A stretch of DNA of 64,000 bases from Boswellia sacra (Eukaryota; Streptophyta; Magnoliopsida; Sapindales; Burseraceae). A program made the translations under genes and the position numbers. Position 1 is the stretch's first letter; each line of letters starts with the position of its first letter. Below the pieces are notes generated by a model. It ran no database searches. It saw only the letters and a program-made list of their open reading frames with translations, and had not been told where the DNA came from. Shown in pieces: positions 1-64,000 of the stretch. Location: positions 22,263 through 86,262 of the forward strand of contig SNVD02013826.1 of NCBI GenBank assembly GCA_013180625.2, read 5' to 3'.

Positions 1-33
1 TCTTGACCAGAAATATCTTAAGAAAAATACTAA

Positions 34-1265
34 GTGTTACACAAGATAGCCCAGTTTAATTGGCTTCCTTCTTCCCATCAAAATAAGATTCGGGAAGACC
101 GAGTGAAACTTCTCTTTTGTTTAGGAACTAATAGACCAGTAAACTTTGGATTGTTAGCATATAGAACAATCGTTCAAATTGGTTCCTATCACTCTGATTA
201 CTACTTGCTTGTGTTCCCCTGTTTGATTCAAGGTATACTTGCTCAGAACAACATTCTTGTGAGCTCTAGTGAACAGACCAAAATTCTGTCTAAGTCTATT
301 ACCAAGGGATTCCTTCAAAGATTGCAAGATCAAACTGATTTGCCTGCACCTGAACCTAAACAAACAAGAGTCAAGAAAAATCAATTGAAAATTGTTGAAG
401 AAAAACTTGAATTGATCAATTCTGCTTTGACAGATATTCTGCAGGATTTGAAAGACATTAAACACAAGCAATCTGTGTTGGAAGCTCGATTTTTAGGACA
501 GTCTTGGTCCACAGCACAACACTCTATGGAACTTGAACCTGACCCTGCGATTCCAGAAAACCAACTGAAGAAATACCAGAAGACACTGAACCACAACCTG
601 AGGAAGAGGCTCCAGTTCAATCAAGTCCTGCTGCACAACCTGCTGTTAAGAAAAATAGAATAGCAGCACAAAAGTCAAAAGAAAAATCAATCAAGGCTTC
701 TGTCAAGGGATATAGTAGGAAGGGAAAAAAGAAACTTAAAGTGGTGAAGAAATCATCTGATCAGAAGAAGCAGAAACCAGACACAACAGCTCCCACTTTA
801 CAAGATGAATCTGATTCAGATGTACCAACAAAAATAGATTCCAGAATGAAACAGACCTCACCACTTTCTAAGACAGAATCCCTGGATATTTCTGTCCCTA
901 TAGTAGTTGAAGAAGAATCTCATCCACCATCACCTCCATCACCCCCTCTTCCAGCAACTGAGTCGCCAATTCCCTCTTCTCAATAGCTTGCTAAGACCAC
1001 TGAAACTAGTGCAGAAAGAATTGAGAGAGAGATACGCAGAGTTGTTGCTGAAGTTACTGCAACTTCCTCGGATACTACTGAAGCTCCACTAGCACCAGTC
1101 CCTTCTGAACAGATAGCACCAGTTGCAGGTCAACTAGAGCCAATTCCATCTGATCAACCTACCTCCACTCCTAGGCATAGGGTTAAACATGTGGCTCGCA
1201 AATCTGTCAAGCGCCTTGGCAGCTCTACCTCCCCACCAGTTAGAAAATCTCCCAGACTTGGTTAG
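34..1265 (+). pseudogene. Env-like / putative plant transposon protein, C-terminal part
   Basis: The first segment (34-663) contains a run of the type VKLLFCLGTNRPVNFG followed by SDYYLLVFPCLIQ, which looks like the plant transposon-associated domain known as Transposase_32 (PF20167). A predicted coiled coil follows (KIVEEKLELINSALTDILQDL), then a Lys/Pro/Ser-rich tail. The frame shifts by one base near 560: the reading continues in another frame through the Lys-rich part (from about 565) into 741-983. It meets one in-frame TAG at 984-986 and then stays open to the TAG at 1263-1265, ending in an Arg/Lys/Pro-rich stretch. So only one frameshift and one nonsense codon are seen in this part. The 5' end of the gene is outside the window, or is displaced by a further shift near 31-45. 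The function of env-like proteins in SIRE elements is unproven. Confidence 0.6.
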
Positions 1266-1584
1266 ATTTTGGCCACTTGTGCTGAAATCAAGGGGGAGAT
1301 GATCAAAGAGAACTCTGGATTTTATAGCAATAGACTATTTGCTGCTTTCTTTTGAACTATTTTTACTTTGCATGAGTTTGAGTGTACTAGTGAACCTTCA
1401 CTTAGTACGTTGATAAGTCATATATCTTGTGACAGTATGCTGTTATGTGATTCACAACAGTTTTTTTGATTATTTCTTTGCATGAGATATTTGTCTGTTT
1501 CATAGTTCTTGATTACTTACAGTGATGTCTAACTTATCATGAGATGTTCTTAGAAACAGTTCAGTGTTTTCATCACAAGTTGCT

Positions 1585-1598
1585 AAAAAGGGAGAGAT
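1585..1598 (+). promoter_or_regulatory. Polypurine tract of the SIRE-type element
   Basis: AAAAAGGGAGAGA sits directly before the LTR terminus TGTTGG. This is the place and composition expected for the plus-strand primer in reverse transcription. Confidence 0.7.
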
Positions 1599-2476
1599 TG
1601 TTGGTGTTAACGTAAAACATGTGTCATGCACATGTTAAGTTTTTAGTTAACTTGTGATAGAAATAAGAAAAGTAGTTTTGATTCCTATTTTACTGTTTCT
1701 AGATGATTATTATAGGAAGTTTTTGATTCACAATAAATACCTTTATAGATTAGGATAATATTTCTTGTATCCTAATAAAATAGAAGGATATTTGATGTGT
1801 CCTTGTTACTTTAGGAGTTTAACTATAAACAATTCCTATTTTAGTTTATCCTATTCCTAATGTGATCTTGACTGAGATATTTACATGATTTCTGGGAAGA
1901 TTTCGACCAAGACCTCTCAATATATACCGAGTTATTGCATAGTCGTAAAGGGAGAGCTTTTGCGCATTGAATACTGGGTATGTTCTTAAGAGAGTTGGTC
2001 ACGGCATTCCATGACTTCATAGAAGAAAGCTTCAACGCAAAAGGAGTGTCTTTGTTACTTTGATTTATTGAGTCTTTGTTTCATGTATGAGTGTTAAAAT
2101 AGTACATGAGTTGTTGATTAAGCCTGAGTGAGTTAGTAGACACTTAGGATAACTTGAGGGTTGAGTGTTTATGTAATTCTGTGTCAGACATCGGGTGTTA
2201 TGTATAACTTAACAGTATGCTATTAAGTTATCTGTGACAGAGAGTGAGCAGTGTCACTAGTGTTTAGGATCTTTGCGAAGATTTATTTGTCAATGATTAG
2301 GTCAGTGTGTGAGAGTGAGTCAGCACTGTAAAAGGTCCTAAAGATTGTACAAACAAGAACATAGTGAATTGCAGCTCTATAGCTGTCCGTGGACGTAGGT
2401 TTTTATAACCGAACCATGTAAAAATCCTCCTGTGCCGATTTATATTACAGTTTTTTGTGTTGTTATTTATAACTGC
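1599..2476 (+). repeat. 3' LTR of the SIRE-type copia element
   Basis: It starts TGTTGGTGTTAACG after the polypurine tract. Near the end lies the phrase gtggacgtaggttttt followed by ccgaaccatgtaaa, a signature of many plant copia LTRs close to the 3' terminus. The proposed end is ttataactgca (CA at 2475-2476), giving about 878 bp. The target duplication cannot be checked because the 5' LTR is not in the window. Confidence 0.6.
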
Positions 2477-3300
2477 ATACCTCCAGAACTTTCACTTGTA
2501 AAGCAGCTTTTTTCATGCGGACTTGCGGATGGACATCCTTTAACCTTTTCCTTTCATTTTTCGTTTTTTGCTTAAGGTAAATCTTGGATATAAAGATGCT
2601 TATCATGTAAAGTATTATTTTATTAATAAGATAATAAAAAGTACAAAGGCAAGGAAGCCTCTAGGACAAGGGTGCACGCAAAAAATAAAGCTGAGTGATA
2701 AATTGGCAAATAAGAACTCTTTACAAAATATAAACTATACGTAATTTTTTGTAACTATTTGTACATCTACAAAAACATGTGGTAATTTTTTTGAACTATT
2801 TCTTATTTCGTTGAAACATAAGTAACTCTTTACAAAATATGAACTATTTGTACGTCTGCAAAAAACAATATGGTACTACTATGCCATATTTATCTATGTA
2901 TTTTCCAGTCGAGTATATGATATTATTTTAGGAAACTATATTTGTAACTTTCCACGTCAAATAAACATTCACATAGAAATAGATGAGCACGTAAAACTAT
3001 AGAATTATTTGATTGTAAAATGCTTTTGTAAATTTGAAAGTAAGGGAAACTGTACTTTTAGATAAGGAATTTCTTAATTTCTGATAGTAACATTGAATAA
3101 AAGCATATCCTTAACTTTTTCACTCTAGTAGCTATTTTTTTAGAAAGAATTAATGATTCTAGCAACTATTCCTTCAAACAAGAATGTCAAAATTTTGTCT
3201 AAATTTGAAACTCTAATGTTCATTAGTTGAGAGTTTGTGGTGTAAAAAGTTGTGACACCAACTAACAAGCAAGTTAGCTGTCACAGTAAAATATGAAAAT
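2477..3300. other. Unassigned AT-rich spacer
   Basis: Very AT-rich, with short tandem-like phrases (gaactctttacaaaatataaac repeated near 2708 and 2824). No coding potential, RNA gene or terminal repeat was recognised. It may be flanking DNA or the decayed interior of element I. Confidence 0.4.
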
Positions 3301-4224
3301 ATGAAAGACCAAATGAAAATGATAGAGAGGAAGGAGGACTAGCTCATCCAGAGGCAGTAACTTATGTGCACATTGTGATGAACTTACTAATGAATCATTT
3401 CTTGCAAGAAGCATGACAAAAACTCAATCTAGTCAAACACTGGCAGTAACTATAGAGGAAGAAGGATCGACTCTTTCAAAGTAACAATAATAGTAAAAGA
3501 AGAAAGACTATCTCTTCCAGGTCTAGAGGAGACAAGGTACACACGAAAAGTAGAATCACAAGTGGAGTATGATCAAGCAGTGACTATATTTTGTCTAGAA
3601 CAGATGAAAGTTATAGTGAAAACAAAAAAGAACATGGTCAAGAAGTGACCAAGATTTTACAAAACCAAAATGTAGTTTGGAACTGTCAAAACACAGTCAA
3701 AATGCAAAATCACAATGAGATCCAGAATGGAGTATGGTCAAGAATTCATCATTTGAGATGTACTCTAGAGTTGCAGTGAAGTCTAGAATGGAATGTGGTC
3801 GAAAGTTAACAGGAAAATACAGTATGCAAAAATCCCCAGTGGATTATCAAGTCAAATCCCTAGTGGAGCATAGACCAGAATGGATGAGAAACCTAGTGGA
3901 GTATGAAATTGACTCACATCCAATCCTCAGTGGAGTATATATGATGTAGTCTAGATTGAATAAGAAATTCCAAGTAAAGAAGAGGCTTGAAATAGTCAAA
4001 GACTTTCTCAGTCCAGATGAGGCATAAAAATTTCCATCCCCAATAGATATAGTCAAAAAATGACATCACAGCTTTGAAAAGACCCAATTTAGTGTAGAAA
4101 AGACTCGAGATAGTCAAGAACTAGCCCAAATTCGATTCCTAAAGGAATATAGGGCTGATTAAATTGATACGTGTAATAAACCTTTTAGAATAGACAATAC
4201 CTTGTAAAAGAAGAGTTAAGAATC
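3301..4224 (+). repeat. Degenerate repeat-bearing 3' internal region of TatW element I
   Basis: Loose repeats of the kind 'agtggagtatg.tcaagaagtgacc' run from about 3550 to 4140. The upstream phrase 'catttcttgcaagaagcatga' resembles 29055-29080 of internal copy 2 in block Y, linking this stretch to the same element family. The short open frames here are products of repeat composition and are not called as genes. Confidence 0.4.
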
Positions 4225-4565
4225 ATTATGAAGAAGAATTTTACCTTAAAGAAGGGCTTTGACAAACACCTTGGAGAAGGAAGTTCACCTTGGAGAAGGA
4301 AGTTTATCTTGAAGAAGGAAGTTGAAGTTCACCTTGAAGTAGGAAGTTTTTTATTTTGAAGAAGGAAGTTGAAGTTCACCTTGAAGTAGGAAGTTTTTTA
4401 TTTTGAAGAAGGAAGTTGAAGTTCACCTTGAAGTAGGAAGTCTATCTTGAAGGAGGAATTTAACGTATACCTTGAAAAAGGAGTTCACCTCGAAAAAGAA
4501 ATCCCCCTCGAAAAAGAAATCCATCTTGAAGAAGGAATCAACCTTAAAGAAGGGATTTGACGACT
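4225..4565 (+). repeat. Minisatellite array 'ttgaagaaggaagttcacc'
   Basis: Degenerate tandem units of about 20 bp. A higher-order unit of about 48 bp ('gttgaagttcaccttgaagt' plus 'aggaagttttttattttgaag') occurs nearly identically at about 4320, 4369 and 4415. Related arrays lie at 11650-11985 (other strand) and 29290-29530, always upstream of a TatW polypurine tract. Confidence 0.75.
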
Positions 4566-5004
4566 ATGTTAAAGAAGAGGTTTAGTAGTTTGGAATGGGC
4601 AAAACATTCTCAATCTATAAGAAGGCTTGAAAAAACAACTTACTTAGTCATGAAGGGACTTAATCTCAAACAACAGAATGGGACTGGCTTAGACCTAGTC
4701 CGTTGTGTGTAAAAATGCAATTTTTTTTGGATGAATTTGTCATTTCTTGTAAGAAATAGAGCACAAGTGAAATCTAGAAAAATACATGAGCAAAATTAAC
4801 CAAATTTTGTAAGAAGTGCCATTCGAAATTAAGTCCACATCACTCACGTGGCCTGGATTGACTTAGAATCAACCTAGAAAGGTTTAGATTATTTTTGCAC
4901 AGATTGATGCACACTTAAACGCATCACCTAGATTGGCCCAATTGCAAGAGTAGAACATCGTTGCCTAGATTGGTATGCTTCAAACACATCACCTAGATTG
5001 GTTG
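4566..5004 (+). other. Internal noncoding stretch of element I
   Basis: Contains a few copies of 'cacctagattgg' (4867-5000), which echo the 'gcctgatctaggcgacttgcacatc' array of element X on the other strand (12360-13260). No coding sequence was recognised. Confidence 0.4.
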
Positions 5005-5580
5005 CATGAAATGCACTAAAGCCCTTACATAGGCATCTCATGGCATGAAGTGTGTGCTTTAAGCCTTTAGATAGGCATCTCATGACATGAAGTGTGCCCT
5101 AAGCCCTTATATAGGCATCTCAGGGCACAAAGTGTGCTCTAAGCCCTTAGATAAACATCTCACGGCATGAAGTATGCCTTAAGCCCTTAGATAGGCATCC
5201 CATGGCACAAAGTGTAACCAGAACCCTTAGATAGGCATTTCATCCCGTGAGGTGTGTGCTAAGCCCTTAGATAGGCATTTCATTGCATGAACATGCATTC
5301 AAGCCCTTAGATAGGCATTTCATCGCACGAAGTGTGCCTTAAGCCTTTAGATAGGCATCTCATGGCACGAAGTGTGCCCTAAGCCGTCAGATAGGCATTT
5401 CATGGCACGATGTGTTCCTTAAGCCCTTAGATAAGCATCTCATGGTATGAAGTGTGCCCTAAGCCTTCGGATAAGGATCTCATGGCATGAAGTGTGCCCT
5501 AAGCTCTTAGATAGGCATTTCATTGCACAAAGTGTGCATCAAAGCCCTTAGATAGGCAAACCTCACTACACGAAGCGTGG
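5005..5580 (+). repeat. Tandem array 'aagcccttagataggcatctcatgg', about 13 units
   Basis: Units of about 41-47 bp follow the pattern aagcccttagataggcat, ctcatggca, then cgaagtgtgcct, with scattered substitutions. Cognate arrays occur at 10880-11180 (reverse), 23340-23490, 30270-30470 and 31245-31440. All lie just upstream of TatW polypurine tracts, so this is a family-specific 3' region. Confidence 0.85.
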
Positions 5581-5663
5581 TAAAGTGTAAACATGGAATT
5601 CAGACATCTTGCTCCGAATAGGTAAAGTCAAGGTATATGTATTACTTTGTCAACGTTTGTGAC

Positions 5664-5694
5664 CCACAAACCCATTTCATAGTAGGGGCCAAAC
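5664..5694 (+). promoter_or_regulatory. Polypurine tract of element I
   Basis: 'catagtaggggccaaac' precedes the LTR I terminus (TATAAGCATTGAATTTTTG). The context 'gtgacccacaaac...' matches 'gtgtctcacaaacttctccaaag' at the other TatW 3' ends (23618 and 31563). Confidence 0.6.
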
Positions 5695-6587
5695 TATAAG
5701 CATTGAATTTTTGCTTCAGTTTTAAAGCCCAATGATGATAATCGATGATGTTGAGCAAAGAAAATGTTTGAACAAACCCTCGAGTGAAAGAGTGTAAAAA
5801 CGCCAAAAAGTAGCATATAAGCGAAACTTGCTATTTTTGTACTTCTAACAGACAATCAAATTCTTGAAATTAATTGTAATAGATAACCTACCTTATGCCG
5901 TTAGAAAGCTCTAGAAGTCTAGTTTCTAGATAATTTTATTGTTCATGAATCTGAGTTATGCACAAGAAGTTATGTCTAATTTAGTGTGAGTGGCTTAAGG
6001 CTAGAAAAGCATGAATGGATAGCCAAATTCTTGAAATAAAATGTGTCCATCCATAATAAATCAGATGATAAGCCATACACCATTTGGAATCTCTAGAAGT
6101 CTAGTTTCTAAAGAATTTACAGCTCATAAATTGGAGCTGTGTACGAAAAGTTATTATTGAAATAATGCAGATGACTCAAGGCTGACTACACAACCCTGCA
6201 AGGGACCATGTAGGTTGTTGGCGTAAGGACAACCAACTGGCTGTTTCGACGGTCCTCTATAGTTGGTCGGCCATCTTCTGGATCCCATATTGCTTAGACA
6301 TCAAATTTTCACTCCTAAGACATACTATTTAAAAGTCTTTTAGGCACCCTTCCCAAGACATCCCGAGTATATCCCAAACACACGAAAACACTCAAAGCTA
6401 GGGTGAGAAACACTCTTGAGAGTTTTCTTTCACTCAAATATGTTATAGTTCATGTATTTTCTTTACTTAAAACCTTGAAAAGATACATCCTGAGGGCAAT
6501 TATCTATTCTTCTCCCTCTTTCTGAAAGCCCTAGGAAGGGGGCACTTGTCTAATCAACAGACATGTGACCCTTAAAAGAAGGATATG
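5695..6587 (+). repeat. LTR I of TatW element I, left part
   Basis: Begins with a diverged TatW terminus in which TG has become TA, then follows the usual LTR order. It includes the segment about reaction to a 'ttgaaaagatacatcctgagggcaatt...cttctccctc' boundary seen in all TatW LTRs. It is cut at 6587 by element X. The right part resumes at 36126. Sequence divergence from the other LTRs suggests a separate, older subfamily. Confidence 0.55.
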
Positions 6588-8038
6588 TGTGAATAGGACT
6601 TTCATCCTGTTAGAGCATTTGCGACCACGACATTGTGTCAAAACCTCTTTCGAGATTTATAGGAACACAAATGAGCTATGGACACATCTAAAGAATAGAG
6701 TTGCCACCCAATTGTTCAATTAGAAATGAATTGGGACAATCCGATCTCTCGCTTTAGGACCTAAACTACCCTTATCCTTTCAAAGATGGGTTCGAGAATT
6801 TAGGTATAAGTTACAAGCCTCTCGCCTCCGCTAGGTTATACTAATTAAGAATAGTTTATATTATTATACAGTCTGTTTAAGTAGTTCGTTTTATGCACAC
6901 ATTTTCAATTTTATATTTTTTTAGCATGTAAGGTGATTTTCAATTAACAACAATTGTATATTCATACAAAGAAAGAGATGAGGAGAATAGAGTTATAATT
7001 TCCTTGCAAACATGGGGGATAGGGGATAAGATTACATTGCTCTTCAACAAATAAAGTAAATTTACTTCTAAACACTTCAAATATTCAATGATATAAAATA
7101 TTTCATACATAGCATATTCATGCAAATCATATATTCAATAAGCAATCAATTCGAGACTTGATAAATAAGGAAATCCCCACCACTATATGTGAGTCTATTC
7201 CATGCTTATCAAGCCTTTTCATGCATATTCATGTTACGTATTTAATCATTTATATATTCTAAGTAATGGTACCTTGCCATCAGTGTGAGTCCATCATCAC
7301 TTCATGGCATCATATAATCATTCAATTATGGTATATTCACACATGCATTCATAATAAATCAATTAAAATTCTAATTAAGGCCATAAACTAAAATCATGAC
7401 ACTTCTAACTAATTCGATAATTCTGTCATGGTAATTCTACTAATTGCTATTCTAGCATAATTCAATTGATAACGGTAATTCTAAATATGACAATTCTAGC
7501 CTAAACATGGCATTTCTAGCCCAATCAATCAATCAATATCAAACATGGCCATTCTAGCCTAATTCCTATCATTCAAGTCTAAATAAACGAAAGTAATCAT
7601 GGCAATTCCAACCAATCGAAGCAATTCTTGTCCATTCTATACTATTTCCTAGCATGCTTCAAAACAATTACAAGTCTTTCTAAATATGATTCTATTCATG
7701 TGCTCTTAAGTGTGATTCTAAACATGTTCTTAAACATGTTTCTAAGCATTCGCAAAGAAAATAAACTCCTAATCATGTTTCTAAATAAGAAAAGAAAAGT
7801 GGACTTACCTTGACACACTTTTCCATCTCGCAAAACAAACAAGGATTAGAACAACTCATAATAATCCTAAACAAGCTTCTAAGCATAAAAAAAAAACCTA
7901 AACATGCTTATTCTAAGTATAAACAAACCTAGACATGCTTATTCTAAAGCAAGAAAAATAAATAAGAAAAGACGAGGGAGAAGAGAGAACTGCTCTTAGG
8001 ACGTACCTTTCCAGGTTTAGAGTAATATAAAACACCTA
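6588..8038 (-). repeat. LTR A (3' LTR of X), first part
   Basis: Starts TGTGAATAGGACTTTCATCC, the reverse complement of the TatW LTR end GGATGAAAG...TTCACA. It runs to 8038, where solo LTR B interrupts it in the phrase 'agtaatataaaacaccta'. It resumes at 9841. It contains repeated 'catggcaattctagcc' units that recur in every TatW LTR. Confidence 0.75.
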
Positions 8039-9840
8039 TGAAGGAGGCTTTCATCCCATCAAAGCGTTCACGATCATGACACTATGTCAAAGCCTCTTTT
8101 GAGACCCAAGGGAACACAAATGAGCCATGGGCACATCTGGAGAAAGGAGTCACCACCCAATTATTCAATTGGGAATGAATGGGAGCAATCCGATTCCTCC
8201 CTTCAGAATTAGGTTTAGGAAGTTAGCTCCGAGTCATTTAACCTGCCTGGATAAATTCGGCCTCCACTTGGGAAATATCAAATAAAAATAGCTCGTATTA
8301 CTTAGTCCGCTTAAATGGTTCATTTTATGCACACTTTTTCATTTTTATCTTTTTTAGATGTGTGAGGTGATTATTCAATCGAAATAGTTGTATATTCATA
8401 CAAAGAAAGAAGGAGGAGAATAGACTACATTTTCATCATACATGGGGAAGGGGAGAGGATTACAACATTTGTTCTTCAATAATGAATTATTCCATACATT
8501 CATATGTTTGAACATTCATTCTAAGTAATGGTCCCTTACGATCAATGTGAGTCCACCATCACTTCATGGCATCACAAAATTACACTTCTTTAATATACAA
8601 ACATTCATTCAAATTAGAAATCAAATAAAGCCATCATCTAAAATCATGGCATTCTAGCCTAGATTTTGATAAATTCCATCATTGCAATTCTACTATTGCT
8701 TATTCTAACATAATTTACATCAATTATCATGGCATTTTTAGCCTAACATGTCATTCATGGTATATTCTAGCCTAAACATGGAAATCATGACATATTCTAG
8801 TATAATTCAAGCAATCATCATCAAACAAGCAATTCAAGGGCAAAACGGTAATTCTTATCTATTATATGCTATTTCTTAGTATTCATCACAATGAATAAAT
8901 TATCCTAGCATGATTCTAAACATGTACTTCTAGGCATGTTTCCAAGCATTCACGAAGAATGTAAACTCTTAAGCATGATTCTAATAAAGGAGGGATTGCG
9001 GACTTACCTTGATACGCTTATCCATCTTATAAAATAAATAGGTTTAGAACAATTTATAATAACCCTAGCATGCTTCTAAGCATAAAATTAAATCCTAAAT
9101 ATGCTTCTTCTAAGCAAGAAAAATAAAAGAGAAAATGGGAGGGAGGAGAGAATTCTGCTCTCAAGATGTACCCTTTCCAAGTTTAGAGTAATAAAACACC
9201 TAAAAATCTTTATACTCTAAAAGACTTTTCGAATTCTTAAGCATGTCTTCAAGAGGGAGGAAAGATGATTGTATTCGACAATCAGTGTATCTTGCAAAGT
9301 GAGAGGAGGGGGGTTTATATAGGAAAGGGGTAAAGATGAAAAAGGAAGAAATAAAATAGAAAATGAAGGTCTATAATAAAAATTTTCAAAAATTAGCCAT
9401 AAAGGCCGGGCGGCCATCTCCAAATGGCCAGGCAACTATCTGATAGCTGGCCGACCATTAGCCAATAGTTGGGCGGCTGTTTGATGGCCGATCGGTCGAC
9501 ATCTCTTCGACCTCTTCCTTTCTTGCCATCCTTTGATGTAGTCCTTTTAAAACCTTTGCTCCTTCGATCTCACATAACTTCTTGGGTTCAATTCCGATTT
9601 GTGATTCATAAATTTCTATGAAAACAAGACATCCGTAGCTTTGCAACAGTATATAATTCATCACCAGATTCCCCCTGGATTAGTTTCTGTGATTTTTCAA
9701 AGTCACATATTAGCTTTTAAGGCTCTTCACCAACTCCTTCTCACCTTTCTCTTCTTGACTCTCAAGGGCATTTTGGTTATTTTTTTTGCTTGATATTCAT
9801 CTTTATTTCATCAACAAGCCTAAAAAATTCAGTGTTTACA
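8039..9840 (-). repeat. Solo TatW LTR B nested inside LTR A
   Basis: A full-length LTR on the minus strand, from TGAAGGAGGCTTTCATCC to ...TTCAGTGTTTACA, about 1.8 kb, with no internal sequence. Both flanks are LTR A sequence at the position where other LTRs read straight through. The flanks accta and atgcc do not match, so the target duplication has decayed or the left terminus is trimmed. Confidence 0.7.
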
Positions 9841-10463
9841 ATGCCCAAAAAAATATTAAACCAAAAAAGACTCCTTGAATTCTCAAGTGTGTCTTCAAGA
9901 GGAAAAAGAGGAGATTTTAGTTTGTCTTGAAAAGTGAGAAGGAAGCGGGTTTATATAGTTGAGGGCTAAAATTGAAAAAGGAAGGATGAGGATGAAAAAT
10001 GAAGGTTGGTGGCAAAATTTACCAAAAATAAAAGAAGGATGGCTGGCTGGCTATGTGAGAACTACTGATTGACAGTGGGACAGCTGACCGATGGTAGGAT
10101 AGTAGGCCAGCTGTCCTACAATCGTTAGCCAGTTGTGGCCCATCAAATCCTTAAGTTTTATATTTTTTAAATGCAGTCCCTTCTTACCTTCAGTCATTTG
10201 ATTGCACGTAACTCTTCGAGTTCAACTCCAATTTACAATTTGTAGAATTTTGTGAAAGCTAGACATCTGTACCTTTGCAACGGTATATGACTCATCATCA
10301 GATTCCTTCTAGATTAATTTCTATGATATTTCAAACTCATGAGTCGATTTTCAAAGCTTTCGATTAATTTTTCCTAAACTCTTTTCTTTTTTCTTCCAAG
10401 GGCATTTTGGTCATTTCTTTTGCTCATCACTCATCATCGAGCCTCAAAAATCTAATGTCTGCA
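9841..10463 (-). repeat. LTR A (3' LTR of X), second part
   Basis: Continues LTR A after insertion B and ends ...CATCGAGCCTCAAAAATCTAATGTCTGCA. That is the reverse complement of the TatW LTR start, with TG-AGACATTAG at the terminus. It includes the 'tttatatag' TATA region near 9950. Confidence 0.75.
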
Positions 10464-10490
10464 GCTTGCCCCTACTTTAGAAAAGTTTGT
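10464..10490 (-). promoter_or_regulatory. Polypurine tract of element X
   Basis: On the minus strand it reads aagtaggggcaagc immediately before the LTR terminus. It is preceded by the family phrase 'gtctcacaaacttttct', as at 23618-23646 and 31563-31592. Confidence 0.7.
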
Positions 10491-10619
10491 GAGACATAAA
10501 AAACCACAAAGTACTCTTACTTCGTCTTTCCTCTTCTCATCTTGGCATCTTGACTTTTATCTGCATTCTGTCAGACTTCTTCAACATCTCTCCTCCTTAA
10601 TTCCTACAAAGAGGTATGC

Positions 10620-11180
10620 CTACTTAAAGGCTAGTGTGCCCACTCAAGGTCTAGTTAGCATTTTTCTAATGCATGAAATGCTCTCTTTTAGTACAAATAA
10701 ATGCATTCTTCTAATGTATGGAATGCATCCTTATGATGCATGACATGCACTCTTCTAGTATAGATAAATGCATCATAAGGATGCATGGAATGCATCCTTA
10801 TGATATGTGATGTGCACCCTTCTAGTGCAGACAAATGCATCAAATGTGTCCTTATGACGTGTGACAGGTGCATCCTTATGATTCTAAAATGAAATACTCT
10901 TAAGTGCACCTACTTCCTAAAGTTTATTAGCACTCTTCAGTGTGCCTATTCTAAGGGCTTAGAATACTATTAAGTACACCTATTTCTTAGGTTTTTTATC
11001 ACTCTTCAGTGCACCTCTTCTTAGTACTTATTCCTATTCTAAGGGCTTCAACACTTTTAAGTGCAACTACTTCTTAGTATTTTCAACACTTTTTGGTATG
11101 CCTCTTCTTAGGGCTTATGCTTATTCTAAGGTTTTCAAACACTCTTAAGTGTACCTACTTTTTAGGGTTTCTTCAATGCA
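10620..11180 (-). repeat. Array of 'gcatccttatgatgcatg' and 'cactcttaagtgcacctac' units in X
   Basis: Two adjoining degenerate arrays: 10670-10880 with units around 'aatgcatccttatgatg', and 10880-11180 with units 'aacactcttaagtgcaccta..cttcttagggttt'. The second corresponds, reversed, to the arrays at 30270-30470. A perfect hairpin lies within the first (10772-10804). Confidence 0.7.
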
Positions 11181-11649
11181 TGCCCATCGTGAAAATGTCT
11201 ATCATGCACTGCCTCGCAGTCTTTAGACCTTTCATTCTTCATGCCTTCGGCTTAGTATTCTTCATTCTTCTTTGATCTTTTCAGACTTTGTATTCGTTGG
11301 GTTTCATGCCTTTCTTCTAAGAATTCTTGCTTCTATTCTTGATTTCTTCTAGTCATCTGGGAAAAATTCTTGATTCGTTATGCTTTAGCATCCTTTGTTC
11401 TTAATCTTTTCAGATTTGCATTCATAGGATTTTCCATTGGGGTTTCTTATCATATTGTTGATTCTTGAACTCACCGGGATTTCTTCATCATTCTTGCAAA
11501 TTCCTCCAAAATATCAAACATCTCTTGATAATTTTAAATCAATTTAAAGTTACCTTATTCACTGTGTTCTTTAACGAATTGCTTTCTTGTCTCTACAAGA
11601 ATTCATTCCATATGTGTCGGTTGGTCGTCTAATTCTATGTGACTCAAAT
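11181..11649. other. Internal noncoding stretch of X
   Basis: T-rich on the plus strand, with recurring 'attcttgatttcttc' phrases. It matches, in reverse, the 29860-30240 part of copy 2. No gene was recognised. Confidence 0.4.
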
Positions 11650-11990
11650 TTTCTTCTAAGTTCTTCTTCTTCAAATCCCTTCTTGAAGTTGAACTTCAAA
11701 CTTGAACTTTCTTCTCCAAGATGAACCTCAAATTTCTTTTTCAAGATCCCTTCTTCAAGGTAGACTTCGAATTCCTTCTTCAAGGGAGATCGCTTCTTCA
11801 AGGTGGATGCCTTTTTTGAGGAAGATACCTTCTTAAAAAAAGACGCTCTCTTCAAGGTGGATGTCCTCTTTAATAGAGATGCCTTTTTCAAGGTGGATGC
11901 CTTTTTTAAGATAAACAACTTTTTCAAGGTAGATGCCTTCTTCAAGTGAAGATGTTCTTTATTCAAGGAAGATGCCTTCTTCAAGGGAGA
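11650..11990 (-). repeat. Minisatellite array 'ttcaaggtagatgcc' in X
   Basis: Tandem 15-30 bp units of 'cttcttcaaggtggatgcc' type. The reverse complement (ggcatctaccttgaagaag) is the unit of the arrays at 4225-4565 and 29290-29530. A lysine-rich open frame over this stretch is simply the repeat translated. Confidence 0.8.
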
Positions 11991-12359
11991 TTTTTTCTCT
12001 AAAGTAAGTACAAACTATATGAGTTCTTTTGAAAAAGTTTGACTTCTTCTAGGCGATTTGAAGTTCTTGCTAACTAAGTCTCTTCTAGATTGTACTTGCA
12101 CTTCTTGCACAATTGATTATTTCAAATCTTTCTCCTCAATTATGGTCCTCTTCGACTATCTTCAACTGTGGTAGTCCTCATTTTTATGATGATCCTTGTC
12201 TATAATATTGTCTTGCTTTTGGTACGTTGAACATTGCACTACTTAAAAGCTTTATCCATGTGTTTAGCATATCGTGCTGCTTCAAGCGATCGTTAGGTCT
12301 CATCGAGATGGAGCTACCTTTGTACATCACACTATGTGAGAAAAGGCTCATTAAAACTA

Positions 12360-13260
12360 AGTTATTTGATCCAAGCAATTTGCATGATTTGGGAGCTTGA
12401 GCCAGGCGATTTGCACATCATGTAAATTGAGAGCTTGATCCTAGCAGCTTGCATATTATGCTGAACTAAGAAGCTTGATCTAGGTGGCTTGCACATTGTG
12501 CTAAATGAGGAGCCTAATCCAGGTGGCTTGTACATTGTGCTGACTGAGGAGTTTGACCTAGGCGACTTACACATCATGTTGAGCTAAGAAGCCTGATCCA
12601 GGTGGCTTACACATTGTGCTAAATGAAAAGCCTGATCCCGATGGCTTGTACATCATGTTGACTGAGGAGCCTGATCTAGGCGGCTTGCAATCATGCTAAA
12701 TGAGGAGCTTGATTAGGCGGTTTGTACATTGTGCTGTTTTTATTGGGTCTTATTGAGCTGAATGACCTGATTCAAGCAACTTGCACATTGTGCTAGAGGA
12801 GCCTGATCTAGATGACTTGCACATCATGCTGATTGAGGAGCCTAATCTAGTTGACTTGCATATCGTGCTAATTGAGGAGCCTGATCTAGGCAGATTGCAC
12901 ATTGTGTTGCTTCTATTGGGTCATCGAGATTGAACTACCTGATCAGAGCGACTTGCACATCGTACTATTTGAATGGGTCTCATCAAGATTGACTTTGACA
13001 TCATGCTGCTTCTACTGGGTCTCATCGAGACTGAATTGCCTGATCTAGGCGTCTTGCATATTATATTACTTCAATCGGGTCTCATCGAGGCTAAACTACT
13101 TGATCCAGATGACTTGCACATCATGCTACTTCTATTATGTCTCATCAAAACTAAAATGTCTGATCTAGGCGACTTGTAGATCATGCTACTTTTATTTGGT
13201 CTCATCGAGACTGAGTTGCCTGATTCGAGCAACTTACATATCGTGTTGCTACTGCTGCTA
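12360..13260 (-). repeat. Tandem array of about 50-bp 'gcctgatctaggcgacttgcacatc' units
   Basis: About 17 degenerate units. Each has 'gcctgatc(c/t)aggcgacttgcacatcatgct'. In the right half each also has 'gcttctattgggtctcatcgagactga'. The period is about 40-60 bp and there are at least two unit subtypes in blocks. It is the longest minisatellite in the window. Confidence 0.85.
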
Positions 13261-15129
13261 TTCCTCTAGGTGTTGAGCCCATTTGCTTTGTGATTACCCA
13301 TAGTATTTTACATTGCATTGTGATTTTACAAAACTCGATCACTTTTAGACTATGCTCTATTTTGGATTATGCTTCCTGCAGGAAAAGGATTTATGCTTCA
13401 TGTATGCATACTTTATACTTATGCTATATGTGTATTCTTAGGCTAGGAGACCATTGGGGTTATGGATCGACTCTGAGCCATCTTTTTTTCTTATGAGAGG
13501 ATAATAAGGTGACATAGCAATAAACAAGGAGAGATTTTTGGTACTGCAAACTCATGCAATGAATCTTCAATTGCTTAAAACAATCCTCTATCGAATAGTC
13601 AGTTTGCCTACTTCTGTACACTTTATATTATTTCTTATGCTTCCTTCGAGATAATTGAGACAATTCTATCTCTATATGATTTTCAGGATGATAGGGTAAT
13701 TCCTTGCCTCTCGTATGAAGTGTTCAATCCTGTTTTAGGCAATTTCTTCATCTAGCTTTAAGTGTATTATTCCCTCTTCTCGATTAACATCAATATTGGA
13801 TGAGATGGCTAACTTCTTCTATATATCTTGTTTCTTCACTGTTGGTGGCAAGGTTGCCTGCTTTAATGCCATTAATGGGAACTGTTGGTAGATATTTTTT
13901 TCTTGACATATTTTCAACACACCCAATATCCTCCAACAATAAGTTGAAATGCTAAATGTGAGTTGTACATCAATTTGATTCACGTTTGAATTCTTCAAAG
14001 ATTTCTCAAATTTGATAGCTTCGAGGTAATGCATTGGCATTGTGATTATTCAGAATTTTGACTTTAATGCCAAAATTACTGCACTTAAGATTCTTCTCGT
14101 GTGTGTGTATAGCCAATCATGCGTCATTCTTTGAAACTCGGATAGCTTTATGCGAATAAGAGCTAGTGATAAATCTCTAATGAAAAAGAACTACTATAAG
14201 CCCACTTTTCACACTACTCTCCACTGATGTAGCCTGATCACAACATCAATGATCATTATGCCTTTATCAAGCTTGTAATGATAGGCTAGGGTCAAGGTAT
14301 GCTAAAGAAATTTATAAGGTTAACTCACCTATAGTCATACAACCATTCTAGGTTTTAATTGAGGGCATCAACTCAAACTTATCTTCATCTTTTACTTGTC
14401 ATCAAACTCGTTTGCTTTGATTTCAATTTTGAGTGGTTACACCCCTAAACTTTACGAGCGATGTGATTAACACTCTTCTTTTCTTTTCCTTTTTCTCTAT
14501 TTTTTTATTCTTTATTCTTTATTCTCTATTTTTTATTCTTTTTCTTTGTTTTTCTTCTTCGGGCTCAAAATTATACAAGACTTCTCAAATTCCTTTCATT
14601 CTTTCATAAGCATGGCTCTCAGTGCTCTTTTCTAGAATGTTCAAATGCTATGAGTGAAAGGTACTATGTAGAGATTTCTTTTCAGTGTTAGGATAAATTT
14701 TGTGATTTGACAAAGAAAAGGCCTAACTAGGCTCAGTAGGGTTCACTACGGACAATAAATTATGCTTAAGTTGGCTTGAAAAGCTCAATCGATTCAAAGA
14801 AGCCCTAAATCACTTCCCTCACGTTGTGAAGCCTAGGATTTCACCTCGAGTGTGATCAAGTAGGTTTTATAGTTTTATGAGATCTCGACACAAAGCTCTA
14901 TTTGCATAAAACTTCTCTAAGTGATAAAACAATTCCACATTCACGGTTATTGTGCTCAAATATTGAAGAAATCAAGAATGAATATCTAGCAAAAAGTGTC
15001 AAGCATGCAAATAACATAATCTTGTGTATTACCAAAAATCTATTTCCAGTGAGTATCATAATTTTATTAATGGTCATCAAAAGAACATACAACTCACATG
15101 TCTTTATAGTTCAAAACATCATTATTCTT
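13261..15129 (-). other. Internal region of X between gag and the 3' arrays
   Basis: No RT, integrase or protease motif was seen on either strand. A pyrimidine-rich tract (14470-14565, purine-rich on the element's strand) parallels the purine tracts at 22998-23165 and 29560-29695. The phrase near 14690-14880 (genes-like 'gtgaagcctaggatttcacc') was not assigned to any family. Scattered open frames under 80 codons have no recognisable domain. Confidence 0.4.
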
Positions 15130-15874
15130 TCTTTGGGTTAGGAATTCTTCCATTATGAATCAGGTCTTATATCTTATGTCGAAGGTGGTGGCATTTGTTG
15201 GTGACATGGCTAGTTTGTTGGAGGAAATCACAATATTTGTGATGCTTATGGTTGGGTGGGTGTAGGTTTTGTGGAGGCTTTGGTGTAAATAGGAACAACA
15301 CAAATTGGGTATGAAGCTCTTCAAATACTTTGGATAAGGGCTGTCCTAGTTGACTAAACTTCCTTGGTTGATGCATTTCCATATCCTCATCATTTAACCC
15401 ACTGGTTCGATCATACTACCCTTGATTTCTTCTAGGGTAGTTGCTACTCTTCTATCTAGCCTCCAAATCTTCAATTTGAATACCCAAATCACACAAATCT
15501 TCAAAGATTTTAATGGAAAGCCTGCAAGCCTATCATGAATGAAGGCATGGGCTCCATTGATCACCATACGACCTGGTCATTCTCTGTAGGCCTCGTGGTT
15601 ATTTTTGTAGCTTTGGCCCACCAACGAGCCAAGTATTCGAAAAAGGTTTCATTGGGCTTTCAGCAAGTTGTCTCCAAATCCCTCAAGGTTAACCCCAATT
15701 GGGTTTTATGACGATACTGTTTTCTGAATTATTCAGATAATTCCTCCCAGTCTTCTCAAACTCTCTTGGGAAGGTCATGATACCATACTACTACATCATC
15801 TTCTAAGGATAGCATCGAATACTTCAAAATATACTCCTTTATCATAGGAGTGGTGGCCTTGATAGCAACATACT
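15130..15874 (-). pseudogene. gag of element X, 3' part (Tat type)
   Basis: Reading the minus strand downward from 15874, the translation contains VAIKATTPMIKEYILKY, then LSLEDDVVVWYHDLPKRV, which is the core of the retrotransposon gag domain. Later come 'HQPRKFSQLGQPLSKVF' and a zinc-knuckle-like 'CDFLQQTSHVTNKCHHL' followed by a DLI tail. This is the Tat/Ogre gag layout, where a C-x2-H/L variant precedes a 'EIQDLID' helix. Several stop codons and frameshifts interrupt it. The N-terminal part is at 33409-33820, across block Y. Confidence 0.75.
15870..15874. repeat. Left target duplication of block Y (atact)
   Basis: atact here pairs with ataat at 33409-33413 (4 of 5 bases). Removing Y and one copy rejoins the gag reading frame of X. 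Confidence 0.65.
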
Positions 15875-17084
15875 TGTATACACTAGATTTTTGAGACTCG
15901 ATGATGAAGTGAAGATGAATGTCGAGCAATAGAAATGACTGAAATGCCTTTGGAAGCAAAAGGAAGAAAGGTTAGAAGAAACCAACCAAGAGTCTTAAAA
16001 ACTAACATATGACTTTAAAAAATCACAGAAATCAATCCAAGAGGAATCTGCTGATGACTCATATATTGTTGTGAAGTACGAATGTCTAGTTTTTATAAAA
16101 ATTTACAGATTCCAAATCAGAGTTGAACTTGAAAAGTTATGCACAATCGAACAGACAAATTTCAGAAGGGTCTACAGTAAAAAGTTGCAAAATAAGAAGG
16201 TCCAGTAGGCAACAACCAACCGGCTGTTAGAGGGCCAGCTGATGGTCTCCTAATAGCTAGCTGGCTGTTGTCCTATTACTAATGGAAAATTTCGCCATTG
16301 ACCTTCCTTTTTTTTTTTTTTTGTTTCTTTACTTCCTTTTTCAATCAAACCCCTCTCCTATATAAACAACCATTCTCCTCACTTCCATGAGACATCAAAT
16401 TCATCTCTTCCCTTATAAAGATACACTTCAGAATTCAAGGAGTCTTTTCTAGTAGTCTTTTCTAGTCTAAAGTTCTTGGGCATTTTATATTGCTCTAAAC
16501 CTAAAAAAGGGATGTCTTGAGAGCAGTTCTCTCTTCTCCCTCATTTTTTCTTCTTTATTTTTCTTGCTTTAGAATAAGCATGCTTAGGTTTATTTTATGC
16601 TTAGAATAAGCATATTTAGGATTTATTTTGATACTTAGAAGCATGCTTATGATTTTATAGAATTATTTAATTCTTTATTTGTTTTGCAAGGTAGAAATAC
16701 ATGTCGAGGTAAGTCTGTTTTTCTTTCTTTATTAAGAATCCTGTCAGGAATTTATTTTCTTCGTGAATACTTAGAATCATGCTTAGGAGCATATGTCTAG
16801 AATCATGCTTAAGAGTATATGAATAGAATCATGCTAGAAGAACTTATGATTGCTTTGAAACATGCTACGAAATAGCATAGAATAGGTATGAATTATCTTA
16901 TTTGCCTCTTGAGTGCTTGGATTGAGCAATAATAGCCTCTTTTGATTTTGATTGATTGAATTAGGCTAGAAATGACATGTTTAGGCTAGAAATATTATGA
17001 TTTACGATAAATCGATATGAATTATGCTAGAATAGCAATAGGTAAAGTTACCATTAGAGAATTATCAAATCTAGGTAAAAGTGC
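15875..17084 (+). repeat. LTR C, 5' end of block Y, truncated
   Basis: Starts TGTATACACTAGATTTTTGAG and follows TatW LTR order, with a TATA box at 16359-16366 and 'ttgagagcagttctctcttctccc' after it. It stops at 17084 in 'aaatctaggtaaaagtgc', where other LTRs continue 'catgat', because LTR D begins. Confidence 0.7.
16359..16366 (+). promoter_or_regulatory. TATA box of LTR C
   Basis: TATATAAA in 'cccctctcctatataaac', conserved in the other TatW LTRs (24161, 32027, 45673). It is preceded by a T-rich block and followed by a 'cacttc..aagaca' stretch. Confidence 0.6.
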
Positions 17085-17285
17085 TATAGACACTAAATTT
17101 TTGAGGCTCAATGATGAGATGAAGATGAATGTTGAGTAATAAAGATAACCAAAATACCCTTGGAGGCTAAGAAGGGAAAGATGAGAGGGAATCGATGAAA
17201 GCTCTAGAAAACGGACATGTGACTTTGAAAAATGACAAAAATTAATCAGGAGGAATTCGATCATGAATCATATACCGTTGCAAAG
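17085..17285 (+). repeat. LTR D fragment (first 200 bp of a TatW LTR)
   Basis: Begins TATAGACACTAAATTTTTGAG and runs to 'catataccgttgcaaag'. It then switches abruptly to internal sequence ('aatgtctctcaagtctcc'), which in copy 2 appears at about 25770. The rest of the LTR plus everything up to that internal point is deleted. Confidence 0.65.
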
Positions 17286-18247
17286 AATGTCTCTCAAGTC
17301 TCCTCCATTTATGAAGTCGAGGGCTATAATGAGAAATATCCCCTTCAGGTGGTGCTAGAATGGATAGTCTCTATTGTAACCAAATCTGGAAAAAGAAACA
17401 AAAGAAAAATAAGAAAAAGCCCGCTAAGTCGAAAACCTGAAAAGGCGGCTTAAGCAAAAATTAAGGCGAGCTTGCTAAGCTAAAAACTTGAAAAGGGCAG
17501 CTTAGGCAAAAGTTAGGGTATGAAAAGTAAAGCCTGTTGAGTTGAAAACCTGAAAAGGGCTACTTAGATAAAAGTTAGGGCAAGCTCGTTAAGTCCAAAA
17601 CCTGAAAAGGGCAGCTTAGGCAAAAATTAGAGCATAAAAAAAAAAAAGAAAAAAAGAGATTAAAATAAAAAATGAATGAGCCCGCTAAGTTGAAAACCTG
17701 AAAGGGCGACTTAGTCAAAATTTAGGGTTAAAAGAAAAAAACCTAAAGAAGCAGAAGACTGCCATTGAGCCTCTGACTGAGATCAATCCTGACTCGATCT
17801 AGTCTGATCAATGTCTAAGCTAGAATTAAGGGAACGGTTGTGAAACCAAGTCTTATCTAAGGAATGATGGCCACAAGATAACGATCTCCGAGACCATTTG
17901 GTAAGACCAGTAAAAACTGTGCAAGAAGGCAAAACTGAAGAAGGTGAAGCCAACTAGACGGGGTCCTATCCATCATTTCAAGCAAAGGCATGATGGAAGA
18001 TAATGTTACTCTACCACCTCTAGTGTGAATACCCATGGTAGAAGTCGAAAAGTTAAAGAAGTGGGCAGAATGATGGTCTTAGAAATGGATGAATGACAAC
18101 CAAGTATAACAAAAAATTCCTTATACAGGGGGCAAAGCTCTTGCCTATTGAAGCAGAAGACGTGATCATGAGGATCCCAAAAGGCCGTGCATTCTTTAAG
18201 TAAAAGGACGTCAAGCTTTACACAATGAAGGAACTTCAAATGATAGA
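17286..18247 (+). other. Internal copy 1, left part, with 'gcccgctaagtcgaaaacctg' repeats
   Basis: From 17405 to 17720 there are five to six units of about 60 bp: 'gcccgctaagtcgaaaacctgaaaagggcggcttaggcaaaagttaggg'. The same array is at 25880-26107 and continues at 28133. After it, 'gaagcagaagactgccattgagcctctgactgagatcaatcc' aligns with copy 2 from 28165. No conserved protein domain was recognised. A short frame at 17232-17453 is compatible with a decayed polyprotein end but is not called as a gene. Confidence 0.55.
18243..18247. repeat. Left target duplication (ataga) of the solo copia LTR
   Basis: ataga here is repeated exactly at 20057-20061, directly after the LTR end. Confidence 0.9.
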
Positions 18248-18469
18248 TGTTAGCCCTAAGGCTACATGATAATTTTGATGATAACAATACACATTGATTA
18301 ATTGAGATTTACTAACATGTTTATTTATGTGCAAGACTAAGATCATTGAAATAATTATAAAATCAAGAAGAGGCTTATTAAAATGAAGTGTTGAAGCTAA
18401 GGAGAAGACTACATGTTAAAGGCACCAAAGTTTAAGAACAAGGATTGACTCAAGGAATGTGACACATGA

Positions 18470-19170
18470 GCAATATTCAATTAATTGGTCATATATATCG
18501 CTATAGATCTCTAAATGACGTGATTCTTGAGCCTTTGGAAAGCTTACTAAATTTATAACATTTCATATGTTTTAAAGAAATTCAAATTTCAAGTGCAAGC
18601 TTGTCCAAATTATCATGCAAGTTGAAAGACAAATGGAAGCAGCTAACATGAGCACCGAATACTCTTTTGGACATATCATGAGCTACAAATATCCAAATCA
18701 CTTGATTATTATGGAATTGGAAAGATGACTTAATGAAGAACATTTCATATGTTTTGAAGAAATTCAAACTTCAAACATAAGGCCGACGTAATTGACATGC
18801 AAGTCGGTGGACTAACACAAGGAAGAAAAATCAACTCACATGAGCACCGAATGGTGTTTTGGCCATATCTTAAGATAGAGATATCAAAATTCTTTGATTT
18901 TTAATGTTTTGGAAAGATTATTCAAATATACAGATCTTTTATGTTTTGAGGAAATTCAAATTTCAAACATAATGCTGAGAGAATTATCATTTAATTCGGT
19001 GGACTGACACAAGGAAGAAAAATTAAGTCACATGAGCACCGAATGGTGTTTTGGCCATATCTTGAGCTACAGATATCTAAATAACTTGATTCTTGATGCG
19101 TTGGAAAGCTTATTCAAATGTGAAGGTCTTTTATTTTTTGTATATTTTCAAATTTCAAACAAAACATTAA
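18470..19170 (+). repeat. Four tandem blocks of about 190 bp inside the copia LTR
   Basis: Each block contains 'cacatgagcaccgaatggtg', 'ttttggccatatcttgagc', 'gttttgaagaaattcaaa' and 'tttcaaacataa' in the same order. They lie in the U3 portion upstream of the TATA box, where repeated blocks often act as enhancer-like units in LTRs (inference). Confidence 0.75.
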
Positions 19171-19258
19171 CAAAAATGGCAGAAAAAATTACAGTTTTTA
19201 TGGTGGGCAGAAAATTTGGAGATGGTGTCTTCATTTGATTAAGTTCATCCCATTTGCC

Positions 19259-19266
19259 TATAAAAG
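19259..19266 (+). promoter_or_regulatory. TATA box of the solo copia LTR
   Basis: TATAAAAG in 'tttgcctataaaaggagccc', about 1,010 bp into the LTR, just after the 190-bp blocks. Transcription would start near 19290. Confidence 0.65.
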
Positions 19267-19489
19267 GAGCCCTTCTCCCATGCATTCAGCAAGAAGAGCA
19301 AGAGAAGCATCTATCAAGCAAAAAAAAGAGAAATATCAAGTCTAGAGAGCTTTTATATTCTTTATCTACTCTTTGAAGAGAGTTGTACTTTTGTTGTAAA
19401 AATTTTCTTTGTTCTTGTATTGTGGTGAGAGTGAGATATTCTTGTAAAGGATAAAAGTTATCCTTGAGAGAACTCTTGTTGTGTCTTGT

Positions 19490-19735
19490 GTATCAAGGTT
19501 GAAGGAAGTTGCCTTGGTGAGGTTGTTCATCAAGAGAAGAACTCTTGGTGTGGTGTTATCAAGGGTTGAAGAAGTTGCCTTGGTGAGGTTGTTCATCAAG
19601 AAGAACTCTTGGTGTGGTGTTATCAAGGGTTGAAGGAAGTTGCCTTGGTGAGGTTGTTCATCAAGAAGAACTCTTGGTGTGGTGTTATCAAGAGTTGGAA
19701 GAAAAAGTATTGGTGAGATTGCTCATCAAGCAAGT
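19490..19735 (+). repeat. Minisatellite, about 62-66 bp x 4, in the copia LTR
   Basis: Units read 'ggttgaaggaagttgccttg', 'gtgaggttgttcatcaagaag', 'aactcttggtgtggtgttatc'. The middle copies are nearly identical and the last is diverged. It is downstream of the TATA box and so would be in the transcribed R/U5 part. Confidence 0.85.
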
Positions 19736-20061
19736 TGTAAAGATTTCTACAACTTAGTGGAAAGCTTAGCTCGTGGAGCTAAGAGCCCGTGGAGTAGGCA
19801 AGGTTTACCGAACCACGTACATCGAGTTTGCACTCTCTCTATCCCTATACTCTTTACATTTACTTGCACTTGTGATTATTCATTATTATTATTCTCTTGA
19901 TTACATATTTGATAACTTCTAATTTCATCTTCTTCACCTTCATTCTCAAAGAAAGAGTAAACTAATTTTGATCTTTCAAGAAAAGTTTTGCAAATCCGTT
20001 TTGATAAATAAAAACCCAATTCACCCCCCTCTTGGGTTGCCATACCTGGGTCAACAATAGA

Positions 20062-20659
20062 TACTACTGGATTCAAGTATTTCCATTCATCATCCTTTAG
20101 AGAATTCAAAAGAGGTTAGAGGGCCTTGAGAGAGGACTCAGACATGTTGAATAGCATGAAGAGGTGTTCAGAAGCGTGAAAGAAATCTCAAAAATTGAGA
20201 GAACAAGTGTGGAGACGCAATGGAAAGGAATGGCACTTAAATAGTGCATAAAACGAAGCAAAAAGGGAAAGAAATGGGGAAAACCACCAAGAGAACTGTC
20301 GGCTGGCTGTCTGACAGCCACCCAGGGTTCTTTGATAGCCGCTTAGTGGTCTGATAGCCGTCAGGTGGTTATTAAGGCAAAATAGCCTATTAGCCCCTCA
20401 TTTCGCACAATTTTTGACTTCCAGAATGCATACCGATGAGTGGTGTGGAGGATTTCCAGATTTTGTAGTTTTATTCAAAATTGAATAAATGATGATGTGG
20501 AAACATATTTGAACAAATTTGGATGTAAATTTGTCGAAATACGCATGATGCATGAAGCTGAAAATAGAAAATTTTCACTAAGTTTATGAAAGTTGTTTAC
20601 ATTTGATTGTACATCACAGAAGCTCATACATATAAGTAAAATGAACAAAAGAAATCATT
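20062..20659 (+). other. Internal copy 1 between solo LTR and PMD gene
   Basis: 'catcctttagagaattcaaaagaggttagagggccttgag' matches copy 2 at 28738-28780. The phrase near 20290-20370 ('ctgtcggctggctgtctgacagcc') resembles the GC-richer segment found in TatW LTRs about 350-450 bp from the start. No gene was recognised. Confidence 0.4.
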
Positions 20660-22546
20660 AAAGAAGCTGGTGGTGAAAGTCCTCACTCATTGCCATCATT
20701 GTCGATATCGAAGGAGAAAACAGAAACCTAAGCCTGAAGACGCTCAACCTCTTACTTTAGACGACCAACCTCTTAACGACTCATCTAACCAAGCAAAGGA
20801 ATCACATAGTTAGAAAAACTATTAAAATAGAAATCATGCATACATGAAGCATCAAGGGGTACATGCATACGAAAAAATCGCTACATGAAAGATCGAGGTA
20901 CCTGCATCGCATTACATTTCATGATTCATAGTTGATTGAAGAGTTATAGGAAACTGGAGGAACATATAGTTAGAAGACTTACTAGAGTGGTATCTTGTGG
21001 AACAAAGGGAACAGGCATGTTCGGATCCTTAGTGATCACATGACTACTGATATGTCCACTAATATCCTTTGTATAAATGACATTATTAGGATAAGCCTGG
21101 AGGTCACTGATCACATGACTGGCTAGAACAGTTGGGGCAGCTGAAGGAGATAAAGGTGGATGTGGTGGTTGAGCAGCAGTAGAAAAGGAAGCTAATTTGC
21201 CAGTACCTAAAGAAGAGGCTCTCAATCTCTTCCCACGATGAACAAAAGAGATACCACTACAACTGGACATAGTAAGGGGATGAAGAGTCTCATCAGCAGA
21301 GTGGCCAGGTCTAATGTGCAACAAGGTGGCTCGAGCCTGATCGATGTAAGAAGTTGTCATCGATGGGAACTTGATCATATTCAAATCAATCTCAGTCATG
21401 TAATCTGACACCTTTGGCTTTATCGCCAAATCAGTCGAATCTATCATCAAAGTCAGTAGTGAAGAAGGAATCATACGATGTGATGGGCCTTCAAACCAAT
21501 CGCACACATGATCACCCAAATACCACATCATGCTGTTCACACAAGAAAGAAGAATGCGGTAGTAGTTGAATGGGAAGGCAATCCTCATAGCCGTCGACCA
21601 ATTCTCCTTGGGTCCCCACCACTCGGAGCGAATCTGCGAAGAATGAAGAAACATGTTAAGAATATGATATAGATGAAAATATTGACTATAATGTCTTTTA
21701 CCTTGTCCTAAGTCATCTTATAAATATAATCGTGAAAGAAGTCCAACTCATGAAACCTCTCAAGCTTTGCACGACGTGTAGCCTACCTTCTCATCCATGG
21801 GAAAGAAAAGTCCTCATAAGCAGGGAGTAGGGAAGGTAGAACTCTTAACTCATATGCCCACATTTATCATGAATGGGATAGAATCCAAAACAAAATTCAT
21901 ACAGACAAAACACGAAGGTGTAAAAAGGAAAGAAGTTACCTCAAGAAGCAGAGCAAACCCAGTAATCTTAGAAACACCTCGACAAGCACGATCCAAATCA
22001 AAATATAGCTGGCTGAGAGCAGCACGACCCCAGTTGAAATCCGTCGCTCGGTCGAGATCATAGAGGGTAGGAAGAAGAGTCAAGAAGGTAGTGTTCGACG
22101 CATTGGCAAAGAGCATCGAACTGAGTAGATACACGATGAAGCTACATGCATACTGGTCCACCTCGACTGGAGTCAAGTTGGATCTCGTCCTCTAATGCTC
22201 ATATACGGTAGCGTATCAAATTGCAATATTATTCTTGATCTTAAACTCACAACCAAGAAGTTGCCAGATCAAGTTCTGCTAATCCCCTGAGTTCGTAATA
22301 CAGGCGTTAATAGGAATGACCTCGCCACCATATGGAAGGCTGGTCAGGGCGACAATATCAAGAGGCATGATAGTCATCTCACCGATTGAAAGATGGAATG
22401 TGTGGGTCGTGTCCATCTACCTCTCATATAAAGTGGCTAACGCTCGATGATTAGTGTACTGAGAAGCATATGGAAGACACGGATAAACTCATAGAAGCCG
22501 ATAGAAGCAATCGTACTTCTAATAGCCTCATTCTCTATCTTTAAAA
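20660..22546 (-). pseudogene. Plant mobile domain (PMD/MAIN-like) gene, antisense within block Y
   Basis: Reading right to left, 'IRSTIASIGFYEFIRVF' is followed by 'THTFHLSIGEMTIMPLDIVAL' (frameshifted near 22430), then 'VDQYACSFIVYLLSSMLFA', 'LPTLYDLDRATDFNWGRAAL' and 'LDRACRGVSKITGF'. This is the order and consensus of the plant mobile domain (PF10536). Two GT-AG introns can be proposed: 21939-21813 after 'FALLLE', and 21701-21634 ending TTCTTCGCAG. A large exon (21654-20944) carries 'WWGPKENWSTAMRIAFPFNYYRI', then a Ser/Pro-rich tail and a short coiled coil ending near 20660. PMD proteins are linked to silencing and genome stability in Arabidopsis and are often captured by transposons. It lies antisense to the LTRs, consistent with antisense additional ORFs known in Tat-lineage elements. 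Frameshifts and stops make it a pseudogene. Confidence 0.7.
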
Positions 22547-22997
22547 ACCAATTATGGGCTCTAAAAAAGACCCACACATTCTGTTCTCATGGTAGTCCTA
22601 AGACAAAAAATGAAAGTTCCTACATGAATACATGTCTAGAAAATTCTTACAAAATGAAAAACTGAAGAATAAAGAAGAATGCATACCAAGTTGATTGTAT
22701 GGAAGCCACACGTAGACAATAGACATCTCTTGGTTTTTCGGAAGACCCTTCAATATTGATTTTCAGATTGGATCACTCTTATTCAAGTCAAAATGGAGTG
22801 GATGGCCCGCCATTGGAAATAGGAAGTCGAAACGAGCATGTAGGAGAATATTAGAAGCGAATTGGATAAAGAACGAAGAAGCTACGTGCAAACGAATACA
22901 AGCCCTTAATTGTCAGAAGACTGTTGATTGACCACTGGGCAACGATCAGATATCCGAGTGGTTGTTTGATAGATGCTTAGCTATCCTTTTAAAAAGC
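22547..22997 (-). other. Upstream flank of the PMD pseudogene
   Basis: Might hold a decayed first exon or 5' flank of the PMD gene ('gaatgtgtgggtc' region is already coding). 22600-22740 separates the 'VWVFFRAHNWFL' coding-like stretch from 22750-22860, which could encode a short N-terminal piece. No confident gene end can be set. Confidence 0.3.
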
Positions 22998-23168
22998 GGT
23001 AGATAGGTAAAAAGGAGAAAAAGAAAAAGAAAGAAAGAAAGAAGGAAAAAGAAAGAAAAAGAAAAAAAGAAGAGAAAGAAAAGAGAAAGAAAAAGAAAAA
23101 GAAGAGAGAGAAATAAGAGAGAAAAAAAGAGAGAAAAGAGAGAAAAAAAAGAGAGAAAAAGAAAAAAG
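22998..23168 (+). repeat. Purine-only tract of about 170 bp
   Basis: Almost uninterrupted A/G ('gaaaaagaaaaagaaagaaag' type). The same position in copy 2 is occupied by 29560-29695, and in X by a pyrimidine tract at 14470-14565. It is therefore an inherited part of the element and not a random microsatellite. Confidence 0.85.
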
Positions 23169-23339
23169 GCCCTACATCGGCCCTAAAGACAATTGAAGAA
23201 TTTTTTTAATAAAACCAGTGACAAGCACTCGACCTTGGCAATAGCTTAGCAACTCACAAGAAAAGAAGAGTAATACCAATTGACAAAATCTTCGACCAGA
23301 ATCGCTGCACTAAAGAATGTTTTGTCATAGCATCATAAG

Positions 23340-23490
23340 GTTGCTTTCTAAGCCCTTGAATGGGCACCTCGGCCCTTAGATGGGCACACTAGCCCTTGAA
23401 TGGGCATACCTTCACCCTTACATAGGCACATTGGCCTTTGAATGGGCACATCAACCCTCGAGTGGGCCCTTCAGCACTCAAATGGGCACA
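23340..23490 (+). repeat. Short array 'agcccttgaatgggcacac'
   Basis: About seven units of 20-21 bp. The same units lie at 31355-31445 in copy 2. It sits just upstream of the polypurine tract. Confidence 0.8.
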
Positions 23491-23617
23491 CCTTTTATAG
23501 GAGCAGAAGGAGAGAAAGATGATGATGAGAAAGTTTGATAGAACGAAGACGAAGGCGAAGATGTCGAGATGGAAGAAAGAAAGACGAAGCAAAAATACTT
23601 GATTAATGTTTGTGTCT

Positions 23618-23646
23618 CACAAACTTCTCCAAAGTAAGGGGCAAGC
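23618..23646 (+). promoter_or_regulatory. Polypurine tract before LTR E
   Basis: 'ctccaaagtaaggggcaagc' lies directly before TATAGACACTAAATTTT. Confidence 0.7.
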
Positions 23647-25609
23647 TATAGACACTAAATTTTTAAGGCTTGATGATGAGATGAAGATGAATGTGGAGTA
23701 ACAGTAATGACCAAAATGCCCTTGGAGGCAAAGAACGGAAAGGTGAGAGGGAATTGATGAAAGGTCTTAAAATTAGACATGTGACTTTAAAAAATCATAG
23801 AAATCAATTCAGAAGAAATCTAATGATAAGTCATATACCATTGCGAAGCTACGGATGTCTAATTTTCGTAGAAATTTATGGATTATGAATCAGAGTTGAA
23901 CTTGAAAAGTTATGCATAACTAAATAGACAAAAGGCTGGACAGGACTACACTGTAAAGTGCCAAAAATGGAAGGGTCAGAGGGAAGACAACCGCCTAGTT
24001 GTTGGCTAACTAGTTGTTGAGTGACAGCTACTCGACTGTCTGACAATTGCTCGACAGTTTTCCAATAGCTGCCTGGCTACTGGTGGCGTATTCTTGGAAA
24101 ATTTTTATTCAGATCTTCCTCTTTTGTTTTTTAGTTCCTTTTTCAACCTTGAGCCTCACCTATATAAACCCCCCTTAGCTCACTTCTCAAGGCATGTCGA
24201 TTATCGAATATAATCATCTCTTCTCCCTCTTGAAGACACACTTGAAAATTCGAGAAGTCTTTTACAGTTTAAAGTTTTTAGGTGTTCTATTTCTCTAAAT
24301 CTGGAAAAGTTACATCTTGAGAGCAATCCTCTCTTCTGCCCCCTATTTTCTTATTTACTTTTCTTGCTTAGAATAAGCATGTTTAAGGTTTAATTTTATG
24401 CTTAGAAGCATGTTTAGGGTTTTATGAATTATTCTAACCCTTATTTGTTTTGCAAGATGGATAAACGTGTCGAGGTAAGTTCGCTATCCTTTCTTTATTA
24501 GAAACACATTTAGGAATTTGATTTTCTTTGCAAATGCTTAGAATTATGGTTAGGAGCACATGTCTAAATCATGCTTAGGAGCACATGATTAGAAACATGA
24601 TTAGGAGAACTTATAATTGTTTTTAAGCATGATAGAAAATAATATAGAATTGGTAAAATTTACCATATTGCCCTTTGAATGTTTGGATTGGGCTAGAATA
24701 GCCTTGTTTGATTTTGATTGTTTGGCTTAGACTAAAAAATGCCATGATAACCATGTTTAGGTTAGCAATGCCATGATTTATTATAATTACTATAAATAGG
24801 CTAGAATTGCCATGCTAGGGTAGAATTCCCATGATAGAATTATCAAATCTAGATTGAAGTGCCATGATATTAGATTATGACTTTGTATTGAATTAATTGA
24901 TTTATGAATGTATGAATGTACTATGAATACACTATGATTAGAATAATGCCATGAAAGAGGCTTGATAAGCATTAAATAGACTCACATATGATGGTGAGGA
25001 ATTCACTATTTATCGATTCTCAAATTGATTGACTTCATATGCATGAATATGCTTTCTATTATTGAATGTTTTAATTGTATAAATGAATGAATGTTATAAT
25101 TGTATAAATGAATGAATGTTATATTTGAAGTGTTAAAGTATAATTTACTTTATTATTGAATAACAATTGTTGTAATCCTCTTCCCTTTCGTCCATGTATG
25201 ATGGAAATGTAATCTATTCTCCTCTTTATTTCAATGTATAAATATACAACTCCTTTGATTGAATAATCACTTTATTTGCTTAAAGAAGATAAAATGAAAA
25301 TGTGTGCATAAAGTGATTGAATAATCACTTTATTCGTCCATGGATGAATGTATGGAACATTTTATAGAGTTTATTTTGTTGTTGAAGAGCGATTTAATCC
25401 TCTCATCTATCCCCCATGTTTGAAAAGAAATGTAATTCAATTCTTCTCCCTCTTTCTTTTTTGAATATACAACTGCCATGATTGAAAATTGCCTTATTTG
25501 CTTGACGAAGATAAAATTAGAATGTATGCATAAAATGACCATTTAAGTGGACTATATAACCACATGAGCTATTTTAATTTGGTATACCCTAGTGGAGGCC
25601 CGATTTTGA
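23647..25609 (+). repeat. LTR E, nearly full length
   Basis: Starts TATAGACACTAAATTTTT (TG mutated to TA), has the TATA box at 24161-24168, and follows TatW order to 'ggtataccctagtggaggcccgattttgat'. It then leaves the LTR about 230 bp before the expected TTCACA end and enters internal sequence, a deletion junction. An exact 28-bp duplication around 25080-25130 ('gtataaatgaatgaatgtta') is a local tandem. Confidence 0.75.
24161..24168 (+). promoter_or_regulatory. TATA box of LTR E
   Basis: TATATAAA in 'gcctcacctatataaacccc', at the same relative place as in LTRs C, G and L. Confidence 0.6.
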
Positions 25610-26107
25610 TTGGTAATGAAACTATCAATGTCGTGTCTGCCTCTTCGCTGGCTATGAATAGGCTCGCTATACTGCTCACGGCACCGTTTGGCTCAAATAA
25701 TAGGAGCAGGATTGGGAGCTTGAATGGGAATCTAAGTATTCGGAATAACTCGAAGCCAGTTGATCCAAGAGGCATGTCTATTAAGCCTCCTCGTCGTATG
25801 AAGTCGAGGGCTATAACAAGAAATATCCCCTTCAAATGGTGCTAGAATAGACAGTCTCTCTTATAACCAAATCTGAAACAGAAAAATAAGAAAAAACTTT
25901 CTAAGTCGAAAACCTGAAAAGGTAACTTAGGCAAAAATTAAGGCAAATCTACTAAATTGAAAACCTAAAAGGACGGCTCAAGCAAAAGTTAAGGCAAGCT
26001 TGTTAATTCAAAAATCTTAAAGGGTGGCTTAGGCAAAAATAAGAGCATGACCAAAAAAAAAAAGTTAAGAAAAAAAGAACCCAATAAATCGAAAACCCGA
26101 AAAGGCG
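25610..26107 (+). other. Internal copy 2, left part
   Basis: 25610-25800 is an unusual GC-richer stretch, open on both strands for about 90 codons, with no domain I recognise. From 25785 it matches 17310 ('tatgaagtcgagggctata'). The 'gtcgaaaacctgaaaagg' array follows (25895-26107) until solo LTR insertion at 26108. Confidence 0.45.
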
Positions 26108-27540
26108 TGTGAGCCAGGCTTTTATCCTACCAGAGTGTTTACAACCACAACATTGTATCAAAGCCTGTTTCAAGACTTAAGAGAACACAAACGAGCCATG
26201 GGCATGTCTGGAGAAATGGAGTCACCACCTAAATCTTCAATTGAAAATAAATAGGGACAATCTGATCCCTTGCTATAGGGCCTAAACTACCTTCATCTTT
26301 TCAGAGATGGGTTCAGGAAGTTAGGTACAAGCCATTCGCATTGCGCTGATCAAAATTTGGCATCTAACAGGGTATACCAAATAAGAATAACTCAAGTTGT
26401 TATACAGGCCACTTAGGGTTGATCGTTTTATGCACACATTATTCATTTTATCTTCTTTAAGTAAATAAGGTGATTTCATTCATGGCAGTTGTATATTTAT
26501 ACATAGAAAGAAGGAGAAGAATAGATTATATTTTCTTCAAACATAAGGGAAGGGGAAGAGGATTACATTAATTGTTTTTTAATAGTAAAGTAAATTCATT
26601 CATTCATTCAAATAAATCATACATTCAAATACTAAATATAAATGATCTATTCGAGACTTAATAGATAACGAATTCGTCGCCACCATATGTGAGTCTATTC
26701 AATGGTTATCAAGCCTCTTTCATGGCATCATTCAAGGTCATATTTTTGTTTAATCATTCTAATCATTCCTTCTAAGTGATGGTCCCTTACCATCAATGTG
26801 AGTCGACCATCACTTCATGGCATCATACAATAAAACTTCTAAGCATGGTATATTCATAGTATATTGATACATTCATAAATCAATTAATTAAAATTCAATA
26901 CAAAGCCATAATCTAGAATCATAGCACTTCTACCTAGATTTGATAGTTCTATCATGGCAATTCCATCTAAGCATGACATTTCTAGCCTATTCATAGTGAT
27001 TATAATAAATCATGGCATTTTTAGCCTAATCATGTTTAATCATGGTCAAACCTGACAATTCTAGCACAATTCAAGCAATCAAGGGTAAATATGATAATTT
27101 CAACCTATTTTATACTATTTCCTAGCATGCTTCAAAATAATCTTTAAGTTCCATTTGTAGTATGATTTTAATCATGTGCTCTTAAGCATGTTTCTAAGTA
27201 TTCAGAAGAAAATAAAACCCTAGACATGATTCTAATAAAGAAAGGAAAGCAGACTTACCTTAACACGCTTATCCATCTAGCAAAGCAAACAAGGGTTTGA
27301 ACAATTCATAATAACTCCTAAACATGCTTCTAAGCATAAAAATAACTCCTAAACATGCTAATTCTAAACATAAATAAACCTAATCATGCTTAATTCTAAG
27401 CAAGAAAAATAAATTAGAAAAGAGGAAGGAGAAGAGAGAACTACTCTCAAGATTTACCCTTTCTGGGTTTAGATCAATATTAGATGACCGAAAAAATATT
27501 AGACTAGAAATGACTCTTTGGAATTCTCACAAGTGTGTCT

Positions 27541-27577
<37 letters not shown>

Positions 27578-28132
27578 TTCTAGATGTCTTGGAAGTGAGG
27601 AGGAGGGCCGTTTATAGGAGACAGATTGAGTAGAGAAAGGAAGAAAAAAAAACAAAAAAGGAAGGTCTCATAAAAATTTTCTAAGAATACGCGACCAATA
27701 GCCAACTGACTGTTGGTAGACCACCGGCCAGTACTTTGATAGCTAACCGACTATTGGCTAATAGCTGGTCAGCACTTTGATAGTTAGTCGACTGTTGTAC
27801 ACCGGACTTTCCTATTTTGTAACTTTTTGGTGCAATCTTTTTTTGACCTTCGTTTGTTTGATCGTGCATAAATTTTTGAGTTCAACTCTGATTTGTGATT
27901 TGTAAATTTCTATGAAACTAAACATTCGTAGCTTCGTAACGGTATATGGCTTATCATCAGATTTCTCTAAGATTGATTTATGTGATTTTTTAAATTCATG
28001 GGTCAGTTTTTTAGACTCTTAGTTGGTTTCTTCTAACCCTTCTCCCTTTGGCTTCCAAGGGCATTTCGATCATTTTTGTTACTTAAATTCATCTTTATTT
28101 CATCATCGAGCCTCAAAAATCAAGTATCTACA
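26108..28132 (-). mobile_element. Solo TatW LTR (minus) inside the copy 2 repeat array
   Basis: Runs from TGTGAGCCAGGCTTTTATCC to ...CTCAAAAATCAAGTATCTACA, 2,025 bp, and has no interior. Left of it the array reads 'gaaaacccgaaaaggcg' and right of it 'gggtatcttaggcaaaaat', so the array unit is simply split. The flanks aggcg and gggta match poorly, so the target duplication has decayed. It contains a (GA)n run at 27542-27574. Confidence 0.75.
27542..27574. repeat. (AG)n microsatellite
   Basis: About 16 AG units in the solo LTR, in the region corresponding to 'gaagacacacttgagaattc' of sister LTRs. It probably expanded from a short GA run. Confidence 0.9.
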
Positions 28133-28859
28133 GGGTATCTTAGGCAAAAATGGGGGATAAAAGGAAAGTACTTGAAGAAGTAGAAGACTGCCACTGAACC
28201 TTTGACTCAGATTAATCCTAACACGATCTAGTCTGAATAATGTTTTAGTAAGAATCTAGGAAACTGCTGTGAAACCGGGTCCTATCTGAGGAATGATGGC
28301 CAAAAAATGTGGATCCTTGAGACTGTCTGGTGAAACCAGTAGAAACTATGCAAGATGGCAAAACTGAAGAAGGCAAAGCTAACCAGCGAAGGTCCTATCT
28401 ATCATTTTAAGCAAAAGCATGATGGAAGATAATGTCACTCTACCACCTCTATTGTGAATACCCATGGTCGAAATTGAAAAGTCGAAGAAATTGATAAGAT
28501 TAGACATCGATGGTGTCTCAACAGTAGGCAAAATGATGCTATCAGAACTGGACAAAAGATAACCATGTAAGATGGAGAATTCCTTATATAGGTTGCAAAG
28601 CTCTTACCTATTGAAGCAAAAGATGTGATCATGAGGATCTTAGAAGGTCGTGCATTTCTTAAAAAAAAGAATGTCAAACTTCATATGTCGAAGGAACTTC
28701 AAATCGTAAAGATCGCTGGACTTGAGTTGTTTTCGGTCGTCATCCTTTTGAAACTTCAAAAGAGGCTAGAGGGCTTTAAGAGTGGCCTTAGACATGTTAA
28801 AAAATGCAAGAAGGGGTGTTGGAAGGTGTGAAAAGAAATAGAAAAGAAAAAAAGAAGGT
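28133..28859 (+). other. Internal copy 2, middle part
   Basis: Aligns with 17720-18247 plus 20062-20200 of copy 1 ('gcagaagactgcca', 'cgatctagtctga', 'gaggatct.agaaggtcgtgcattt'). It contains the uninterrupted counterpart (28690-28760) of the solo copia LTR target. No protein domain was recognised. Confidence 0.5.
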
Positions 28860-28990
28860 CGATGGCAACAGTCCTAACTCATCATCACCTTTATCATCAG
28901 CATCAACTGAAGAAGTAACCTCCTGATCCTTAAGACGCTCAAACTCTCGTTCTAGACACTCGATTTACTGGCGTCTTATCTAGACCAAGC
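28860..28990 (-). pseudogene. Remnant of the PMD gene C-terminal end in copy 2
   Basis: On the minus strand it reads a short coiled-coil piece 'CLEREFERLKDQEVTSS' followed by an acidic 'DADDKGDDELG' end. The equivalent C-terminal end in copy 1 lies at 20660-20800. The rest of the PMD gene is missing, replaced after about 29040 by repeats. Confidence 0.55.
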
Positions 28991-29289
28991 AAGAAGCATA
29001 GAGTTAGAAAAGATTATTAAGATAGACATCATGCAAACATGAAACATAAAACATTTTCTTGTAAGAAGCATGATCTAAAATGGAGCATAGTCCATAAGGG
29101 ACTGAGTTTTGCAGAAATCATGATACAATATGAAATATTAGGGGCATTTGCAAAGGAAAAAGGCTTAATACCTAGCAGAATGGAAGCAATATGTTGTGCA
29201 AGCCGCTTGAATCAAGCAATTTAGTCTTGGGTAGACCCAGAAATGCAGATTAGATAACTCAGTCTCAATTCAAATAGAATGTTTTGAAG

Positions 29290-29535
29290 ACCTGCTTCGA
29301 AGAAGGCATCCACCTTGAAGAAAGAACCTCCCTTGAAAAATGGTATTTACGATGAAGATGTCTACCTTGAAGAAGGCATCTTCTTTGAAGAAGGAAGTTC
29401 ACCATGAAGAAGGAATTTGAAGTCTACCCTAAAGAAGGGATTTTGAAGAAGAAATTTGATGTTCACTTGAAGAAAGAAAATCCACCTTGAAGATGACAGG
29501 TCACCTTGAAGAAAGGATTTGAAAAAGAAGAAGAT
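29290..29535 (+). repeat. Minisatellite array 'accttgaagaaggcatctacc'
   Basis: Degenerate 18-24 bp units, the same family as 4225-4565 and the reverse of 11650-11990. Confidence 0.8.
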
Positions 29536-29559
29536 TCATAATCAGATAGTTGGAAGGGT

Positions 29560-29695
29560 TAAAGGGGAAGAAGTTAAGGAAAAAGAAGAAAAAGAAGAAG
29601 AAAAGTGAAAGAAAGAGAGAGAGAAAAAAAAGAGAGAAATAAAAGAGGGAAAAAGAAGTGAGAAAAAGAAGAAAAGAAAAGAATAGAAAAAAACT
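29560..29695 (+). repeat. Purine-rich tract of copy 2
   Basis: A/G-only stretch ('gaagaaaaagaagaagaaaag') followed by 'ctatatcgatcttaagacattgaaagaa', which aligns with 23170-23210 after the purine tract of copy 1. Confidence 0.8.
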
Positions 29696-30265
29696 CTATA
29701 TCGATCTTAAGACATTGAAAGAACTTTTGAAATATACCGGTGACAAGCACTCAACCATGGCAATAGCTTAGCAACTCACAAGGAAAGAAAAGTAACATCA
29801 GTCAATAGAATCCTTTAACCAATTCACATAGAAGAATTCCTCTAGATCCTAGAAAGCAATTTGTTGAAGAATATACCGAACAAGGTAAAAACTTTGAGGT
29901 AATTTGAAATCATCAAAAGATGATTGATATTTTGCAGGAATTTACAAGGACGATGGAGAGATCCCCAATGAGTCCTAGCATCAACAATATGATATTATCT
30001 TTCCTACTAAAGGGTCATACAATGTAAAATCTGAAGAGATAAAAAACGAAGAATGCTCCAGCATAACGAATGAAGAATTTTCCCTAGCGGACGAGAAGAA
30101 ATAAAGAAAAAGAAGAATACTCAAAAGAGGCCATGAAATCCAATGGATGCAAGGTCTGAAGAGATCAAAGAAGAATGAAGTACTCACTATAAGCATGAAG
30201 AATGAAAGGGTCTAAAGATCGTGAAACATTACATGATAGACGTTTTCCCTGTGGGCTTGCAGTAG
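29696..30265 (+). other. Internal copy 2, right part
   Basis: Starts with sequence shared with 23170-23300 ('ggtgacaagcactc.accatggcaatagcttagcaactcac'). It continues with noncoding sequence similar to the reverse of 11200-11570. No gene was recognised. Confidence 0.45.
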
Positions 30266-30473
30266 AAGGAAACCCTAAGAAGCAGGTGTACTTAAGAGTA
30301 TTTTAAGCCCTTAGAATAGGCACAAGCCTTAAGAAGAGGTGCACTAAAGAGTGTTGAAAATCCTAAGAAAAAGGTACACTTAGGAGTGTTTTAAGCCCTT
30401 AGAATAGACACAATCCTTAAGAAGAGGTGTATAAAGAGTGTTGAAAACCCCAGAAAGTAGGTGCACTTAAAAA
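30266..30473 (+). repeat. Array 'cttaagagtattttaagcccttagaatagg'
   Basis: Units of about 60-70 bp with 'aagcccttagaataggcaca' and 'gtgcactaaagagtgttgaaaa'. The hAT element at 30474 splits the array, which resumes at 31243. Confidence 0.75.
30466..30473. repeat. Left 8-bp target duplication of the hAT element
   Basis: cttaaaaa here against cttagaaa at 31235-31242, 7 of 8 bases. Confidence 0.8.
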
Positions 30474-31234
30474 TAGGAGTGGCAAAATAACCCGACCGGG
30501 GCTGGGGACCCCAAAAACCCGGATGTCCAAGGCCGGCGAATCACTCAAAAAGTCAAGAAAATTAGCCAGGGCTGAGGTACAAATTTTCTGCCATGCCCAG
30601 GCTAGGGACCCAAAATTGAACTCGGGGTAGTAATTGAAATTAGGATATATGTTGGATTACTTTTACATCCCTTAGTTTATAATACTCACTTATAAGCCCT
30701 TATTCGAATTCAAGCCGATATCCTGCTTCTTTTGCCTAACAGCCTAAGGTCCCAAGCCCAACCCATGTGAAAATTTAAAAAATTAAATGAAAGAAAGTTG
30801 CCATACATGCAGCTTGAACCTATTCCCTTTTGAATTGAAATGCATAGCATAGTACAACATGCTGCCACCGAGTTGTAACTTATTTTGCTATTATGGATAA
30901 ACGTCAAAAATATATATAGTTTTATTAAAAAAAATTGAATGAAAAGAAAGCTGCCATGCATGAGGCTCGAACCTAGTACCTTATTCATTAAAATAACACA
31001 GAAAGAGTACAACATGCTTTCGCCCAGCTGTAGCTCACATCGCTACAGTATTAAACGCCAAAAAAATATATAGCTTTATAAAATGTATCAGAATTAAAAA
31101 AAAAATACATCCCGAGTTTTAATCTTGGGTTATTAAAAAACCCAGCCTCGGCCTAGAGAAAAAATTTTGGGGAATTTCTTGGGGCTAGATTTAAAAATTG
31201 GAGGCCAAGGCTGGCCCCAGGTTTGCCATCCCTA
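30474..31234. mobile_element. Non-autonomous hAT-type transposon, 761 bp
   Basis: Terminal inverted repeats are TAGGAGTGGCAAA on the left and TTTGCCATCCCTA on the right (11 of 13 match). 8-bp target duplications flank it. TAGGG-TGGCAA ends with 8-bp duplications are typical of hAT elements. GC-rich subterminal parts ('cccgaccggggctggggac' on the left, 'ggccaaggctggccccag' on the right) contrast with an AT-rich centre. The centre holds two tandem copies of about 165 bp (30775-30925 and 30935-31085) built on 'gaaagctgccatgcatg..gctcgaacct' and 'cgccaaaaa.atatatag'. No transposase is encoded. Confidence 0.85.
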
Positions 31235-31242
31235 CTTAGAAA

Positions 31243-31450
31243 AGGCGCACTGAAGAGTGTTAACGAATCCTAGGAAGTAGGTACATTGAAGAGTGTTAGA
31301 AAACCCAAGAATTAGGTACACTAAGGAGTGTTTTATCATAGCATGATAAGGATGCTTTCTAGTCCTCGAATAGGCACCTTAGCCCTTGAGTGGGCATACC
31401 GGCCCTTAAATGGGCGCATTAGCCCTCGAGTGGGCATACCTTTTTGTATG
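31243..31450 (+). repeat. Continuation of the 3' arrays in copy 2
   Basis: First the 'ggcgcactgaagagtgttaacgaatcc' units, then five 'agccctcgagtgggcatacc' units equivalent to 23340-23490. Confidence 0.75.
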
Positions 31451-31562
31451 AATGAAATAGGAAAGAAGATGATGAGAAGTTTGACAGAATGCAGATAAAG
31501 GCGAAGATGTCGAGGTGAGAGGAAGAAAGACGAAGCAAGAGTATGTTGTCGATTTTTGTGTC

Positions 31563-31592
31563 TCACAAACTTCTCCAAAGCAGGGGATAAGC
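31563..31592 (+). promoter_or_regulatory. Polypurine tract before LTR G
   Basis: 'ctccaaagcaggggataagc' lies directly before TATAGACATTGG. Confidence 0.7.
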
Positions 31593-33408
31593 TATAGACA
31601 TTGGATTTTTGAGGCTCGATGATGAAGTGAATATGAATGTCAAGTAATAGAAATGATCGAAATGCCCTTGGAAGAAAAAGGAAGAAGGGTTAGAAGAAAC
31701 CAACCAAGAGCACTAAAACTGACACATGACTTCAAAAAATTACAGAAATCAATCCAGAGGAATCTGTTGATGAGTCATATACCATTGTGAAGCTACATAT
31801 GTCTAGTTTTCATAAAATTTTACAGATCATGAATTAGAGTTGAACTTGAAAAGTTATTAATGATTGAATAAACAAAGGTCAGAAGGGATTGCACTGAAAA
31901 GTTACAAAATAGGAAGGTCCAGTGGGCAATAGCCGACCGGCTGTTGTCCTACTAGAAATGGCAAATCTCGCCACCAACCTTCATTTTTTTGTTTCTTTGC
32001 TTCCTTTTTCAATCCAACCCGTTTCCTATATAAACAGACCTCCTCCTCACTTTCAAGAGACATCAAATTCATCTCTTCTCCCTCTTGAAGACACACTTGA
32101 GAATTCAAGGAGTCTTTTTTAATCTAAAGTTTTCAGGCGTTTTATATTACTCTAAACCTAGAAAGGGTACATCTTGAGAGCAGTTCTCTCTTCTTCCTCC
32201 TCTTTTTTTTTTTATTTTTCTAGCTTTATAATAAGCATGCTTAGGTTTATTTTATGCTTAGAATAAGCATGTTTAGTATTTATTTTGATGCTTAGAAGCA
32301 TGTTTAGGATTTTATAAATTGTTTAATCCTTTATTTGTTTTCCAAGGTAGAAATACGTGTTAAGTTAAGTTTGCTTTCCTTTCTTTATTTAGACACATGT
32401 TAGGAATTTATTTTCTTCACGATTGCTTGGAATCATGCTTGAGAGCACATGTCCAGAATCATGCTTAATAGCACATGAATAGAATCATTCTAGGAGAACT
32501 TATGATTGCTTTGAAGTATGCTAGGAAATAGCATAGAATAGGTATGAATTACCTTATTAGCCCCTTAAGCACTTGGATTAATTTAGAATAACCTTGTTTG
32601 ATTTTGATTGATTGAATTAGGTTAGAAATGCCACGATTCACTATAAATTGATATGAATTATGCTAGAATAGCAATAGGTAGAATTACCATGATTTATCAA
32701 ATCTAAGCAGAAGTGCCATGATTCTTGATTATGGCTTTGTATAGAATTTTAATTAATTGATATGAATGGATGTAAGGATATACTTGTAGAGGCTTGATAG
32801 ATATTGAATAGACTCACATATGGTGGTGGGGAATTCATTATCTATTGAGTCTTGAATTGTTTTTTTTTGTTTAATGATTGAATATATGATTTGTCATGGA
32901 TTAATGTATGGAGTATTTTATAGAATTTATTTTATTATTGAAGAGCAATGTAATCCTCTCTCCTATCCCCAATGTTTGAGAGGAAATGTAATTTAATTCT
33001 CCTTCCTCTTTCTTTGTTTGAATATACAACTGCCATGATTGAAAATCACATTATTTGTCTAACGAAGATAAAATTGGAATGTGTGCATAAAATGAATCAT
33101 TTAAGTGGACTATATAACAACATGAGCTATTTTAATTTGGTATACCTTAGTGAAGGTCGAATTTTGATCTAGGCAAGATGAATGGCTCGTACTAACTTTC
33201 CAAACCCATTTTTGAAGGGATGAGGGTAGTTTAGGTCCTGAAGCGATGGATCATATTGCCTTCATTTTTTCCCAATTGAATAATTGGGTGGCGACTCCAT
33301 TTCTTTAGAAGTGCCCATGGCTCATTTGTATTCCCTTAAGTCTTAAAAGAGGCTTTGACATAATATCGTGGTCGTAAACACTCAGGCAGAATGAAAGCTC
33401 CATTCACT
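31593..33408 (+). repeat. LTR G, full-length 3' LTR of block Y
   Basis: Starts TATAGACATTGGATTTTTGAG, ends GAAAGCTCCATTCACT, 1,816 bp. The TATA box is at 32027-32034. The right end abuts ataat and then the gag of X on the other strand. Both termini carry single-base decay (TG to TA, CA to CT). Confidence 0.75.
32027..32034 (+). promoter_or_regulatory. TATA box of LTR G
   Basis: TATATAAA in 'cgtttcctatataaacag', conserved with the other TatW LTRs. Confidence 0.6.
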
Positions 33409-33820
33409 ATAATGTCTCAAATACGTCTTTGGATTGTCCTCTTCATTAAATTTGGAAAAATCGGACACGTGAACTTCGATAGCAAGCCATTTCTCTAATT
33501 AGCAGAATGTTATCTAGTTCTTCAACCCCTTTCAACCCCTTTATCTTTAAGAGAGATTGGACTTTCTCTATGTCCTTGGCTAACTACTTGACCGATTCGA
33601 GGTTCTTCTTATACAACTGGGTTTTTTCCCCTATCTCTACCTTGGCTAGTCTTACGCTCATCACCATGATGTCCACCTTGCAGCGATTGGTTAGCTTGGT
33701 TGGGCCCACTTCGTATAGCTTTTATAAGCTGGGCCAACTTTTGTTGAATTGAGATGATATCAGCCCTTAATTAGGCTATCTCTTCATTGTTGTTGTTGGG
33801 TGCGACTATTTTAGCAATTG
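33409..33820 (-). pseudogene. gag of element X, 5' part
   Basis: The minus strand ends at the Y junction with a segment 'VSDFSKFNEEDNPKTYLRH', equivalent to 'LSDLPKFNGKGNPKTYLR' in element L (about 48135-48185). Upstream it includes a Gln-poor N-terminal coiled region. The expected start codon next to 'VAPNN' is ATA instead of ATG (near 33812), so the start is lost. Across the Y insertion it continues into 15869-15130 in the same frame. Confidence 0.7.
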
Positions 33821-34599
33821 GTACATCTTGCCTTGTTAAATGATCACCTCGTCTAACCCAAGCTATGATGGATATAAAACAAGGGTGTTAATACCATGCA
33901 TGCAGGCAGGTATGCATGATATGATGCATACTCATACAAAGGCATAAATAGACTTTCAGCCTTTTAACCATATTCCTTCCGGACATGTGAGGTCAAGTCT
34001 CTTTCCTAGGACTTTTGGTCTCATTCCCAAGTCATCATCATAGGATGTGGGAATGTGAAATTCTCTCTCCTAATTCTAGCATTCAAGTTGATGTTTGATT
34101 CTTCATGATTATTATAACATGACTCTCAATGTTATGATAACTTTAACTCATGACATATGCCCTTATTTTGTTCTTGTGGGTGTTTTGACATGTGACATTT
34201 GTTCATGGTTTCATGAGTTTTGAGTCAATGTTATTCTAATCATATGGAATTCACATCCACAGAAATGCATTTTAACATGGGTTTTGGATATTTATCATAG
34301 TGAAAATTTCTAGATTCATCTGCATGGGCTTGAGTCTCAAAGGTCTAATGGTCTGGTCTCTTTTGAGCAAGAGATGCCCCTTAGGCCGGTTTCTTTTTAT
34401 ACCAAGTCAATGGTATGTGCTCAAAGGTGGTGACATAAACATGAGTCATCTAAGGGTCGAATAGAGTCCAAGACCTCTCATGCCAATGCCACACGACTAA
34501 TTTAGGCAATTCATGCTGGTTGTGTGCAAACTGTGGTGATATAGGAAGTCAAAATAACAAAGTAAGTTATTATCATTTGGTATCCCAATTGGAATCAAC
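33821..34599 (-). other. 5' untranslated leader of element X
   Basis: Matches, in reverse, 47057-47787 of element L, including 'gcatgatatgatgcatac' and the 'gggaatgcgagattctctc'-like stretch. Long leaders between primer site and gag are usual in Tat elements. No conserved ORF was seen. Confidence 0.6.
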
Positions 34600-34603
34600 T
34601 TCT

Positions 34604-34626
34604 CATATCCCCAGTGGAGTCACCAG
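34604..34626 (-). promoter_or_regulatory. Primer-binding site of element X
   Basis: On the minus strand TGGTGACTCCACTGGGGAT follows the LTR end TTCACAC. The matching site in L is 47038-47055. I recall TGGCGACTCC-CTGGGGA from other plant Tat/Ogre elements; the tRNA was not verified. Confidence 0.6.
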
Positions 34627-36120
34627 TGTGAATAGGGCTTTCATCTCGTCAGAGTGTTTGCAATCACGACACTGTGTCAGAGCCTCGTTCAAGACTTAAG
34701 GGAACGTCTAGAGAATGGAGTCGCCATCCAATTATTCAATTGGGAATAAATGGGGGCAATCCGATCCCTCACTTCAAGACCTAAACTACCCTTCGAGAAG
34801 CTAGATATGAGCCACTCGCCTCGCCTGGATCTGAATTCAGCTCTACTAGGTTATACCAAATAAGAATAGCTTATATTGTTATACAGTCTGCTTAAATGGT
34901 TTGTTTTCTACAAACATTTTAATTTCATCTTCTTTGAGCATGTAAGGTGATTTTCGAACAACAACAGTTGTATATTCATACAAAGAAAGAGATAAAGATA
35001 ATAGAGTTACAATTTCCTTGTAAACATGTGGATAGGGGATAAGATTACATTGCTCTTCAGCAAATAAAGTAAATTAACTTCTAAACACTTCAAATATTCA
35101 ATGATATAAAATATTCCATACATAGCATATCCATCCAAATCATATATTCTAAGCGATCAATTCAAGATTTGATAAATAAGGAATTCCTCGCCACCATATG
35201 TGAGTCTATTTCATACTTATCAAGCCTCTTCATACATATTCATGTTGTTTATTTAACCATCTACTCATTTTAAGTAATGTTCTCTCTTCATCAATATGAG
35301 TCTACCATCACTTCATGATATCATACAATCATTCAATTATGGTATATTCATAAATGCATTCATAATAAATCAATCAAAATTCTAATTAAGGCCATAAACT
35401 GAAATCATGCCATTTCTTCGTAATATGATAATTATATCATGAAAATTCTACCTATTGCTATTCTAGCATAATTCAAGTGATAATTGTAATTCTAAATATG
35501 ACAATTATAGCCTAGATATGGCATTTCTAGCCTAATCAATCAATCAATATCAAACATGGCCATTCTAGCCTAACTCATATCAATCAAGTCTAAATCAACC
35601 AAAGTAATCATGGCAATTCCAACCAACCAAGGCAATTCCAACCAACCAAGGCAATTCCAACCAACCAAAGCAATTCTTGCCTATTCTATGCTATTTCCTA
35701 GCATGCTTAAAAAATACAAAATTTAAGGGTTTGGTTGGCTACAATTGACCGACTGTAGGTAGATTGTCGATCGACTGTCCTATAACGGTCGGCCCGTTGT
35801 AGTTTGCCAAAAGTTTTGCATTTTTTTCAATGCAGTCCCTTTTGACCTTTAGTTGTTCGATCTCATGTAACTCTTTGAGTTCAACTTCAATTTGCAATCC
35901 ATAAAATTCTATGAAAACTAGACATCTGTAGCTTCGCAATGATATATGATCATCATCAGATTCTTTCTGGATTAATTTCTGTGAATTTTCAAATTCATGT
36001 GTTGGTTTTCAAAGCTTTTAGTTAGTTTTTCCTCAGCTCTCTTCTTTTTTCTTCCCAAGTCATTTTTGTCATTCTTTTGCTTATCACTTATCATCAAGCC
36101 TAAAAAATCTAGTGTCTACA
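34627..36120 (-). repeat. LTR H, 5' LTR of element X
   Basis: Runs from TGTGAATAGGGCTTTCATC to ...AAAAAATCTAGTGTCTACA. It is 1,494 bp, about 400 bp shorter than LTR L because of a deletion near 35705 ('cctagcatgcttaaaaaatac' jumps to 'gggtttggttggc'), which removes the TATA region. A 17-bp tandem 'caaggcaattccaacca' is repeated at 35625-35670. Confidence 0.75.
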
Positions 36121-36125
36121 GTATG

Positions 36126-38788
36126 TCCCTATTCATGGCGTACTCCTTTCTACAAAAGGCTTTATATTTTTATTTATGTTTATGCATTTTTTATGTTTTT
36201 TTTAATCTATGTCTTTTATATTTGTACCTCTTTAATTTCTTTATTTTGCTTGTCTTTGATTTTATGCATTTAATTTATTATCTTCCTTATTGATTTGTTT
36301 TTTTCATTTATGTCTTTTATATTATGCATGTTTATTTGTGTTTTAAATATATGTTTATTTATTTATTTATGTCTCTTTTATTATGCATGCCTTTATTCTT
36401 TATGCTTTAATTATGCTTTCATTTTATGCATTTATTTTATGTTTTTTACTTTATGTATTTATGCATGCTTTCTACTTCTTCTTCTATATCTTTCTCTTCT
36501 TCTTTGATGGTTTGATGGGAGGCTAGGATCTCCATGCTAAAAAGCTTTTCTAAGCCTATCTTGTGAAAACCTCAAGGGAAAGTGTAAGTACTGAAGAGTC
36601 GCTTATGGTTTTAAGCCTGACGATGATAACTAGAAGCCACGTCACCAGAGCTGAGGACCAAAAACGAAGGAGAAAGGAGTTACGGTTTCAAGCCTAAGGC
36701 ATGTGCCAACACAAACTGGGGCAAGCCAATTGTTTCCTGCGTGTACTATTTCTTTATGGCGTGTGCCACTACTTGTTAGCATGCGCTAGTTAAATTAGTG
36801 TGTGATAGTTGTGCTACAGTATATTAAAAACCCATTTTATGAGGTAGTGGGAAGGAGCAACCATTCTAGGAGTTCGTGCCTTACTGTATTTCAATTTCGA
36901 TAAGCCTTAAACACTATTTCCTTCCCTTTTATTGACTTGAGTAAGCTTTTGAGCCTTTTCTTTGTGAGTTTTGTACATTCCGTCCCCGTTTTGACATTTT
37001 GCTAAGGTTGAGGGCAAGGAATGCATTGCCACACCTTTTTTTATGATTATATGCATGGTTCCCTTATGTTTTTATGTTTCACTATGTTTTTTGTTTGATA
37101 TATCTGATCTCCATGAGTTTTTATGCACTTTTTGAGTATGGATCCTACTAATATTTCTTGGCATGCTTTGTTTTATTATTTTGTAGTCAAAATATGATTA
37201 TATGAGTATTTTTTAATGTAACTGTTATATTTATTTCGAATTTTAATGTTCTAATATGATTTTTGTTACTCTAGTACATTTTTATGTCATACACTCAAGG
37301 ATGCATGCTAGGTTTAGAACTACTTTGCTTCTTTGATAATATACATGTATTTTTATTTGTTTTATGAAGTTTTTATGCATGGAATAATATGAAGAGTTGG
37401 TTGTCCATGTTAAGTTTGTTTGTTGATAAGTTTTCAATTTAGTTCATGTGATGATAATGATGCTTGTAGTCAGTGTAAGCATGTTTATAGGTCTATAATC
37501 ATTTTAACTTTCATTTGCATGACTAATATATTAAAAAAAGTGGGCTGTTTTAATATGTTTGTTTGCCATGCCATGTTATATGCTATTTACATGATTTATA
37601 TCGTTTCAGTGAGTTAGCAATGCCTGCTAGTGAAGTAGGAAGGAAAACGTTTGCATGCTTGGTTAGTTCTCTTTTGATTCATTCCTTATTTTGATGATAA
37701 ATTTTCATGTTGATGCTTGATTGTTATAATTGTATTAATGACAACTGCTTTGAGGAAGTTGGTGGAAATGAGAGCAAGTGAGTAGCAAGTGGCCTCGTGT
37801 TGTTCGTGAGGTACTCGTTACTCATGTTGCTGACTTACGTAGAATAAGATGATTCCAAGATGTCGATGGTATGTGGACTCGCATTGATGGTGAGGGGCTT
37901 ACCTTGAAAATTTGAAGATCGGTTGGACGAATTAGTGGTATTGGATAAGGGTAGACCCATATACATTGGTGGGAACCTATCCGCGGATATGGTGAACGCA
38001 GGATAAACTCACCTTGGGAGTTAATCTTGTCCATGGATTTATTCCAAAGATTATGAGGCAAATATCTTGGTTGCATTATTCATGTTTATTTATTATTTGA
38101 TATATTGCATGTTTAGTTTATTTTCATTACTACGGGTTGTTTTATTCACTTGTTTATGTTATTTCATGCTTTATAATTAAATGTTTATTCTTTACTTTCT
38201 TCTATGCGCTTATTGCTATTTATTTTCCATGCTTATTTTATTTGTTGGGATACTTATTTGATCATTATGCTTTTTATGTGTCATTTACTATTTATCCACT
38301 TTTTTTTTTTTAATAAGAACTATTGTAATCCTCTCCCATTTCCCCATGTTTGCAAGGACATTGTAATATATTTTCCTCCCTCCTTTCTTTATATGTTATA
38401 ACTGCTTCGATTTATATCACCTCACATGTTTAATCAAGATTGAAATTGGGTAATGCATGACCAAAATGAACCAAATGAAGTGGACTATAATGACAAAACA
38501 AGACATTCTAATTTGGTATACCCTATTAGACGCCAGACATCTTGTTTAGGCAGGCCTAAGGTTCGTACCTAACTTCTAAAACCGTCTTTAAAGGGATGAG
38601 GGTAGTTTAGGTTTTGAAGCAAGGGATTAGATTACCCTTATTCAGTGTCCCAATACAAAACTGGGTGGCAACTCCATCATTTTTTTGGATTAGCCTCCAT
38701 GGCTAATTCGTGTTCCATTAAGCCTTGAAGAGGCTAACTTAGTGTCATGTTCACAATCGCTTGGAGTGGGATGAAAGCCCCGCTCACA
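36126..38788 (+). repeat. LTR I of element I, right part
   Basis: After the gtatg duplication it continues LTR I to the terminus GGATGAAAGCCCCGCTCACA. The last 460 bp (from 'attgtaatcctctcccatttcccc', 38325) align with the last 460 bp of LTR L. The preceding 2.2 kb is T-rich, with 'ttttatgcatttattttatg' repeats, and is much longer than the same part of other TatW LTRs. So LTR I is either a larger subfamily or has an unrecognised insertion. Phe/Leu/Tyr-rich open frames at 35997-36507 come from this T-rich sequence. Confidence 0.5.
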
Positions 38789-38994
38789 CCACCTAGGTTA
38801 ATTCATTTTAGTCATACATTTATTTGTATAGACATGTGAGGTGACAAAAGCCAAAACAGTTATATTTCAACAAAAAAGGAGGAGAAGAATAGATTACAAT
38901 TCTTTAAAAACATAGGAGAAAAAGGAAAGAGGATTAGAACAAGTTCATAATAAAATGTGCATAAAAATGAAGAAAATAAAATACTTATAAACAA
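38789..38994 (-). repeat. LTR fragment J, reversed
   Basis: 'acatgtgaggtgacaaaagcc' through 'aaggaggagaagaatagattac' is the reverse complement of the 38330-38430 part of LTR I. It directly follows the LTR I end, making an inverted pair. Confidence 0.6.
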
Positions 38995-40913
38995 TGGACT
39001 TTTGGAGCTTGATGATGAAATATGGCTGCATGTTGAAGAAAATGGAATGACCAAATTGCCCTTGAAGGAAAAGAAAGGTGTGCTAAGGTGAAGAACCAAA
39101 AAGCTTGAAAAACTGACTTTCAATTTTGAAAATTCATAGAAATTAATCTAGAAAGAATTTGATAATAACCATACACCGTTGTGAAGCTATAGATGTCTAA
39201 TTTTTACAAAATTTTATGTTTTATAAATCAGACTTGAATTTAAGAAGTTACATGCAATCGAATAAGTAGAGGTCAGGAAAAATCAACATGAAAATGGCAT
39301 GAATCATCGGTGGAGGAGAACCACTGGCTGGGTTGGTGGTTCATCCACAGCCGGCCGGCTATCCCCCTTGAACTTTTGGAAATTCTCATTTACAATCTTC
39401 CTTTCTTGATTTTTCCTTCATTTTTTTTCAACTTGGCCCTCACTTATTTAAACACCCCCTTGGCTCACTTTTGAAGGCATTAAGAAATCTCTTCTCCCCC
39501 TCGAGGATACACTTGTGAGAATTCTAAGGAGTCCTTTTCTACTTTAATATTTTTCGGGCATTTTTAATGCTCTAAACCTAGAAAGTATATGTCCTGAAAG
39601 TAGTTCTTTCTTCTTCCTCCTCTTTTCTTTATTTTTCTTATTTAGAATAAGCATGTTTAGGTTTATTTTTGCTTCAAATGAGTATGTGTAGGATTTATTT
39701 TGATGCTTTGTAATGTGATCATGGTTTTATAGAATTACTTAATCCTTTCTTTGTTTTGAAGATGGATAAGTGTGTCAAGGTTAGTTCGCTATCCCTTTCT
39801 TATTTAGAATCATGATTAGGATTTTATTTGATGTTTAAAATCATGTTTAAGAGCACATATCTTAGAATCATACTTAAGAGCACATGATTAGAATCACGCT
39901 AGGTATCAAACTTATGAATGTTTTAAAGTATGCTAGGAAATAGTATAATTACGCAAGAATTGCCATGTTTGTCAGGCATTGGGTTAGAATAGCCATGTTT
40001 TGCCATAATTGATGTAGTTAGGCTAGAAATGTCATGTTTAGGCTAGAATTGCTATATTTTGCTACGATTGCTATAACTAGCTAGCAATGCCATATTTAGG
40101 TAGAATTACCATGATAGAAGTTATCAAATTAGGAAGAATTGCCATGATTAAGTTGATGGCTTTGTCTAGAATTTTAATTGATTGATTATAATAATTCTTA
40201 TGTATATGCCATGATTAGAATGTTGATTGAATGATGCCATGAAGTGGTGGTGGACTCACATTTGATGGTGAAAGACCATCACTAAGAATGAGTGATTGAA
40301 TGAATATGCATGAAGAGGCTTGATAAGTATTGAATAGACTCACATATAGTAGTGAGAAATTCTTTATTTATTGAGTCTCAAATTATTGTTAAATTTGAAT
40401 GTATGGTTTGCATGAATATGCTATGAATGGAGTGTTTTCTATGATTGAATATTAGAAATGTTTAGAAATACTTTAATTTATTTATTGAAGAATAAACGAA
40501 TGTAATCCTATCCCCTACCTCCTCACCTCTTTCTATGTATGAATATACACTATTTTGGTTGAATACACGTCACATGATGGAGGAAGATAAAATGAACAAT
40601 GTGTGCCTAAAATGAACAACATCAAGTAGGCTATATAACAACTTGAGCTATTTTTATTTGGTATACCCTAGTGGAGGCCGGATCTATATCCTGGCAGGCT
40701 AAAGGCTCATACCTAGCTTTTTGAACCTATTGTTAAAGGGACAAGGGTAGTTTAAGTTCCAAAACGAGCGATCAGATTGCCATCATCTATGTTTCCAATA
40801 GAAAATTAGGTGGTGACTCCATTCTCCAGACATGCTCATAGCTTATTTGTATTCTTTTAAGTCTTGAAAGAGGCGTTGACATAGTGTCGTAGTCACAAAT
40901 GCTCTGGTGTTAT
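38995..40913 (+). repeat. LTR K, missing both termini
   Basis: Starts 'TGGACTTTTGGAGCTTGATGATG', lacking about 10 bp of the normal terminus. It runs in TatW order to 'cgtagtcacaaatgctctggtg', 20-30 bp before the expected end. The TATA region reads tatttaaa (near 39445), a weakened form of TATATAAA. Confidence 0.65.
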
Positions 40914-41137
40914 GAAGAAATTTCCTAAGAATTTGGACAAGCTACAAGGAATGATTGAGAAGAAGGGCTTAGAAAGAGTAAGAGATCTAGCATTATAACA
41001 TGCATACAAGCATTGCATGCATCATATCATATATACATGCATAGCATGCATGGCATTAACACATTTGTTTTACAGCCATTATAGCTTAGGTTAGATGAGG
41101 CAGTCATTTAACAAGATAAGAGGAACCAGCCGTTGAA

Positions 41138-42703
41138 ATGACTACACCTGACAACAATGTTGAGATGACATAAATGTGGGTTGACATTATTGCAATCCAA
41201 CAACAGTTGGCCTAACTTGTGGTGTTCATGCAAAATGTGCCTAACCAAGCAAATCAACCATCGCTAGGTGGATATGGTGGTGATTAGGGTGAGACTAGCC
41301 AATGAAGAGATAGGGGAAAGACGCCAACTGTCCAAGAAAAACCTAAATTGATCATGTAGTTGGTCAAAGACGTGGAGAAGTTGCAGTCACTCTTGAAGAA
41401 AAAAGGGCTAAAAGAGGTAAAAGATTTGGCAGACATTCCATTGGTTAGAGATAGTGACCTACCATCGAAGTTTCATATGCCTAACACTCAAGTTCAATGG
41501 AATGGGTAATCCAAAGATCCATTTTAGACAGTATGCCGCTGTCATTGGTGCCACTGGTTTATCGAAGGAATACATCTTGAAGTACTTCATTTTGTCATTA
41601 GAAGATGATGCAGTCGTGTGGCATCATGACTTGCCTAAGAGAGATCAAGAAGATTGGCAAGAGTTGTCTGAACAGTTTGTTGAATAGTATCGCTATAATA
41701 CCCAAGTGAGAGTAACCTTGAGCGATTTAGAGACAATTCACCAAAAGCCCAATGAGACCTTTACTAAATACTTGGTCTGTTAGAGGGCCAAAGCTACCAA
41801 GATGACCACAAAGCACACGGAGAAGGACCAAGTCCGTACGGTGATCAATAGGGTCCATTCTTTCATTAGAAATAGGCTTGTAGGCTTTCCTATTAAGACC
41901 TTTGAAGACTTGTATGATTTGGAAATTCAAATACAAGATTTAGAGGTTAGGCAGAAGGGAAGCAACAATAAATACCCTCGAAGAAATCAGGAGCATATCA
42001 TTAGGCTGGTGGGTCTAGTACGAAGAACGTTGAGGTAAAGGCAGTCGCTTAATAACAAAAGTTCAGTGGATTAGGGAGATATTTGTCTAAGATCTTTAAC
42101 AAATTCAGAACTGAAGGGGTTTTGTAGCTATTGTTGCTAAGAGAGCTTCCAAATCCAGAATTAGAGGTATCATAAGGAGTGTGATTTCCACCAAGTGACT
42201 GATCACAAGACCGATGATTGTACTCGTCTTCGCCATAAGATCCAAGATTTGATTGACAAAGGTTAGATTCTCGATCTAGAGCTAAAAGAGCCTAACAAAA
42301 AAAGCAACCTATTGCCCAATTATAACAGGGTTCCACCTTCATCAACCAACATGATTAGATCAAGCTTGGTCGAAGAGTAAGTAATGACTCTTTGGAAAAA
42401 AAGAGTAGATCAAGCTAGGCCGAGAGGGCCCAAAAAAGATAAAAAGTGAAGCTTGAAGGGTTCGTTAGAAATATGGCCACACAGAATAAGACCAAGGAGG
42501 AAAAGTCCAAGGAAGAAGAGCCTAAGGAGATCATTAAGAGCATAGACGAAGAGTCCATTCCCTTAGCGGCCTAGATTTTCATCAAGAAGGGTGGATGGTC
42601 CATCATTACAGTGAAAGGGTTAAACAAAGCTTGGAGCCCAAGTTTGTACACCTCAGTGATCTTAAGGAAAAAAAAATGAAGAAGAAAAGGTGGAAGATGA
42701 AGA
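41138..42703 (+). pseudogene. gag of element K (Tat type)
   Basis: ATG at 41138 opens 'MTTPDNNVEMT'. After a frameshift near 41490 the best part is 41494-42037: 'FNGMGNPKIHFRQYAAVIGA', 'EYILKYFILSLEDDAVVWHH', 'SDLETIHQKPNETFTKYL' and 'RTVINRVHSFIRNRLVGF'. The zinc knuckle is C-x2-H-x4-H-x4-C (CDFHQVTDHKTDDC), with the adjoining 'LRHKIQDLIDKG' helix. More frameshifts occur after 42050. Gag would form the particle that packages element RNA. Stops in the open parts are mostly TAG or TAA where sister copies have Gln or Trp. Confidence 0.75.
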
Positions 42704-43060
42704 TATAATAACCCAGTACCAAATCTGAATACTTTAAAACTGCAAAATAGCCTTCGAGAACAAGATCTTGTGAGCACAGGCTCCAAAATTTTGATTTGTT
42801 TTCTCAACACTTCAGTTCCTAGGTATGTTTGAAAACTACCTGAGCGAGACGCGTAGGCATCTTAAAATCATTGGACTAGGTTGGATGAACAGTGCCCACG
42901 AACAATAGTCGATGAACAATACTTCGTAAATAGTAACCAATGAGTAGTATTCTGTGAACAGTTTGGTGAATAGTAATTACATGAATAGATCAACATACAA
43001 TACTTCATGAACAATGATTGGTACAATATCGATGAATAGTAACTACGTGAACAGTACTAG
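42704..43060 (+). repeat. LTR-like fragment with 'gaacagta' repeats
   Basis: Begins TATAATAACCCAGTACC, like the TGTAATAACCCGGTACC start of some plant Ty3/gypsy LTRs. It then has many degenerate 'gtgaacagtacttcatgaatagta' units (42890-43060). It sits between gag of K and the copia LTR. The family was not settled. Confidence 0.4.
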
Positions 43061-44554
43061 TGATGGCTTGTTCCTTGTTCACAAAAAACTATTACAACAC
43101 TAACCTAATTCATCTTTTGTATCTTTGTTAATCCTTGTCCCATTTTCACAAGTAAACCTAATCCTATTAGGCTTAGTCTAACTAATTTTTTGGGCTTCTA
43201 GAGCTAGTAGTCCTAGTTGTATAAAAACTTAATCTCATTAAGTCTTTAATTGGACTTTTAACACTTAATTAGGTCAAAACCAATTTTGTGTAGGCTTTTA
43301 ATTAATCACATTATGTATAAGCCCATTACTCTAATTAATTGAATTGGCCCAAATATTCTATTATTTAATTAATCAAATTAATTAAATAATAAGCCCATTT
43401 ACTAGTAAAATATATATAATTTAATACCTAGGTTTTATTCTTTAATGAACCTAATTAAATTAAATAATTAATTTATCAAGTCCAATCCTTGTTCGTACAA
43501 TTTATATTATTTACCTAGGGGACCTTGATGGACATATTTAATTACAAGCTCTAATCAGTTTAACCTAATCTCCTGTTATCTCATAACTGTTATGGGTCCC
43601 ACCTATCAACTTTGTTATACTCTACTATAGGTTAAAGCTGCGCTCTTGAATTAAATACTTTTTACAAAAAGCCTAATAATTTAATCTAATTAAATTATTT
43701 CTTTTAAGTCTTATCCATTGAGCATCATGTTTACATAACTACCCTTCATGGAATATCATAATTGAAGCTAGTTGCGATTTATCATATTACATCTCCAATT
43801 ATATCTTGAGCCCTTGATACCAGTTTTATACCATTTAAATGAGTTGAGATTTATTAAAATAAATCTCATTTTAATGAACCACTTTCATTAAACACTCGAC
43901 CAAGATTCTCTCAAATAAAACCTCATAAAACCATCGAAGTGGTATTCTGCAATCCTTTTGGAGTCATGAGTTTCATATCTATAGTAAAGTGTCTATTAGC
44001 ATATAGATCTTATAATCCCAACTAGCCAAAGTATTAACCTTACTCTTTTAGATCTCACTTTTTATTCTAGTCAAAGAACATAGCCTATATACTAAAGGTA
44101 CACTACCTACTCAGGATTAAGGTAGGAATGCCTTTACTGCTCAGTGCAGAAATTCACATTCAGTCACGATATTTCTAGCAAATGGATAATTTTTACGTGG
44201 TTTGTGTGCAATGCATTCATAATGATCAAGTGTCTTTATCTTGAAGTCTCTACTTCAAATGGTTAGAGACTTTACCATTTTTCTATTGAAGACAAACGAC
44301 ACAACAACTTTGTCCAAACAAAGCACCCAACTTTTGTCTATAGTTCATGAACTAGTTTTGAGCTATGACAAAGTTCTATGTCTCAGATATATCTAATATA
44401 TATAGAAACTTTATCATTGTACAAGCTTTGGAATCTTTAGTCATTGATATAGTCACACTTGGGTAGTTTATAAATAATAACTTTTATTCAATTACAACAA
44501 TAATGTTTACATATTACATAAAAACATCCATACTCTTATTGCATATCTCTAACA
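43061..44554 (-). repeat. 3' LTR of the copia remnant
   Basis: The terminus on the minus strand is TGTTAGAGATATGCAATAAG, next to the polypurine tract. The element's strand carries 'gagacatagaactttgtcatagc' and related phrases typical of one group of plant copia LTRs. The far end is uncertain. Confidence 0.55.
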
Positions 44555-44573
44555 ATCTCCCACTTGCCCTTAG
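44555..44573 (-). promoter_or_regulatory. Polypurine tract of the copia remnant
   Basis: On the minus strand, TAAGGGCAAGTGGGAGAT precedes the LTR start TGTTAG, the standard copia arrangement. Confidence 0.8.
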
Positions 44574-45154
44574 AGTATGTGAGAAATATTTGTACATCTC
44601 TATGCTGCACTATCTCTTGTATGAGGTGGTATTTCCTTTTTACATGCTTTTCACTTTTATGGTTTCTAGGTTCCTTAGAATTAGTCACTGCCCTACTATT
44701 ATCACAATAAAGTTTAATGACTTTTTCTCCATTTAGAACAACTTCCAAATCCATAAGGAACTTATAGAGCCAAATAGCTTCCTTAGCTGCTTCACAAGCT
44801 GCTACATACTCCATGGTGGAATCAGCAATGCTTGATTGCTTGATACTTCTTTATAGCTCTACTACCCAAAGTGAAAACAGATCATAAGGTGGACTTTTTA
44901 GAGTCTGGATCAGATTAAAAATCTGAATTCGTATATCCAACTAGAGTCAGATCATACCATAATATACAAACAAATATTCCTTTGTCCTACGAAGATACTT
45001 AATACATGCTTTACTACAACCTAATGTTCATGAACAAGATTTGACTAGTATTCACTAATAACTCCCATTGTATAGCAAATATCTAGCATAGTACTCAGGA
45101 TTACATATATATGACTCCCAACAGTAGAGGTATATAGTTCCTATCTTATCTCTT
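44574..45154 (-). pseudogene. Copia RT-RNase H C-terminal fragment
   Basis: The minus strand from 44814 reads 'MEYVAACEAAKEAIWLYKFL', then 'LYCDNSRAVTNSKEP' and 'KHVKRKYHLIQEIVQHRDV', the hallmark end of copia RNase H (catalytic Asp in YCDNS, and the E of the 'AACEAAKEA' helix). After 'HRDV' it joins straight to 'YSKGKWEIV', just before the polypurine tract. The usual 'ADxFTK' end is therefore lost in a deletion of roughly 130 bp. Upstream (44815-45154) the frame is broken and only traces of RT/RNase H remain. Confidence 0.8.
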
Positions 45155-47036
45155 TGTAGACACTGAATTTTTGAGGCTCGATGATAAAATAAAGATGAAT
45201 GTCGAGCATGAAAAATGACTCAAATGTCCTTGAGGGCCAAGAAGAAAAGGGTCAGAAAGAGTCGGTGAAGGGCCTCGAAAACTGACATGTGACTTTGAAA
45301 ATCATAGAAATTAATTTCGGAGGAATATGATGATGAGTCATATACCACTGTGAAGCTATGGATGTCTATTTTTCATAGAAATTTATGGATTGCAAATCGG
45401 ACTTGAATTCGAGAAGTTATGTGCAATTGTAGGGACAAAGGTCTGAAGGGACTGTATCAAATAATAGCAAAATTGGAAGGGGTCGAAGGGATAATGATCG
45501 GCCAGCCAATAAACAGTCGCTCAGCTATTGGCTGATGGCTGATCGACTTTTGGACAGTCACTTGATGGTTTAAAGATGGCCACCCAACCTTTCAAGGTCT
45601 ATTTTCAAAAAATTACATTACGAACCTTCCTTTTTTGTTTGTTTCTTCCTTTTTTAGCTTCACCCCTCTCCTATATAAACCCCCTTTGGCTCACTTGTCA
45701 AGACACACCGATTGTCGAATATAATCATCTCTTCTCCCTCTTGAAAACACACTTGAGAATTCGAGAAGTCTTTTCTAGTATAAAAGTTTCAGGCGTTCTA
45801 TTGCTCTAAACCTGGAAAGGGTACGTCTTGAGAGCAAAATTCTCTCGTTCCTCCTATTTTCTCTTTTATTTTAATTTTTTGCTTAGAAGAAGCATGTTTA
45901 GGGTTAATTTTATGCTTATGAGCATGCTAGGGTTATCATGAACTGTTATAACCCTATTTGTTTTACAAGATAGATAAGGGTGTCAAGGTAAGTTCGTAAT
46001 CCCTCATTTATTAGAATCATACTTAGGAGTTTACTTTCTTTGCGAATGCTTAGAAACATGCCTAGGAGTACATGCTTAAAATCATGCTTAAGATCACATG
46101 ATTGGAATCATGCTAGGAAAACTTATTTGCTTTGATGAATGTTAGGAAATAGCATATAATAGGTGAGAATTACTGTTTTGCCCTTGAATTGCTTGTTTGA
46201 TGATGATTGCTTCAATTAGGCTAGAGTATGCCATGAATACCATGTTTAGGCTAGAATATGTCATGAATGCCATGTTAGGCTAGATATGCCATGATAATTG
46301 ATGTGAATTATGCTAGAATAAGCAAAAGGTAGAATTGCCATGATAGAATTCATCAAAATCTAGGCTAGAATGCCATGATATTAGATTATGGCTTTATTTG
46401 ATTTATAATTTGTTTGTTTATGTATGAATGTTTGTATATTAAAAAGTATAATTGTGTAATGCCATGAAGTGATAGTGGACTCATAATGATAGTGAGGGAC
46501 CGTTAATTAGAATGTATGTTCGAACATAAGAATATATGGAATATTTCATTATTTTACTGTTGAAGAACAAATGTTGCAATCCTCTCCCTTTTCCCCCATG
46601 TATGATGGAAATGTAATATATTCTCCTCCCTCTTTCTTTGTATGAATATACGATTATTTTTTATTGAATAATCATCTCGCATGTCTAAAGAAGATAAAAA
46701 TAAAAATGTGTGCATAAAACGAGCAATCTAAGCAGATTAAGTAACAGCACAAGTTATTTTTATTTAGTATTTCTCAAGTGGAGGCTGGATTTACATCTGC
46801 GCTAGTCGAAAGACTCATATGTAACTTCCTAAACCTATCTTTGAAGGGATGAAGATAGTTTAGATGCTGAAGCGAGGGATCAGATTGCCTTTATTCATTC
46901 CTAATTGAATAATTGGGTGGCAACTTCTTTCTCTAGACGTGCCTATAGCTCGTTTATGTTCCCTTAAGTCTCGAAAGAGGCTTTGACATAGTATCGTGGT
47001 TGCAAACACTCTGACGGGATGAAAGCCCCGTTCACA
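45155..47036 (+). repeat. LTR L, full-length 5' LTR (1,882 bp)
   Basis: TGTAGACACTGAATTTTTGAGG to GAAAGCCCCGTTCACA, with intact TG...CA termini. It includes a GC-richer 'ggccagccaataaacagtcgc' segment at about +330, the TATA box at 45673, and serial 'ggctagaatatgccatga' units at 46215-46330. Confidence 0.85.
45673..45680 (+). promoter_or_regulatory. TATA box of LTR L
   Basis: TATATAAA in 'cccctctcctatataaaccc', about 520 bp into the LTR. Confidence 0.65.
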
Positions 47037-47037
47037 G

Positions 47038-47055
47038 TAGCGACTCCACTAGGGA
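47038..47055 (+). promoter_or_regulatory. Primer-binding site of element L
   Basis: TAGCGACTCCACTAGGGA starts one base after the LTR end. In X the site reads TGGTGACTCCACTGGGGAT, so the G-to-A changes here look like decay. Confidence 0.6.
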
Positions 47056-47787
47056 TAAGAGAAGTTGATTCCGATAGGAATACCAAATTTTAATACCTCG
47101 TGTTGGTGTAATGAGTCCTTGCATCACTACACTTTGCACACAATAAGCACGAATTGCCTAAACTAGCCGTGTGGCATTGGCATGAGAAGGCCTTGGCTCC
47201 ATTCGACCCCTAGATGACTCATGTTGGTATCACCACCTCTGAGCATATACCATTGGCCCTTGAGACTCAAGCCCATATAGATGGCTCTAAAAATTTTCAA
47301 TAGGATGAATGTCCAAAACCCATGTTGAAATGCATATCTACGGATGTAAATTTCCCATTATTGGAATAAGATCAACTCAAAACCTCATGGAACCATGAAC
47401 AAATGCCACATGTCAAGTTACCCATATGAATAAAATGGGAACATGTGCCATGAGTTGAGGTTATCATGATGTTTTGAAAACCATGTCATGATAATCATAA
47501 AGAATCCAACATTAACATGAATGTTAAAATTAGGAGAGAGAATCTCGCATTCCCACATCCCATGATGATGTCTTGGGAATAAGGCTCAAAATCCAAGGAA
47601 AAGAGACTTGACCTCACGTGTGTGGGAGGAATAAGGTTGGAAGGTTGAAAGTGTGTCTATGCCCTTGTATGAGCATGCATCATATCATGCATACATGCAT
47701 AAGCATTAACACCTTTGTTTTATAGCCATCATAGCTTGGGTTGGATGAGGTGGTCATTTGACAAGGCAAGAGGAATCAATTGACGAA
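47056..47787 (+). other. Leader of element L
   Basis: Noncoding, homologous to the X leader (33821-34599). It contains 'gcatcatatcatgcatacatgc', an A/T/GC alternating palindrome-like motif shared by X, K and L shortly before gag. Confidence 0.55.
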
Positions 47788-49509
47788 ATGGTCGCACCCA
47801 ACAACATCAATGTAAAAATGAACCAATTAAGAGCTAACATGACCGCACTCTAGCAACAAGTGGCTCAACTCATTGAAGCACTCCAAAATGGGCCTCATCG
47901 CATGAATTAGCCGTCACTTGAGGGTAATGATGATGGTGACGGCAAAACTAGCCTAGGCAGAAATAAGGAGAAAAGCCCGGTCAACCAAAAAGAACCCGAA
48001 TCGATTAGACAGCTGGTCAAGGACATGGAAAAGGTCTAATCACTCTTGAAGAAGAAGAGGTTGAAGGGGGTCGAAGGCCGAGATGACATTTTGCTTATGG
48101 GAGATCAAGACTTGCCTCTAAAGTTTCGTTTATCAGACTTACCCAAATTCAATGGAAAGGGGAATCCTAAGACATATTTGAGGTAATATGCAGCCATCAT
48201 GGCCACTACTCCTTTGATGAAGGAGCACATACTGAAATACTTTATTCTATCCCTAGAAGACGATGCGATAGCATGGTATCATGACCTTCAGAAAAGAGTT
48301 TGAGAAGATTGGGAGGAGTTTTTCCAACAATTGGTATAGTAGTACTACCACAATACCTAATTAGGGGTAACCTTGAGAGATTTAGAGACAATAAGGCAAA
48401 AGCCCAACGAGACTTTTTCGGAGTATCTAGTTCGTTAGAGGGCTAAGGTAGCCAAGATAACCACCAGGCCTACAAAAAAAGACCAAGTTTGCATGGTGAT
48501 CAATGGGGCCCATAGCTTCATTAGCGGTAGACTAACGGGTTTTTCCATCAAAACATTAGAAGACTTTTATGACTCAGGTATCCAAATAGAAGAGAAGGAA
48601 TCTGGATAGAAGAGAAGTAACCTTAGCTACCCTCGAAAAATTCAAGGGCAGTATCACCAACCTAGTGGGTCAAGCATGAAGCATGTAGAGGTAAAGGTGG
48701 TTGCCCTACAAAGAAGATTTAGTTGTTTGAGGAGGCCGCTTTCTAAAGTCTTTGCAAGGTTGAGAATCGAAGGGATCATGTAGCCATTGCCACCAAGAGA
48801 GCTCCCAAATCTACTACCAAGGAATTGGAGGCACTATGAGAAAAGTGAGTTCCATCAAATGACCGGTCACAAGATTGATGATTGCACTCGCCTTCACTAT
48901 GAGATTCAAGATTTGATCGACAAAGGCCAGATTCCCGACCCAGAAACATATGAGCCTAACACAAGGAGTAATGCTTTGCCCAATTATAACTGGGTGCCTC
49001 CTCCATCGACCAACATGATTAGATCGGGCTTGACTAAAGAGAAACTTATGAACTCTTTCGAGGAAAGTAAATCGAGTAGGGCTGAGAGAGTCGAGACAGC
49101 CAAGAGAAGGGAGAAATCAGAGTTATAATAAATGGCTAGGAAAGTGGTTTCGAAGAAGAAGCCCAAGGTTGAGGAACCTAAAGGGCCCAAGGAGATCATT
49201 GAGAGGGTGGAAGACGAGGCCATTCCTTTGGTAGTCAAGATTCAAATCAAGGAGGGTGGATGGACTAATATTGTAACGAAGGGAGTCAAACGAAGCTTAG
49301 AACCGAAACCTATGAACCTCAGTAACCAAGAAGAGGAGGAACCACAAGAAGAGGAAGAAAAAGAAGTTAAAGTGACACCTACCAAGGGGAAGTCCACACC
49401 ATAGAGTGCCTTTACCAAGAAGTAGATGGCCAAAGAAAGGGCTAGAAAAGGCCCACCATCTAAAACACTCAAGGTGAAGAAGGGTAGTAAAGCTAGGAAA
49501 GGCAAGTGA
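47788..49509 (+). pseudogene. gag of element L (Tat type), single frame with many stop codons
   Basis: One frame from ATG 47788 ('MVAPNNINVKMNQL') to TGA near 49509. Features in order: an N-terminal coiled segment, 'LPLKFRLSDLPKFNGKGNPK' (about 48110-48175), 'EHILKYFILSLEDDAIAWYH', 'TLRDLETIRQKPNETFSEYL', 'RRPLSKVFARLRIEGI', and a zinc-knuckle remnant 'SEFHQMTGHKIDDC' with its first Cys changed to Ser. Then come 'LHYEIQDLIDKGQIPDP' and an acidic/basic tail. There is no frameshift in this long stretch but about 15 in-frame stops. Nearly all are TAG, TAA or TGA at positions explained by C-to-T from Gln or Arg codons, or G-to-A from Trp. Confidence 0.8.
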
Positions 49510-50375
49510 GTTGAAAGTCTTGTGAGGAGAGAGAGCTTACCTAGAAGGTATAAAAACGTAAGAGTTATAGGGATTTGGGATGACATCCCTCAAGCCAAGA
49601 CCATTCCAAACTTTTGGCTGACTTTAGTAGTAACAAAGAAGAAGGGGTGAGAGTTGAGGAAGAAATACATGAGGGAGAAACACTTAGGGTTGAGAAAAAA
49701 AATGCCCAAGGAGTGACAAGGAGTGGTAGATTTTACCATGAGAAAGAAAAAGAGAAACCAACTGAGAAGATAGTTGAGAAGGGCAAAAAAGTTGCCAAAG
49801 AGAAAGAAACCAAAGAAGATGCCAAAGAGGAAGAAACCAAAGAAGAAGAGATCAAGTGATCAAACAACTAAAGAAGACTCAACCGAATGCTAGCATTTGA
49901 GATTTTCTTATTTCATCTCAAAAGCATAGAGAAGCCATGGCGAAGGCTGTGGCAGAGGTAGAGATATCAATGACTGCTATTACTAGTGAAATGTTGACTG
50001 CCTTGGCTGGGGGAACACCCAAGGGGTAAAAGAGAGGGGTGAAATCACCTTTATTGATAAAGATCTACCTTTCCAAGGAAGGAATCATAATAAGCTCTTG
50101 TTCATCACCATGAAAATTAGTGGGAAGACATCCCCTTATATCATGGTGAATGATGGGTTCGCCATTAACATTGTGCCTATAAAGATATTACACAAGTACG
50201 GAGTCAACAAAGATGAGCTTAAGCCTTTATGAGATGGTGATCAAGGCTTACGATGATTCAGAGAGGAGTGCCATCGGGATCTTCAAGGCATTAATGAAGA
50301 CTGGGCTAATTGAAGTCATGACAGAATTCACAGTCCTTCACATTCTAGTCACCTTTAGTGCCTTACTAGGATGAG
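49510..50375 (+). pseudogene. Linker and aspartic protease of element L, truncated
   Basis: A charged linker (49614-49859) contains 'VTRSGRFY', the TRSGR motif that precedes protease in Tat/Ogre elements. It is followed by 'SQKHREAMAKAVAEVEI' and then the protease start 'ITFIDKDLPFQGRNHNKLLF', with the active-site strand 'MVNDGFAINIVPIKIL', where D-x-G is altered from the usual DNGS/DNG. Reading continues to 'KALMKTG' and 'EFTVLH' in shifted frames. It ends at 'FSALLG', where element R is inserted at 50376. Confidence 0.7.
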
Positions 50376-51760
50376 TGACACATCCGAAAATAGGATTGTC
50401 TCCCAAGTATAGGAGTGTCGAAGTAATAAACCCGGTGAGTCCGGGGTCGATCCACGAGGAAGGAAATTTAAGCGCTACAAACTATAAAGTAAGCAATATG
50501 ATGTGGATGATTTAAAGAGATGACAAGATAATATTAACAAATATAAATAAGGAACAAGTTCATAAACAATAAATTAGAATCACACAAGAAAAATCAACAC
50601 AATAATAATGAAGGCTAAGGTTAGGGGATCCGCCCTTGATATTTCAAATAAGGATAATTAACCCATTTTAGTTATATGAATTATATTTGTTTCATTACCA
50701 ATATTTATACCACTTCTTGTAAATGGGTTCAAGCATCCAATGTGCCAATCATCATATGTCTACAACAAATCAAGGTTCCTAACTAGATTTGTGTCGGTAA
50801 GAAAGAACCATACAACATCTAGGAAGGATCCAAGCATTTGATGTGCCAAGGATTGTCAACAATGGATCAAGACCTCCACCTTACGAGTGGTGTCAAGATT
50901 GATTAAGAAATTAAATATAAATCATATTGAATAAACATTATAAGATTAAGATTATTAAGCACATATTAAGGGTTAGAGAATCCTTATTCTCATATCAAGG
51001 GTTTCACCCTTTCACCTTAGCAAAAGAGAAATTAGAAGAACATTATAATAGAAAGAAAATAAAATGCAAGAAAAAGGAAATTCATTAATAACATAAACAC
51101 ACAAAACACAATACAAGATCCTAGCCAAAGCCAAAATGTTCCAGCCAAGGCCAAGATGCCCTAATGGGTCACAAGGCACCTCTATTTATAGATACATCCA
51201 GGGGCAAACTTGTCAAATTACAAGGGCATAATTGTCAAATATTAGTTGTAAATATCTTTGACAATTGGGATCATTAGGCACCGACTTTGACCATCAATTT
51301 TGACATTGAAATGTTGAGAATTTTAATCACATGTCTTCATGAAAGTTGTACATATTTCTCTCAGCTTTCTAGAACATATTGATTTGCACAATTTGGATAC
51401 GTATTTTGAGAGATATGGTCCAAATACTAAGGCCTGGTCAGACTGGACCGAGACTGTAGATGGGTTCACTTCAAGCCCAATTTTGGTCTACTAAAAGCCC
51501 GAATTTGATGATGCTTGTGAAATGTAATCTTGTAGATAATTGAATCCGCTTTCCAAAACATTAAGAATTGCATCATCCTGATCTATAAATAGAGAGTTAT
51601 GTCCATTTTACCGAACCTATAACAAAACCAAAATTAAGAGGAAGTTAATTCCAAAGATGCAAAGACTACAAATATGCTTAAGTTGAGAAATTTAATGACA
51701 CTATTAATGCAATATGATGAGCTAAGCTCATATTAAATATACATATTTAAGTGTTCATCA
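50376..51760 (-). repeat. 3' LTR of element R
   Basis: On the minus strand TGATGAACACTTAAATATG ... TTTTCGGATGTGTCA, 1,385 bp. Sister LTR F (59583-61104) is the same family but about 140 bp longer because of a repeat block missing here. The TATA box on the minus strand is at 51182-51190 (TATAAATAGA). Confidence 0.85.
51182..51190 (-). promoter_or_regulatory. TATA box of LTR R
   Basis: Minus strand TATAAATAGA, the same sequence and place as 60152-60160 in LTR F. Confidence 0.6.
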
Positions 51761-51775
51761 CACCCCCCAGCTAGC
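51761..51775 (-). promoter_or_regulatory. Polypurine tract of element R
   Basis: Minus strand gctagctggggggtg, directly before the LTR terminus TGATGAAC. Confidence 0.75.
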
Positions 51776-52065
51776 TTTTTGCTAGTCCCTAGCAATTAAA
51801 ACGTTATTATTTAGAAGTGATTTATAGAATTTTACATCCAAGGTGGTCATTATTGCACTCTCCTTGATTTTATCCAAATAAACAAACTCTCAACCAATTA
51901 TTATTATTATTTTTTTTTTTATGACTCATGTACCCTTCGGTCAAGATATCTATAAACCTTCTTTTTGTGCTCAGTCAACACATGACTATGGGGCTTATTA
52001 GAAAGAAGCGATATCGGTTCTAATATTTGTTAAGCCTAACAACCTTAGGTAAGGGGCATTTATTC

Positions 52066-52067
<2 letters not shown>

Positions 52068-52115
<48 letters not shown>
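52068..52115. repeat. (TA)n microsatellite
   Basis: About 24 uninterrupted TA units followed by a T-rich run. Confidence 0.95.
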
Positions 52116-52119
<4 letters not shown>

Positions 52120-52992
52120 TTCTCTTTTTTTTTTTAAAGGAATGCATCTTTAACCCATGTAGCGAGCCTTAGGCTAATGACTCCCAGACCAGTTGGCCTT
52201 AGGGCATTAGGTGTTAAGACACCCATTCGAGCTTAACGACTCGGGTTGCCGATGCTTTATTTTTGCTTAGAAACTTGTGGATAGTGCAATGTTCAATCCC
52301 ATTAAGCTTTCTCCTTAATTCATGTAGCGAGCTTTGGGCCAATAGCTCCCAAACCAGTTGGTCTTAAGGTATTAGGTGTTGAGGCATCCCTCGGGCTTAA
52401 TTGCTCGAATTAAGGAGGCTACGAGACCAAACTTATCCACAATTGCTTTCTCTTTTTTTTTTTTTCTTTTTTTTTTCACTTTTTTTTTTTTTAAACTTTC
52501 CCTTTCCTTTGTGTTGTTATCCTAAACAAAACAAAAGAACTCAAATATTACAACATTTCATTTTGCCATCCATAATCATGCATCAAGGTATGTGTGTGTG
52601 TGGAAGAAAGGTTCTGAATACTTGCTTAATGAGTACTAAGCACAAAGACACAATTTTTTAATGATACGGTTGTGAGAGTTCATAGATTTGATAATTTCAA
52701 AAGTGAAATGAATGACACTCCTGTTATAAATTCAAAATCAAAGACTAAATAATAATCAAGTTTTTTTAGCAAAATGAGTTCACAAGATCAAAGATAAAAT
52801 GAAACAAATTTGGTTAGAATATGGTTCAAGAGTTCAAACTGGCCCTCCCTACTCCTGCCATTCCTGACCCAGATGCGTCTCAAGAAGGATTTGAAACTCC
52901 TTTTACCAACCAACACCGCACTCTGACTCTAATTACTAACTCGCTTTTTTTTTTTAAGAAAAAGAAAATTCAAGACACACTTATGTCTACTA

Positions 52993-53034
52993 TCCTTCCC
53001 CCCCCAACCAAATGAAACATTGTCCTCAATGTTT
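52993..53034 (-). promoter_or_regulatory. Conserved dyad and G tract, polypurine-like
   Basis: On the minus strand AAACATTG-AGGA-CAATGTTT forms a perfect 8-bp dyad, followed by TCATTTGGTTGGGGGGGGAAGGA. I recall this dyad-plus-G-tract from the 3' part of many plant Athila-like elements. It may be an internal second polypurine tract. The LOG-like gene ends about 160 bp upstream of it. Confidence 0.5.
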
Positions 53035-53192
53035 AAATGTAGAGAGATAAAGTATAGGAGACATTACCTGAAACTTCTATTATTCACGAGAGATGACCTG
53101 AAAGACTTATAAAATAAAATAAAATAAAGCACAAGAAAACATTACAAACGGAGATTCAGATCCAATTTGCACTTTTTGTTTTGCCCTCTTGC

Positions 53193-53791
53193 CTAATTAA
53201 TTTGAGTACTAGCTGGGTCAGGTTCGTACTCTATTGCTTGTAATTTGTCAAGTAACTCACAAGCAGAAGTGGCAGAAACAAGGATGTGTCTCGCCCAATG
53301 TGGGATAAAATTTTGTTCTACAGCTGCATCAACAAAACTTATTAAAGGATCAAAGAAATTGTTAACATTCAACAAACCTATGGGTTTTTGATGGAGGTTC
53401 AGTTGGGCCCAAGAGGCAATTTGAAAAATTTCTTCAAGAGTGCCAAAGCCACCTGGTAAAGCAATAAAGGTATCTGAATTGATGAGCATATGTGCCATGC
53501 GTTCATGCATAGAGGAGACCTGTAACTCCTTCCCAACCGTTTTTCCAACAATGCTTTCTAAGCCAAAGCTTTAGGAATAACTCCTAACACTTGACTACCT
53601 CCTACATGTGCAGCTATTGATACGCAACCCATTAACCCGAGGCTACCTCCCCCATAAACCACATGAATCTTTCTTTCAGCTAGTAATCTACCAAGATAAT
53701 TTGCTGCCTCGACAAACTCTTCACTTTTACCTGGTCGAGATCCACAGAATACACATATCCTTTGGATTCGACGTTTTGAAGTTCCCTCCAT
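53193..53791 (-). pseudogene. LOG-like cytokinin riboside 5'-monophosphate phosphoribohydrolase gene in element R
   Basis: LOG enzymes release active cytokinin free bases from their nucleotides in the cytosol. The first segment (53791-53558, 77 codons) has 'CVFCGS' (residues 13-18), the nucleotide-site 'VVYGGGSLGLMG' (44-55) and 'GVIPKALA'. The second (53510-53193, 105 codons) has 'MHERMAHM', the signature 'LPGGFGTLEE' (PGGxGTxxE) and 'SWAQLNLHQKPIGLLNV'. Between them a single-base loss (about 53567-53573) shifts the frame; the intervening sequence is LOG-like in the other frame. Total length (about 199 codons) equals ordinary plant LOG proteins. There are no introns, whereas plant LOG genes normally have several, so this is a processed copy. 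It lies downstream of the Cys-rich ORF, same strand, inside the retrotransposon. The identity as a LOG family member is firm; activity and the capture route are not. Confidence 0.85.
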
Positions 53792-53840
53792 GTCTATGTA
53801 ACTCTCTAACTATGTGTGAAGAAGAGAACAAGAGATGTGG

Positions 53841-53850
53841 TATTTATGGA
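53841..53850 (-). promoter_or_regulatory. TATA-like box upstream of the LOG-like gene
   Basis: Minus strand TCCATAAATA lies 50 bp before the ATG at 53791. A pyrimidine-rich leader ('ctcttgttctcttcttcacac') lies between them. Spacing suits an internal core promoter with a short leader; no functional evidence. Confidence 0.4.
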
Positions 53851-54174
53851 GTGTAAAAAGGTATGCTAATGATGACATCCAAATAGGTAGCTCGGCTACT
53901 TGTTGAAAAATTCAACAATTATGCATAGAAATTCAAAAAAAATGATGAAATAAGACACCATAAGTCAAACAAAAGATACAAATTCAAAAATGACAGCTAT
54001 AAGGCATTAAAATTTCAAAAATGATGGCACGCATGCATATGTACAGGTAGTTGTGACTGTGGCTCACATCTTCCTCTGGTTTTACGTCCAGAAACGGCTT
54101 AAACACCTTCTATGAGTTGGGGATATGCTTCCCATCCAGTTTTCTTATAAACTGGCAAACAGGGTCGTTTTGAG
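53851..54174 (-). other. Spacer between the two accessory genes of R
   Basis: About 320 bp of AT-rich sequence, with no reading frame conserved in type. It holds 'atgatggcacgcatgcatatg' and, near 54060-54120, coding-like codons after the stop of the Cys-rich ORF in other frames. No other feature was recognised. Confidence 0.4.
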
Positions 54175-54666
54175 TCAGATTCCCAAGACTATAGCGTTCC
54201 TGCTCATCTCGAATTGTGTCCACAAATTAAAAATTTCACGCTGCACAAGTCCACAAGAATGCGTCTCAAGAGTCGTTCGAGTCGTTCGGATATCATCCAA
54301 AGACTCCTTACTCAGTCCATTCTTAATGAACTGTAGTTTATCCTCTCGATTGTTAGACAAATATCCCAAGGAGCGGCAACGCTGGTTACAAGTCCATCTT
54401 GCACATCTGGGACAAACTTGTAACCTTTTCGCTTTTCGCTTTTTGGCATAAGAGCTTTTTCCCATACCTGGCATGTGAGATACAAGATTATCTGAAAATT
54501 CATAGGAAAATCGAACCTTGGCTTCAATTAACCATCTTACTTTGATAGGTATACCCTTACACATCAACATCCTTAGTCTTTCTGCACGAGCTTTGTAAAT
54601 TTTAAGCAAATCATTTGGAGGAAGAGAGGGAAAATGTTTGTGCAGATTTGAGAGAATGGTGTCCAT
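54175..54666 (-). CDS. Accessory ORF of R: basic Cys4 protein resembling viral nucleic-acid-binding proteins
   Basis: An intact 163-codon frame 117 bp after the pol stop, in the place of the env-like gene of Athila elements. Residues 1-25 read 'MDTILSNLHKHFPSLPPNDL'. A basic run 'KSSYAKKRKAKR' (70-81) leads into Cys85-x2-Cys88-x4-Cys93-x3-Cys97, then 'KLQFIKNGLSKE' (110-121). A basic 'K-S-x-Y-A-x-x-R/K-R/K' stretch abutting a Cys cluster is the architecture of the small cysteine-rich nucleic-acid-binding proteins (Viral_NABP family) of carlaviruses and relatives, which bind nucleic acid and in several viruses affect RNA silencing. The Cys spacing differs from the viral one, so homology is a hypothesis. 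An independent zinc ribbon is the alternative. It has no stop or shift while pol around it has several. Confidence 0.55.
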   Translation of the reverse strand: MDTILSNLHKHFPSLPPNDLLKIYKARAERLRMLMCKGIPIKVRWLIEAKVRFSYEFSDNLVSHMPGMGKSSYAKKRKAKRLQVCPRCARWTCNQRCRSLGYLSNNREDKLQFIKNGLSKESLDDIRTTRTTLETHSCGLVQREIFNLWTQFEMSRNAIVLGI

Positions 54667-54782
54667 GCGAGAAAAAAAAGGAAAATGAATGCAAGGTGAG
54701 CAACAGTTTTTAGGGAATTGAAAAACCGACTTTAAATGTCACGGAGTACCATATCCACCACTTGACCGGGAAAAATCAATCC

Positions 54783-57700
54783 TTAAAAAGGATCGATTAA
54801 AGCAATGGACTCTTCGTTTTGGGTAAAATTTTCTAAGAATGGTTTTAACCGTTGTCCATTAACTTTAAACACATGACCATTCTTTGGGTTCTCAATTTCA
54901 ATTGCTCCATGAGGGAAAACATTTTTAACAATGAAAGGCCCAGTCCAACGTGACCGAAGTTTACCAGGAAATAAATGCAACCTTGAATCATACAAAAGAA
55001 CTTTTTGTGAAGGTTCAAAAGATTTTCTAACCATAAATTTGTCATGAAAAAACCTTCATTTTTTCTTTGTAGATTTTAGAATTTTCATAAGCCTCATTCC
55101 TAATTTCTTCAAGTTCACTCAGTTGGAATTTACGTAATTTGCAAGCATCATTCAAATTTGTGTTGAATGTTTTAATGGCCCAATAAGCTTTATGCTCAAT
55201 TTTCACAGGCAAGTGACAAGGTTTTCCATAAACTAGTCTATAAGGAGACATTCCCAATGATGTTTTAAAAGCAGTTCGGTAAGCCCAAAGTGCATCATTA
55301 AGTCTTAAAAGACCAATCTTTACGATTTGGGTTAACCGTTTTTTCTAAGATCTGTTTTATCTCCCTATTAGCTAATTCAACTTGTCCATTTGTTTGTGGG
55401 TGATAAGGTGTAGAAATTTTATGGGTTATTCCATATTTCTTCATTAAAGTTTCAAATGGTTTGTTACAAAAATGTGTACCTCCATCACTAATAATGGCTC
55501 GAGGAATTCCAAATCTACTCAAGATATTCTCTTTCAAGAATTTGACAACTGTTTTGTGATCATTGTTTCGGCATGGAATTGCCTCGACCCATTTTGAGAC
55601 ATAATCTACTGCAACAAGGATGTACACAAAACCAAATGATGGTGGAAAGGGTCCCATAAAATCAATACCCCAACAGTCAAAGATTTCAACAACAAGAATG
55701 GGATTCAAAGGCATCATATTTCTTTTTAAAATGGATCCCAATTTTTGACAATTTTCACACGTTTTGCAAAATGCATGTGCATCTTTAAATAAGGTGGGCC
55801 AATAAAATCCACATTGTAAGATCTTAGCAGTTGTTTTTCTAGATGAAAAATGTCCTCCACATACTTTAGAATGACAAAAGTTAATGACACTACTTACCTC
55901 ATTGCCGGGTATGCATCTTCTCATTATTTGGTCTGAACAATATTTGAACAGATATGGGTCATCCCATTAAAAATTTTTCACCTCGTTTAAAAATTTTCTT
56001 TTGTCTTGAGCATTCTAATGAGGTGGCATTTTCCCTGTCGCAAGAAAATTTACAATGTTAGCAAACCAAGGTACAGTAGCAACGAAAAATAAAAATTCAT
56101 CAGGAAAAGAATCATTGATAGGTGAAGTTTCAATTAATGTCTCTGTCGTTAGTCTTGAAAGATGGTCAGCAACGACATTTTCGGCTCCTTTCTTATCCTT
56201 TATTGTGATGTTAAATTCTTGGAGCAATAAGATCCACCGTATCAATCTAGGTTTTGCATCCTGTTTAGACATTAAATATCTCACAGCTGCATGGTCAGTG
56301 TAAACAATTGTTGGAGAGCCAATTAAATAAGATCGAAATTTGTCCCATGCAAATACTACTGCAAGTAGTTCTTTCTCAGTTGTTGTGTAATTCATTTGTG
56401 CATCATTTAAAGTCCTACTTGCATAGTATATTACATAAGGCTTACCTTCTTTTCTTTGTCCTAATACAGCACCAACGGCATAGTCACTTGCATCACACAT
56501 CAATTCAAAAGGCAAGGACCAATCAGGAGATTGCATAATTGGAGCAGTTGTTAAAAGTCCAATTAATGTATCAAAGGCATTTTGACAATCTTGAGTCCAT
56601 TCAAAGGAAGTATCTTTTATTAAGAGGTTACAAAGAGGTTTAGATATAGCACTGAAATTTCTTATGAACCTCCTATAAAATCCAGCATGCCCTAAGAATG
56701 AACGAACCTCTTTAACTATTTTTGGTGGAGGCAAATGGGAAATTAATTCCACTTTTGCTTTATCCACTTCAATTCCTTTAGAAGACACCACATGACCTAA
56801 AACAATTTTTGAAGTGACCATATAATGACATTTTTTTCAATTCAAAATAAGACCTTTTTCTACACACCTTTTTAGGACTTTTTATAAATTTTCAAGACAA
56901 TTATCAAAAGAGTTTCCAAAGACAGTTAAATCATCCATGAAAACTTCTAAACAATGTTCAACCCTGTCACTGAAAATGCTTAACATGCATCTTTGAAAAG
57001 TGGCTGGGGCATTACAAAGTCCAAAAGGCATTCTCCTAAATGCAAAAGTGCCGAAGGGGCACGTGAATGTGGTCATTTCTTGGTCTTCAAGTGCAATGGG
57101 AATTTGATAATAGCCTGAGTATCCATCAACAAAGCAGTAATAGGGGTGTCCTGCTACTCTTTCAAGAATTTGGTCAAGGAAAGGTAAAGGAAAATGGTCT
57201 TTTCTAGTGACAGCATTTAATTTTCTATAATCAATGCACATCCTCCAACTAGATGAGACACGAGTTGGCAATGATTCACCCTTTTCATTTTTAACGACTG
57301 TAATGCCAGATTTCTTAGGTACTACTTGTGTAGGTCTTACCCACTTGCTATCAGAAATAGGGTAGATAATTCCCACATCAAGTAGTTTAAGAACTTCAGC
57401 CCTAATAACCTCTTTCATATGTGGATTTAATCTTCTTTGAGGTTGTTGAGATGTTTTGGCATTTTCCTCTAAATGTATTCTATGTGTGCAAATTAAAGGG
57501 TTAATGCCTTTTATAACTTTTAAAGTCCACCCGATTGCATTTTTATGCCTTTTAAGCACTTGTATCAACTTACCTTGTTGCTCGCATGTGAGAGATGAAG
57601 AAATTACCACTGGATATGTCTGATTCTCCCCAAGATATGCATATTTCAGTCCTTCAGGTAAGGGCTTCAATTCTAACCTGGGAGCTTCATCTTCCTTGCT

Positions 57701-57931
57701 TTCATTCATTTTCCCCAATTCTTCAAATCTTGATTTTGAGCCTTTTTCCATCACCTGTGCACAATCCAATAAAGAACATATATCGGAAAGATCAGACTCA
57801 AGTTCCATGCTTGGTTCTAATGAATTTACTAGACAAGTTTCCAAAGGGTCAGATGAACTCCCTTTTTGGATGTGATCTTCCACAATAGATTCAATTACAG
57901 TGTGGGCACTGCGGTATATGAGATGTGTCAA
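54783..57931 (-). pseudogene. pol of element R: RT, RNase H, integrase
   Basis: RT (57931-56882): 'HIHLEENAK'-type lead, 'GIIYPISDSKWVRPTQVVPKK', 'CIDYRKLNAVT', catalytic 'FMDD' (residues 331-334). RNase H (56821-56015): '[14 protein letters not shown]', '[15 protein letters not shown]', '[10 protein letters not shown]'. Integrase (55924-54783): 'HSKVCGGHF'...'CKTCENC' zinc site, DD35E motifs in 'GIDFMGPF', 'ISDGGTHF', '[12 protein letters not shown]', and the C-terminal 'KLRSRWTGPFIV' and 'HGAIEIENPKNGHVFKVNG' signature of Athila. The first three segments share one frame, interrupted by stops at 56882-56884, near 56837, at 56015-56017 and near 55973. Single-base shifts follow near 55310 and at a T run near 55040. 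The protein ends 'IALIDPF' with TAA at 54783. Confidence 0.9.
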
Positions 57932-58090
57932 GTGGCTGTCGTTGCTGAGTGCAGAAAATAAAATGGGAGTTGGATATGAGACATCACAGGGTAGTCATTA
58001 GAAGCGCAACATTCACATTTCCTTGTCATAGCGACTCGTTACTAATCAGTTATCGATTACAGAGAGTTACTCAGTCCTGCAATTAATCAA
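57905..58090 (-). other. Non-homologous block between protease and RT of R
   Basis: Sister element F has a normal Athila-like stretch here (63395-63510, 'WIMKLSFGNMILELSVFN'). R instead has about 160 bp with no similarity, flanked by shared sequence 'ctaatgctttgattaattgcag' and 'attgaatctattgtggaagatc'. Origin not recognised. Confidence 0.6.
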
Positions 58091-58657
58091 AGCATTAGAG
58101 GTAGCTAGAATGGACATCCCCTAAAAAACAGGAATTGAATTGCTTACTTCTACTTGTTTGTGTGTCCAAGCGATAAAATGCACTGGTAATGAATTTATCA
58201 ACTTGAACTAACACATCTTCTACTATTCCTCTTGGTACTTTAATTGATCTATCAGCAAGCAAAAGATTGACAGAAGTTGGTTTTAACTCACCTAGATTGA
58301 GTTTTTGAAAAACCGAGTATGGAAGCAAATTCACACTAGCACCAAGATCAAGTAAGCTTGTTCAATTTTATGGTCTCCAATAACACATGAAATTGTAGGA
58401 CAACCTGGATCCTTATATTTCACTGTATTATTATTTTGCAGAATAGCACTTACTTGCTCGGCTAGAAAGGCCTTCTTTTTCACATTTAGTTTTCTTTTTA
58501 CCGTGCACAAGTCTTTCAAAAATTTTGCATAAGAAGGTACCTGTTTGATCACATCAAGCAAGGGAATGTTGAACTTTACCTGTTTGAAAATTTCAAAGAT
58601 TTCAGAATTGTGAGTTTGCTTCTTTTGTGTGGCTAATGCTTGAGGAAATGGAGGCAC
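58091..58657 (-). pseudogene. gag-pro linker and aspartic protease of R
   Basis: The linker (58657-58340) has 'FEIFKQVKFNIPLLDVIKQV', 'PSYAKFLKDLCTVKRKLNVK' and 'SAILQNN', typical before Athila protease. Compared with F, one T is missing near 58345, which shifts the frame in the middle of the active-site strand DLGAS. The second part (58334-58095) carries 'MNLLPYSVFQKLNLGELKPT' and 'LLLADRSIKVPRGIVEDVLV'. Athila proteases characteristically have D-L-G in place of D-T/S-G. Confidence 0.8.
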
Positions 58658-59582
58658 AGATGAGGATATGGTTTCCTCTTCGCTAGGTATTGGTTTGGTA
58701 ACCTCTTCCTGCCCTTAGAGATCGATCTTCTTCTTCTCACAGGTCAGGAATGTTTTTTCAAACAATCTTACCTTGCGAAGGGTCTATGACGACTTGGCTT
58801 AGTCAATATGGTTACTTGAACTCCTGCGTTTGATTAGATTGATCTTTGGGGTTTTGCAATTTTGAGAAGGAAATTTCCCTTCTCTTGGATGCTAAATGTA
58901 GATGCAAATTTTTGCAGGGAAAGTTTCTGACCAATTTGCTAATGTTTTAGTAGTTTGACTATTGAAAGTCTCTTGCTTTGTAATGAATGTTCAATGTTTT
59001 CTTCAGTCATTCCTAGGAGAAGGAGCATATGCATGATCATGAGAATTTTGAAAATTTTGTTCGTGTTGTGAAGAGGGACTTGTGAAGATTGTGCATGCTT
59101 GTCATTTTTCCAGCTAAAATTTGGATGATTTCTCCAACCAGGATTGTAGGTTTGTGAATATGGATTGTGATTTGGCCTTTTGAAAGTGTTCAAGGCATTG
59201 GCTTCTTCATGGAGACATTCCCTAAAGGCAGGCAAAGTTGGGCAATCATCAGTAGAATGGTTATTGTCATCACAAATATTACAGACATTTTCTTGAATAG
59301 AATTCAATTGACCACCCTTTTTCATTTCTAAAGCCTCAACTTTTCTAGCTAGGGATGCATTTTTGGCTTGAAGGTCATGGTCTTCCCTAAGGTTGTAAAT
59401 ACCTCTATTGGATGTCGAGGTTTGGGCCTTGCTTGGTACCTCATAGGTGCCAGCAGTGTCCCAATTTTGTGCCTTTTCTGCCAAGGAATCTAGGAAGTCA
59501 AGTGCTTCCTCAGGGTCTTTTTCTTTAAATTCTCCTTTACACATTAATTCTACTAGTTGCCTATCTTGAGGTGTTAACCCTT
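58658..59582 (-). pseudogene. gag of R, C-terminal part, truncated by element F
   Basis: From the junction: 'GLTPQDRQLVELMCKGEFKE', 'EEALDFLDSLAEKAQNWDTA', zinc knuckle C-x2-C-x4-H-x4-C ('CNICDDNNHSTDDC'), 'FKRPNHNPYSQTYNPGWRNH'. After about 59060 a shift breaks the frame. The N-terminal two-thirds of gag should be beyond F, outside the window. The closest relative is the gag of F itself, differing by few residues in the overlap. Confidence 0.85.
59578..59582. repeat. Putative left target duplication of element F (ccctt)
   Basis: ccctt precedes the LTR terminus TGATGAAC. The other copy should follow the 3' LTR of F outside the window, so this is unconfirmed. Confidence 0.5.
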
Positions 59583-61104
59583 TGATGAACACTTAAATAT
59601 GCATGTTTAATAAGAGTTTAGTTCATCATATTGCATTAATAGTGTCATTAAATTCCTCAACTTAAGCATATTTGTAGCATTTGCATCTTTGGAATTAATT
59701 TCTCTTAATTTTGGTTTTGTTACAGGTTGGGTAAAATGGGCATAACTCTCTATTTATAGATCAGAATGGTGCAATTCTTAATGTTTTGGAAAGCTAATTT
59801 AATTGTCTACAAGATTGCATTTCACAAGAATCATCAAATTCGGGCTCTTAGTGGACCAAAATTGGGCTTGAATTGAACCCATCTACAGTCTCGGCCCAGT
59901 CTGACCAGGCCTCAGTATTTGGACCGTATCTCTCAAAATACGTATCCAAATTGTGCAAATCAATATGTTCTAGAAATCTGAGAGAAATATGTACAACTTT
60001 CATGAAGATATGTGATTAAAATTCTCAACATTTCAATGTCAAAATTGATAGTCAAAGTCGGTGCCTAATGATCCCAATTGTCAAAGATATTTACAACTAA
60101 TATTTGACAATTATGCCCTTGTAATTTGACAAGTTTGCCCCTGGATGTATCTATAAATAGAGGTTCCTTGTGACCCATTAGGACATCTTGGCCTTGGCTG
60201 GAACATTTTGGCTTTGGCTAGGATCTTGTATTGTGTTTTTATGTTATTAATGAATTTCCTTTTTCTTACATTTTATTTTCTTTCTATTATAATGTTCTTC
60301 TAATTTCTCTTTTGCTAAGATGAAAGGGTGAAACCCTTAATATGAGAATAAAGATTCTCTAACCTTTGATATGTGCTTAATTGTCATAATATTGTGTTGT
60401 TTATTTTATATGATTTATATTTATTTTCTTAATCAATCTTGACACCACTCGTAAAGTGGAGGTTTTGATCCATTGTCGACAATCCTTGGCAAATCAAATG
60501 CTTGGATCCTTTCTAGATGATGTATGGTTCTTCCTTACCGACACGAATCTAGTTAGGTACCTTGATTTGTTGTAGATATATAGTGATTGGCACATTGGAT
60601 GCTTGAACCCATTTACAAGTAGTGGTATAAATATTGGTAACGAAACAAATATAATTCATTTAACTAAAACGGGTTGTTTATCCTTATTTGAAATATCAAG
60701 GGCGGATCCCCTAACTTTAGCTTTCATTATTATTGTGTTAATTCCTCTTGTATTTTAATTATTCTATTGTTTATGAACTTTTTATTTTATTTACTATGGT
60801 AGGTTCTACCACCTTTTGAAATTGTTCTTTAATTTACTATGGTTGGTTATACCACCTATTTCCATGGATGGTTTTACCTCCTCTTGCTTTTTGTTTTCTA
60901 TTTGAATGGTCGGTAATACCACCTACCATCTTACATACTTGTTGATATTATCATGTCACCTCTTTGAATCATCCATATCACATTTGTTTAGCTTATAATT
61001 TGTAACGCTTAAATCCCCTTCCTCGTGGATCGACCCCGGTCTCACCGGGTTTTATTACTTCGACACTCCTATACTTGGGAGACAATCCTTTTTCGGATGT
61101 GTCG
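59583..61104 (+). repeat. 5' LTR of element F
   Basis: TGATGAACACTTAAATATGC to ...TTTTTCGGATGTGTCG, 1,522 bp. The last base pair is CG instead of the CA seen in R. The end part 'cctcgtggatcgaccccgg' and 'gacactcctatacttggg' is shared with R. A block at about 60795-60935 absent from R contains four degenerate copies of 'atggttggttataccacct'. Confidence 0.85.
60152..60160 (+). promoter_or_regulatory. TATA box of LTR F
   Basis: TATAAATAG in 'gatgtatctataaatagagg', with 'ccttgtgacccattaggac' following as probable start of R. Confidence 0.65.
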
Positions 61105-61110
61105 AGTTTT

Positions 61111-61128
61111 TGGCGCCGGTGCCGGGGA
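61111..61128 (+). promoter_or_regulatory. Primer-binding site of element F (Asp-tRNA type)
   Basis: TGGCGCCGGTGCCGGGGA differs by one base from TGGCGCCGTTGCCGGGGA, the Asp-tRNA-complementary site known from Athila elements. It lies six bases after the LTR. Confidence 0.85.
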
Positions 61129-61246
61129 AGGTAAAAATTGGCGTGCAAAATTGTAAGTATTCTCTTTTCTCATCTTAGATCAAAATTTTTTATTTTTTTT
61201 TTTTTGTGAGTTCATCTTTTCCTCTCCTTTCTTCTCTCTTTCTTGC

Positions 61247-62683
61247 ATGAAAATTTGGTCACGAACATCTAGTGGTAGACTTGTTAGAAAAACATCATCT
61301 TTCTTAGAAAACATGGCCGACAATCATGAGGAAATATTCACGGATGAAAGGGACAACCGTTCGCAACAAAATGATCAAAACCAACGAAGAACCCTCAGAG
61401 ACTACATGAATCCGGTAAGGACTAGTGCGCCATCTTGTGTAGTTTCTCCTCCAGATTCAATCCATTTCAATTTCAAACCAAGTTTTGTTGGACTTCTACC
61501 CACTTTTCATGGCCTTGACATGGAGAACCCATATTCCCACTTGAAACTCTTTGAAGAGTTATGTAGCTCCTACACTGACCCAAATTGTAGCATAAACACC
61601 ATTAGATTAAAGCTTTTTTCTTTTTCTTTAAAAGATAAGGCTAGAACATGGCTACAAAATTTGAGGTCGAATTCCATTAGTTCATGGGATGAGATGAAAC
61701 AACAATTTTTGAAAAAATTTTTTCCTACCCATAGAACAAATTCTCTTAAAAGACAAATTTCTGATTTCTCTCAGAAACAAGGGGAAACCCTTTACCAATG
61801 TTGTGATAGATATAAGGAACTACTTAATACCTGTCCTCACCATGGTTTCGAAACTTGGAGAATAGTTGCACACTTCTATGAAGGGTTAACACCTCAAGAT
61901 AGGCAACTAGTAGAATTAATGTGTAGAGGAGAATTTAAAGAAAAAGACCTTGAGGAAGCACTTGACTTCATAGATTCCTTAGCAGAAAAGGCACAAAATT
62001 GGGACACTGCTGGCACCTATGAGGTACCAAGCAAGGCCCAAACCTCGACATCCAATAGAGGTATTTACAACCTTAGGGAAGACCATAACCTTCAAGCCAA
62101 ATATGCATTCCTAGCTAGAAAAGTCGAGGCTTTAGAAATGAAAAAGAGTGGTCAATTGAATTCTATTCAAGAAAATGTCTGTAACATTTGTGATGACAAT
62201 GACCATTCTACTGATAATTGTCCAACTTTGCCTGCCTTTAGGGAATGTCTCCATGAAGAAGCCAATGACTTGAACACTTTCAAAAGGCCAAATCACAATC
62301 CATATTCACAAACCTACAATCCTGGTTGGAGAAATCATCCAAATTTTAGCTCGAAAAATGATAATCATGCACAATCTTCACAAGTCCCTTTTCAAACACG
62401 ACAAAATTTTCAAAATTCTCATGATCATGCATATGCTCCTCCTCCTAGGAATGACTTTGAGGAAACATTGCATTCATTCATTACAAAGCAAGAGACTTTC
62501 AATAGTCAAACTTCTCAAACATTAGCAAATTTGTCAGAAACTCTTGCAAAATTTGCATCTACATGTAGCATCCAAGAGAAAGGAAAATTTCCTTCTCAAA
62601 CATTGCAAAACCCCAAAGATCAATCTAACTCAAATGCAGGAATTCAAATAACCATTATTTTGACCAAGCCAAGTCAGTCATGA
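61247..62683 (+). CDS. gag of element F (Athila-like), 478 codons
   Basis: The capsid/nucleocapsid protein of the retrotransposon. The first ATG is at 61247; an in-frame ATG at 61313 ('MADNHEEIF') is a likely alternative start because related gags begin similarly. The gag domain (about residues 95-230) reads 'FVGLLPTFHGLDMENPYSHL', 'LFSFSLKDKARTWLQNL', 'SWDEMKQQFLKKFFP' and 'ETLYQCCDRYKELL'. The zinc knuckle 'CNICDDNDHSTDNC' is near residues 311-324. The C-terminal part is Asn/Gln-rich with 'NPYSQTYNPGWRNHPNF'. It is uninterrupted except that the frame shifts at the end (62670-62683) relative to the gag-pro linker, where R and related elements appear to read through. Confidence 0.9.
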   Translation: MKIWSRTSSGRLVRKTSSFLENMADNHEEIFTDERDNRSQQNDQNQRRTLRDYMNPVRTSAPSCVVSPPDSIHFNFKPSFVGLLPTFHGLDMENPYSHLKLFEELCSSYTDPNCSINTIRLKLFSFSLKDKARTWLQNLRSNSISSWDEMKQQFLKKFFPTHRTNSLKRQISDFSQKQGETLYQCCDRYKELLNTCPHHGFETWRIVAHFYEGLTPQDRQLVELMCRGEFKEKDLEEALDFIDSLAEKAQNWDTAGTYEVPSKAQTSTSNRGIYNLREDHNLQAKYAFLARKVEALEMKKSGQLNSIQENVCNICDDNDHSTDNCPTLPAFRECLHEEANDLNTFKRPNHNPYSQTYNPGWRNHPNFSSKNDNHAQSSQVPFQTRQNFQNSHDHAYAPPPRNDFEETLHSFITKQETFNSQTSQTLANLSETLAKFASTCSIQEKGKFPSQTLQNPKDQSNSNAGIQITIILTKPSQS

Positions 62684-63360
62684 CCCTTTGCAATGGTAAG
62701 GTTGTTGAAAAACACATTCCTAATCCTTGTGAGAAAGAAGAAGAATCAATCTCTAAAGGACAAGAAGAGGTTGCCAACCCAACACCTAGCGAAGAAGAAA
62801 CCAAATCCTCATCTGTGCCTCCATTTCCTCAAGCATTAGCTACACCAAAGAAGACAACTCATAATTCTGAAATCTTTGAAATTTTCAAACAGGTAAAGGT
62901 CAACATTCCCTTGCTTGATGTGATCAAACAGGTACCTTCTTATGCAAATTTTTTGAAAGAATTGTGCACTGTGAAAAGAAAACTAAATGTGAAAAAGAAG
63001 GCCTTTCTAGCCGAGCAAGTAAGTGCTATTCTTCAAAATAATTATACAGTGAAATATAAGGATCCAGGTTGTCCTACAATTTCATGTATTATTGGAGAGC
63101 ATAAAATTGAACAAGCTTTACTTGATCTTGGTGCTAGTGTGAATTTGCTTTCATACTCGATTTTTTCAAAACTCAATCTAGGTGGTTAAAACCAACTTCT
63201 GTGACTCTTTTGCTTGCTGATAGATCATTAAGTACCACAACCAGAGAATATTAAAGATGTATTGTTTCAGTTCGATAAATTCATTTACCCAGTGGATTTT
63301 TATCGTCTTGGACACACAACCAGTAGAATAAGCAATTCAATTCCTGTTATTTAGGGCTCA
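62680..63360 (+). pseudogene. gag-pro linker and protease of F
   Basis: 'VMTLCNGKVVEKHI'-type start, acidic stretch, 'IFKQVKVNIPLLDVIKQVPS', 'SAILQNNYTVKYKDPGCPT', and the active-site segment 'LLDLGASVNLLSYSIFSKL'. The frame ends at 63187-63189 (TAA) by a shift just after 'LNLGG'. Similar codons continue to about 63360 in other frames ('LLADRS', 'FDKFIYPVDFYRLG'), so the protease is broken in its second half. Confidence 0.8.
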
Positions 63361-63394
63361 TTTCTAGCTACTTCTAATGCTTTGATTTATTGGC

Positions 63395-64000
63395 AGGAAT
63401 GGATCATGAAGCTATCATTTGGGAACATGATATTAGAACTTAGTGTTTTTAATATGTGCAAACACCAAATTAAGAAGAAGATTAAGTTGATGACGCCAAT
63501 GTAAATTGAATCTATTGTGGAAGATCACATCCAAAAAGGGAGTTCTTCTGACCCTTTGGAAACTCTCTAGTGATCATTAGAATCAAGCATGGAACTAGAG
63601 TCTGATCTTTCTGATTTATGCTCTTTATTGGATTGTGCACAGGTGATGGAAAAAGGCTCAAAATCAAGATTTGAAGAATTGGGGCAAATGAATGAAAGCA
63701 AGGAAGATGAAGCCCCCAAGCTAGAATTGAAGCCCTTACCTGAAGGACTGAAATATGCATATCTTGGGGAGAATCAGACATATCCGGTGGTAATTTCTTC
63801 ATCCCTCACATGCGAGCAACAAGGTAAGTTGATAGAAGTGCTTAAAAGGCATAAAAATGTAATTGGGTGGACTTTAAAAGATATAAAAGGCATTAACCCT
63901 TTAATTTGCACACATAGAATACATTTAGAGGAAAATGCCAAAACATCTCCACAACCTCAAAGGAGATTAAATCCATACATGAAAGAGGTCATTAGGGCTG
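63395..64000 (+). pseudogene. Protease-RT spacer and N-terminal part of RT of F
   Basis: 'WIMKLSFGNMILELSVFN' (63397-63455), then 'IESIVEDHIQKGSSSDPLET' with two closely spaced stops (63570 region), then open reading from about 63585: 'DLCSLLDCAQVMEKGSKSRF', 'LELKPLPEGLKYAYLGENQ', 'CEQQGKLIEVLKRHKNVIGW', 'LICTHRIHLEENAK', 'RRLNPYMKEVIRA'. It matches the start of R pol closely. The catalytic RT part is outside the window. Confidence 0.85.

Follow-up and report, generated by a model that had tools for sequence, protein, structure and literature searches.

The genome of Boswellia sacra holds, inside an Athila-like retrotransposon, a reading frame for a LONELY GUY (LOG) enzyme of the cytokinin-activating family. 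The locus raises the question of whether LOG is a gene of the element or a piece of host sequence that landed there, and, if it is a gene of the element, what it may do for its carrier. We addressed this question from the window (the whole 64,000-nucleotide stretch of contig SNVD02013826.1 that was analyzed), from other copies in the same assembly, and from relatives in other plants.

Layout of the window element and its LOG frame

A preliminary description of this DNA had reported an intronless LOG frame on the pol strand between integrase and the 3' LTR, and our analysis confirmed this frame as real: it lies on the minus strand, lacks introns, starts at an ATG at 53791, and sits between integrase and the polypurine tract and 3' LTR. 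The two LOG pieces of the window match Pfam Lysine_decarbox (PF03641, 3e-31) and LDcluster4 (PF18306, 1e-7), and chance resemblance to the LOG family is excluded. The frame had been credited with one single-base break; it carries two lesions: the single-base frameshift, near 53560, and, at 53193-53195, a stop codon in frame. The boundary previously set at 53193 is this premature stop, and the homologous LOG frame continues to 53142. Furthermore, a second extra ORF that had been passed over sits between integrase and LOG (ATG at 54666) and resembles viral nucleic-acid-binding proteins (NABP). The features are as follows.

50376..51760, minus strand: 3' LTR of the window element, with TG at 51760 and CA at 50376 (termini placed from the TSD-bounded copy at G000:C6751) and an 89-93% match to the LTR at 59583
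51761..51771, minus strand: polypurine tract GCTGGGGGGTG, abutting the 3' LTR
53142..53791, minus strand: LOG gene (Pfam match), intronless, broken in the window copy, ATG at 53791
54028..54109, minus strand: conserved noncoding block directly after the NABP stop, with a core at 54058-54088
54110..54666, minus strand: NABP-like ORF, ATG at 54666, 3' end placed by comparison; Carla_C4 match (3.9e-6) above the cut-off and Viral_NABP match (1.7e-4) just below it
55042..55966, minus strand: integrase in two overlapping frames (rve, 8.2e-19; Integrase_H2C2, 1.7e-13), the C-terminal frame without a Pfam match of its own
56015..57994, minus strand: RNase H and reverse transcriptase (RT_RNaseH, 2e-37; RVT_1, 4.2e-21)
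58095..58361, minus strand: protease region, assigned from its position and a DLGAS motif by eye, without a Pfam match
58331..59592, minus strand: gag pieces, truncated at 59583, where the LTR of a neighboring element begins
59583..61104, plus strand: 5' LTR of a second element of this family in opposite orientation, its end placed by eye before a PBS at 61111

Read along the minus strand, the order is truncated gag, protease region, reverse transcriptase (RT) and RNase H, integrase, NABP-like ORF, LOG, a spacer of about 1.4 kb between LOG and the polypurine tract, the tract itself, and the 3' LTR. The pol order is PR-RT-RH-IN, with PR recognized by motif only. The opposite-strand element (59583-64000, plus strand) shows a gag match from 61874 and an RT match from 63505 before the contig ends, which is also the end of the window. 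Its proteins are 89-91% (gag) and 93% (RT) identical to those of the window element, and it is likely a nested insertion into the gag of the window element, with its far side beyond the contig end.

We found LTRs bounded by TG..CA, a 5-bp TSD, a PBS, and a PPT together in one copy, G000:C6751:580346-588542, whose LTRs are 98.2% identical and flanked on both sides by the TSD CTCTC. Its PBS, TGGCGCCGTTGCCGGGGA, is presumably a tRNA-Asp primer site. Primers of the Asp type are among those given for non-chromoviruses (PMC6317226, accessible part). The label "Athila-like" rests on the preliminary description, the gene order, and the PBS. Just past the 3' LTR of the window element, at 48784-50232 on the plus strand, we also observed open frames that look gag-like by eye and perhaps belong to another LTR element.

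LOG and NABP recur at set positions in thousands of copies

In the 639-Mb assembly, we counted 1,799 places for a LOG 30-mer from the family of the window element (type 1) and 4,820 for one from a second family (type 2), both at ≤2 mismatches, and none for a reversed-pattern control; these counts, 6,619 in total, are 30-mer places and not proven full-length genes. The type-1 30-mer matches 31/31 type-1, 0/24 type-2, and 0/13 host loci, and the type-2 30-mer matches 0/31, 24/24, and 0/13, respectively. Intron-split host LOGs, detected with a motif absent from element LOGs, occupy 13 places, some of them near-duplicates. Their closest matches in other plants come from Dipteronia and Mangifera (95%), which suggests an affinity with Sapindales. 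The earlier premise that plant LOG genes have introns holds in this genome, in which the host LOGs are exon-split and the element LOG is intronless. Four host LOG copies (L011, L016, L018, and L021) have an altered PGGxGT motif (GGYVT or GRYVT) and apparently represent a small degenerate or diverged host subfamily.

With the window LOG as DNA query, the best 40 of 2,650 candidates were the query itself and 39 others with 96-97% identity over almost the whole query. A PF03641 profile search of the same genome scored the best 150 of 10,198 candidates, and 150/150 passed the cut-off; 12/14 control genomes also contained the family, which is unsurprising given how widespread it is.

The architecture around LOG was analyzed in 31 type-1 loci (L008 and L022-L051), which are those nearest to the window by DNA, with L008 added from the profile search. 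A tblastn search placed NABP upstream of LOG, with both on one strand, in 24 of these loci and in 6 of the 7 type-2 loci with flanks. It was not found by tblastn in the other 7 type-1 loci, two of which (L034 and L045) are shortened by contig ends; at the DNA level, NABP sequence is present in 29/31. Of 100 places listed for the 31-mer of the conserved block, at least 43 are followed on their own strand, no more than 1.5 kb away, by a perfect match to a LOG 30-mer; the listing of LOG places was confined to perfect matches, so the true number may be higher. In none of the 100 does such a match lie upstream or on the opposite strand. The distance from the conserved block to the LOG 30-mer in type-1 copies is 585-600 bp, and the element's own spacer, common to these copies, lies directly 3' of LOG. 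LOG is present at thousands of places, and in most of the loci sampled NABP precedes it at a constant position.

Had a lone processed pseudogene landed in one element, an intronless frame, broken as in the window copy, would be the result. This reading and that of a chance insertion are ruled out by the recurrent junctions. The 6,619 LOG 30-mer places in two families, the constant spacing to the conserved block in the copies examined, and the element's own spacer following LOG in type-1 copies leave practically no likelihood for the pseudogene.

Integrase sequence lies directly upstream of NABP in 14/31 type-1 loci; in 10/31, what lies there is limited to remains of the linker preceding the RT domain, in some cases with gag pieces. 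With L008, seen through its extension L053, as an eleventh pol-less locus, 11 of the 31 sampled type-1 loci look pol-less while retaining LOG; outside both classes are L029 (gag pieces only) and L031, L034, L045, L047, and L051 (no match). L008/L053 is a complete pol-less element: its LTRs measure 1.53 kb and share 98.2% identity, with 23 mismatches over 1,532 alignment columns, and the TSD CTCTC and a PBS are present. Its gag matches Retrotrans_gag (2.8e-21) and has one in-frame stop followed by a second open stretch, its LOG is intact, its NABP is disturbed near the end, and no RT core or IN was found between its LTRs. A type-2 example, L054, is likewise pol-depleted. Some derivatives without pol still hold gag, NABP, and LOG.

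Two further observations concern these loci. A long open stretch after gag (L053:1112-2194, minus strand), for which we found no Pfam match, ends in a segment that appears strongly hydrophobic and membrane-like by eye. At the 5' side of the type-2 element, L054:3817-6636 contains two tandem LTRs, each about 90.5% identical to the 3' LTR of that element, and recombination between elements is a possible origin.

Purifying selection on LOG and NABP while copies multiplied

We divided variants into two classes: private ones, seen in one copy and mostly due to post-insertion decay, and shared ones, seen in two or more copies and mostly passed on during the active life of the element. Neutral expectations were taken from the type-1 3' spacer. 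For type-1 LOG (31 copies), ω was 0.23 for shared variants (N20/S29) and 0.71 for private variants (N51/S23; Fisher p 0.0028). Type-2 LOG (24 copies) gave 0.19 (N26/S48 and one stop) and 0.62 (N83/S46; p 7e-5), and type-1 NABP (29 copies) gave 0.36 (N23/S23 and two stops) and 0.76 (N74/S32; p 0.027). In the 14 pol-bearing type-1 copies, LOG again differed between shared and private variants (ω 0.15 versus 0.64, p 0.009), and the difference for NABP was not significant (0.36 versus 0.66, p 0.17). In the 11 pol-less type-1 copies, neither LOG (0.24 versus 0.43, p 0.24) nor NABP (0.48 versus 0.45, p 1.0) differed significantly. Comparison of type-1 with type-2 LOGs over 170 pairs (17 by 10 copies) gave a median ω of 0.19 (range, 0.16-0.23), with dN of 0.23, dS of 1.21, and 67% amino-acid identity. 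These findings show purifying selection on LOG, and more weakly on NABP, while the copies multiplied.

Frames free of a stop or indel were found in 16/31 type-1 LOGs, in 9/29 type-1 NABPs, and in 13/24 type-2 LOGs, a sample drawn from the top of the profile ranking, which favors intact frames, so that its intactness is biased upward. LTR elements commonly capture host sequence, and LOG could have been captured once and then carried along by high-copy elements without benefit, as the 15/31 type-1 and 11/24 type-2 LOG copies with a stop or indel might suggest. Such hitch-hiking is contradicted by the selection tests, with ω of about 0.2 both on shared variants and between families; LOG is moreover retained in pol-less copies and belongs to one clade across plant orders (see below). 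We therefore regard it as very improbable that LOG is a passenger, and favor a LOG that helps the element.

Element LOGs form a clade outside the sampled host LOGs

Among homologs of type-1 LOG (best 120 of 7,727), many are from Reevesia, several are from Diplodiscus, Paulownia, and Populus, and others are from Melia, Xanthoceras, Pterospermum, Rehmannia, and metagenome contigs. Two relatives were compared with the window element for signs of a link to an element. The Xanthoceras relative P0001 includes a stretch that by eye resembles the gag/protease linker of the window, and the NABP relative P0227 from Rhamnella starts with an integrase C-terminus that by eye resembles that of the window; both point to retroelements.

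In a tree of 61 sequences with a bacterial outgroup, the 48 element-type LOGs grouped into one clade (SH-aLRT/UFBoot, 90.8/99), and the 11 host LOGs stood separately (99.7/97). A second tree that sampled hosts more widely (39 element-type and 17 host sequences) supported the element-type clade at 98.1/100, and the AU test rejected two alternatives, one joining the element LOGs to LOG8 alone (p 0.016) and one joining them to the remaining LOGs alone (p 0.003). Xanthoceras, with unchanged pocket residues, branches deepest, and support for this position is weak (38/74 for the remaining members of the clade). The relatives, which come from rosids and Lamiales, appear to form one clade outside the host LOGs, in a tree limited by long branches and query-based sampling. 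Long branches are possibly the cause of this position outside the sampled host LOGs, which leaves no nameable donor gene.

The same features could also arise from several independent LOG captures grouped by fast evolution and long-branch attraction: branches in the LOG clade are long, the outgroup is bacterial, all relatives were gathered with one element LOG as query, which favors a single clade, and the deepest branch with its unchanged pocket is only loosely attached. We consider separate captures unlikely, given the shared pocket changes that are absent from 120 host LOGs, the support obtained with the wider host set, and the related NABP ORFs that also occur in Populus, Xanthoceras, and Acer. 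A single lineage is the reading that we carry forward, and its wide taxon spread, together with a dS of 1.2 between families, suggests great age; horizontal transfer may be an alternative to such age.

The preliminary description had set three tests for LOG as a gene of the element: junctions that recur among copies, a dN/dS below 1, and the grouping of element-type LOGs in a single clade. We observed all three, which upholds LOG as an element gene.

Catalytic residues are kept and two pocket residues are replaced

In LOG enzymes, Arg99 and Glu122 are the proposed catalytic residues, adenine is held by Met96, Lys100, and Glu121, and the proposed prenyl pocket is lined by Met96, His97, Lys100, Glu125, and Trp129 (PMC4979012, accessible text). 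In the same text, alanine substitutions at AMP-site residues of the Corynebacterium glutamicum LOG, a site that includes Lys100, nearly abolished activity, with single mutants not itemized there.

The element LOG shares its family, the PGGxGTxxE motif, and the catalytic Arg and Glu with plant LOG enzymes such as AtLOG3 (2a33) and AtLOG8 (1ydh). Among the best 120 of 7,727 relatives, Arg99 is kept in 114, Glu122 in 116, and the Thr of the motif in 119; Glu121 is kept in 116, Trp129 in 118, Met96 in 94, and His97 in 78. In contrast to plant LOG enzymes, the element LOG is intronless, falls in a separate clade, and has Lys100 and Glu125 replaced. Lys100 is kept in only 3 of these 120 relatives (otherwise Met in 53, Ile in 45, Leu in 18, and Thr in 1), as is Glu125 (otherwise Gln in 91, His in 20, and others in 6), and both are retained by the same three sequences, all from Xanthoceras (P0001, P0002, and P0041). 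Each residue is therefore replaced in 117/120 element-type relatives versus 0/120 host LOGs; in the 120 host-type LOGs gathered with a LOG1/LOG3-like query, Arg99, Lys100, Glu121, Glu122, Glu125, and Trp129 are all invariably kept, and AtLOG8 also retains Lys100 and Glu125.

The NCBIfam model CtkRMPhLog (cut-off, 300 bits) gave 110-124 bits for 7/7 element-type LOGs and 135-136 bits for 4/4 plant host LOGs. Since the host LOGs also score below 300 bits, this cut-off does not separate element from host LOGs; the subfamily model TIGR00730 was passed by 11/11 of these sequences.

Judged from these residues, the element LOG is likely an active enzyme, and an altered substrate is plausible. Because two pocket residues are replaced in nearly the whole clade, cytokinin release cannot be assumed, and cytokinin may no longer be the substrate. 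It is quite possible, if somewhat short of an even chance, that LOG has been neofunctionalized into a phosphoribohydrolase acting on another nucleoside monophosphate, for example, for element RNA or DNA synthesis or for host defense signaling. The replacements at Lys100 and Glu125 amid intact host pockets, the retained catalytic Arg99 and Glu122, and the purifying selection all fit such a change, but Met96, His97, and Trp129 are kept often enough that part of the prenyl pocket survives, and a more hydrophobic pocket might still accept a prenylated base.

The partner ORF matches carlavirus-type nucleic-acid-binding proteins

The NABP-like ORF of the window encodes a basic stretch followed by a Cys cluster, and its frame is disturbed near the 3' end in the window copy. 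By its profile matches, this ORF is a putative relative of the carlavirus-type nucleic-acid-binding protein: among 36 members, 29 match Viral_NABP and 28 match Carla_C4 at E≤0.001, with Pfam E-values of about 3e-4 to 1e-8. An NABP profile search of the same genome scored the best 150 of 6,948 candidates, with 150/150 over the cut-off, and found the profile in 0/14 control genomes, a weak control consisting, as far as named, of prokaryotes. Homologs at E≤0.001 numbered 206, of which 120 were listed.

Like the NABP/CRP proteins of carlaviruses, allexiviruses, and mandariviruses (PF01623 and PF05515), the element NABP combines the Pfam match with a basic stretch directly before a Cys cluster; unlike them, it is encoded by a retrotransposon and has a different Cys spacing. 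In our alignment this spacing is C-X2-C-X4-C-X3-C, directly after the basic stretch, and not the carlavirus-type finger C-X2-C-X12-C-X4-C. The latter, following a basic signal, is the signature quoted for one carlavirus (PMC8839810, accessible part). The predicted structure of the element NABP is of low confidence (pLDDT 60, pTM 0.29), a sequence-profile search of the PDB found no relative up to E 1, and a search of IMG/VR viral contigs confirmed no relative of either NABP (P0121) or LOG (P0003). Viral cysteine-rich NABP/CRP proteins are described as silencing suppressors, and p12 of chrysanthemum virus B (CVB) is described as a transcription factor that causes hyperplasia (PMC12172455 and PMC8839810, accessible parts). 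NABP and LOG could act on a common target, cell proliferation.

A conserved noncoding block separates NABP from LOG

About 100 bp after the NABP stop have a π of 0.006-0.014 among type-1 copies, compared with 0.031 for the LOG coding sequence, 0.043 for the part of NABP measured, and 0.062 for the 3' spacer. About 75 nt of this block are nearly invariant between type 1 and type 2, and its 31-base core occurs at 7,184 places in the genome (≤2 mismatches). An unusually stable RNA fold was rejected, with energies no better than those of shuffled sequences for 4/4 sequences (z, -0.05 to -0.39), and Rfam gave no match up to E 1 in positions 50000-61500 of the window; a DNA or splicing element is therefore more likely. 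Nor does the block resemble a hidden ORF, as differences between the families lack codon periodicity by eye. Downstream of the block come T-rich tracts, and by eye the LOG start is preceded in both families by an AG|TTAGAG-like sequence, which would fit a 3' splice site.

Discussion

We consider it probable that this Athila-like Ty3/gypsy lineage carries a two-gene accessory module, an NABP-like protein and a LOG-like nucleotide phosphoribohydrolase, between integrase and the polypurine tract, and that the module helps the element. In this model, NABP would have its kin among the cysteine-rich proteins of carla- and allexiviruses, and the LOG gene would derive from the spliced mRNA of a plant LOG. 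The role of NABP would be to dampen silencing by the host or to act in the nucleus. LOG would split a nucleoside 5'-monophosphate within the cell that expresses it, freeing cytokinin or a related base. The freed base would bias the cell towards division, by which new insertions would reach the germ line. The conserved block and the T-rich tract before LOG may serve separate expression of LOG from a spliced or internally started RNA. A bolder version, which we advance tentatively and hold to be possible and rather doubtful, is an ancient eudicot retrotransposon with a two-gene host-manipulation kit, a viral-type silencing suppressor or transcription factor plus a retuned LOG-family hydrolase, that is kept by selection even in pol-less copies and, like gall-forming bacteria, reprograms the host cell to multiply in cells bound for the germ line.

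The earlier view that no described retrotransposon carries LOG was mistaken. Steinbauerova et al. reportedly found in 2011 "two Athila-like elements with similarity to LOGL4." A YgdH (LOG) domain occurs in Gypsy consensus sequences of Citrus sinensis, C. clementina, and Populus trichocarpa, stated by that source to agree with Steinbauerova et al. 2011 (PMC9289625, accessible text). Set beside ours by description only, these elements share a LOG-family domain in eudicot Ty3/gypsy and possibly belong to the same lineage. For them, the accessible text of PMC9289625 reports the domain and is silent on copy counts, selection, an NABP partner, pol-less derivatives, and pocket changes. The same text reports giant Gypsy elements of Phalaenopsis that carry an AlkB (2-ODD) m6A demethylase, tested in vitro. 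As with LOG, a Gypsy lineage has there acquired a cellular enzyme gene as a fixed additional ORF, but the enzyme is another one and was found only in Phalaenopsis in that screen (PMC9289625, accessible text), whereas the LOG-family gene spans several eudicot orders and has a virus-like partner.

In the literature searched, mostly without subscription papers, we found no report of an NABP partner in searches for NABP or carlavirus proteins with transposons, and no further report of LOG/YgdH with a retrotransposon in searches that also covered extra ORFs in Gypsy elements. In our judgment, the selection on element LOG and NABP and the pocket shift are new.

A LOG-family gene at about 6,600 places in one assembly calls for caution in annotation, and Populus relatives of the element LOG are already annotated as "probable cytokinin riboside 5'-monophosphate phosphoribohydrolase LOGL10." For most of the extra genes that plant LTR retrotransposons carry, no function is known. 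Here, two accessory genes belong to recognizable families, have evolved under purifying selection, and exist in thousands of copies, which makes manipulation of the host cell by a plant retrotransposon, through its hormone state or its silencing, directly testable.
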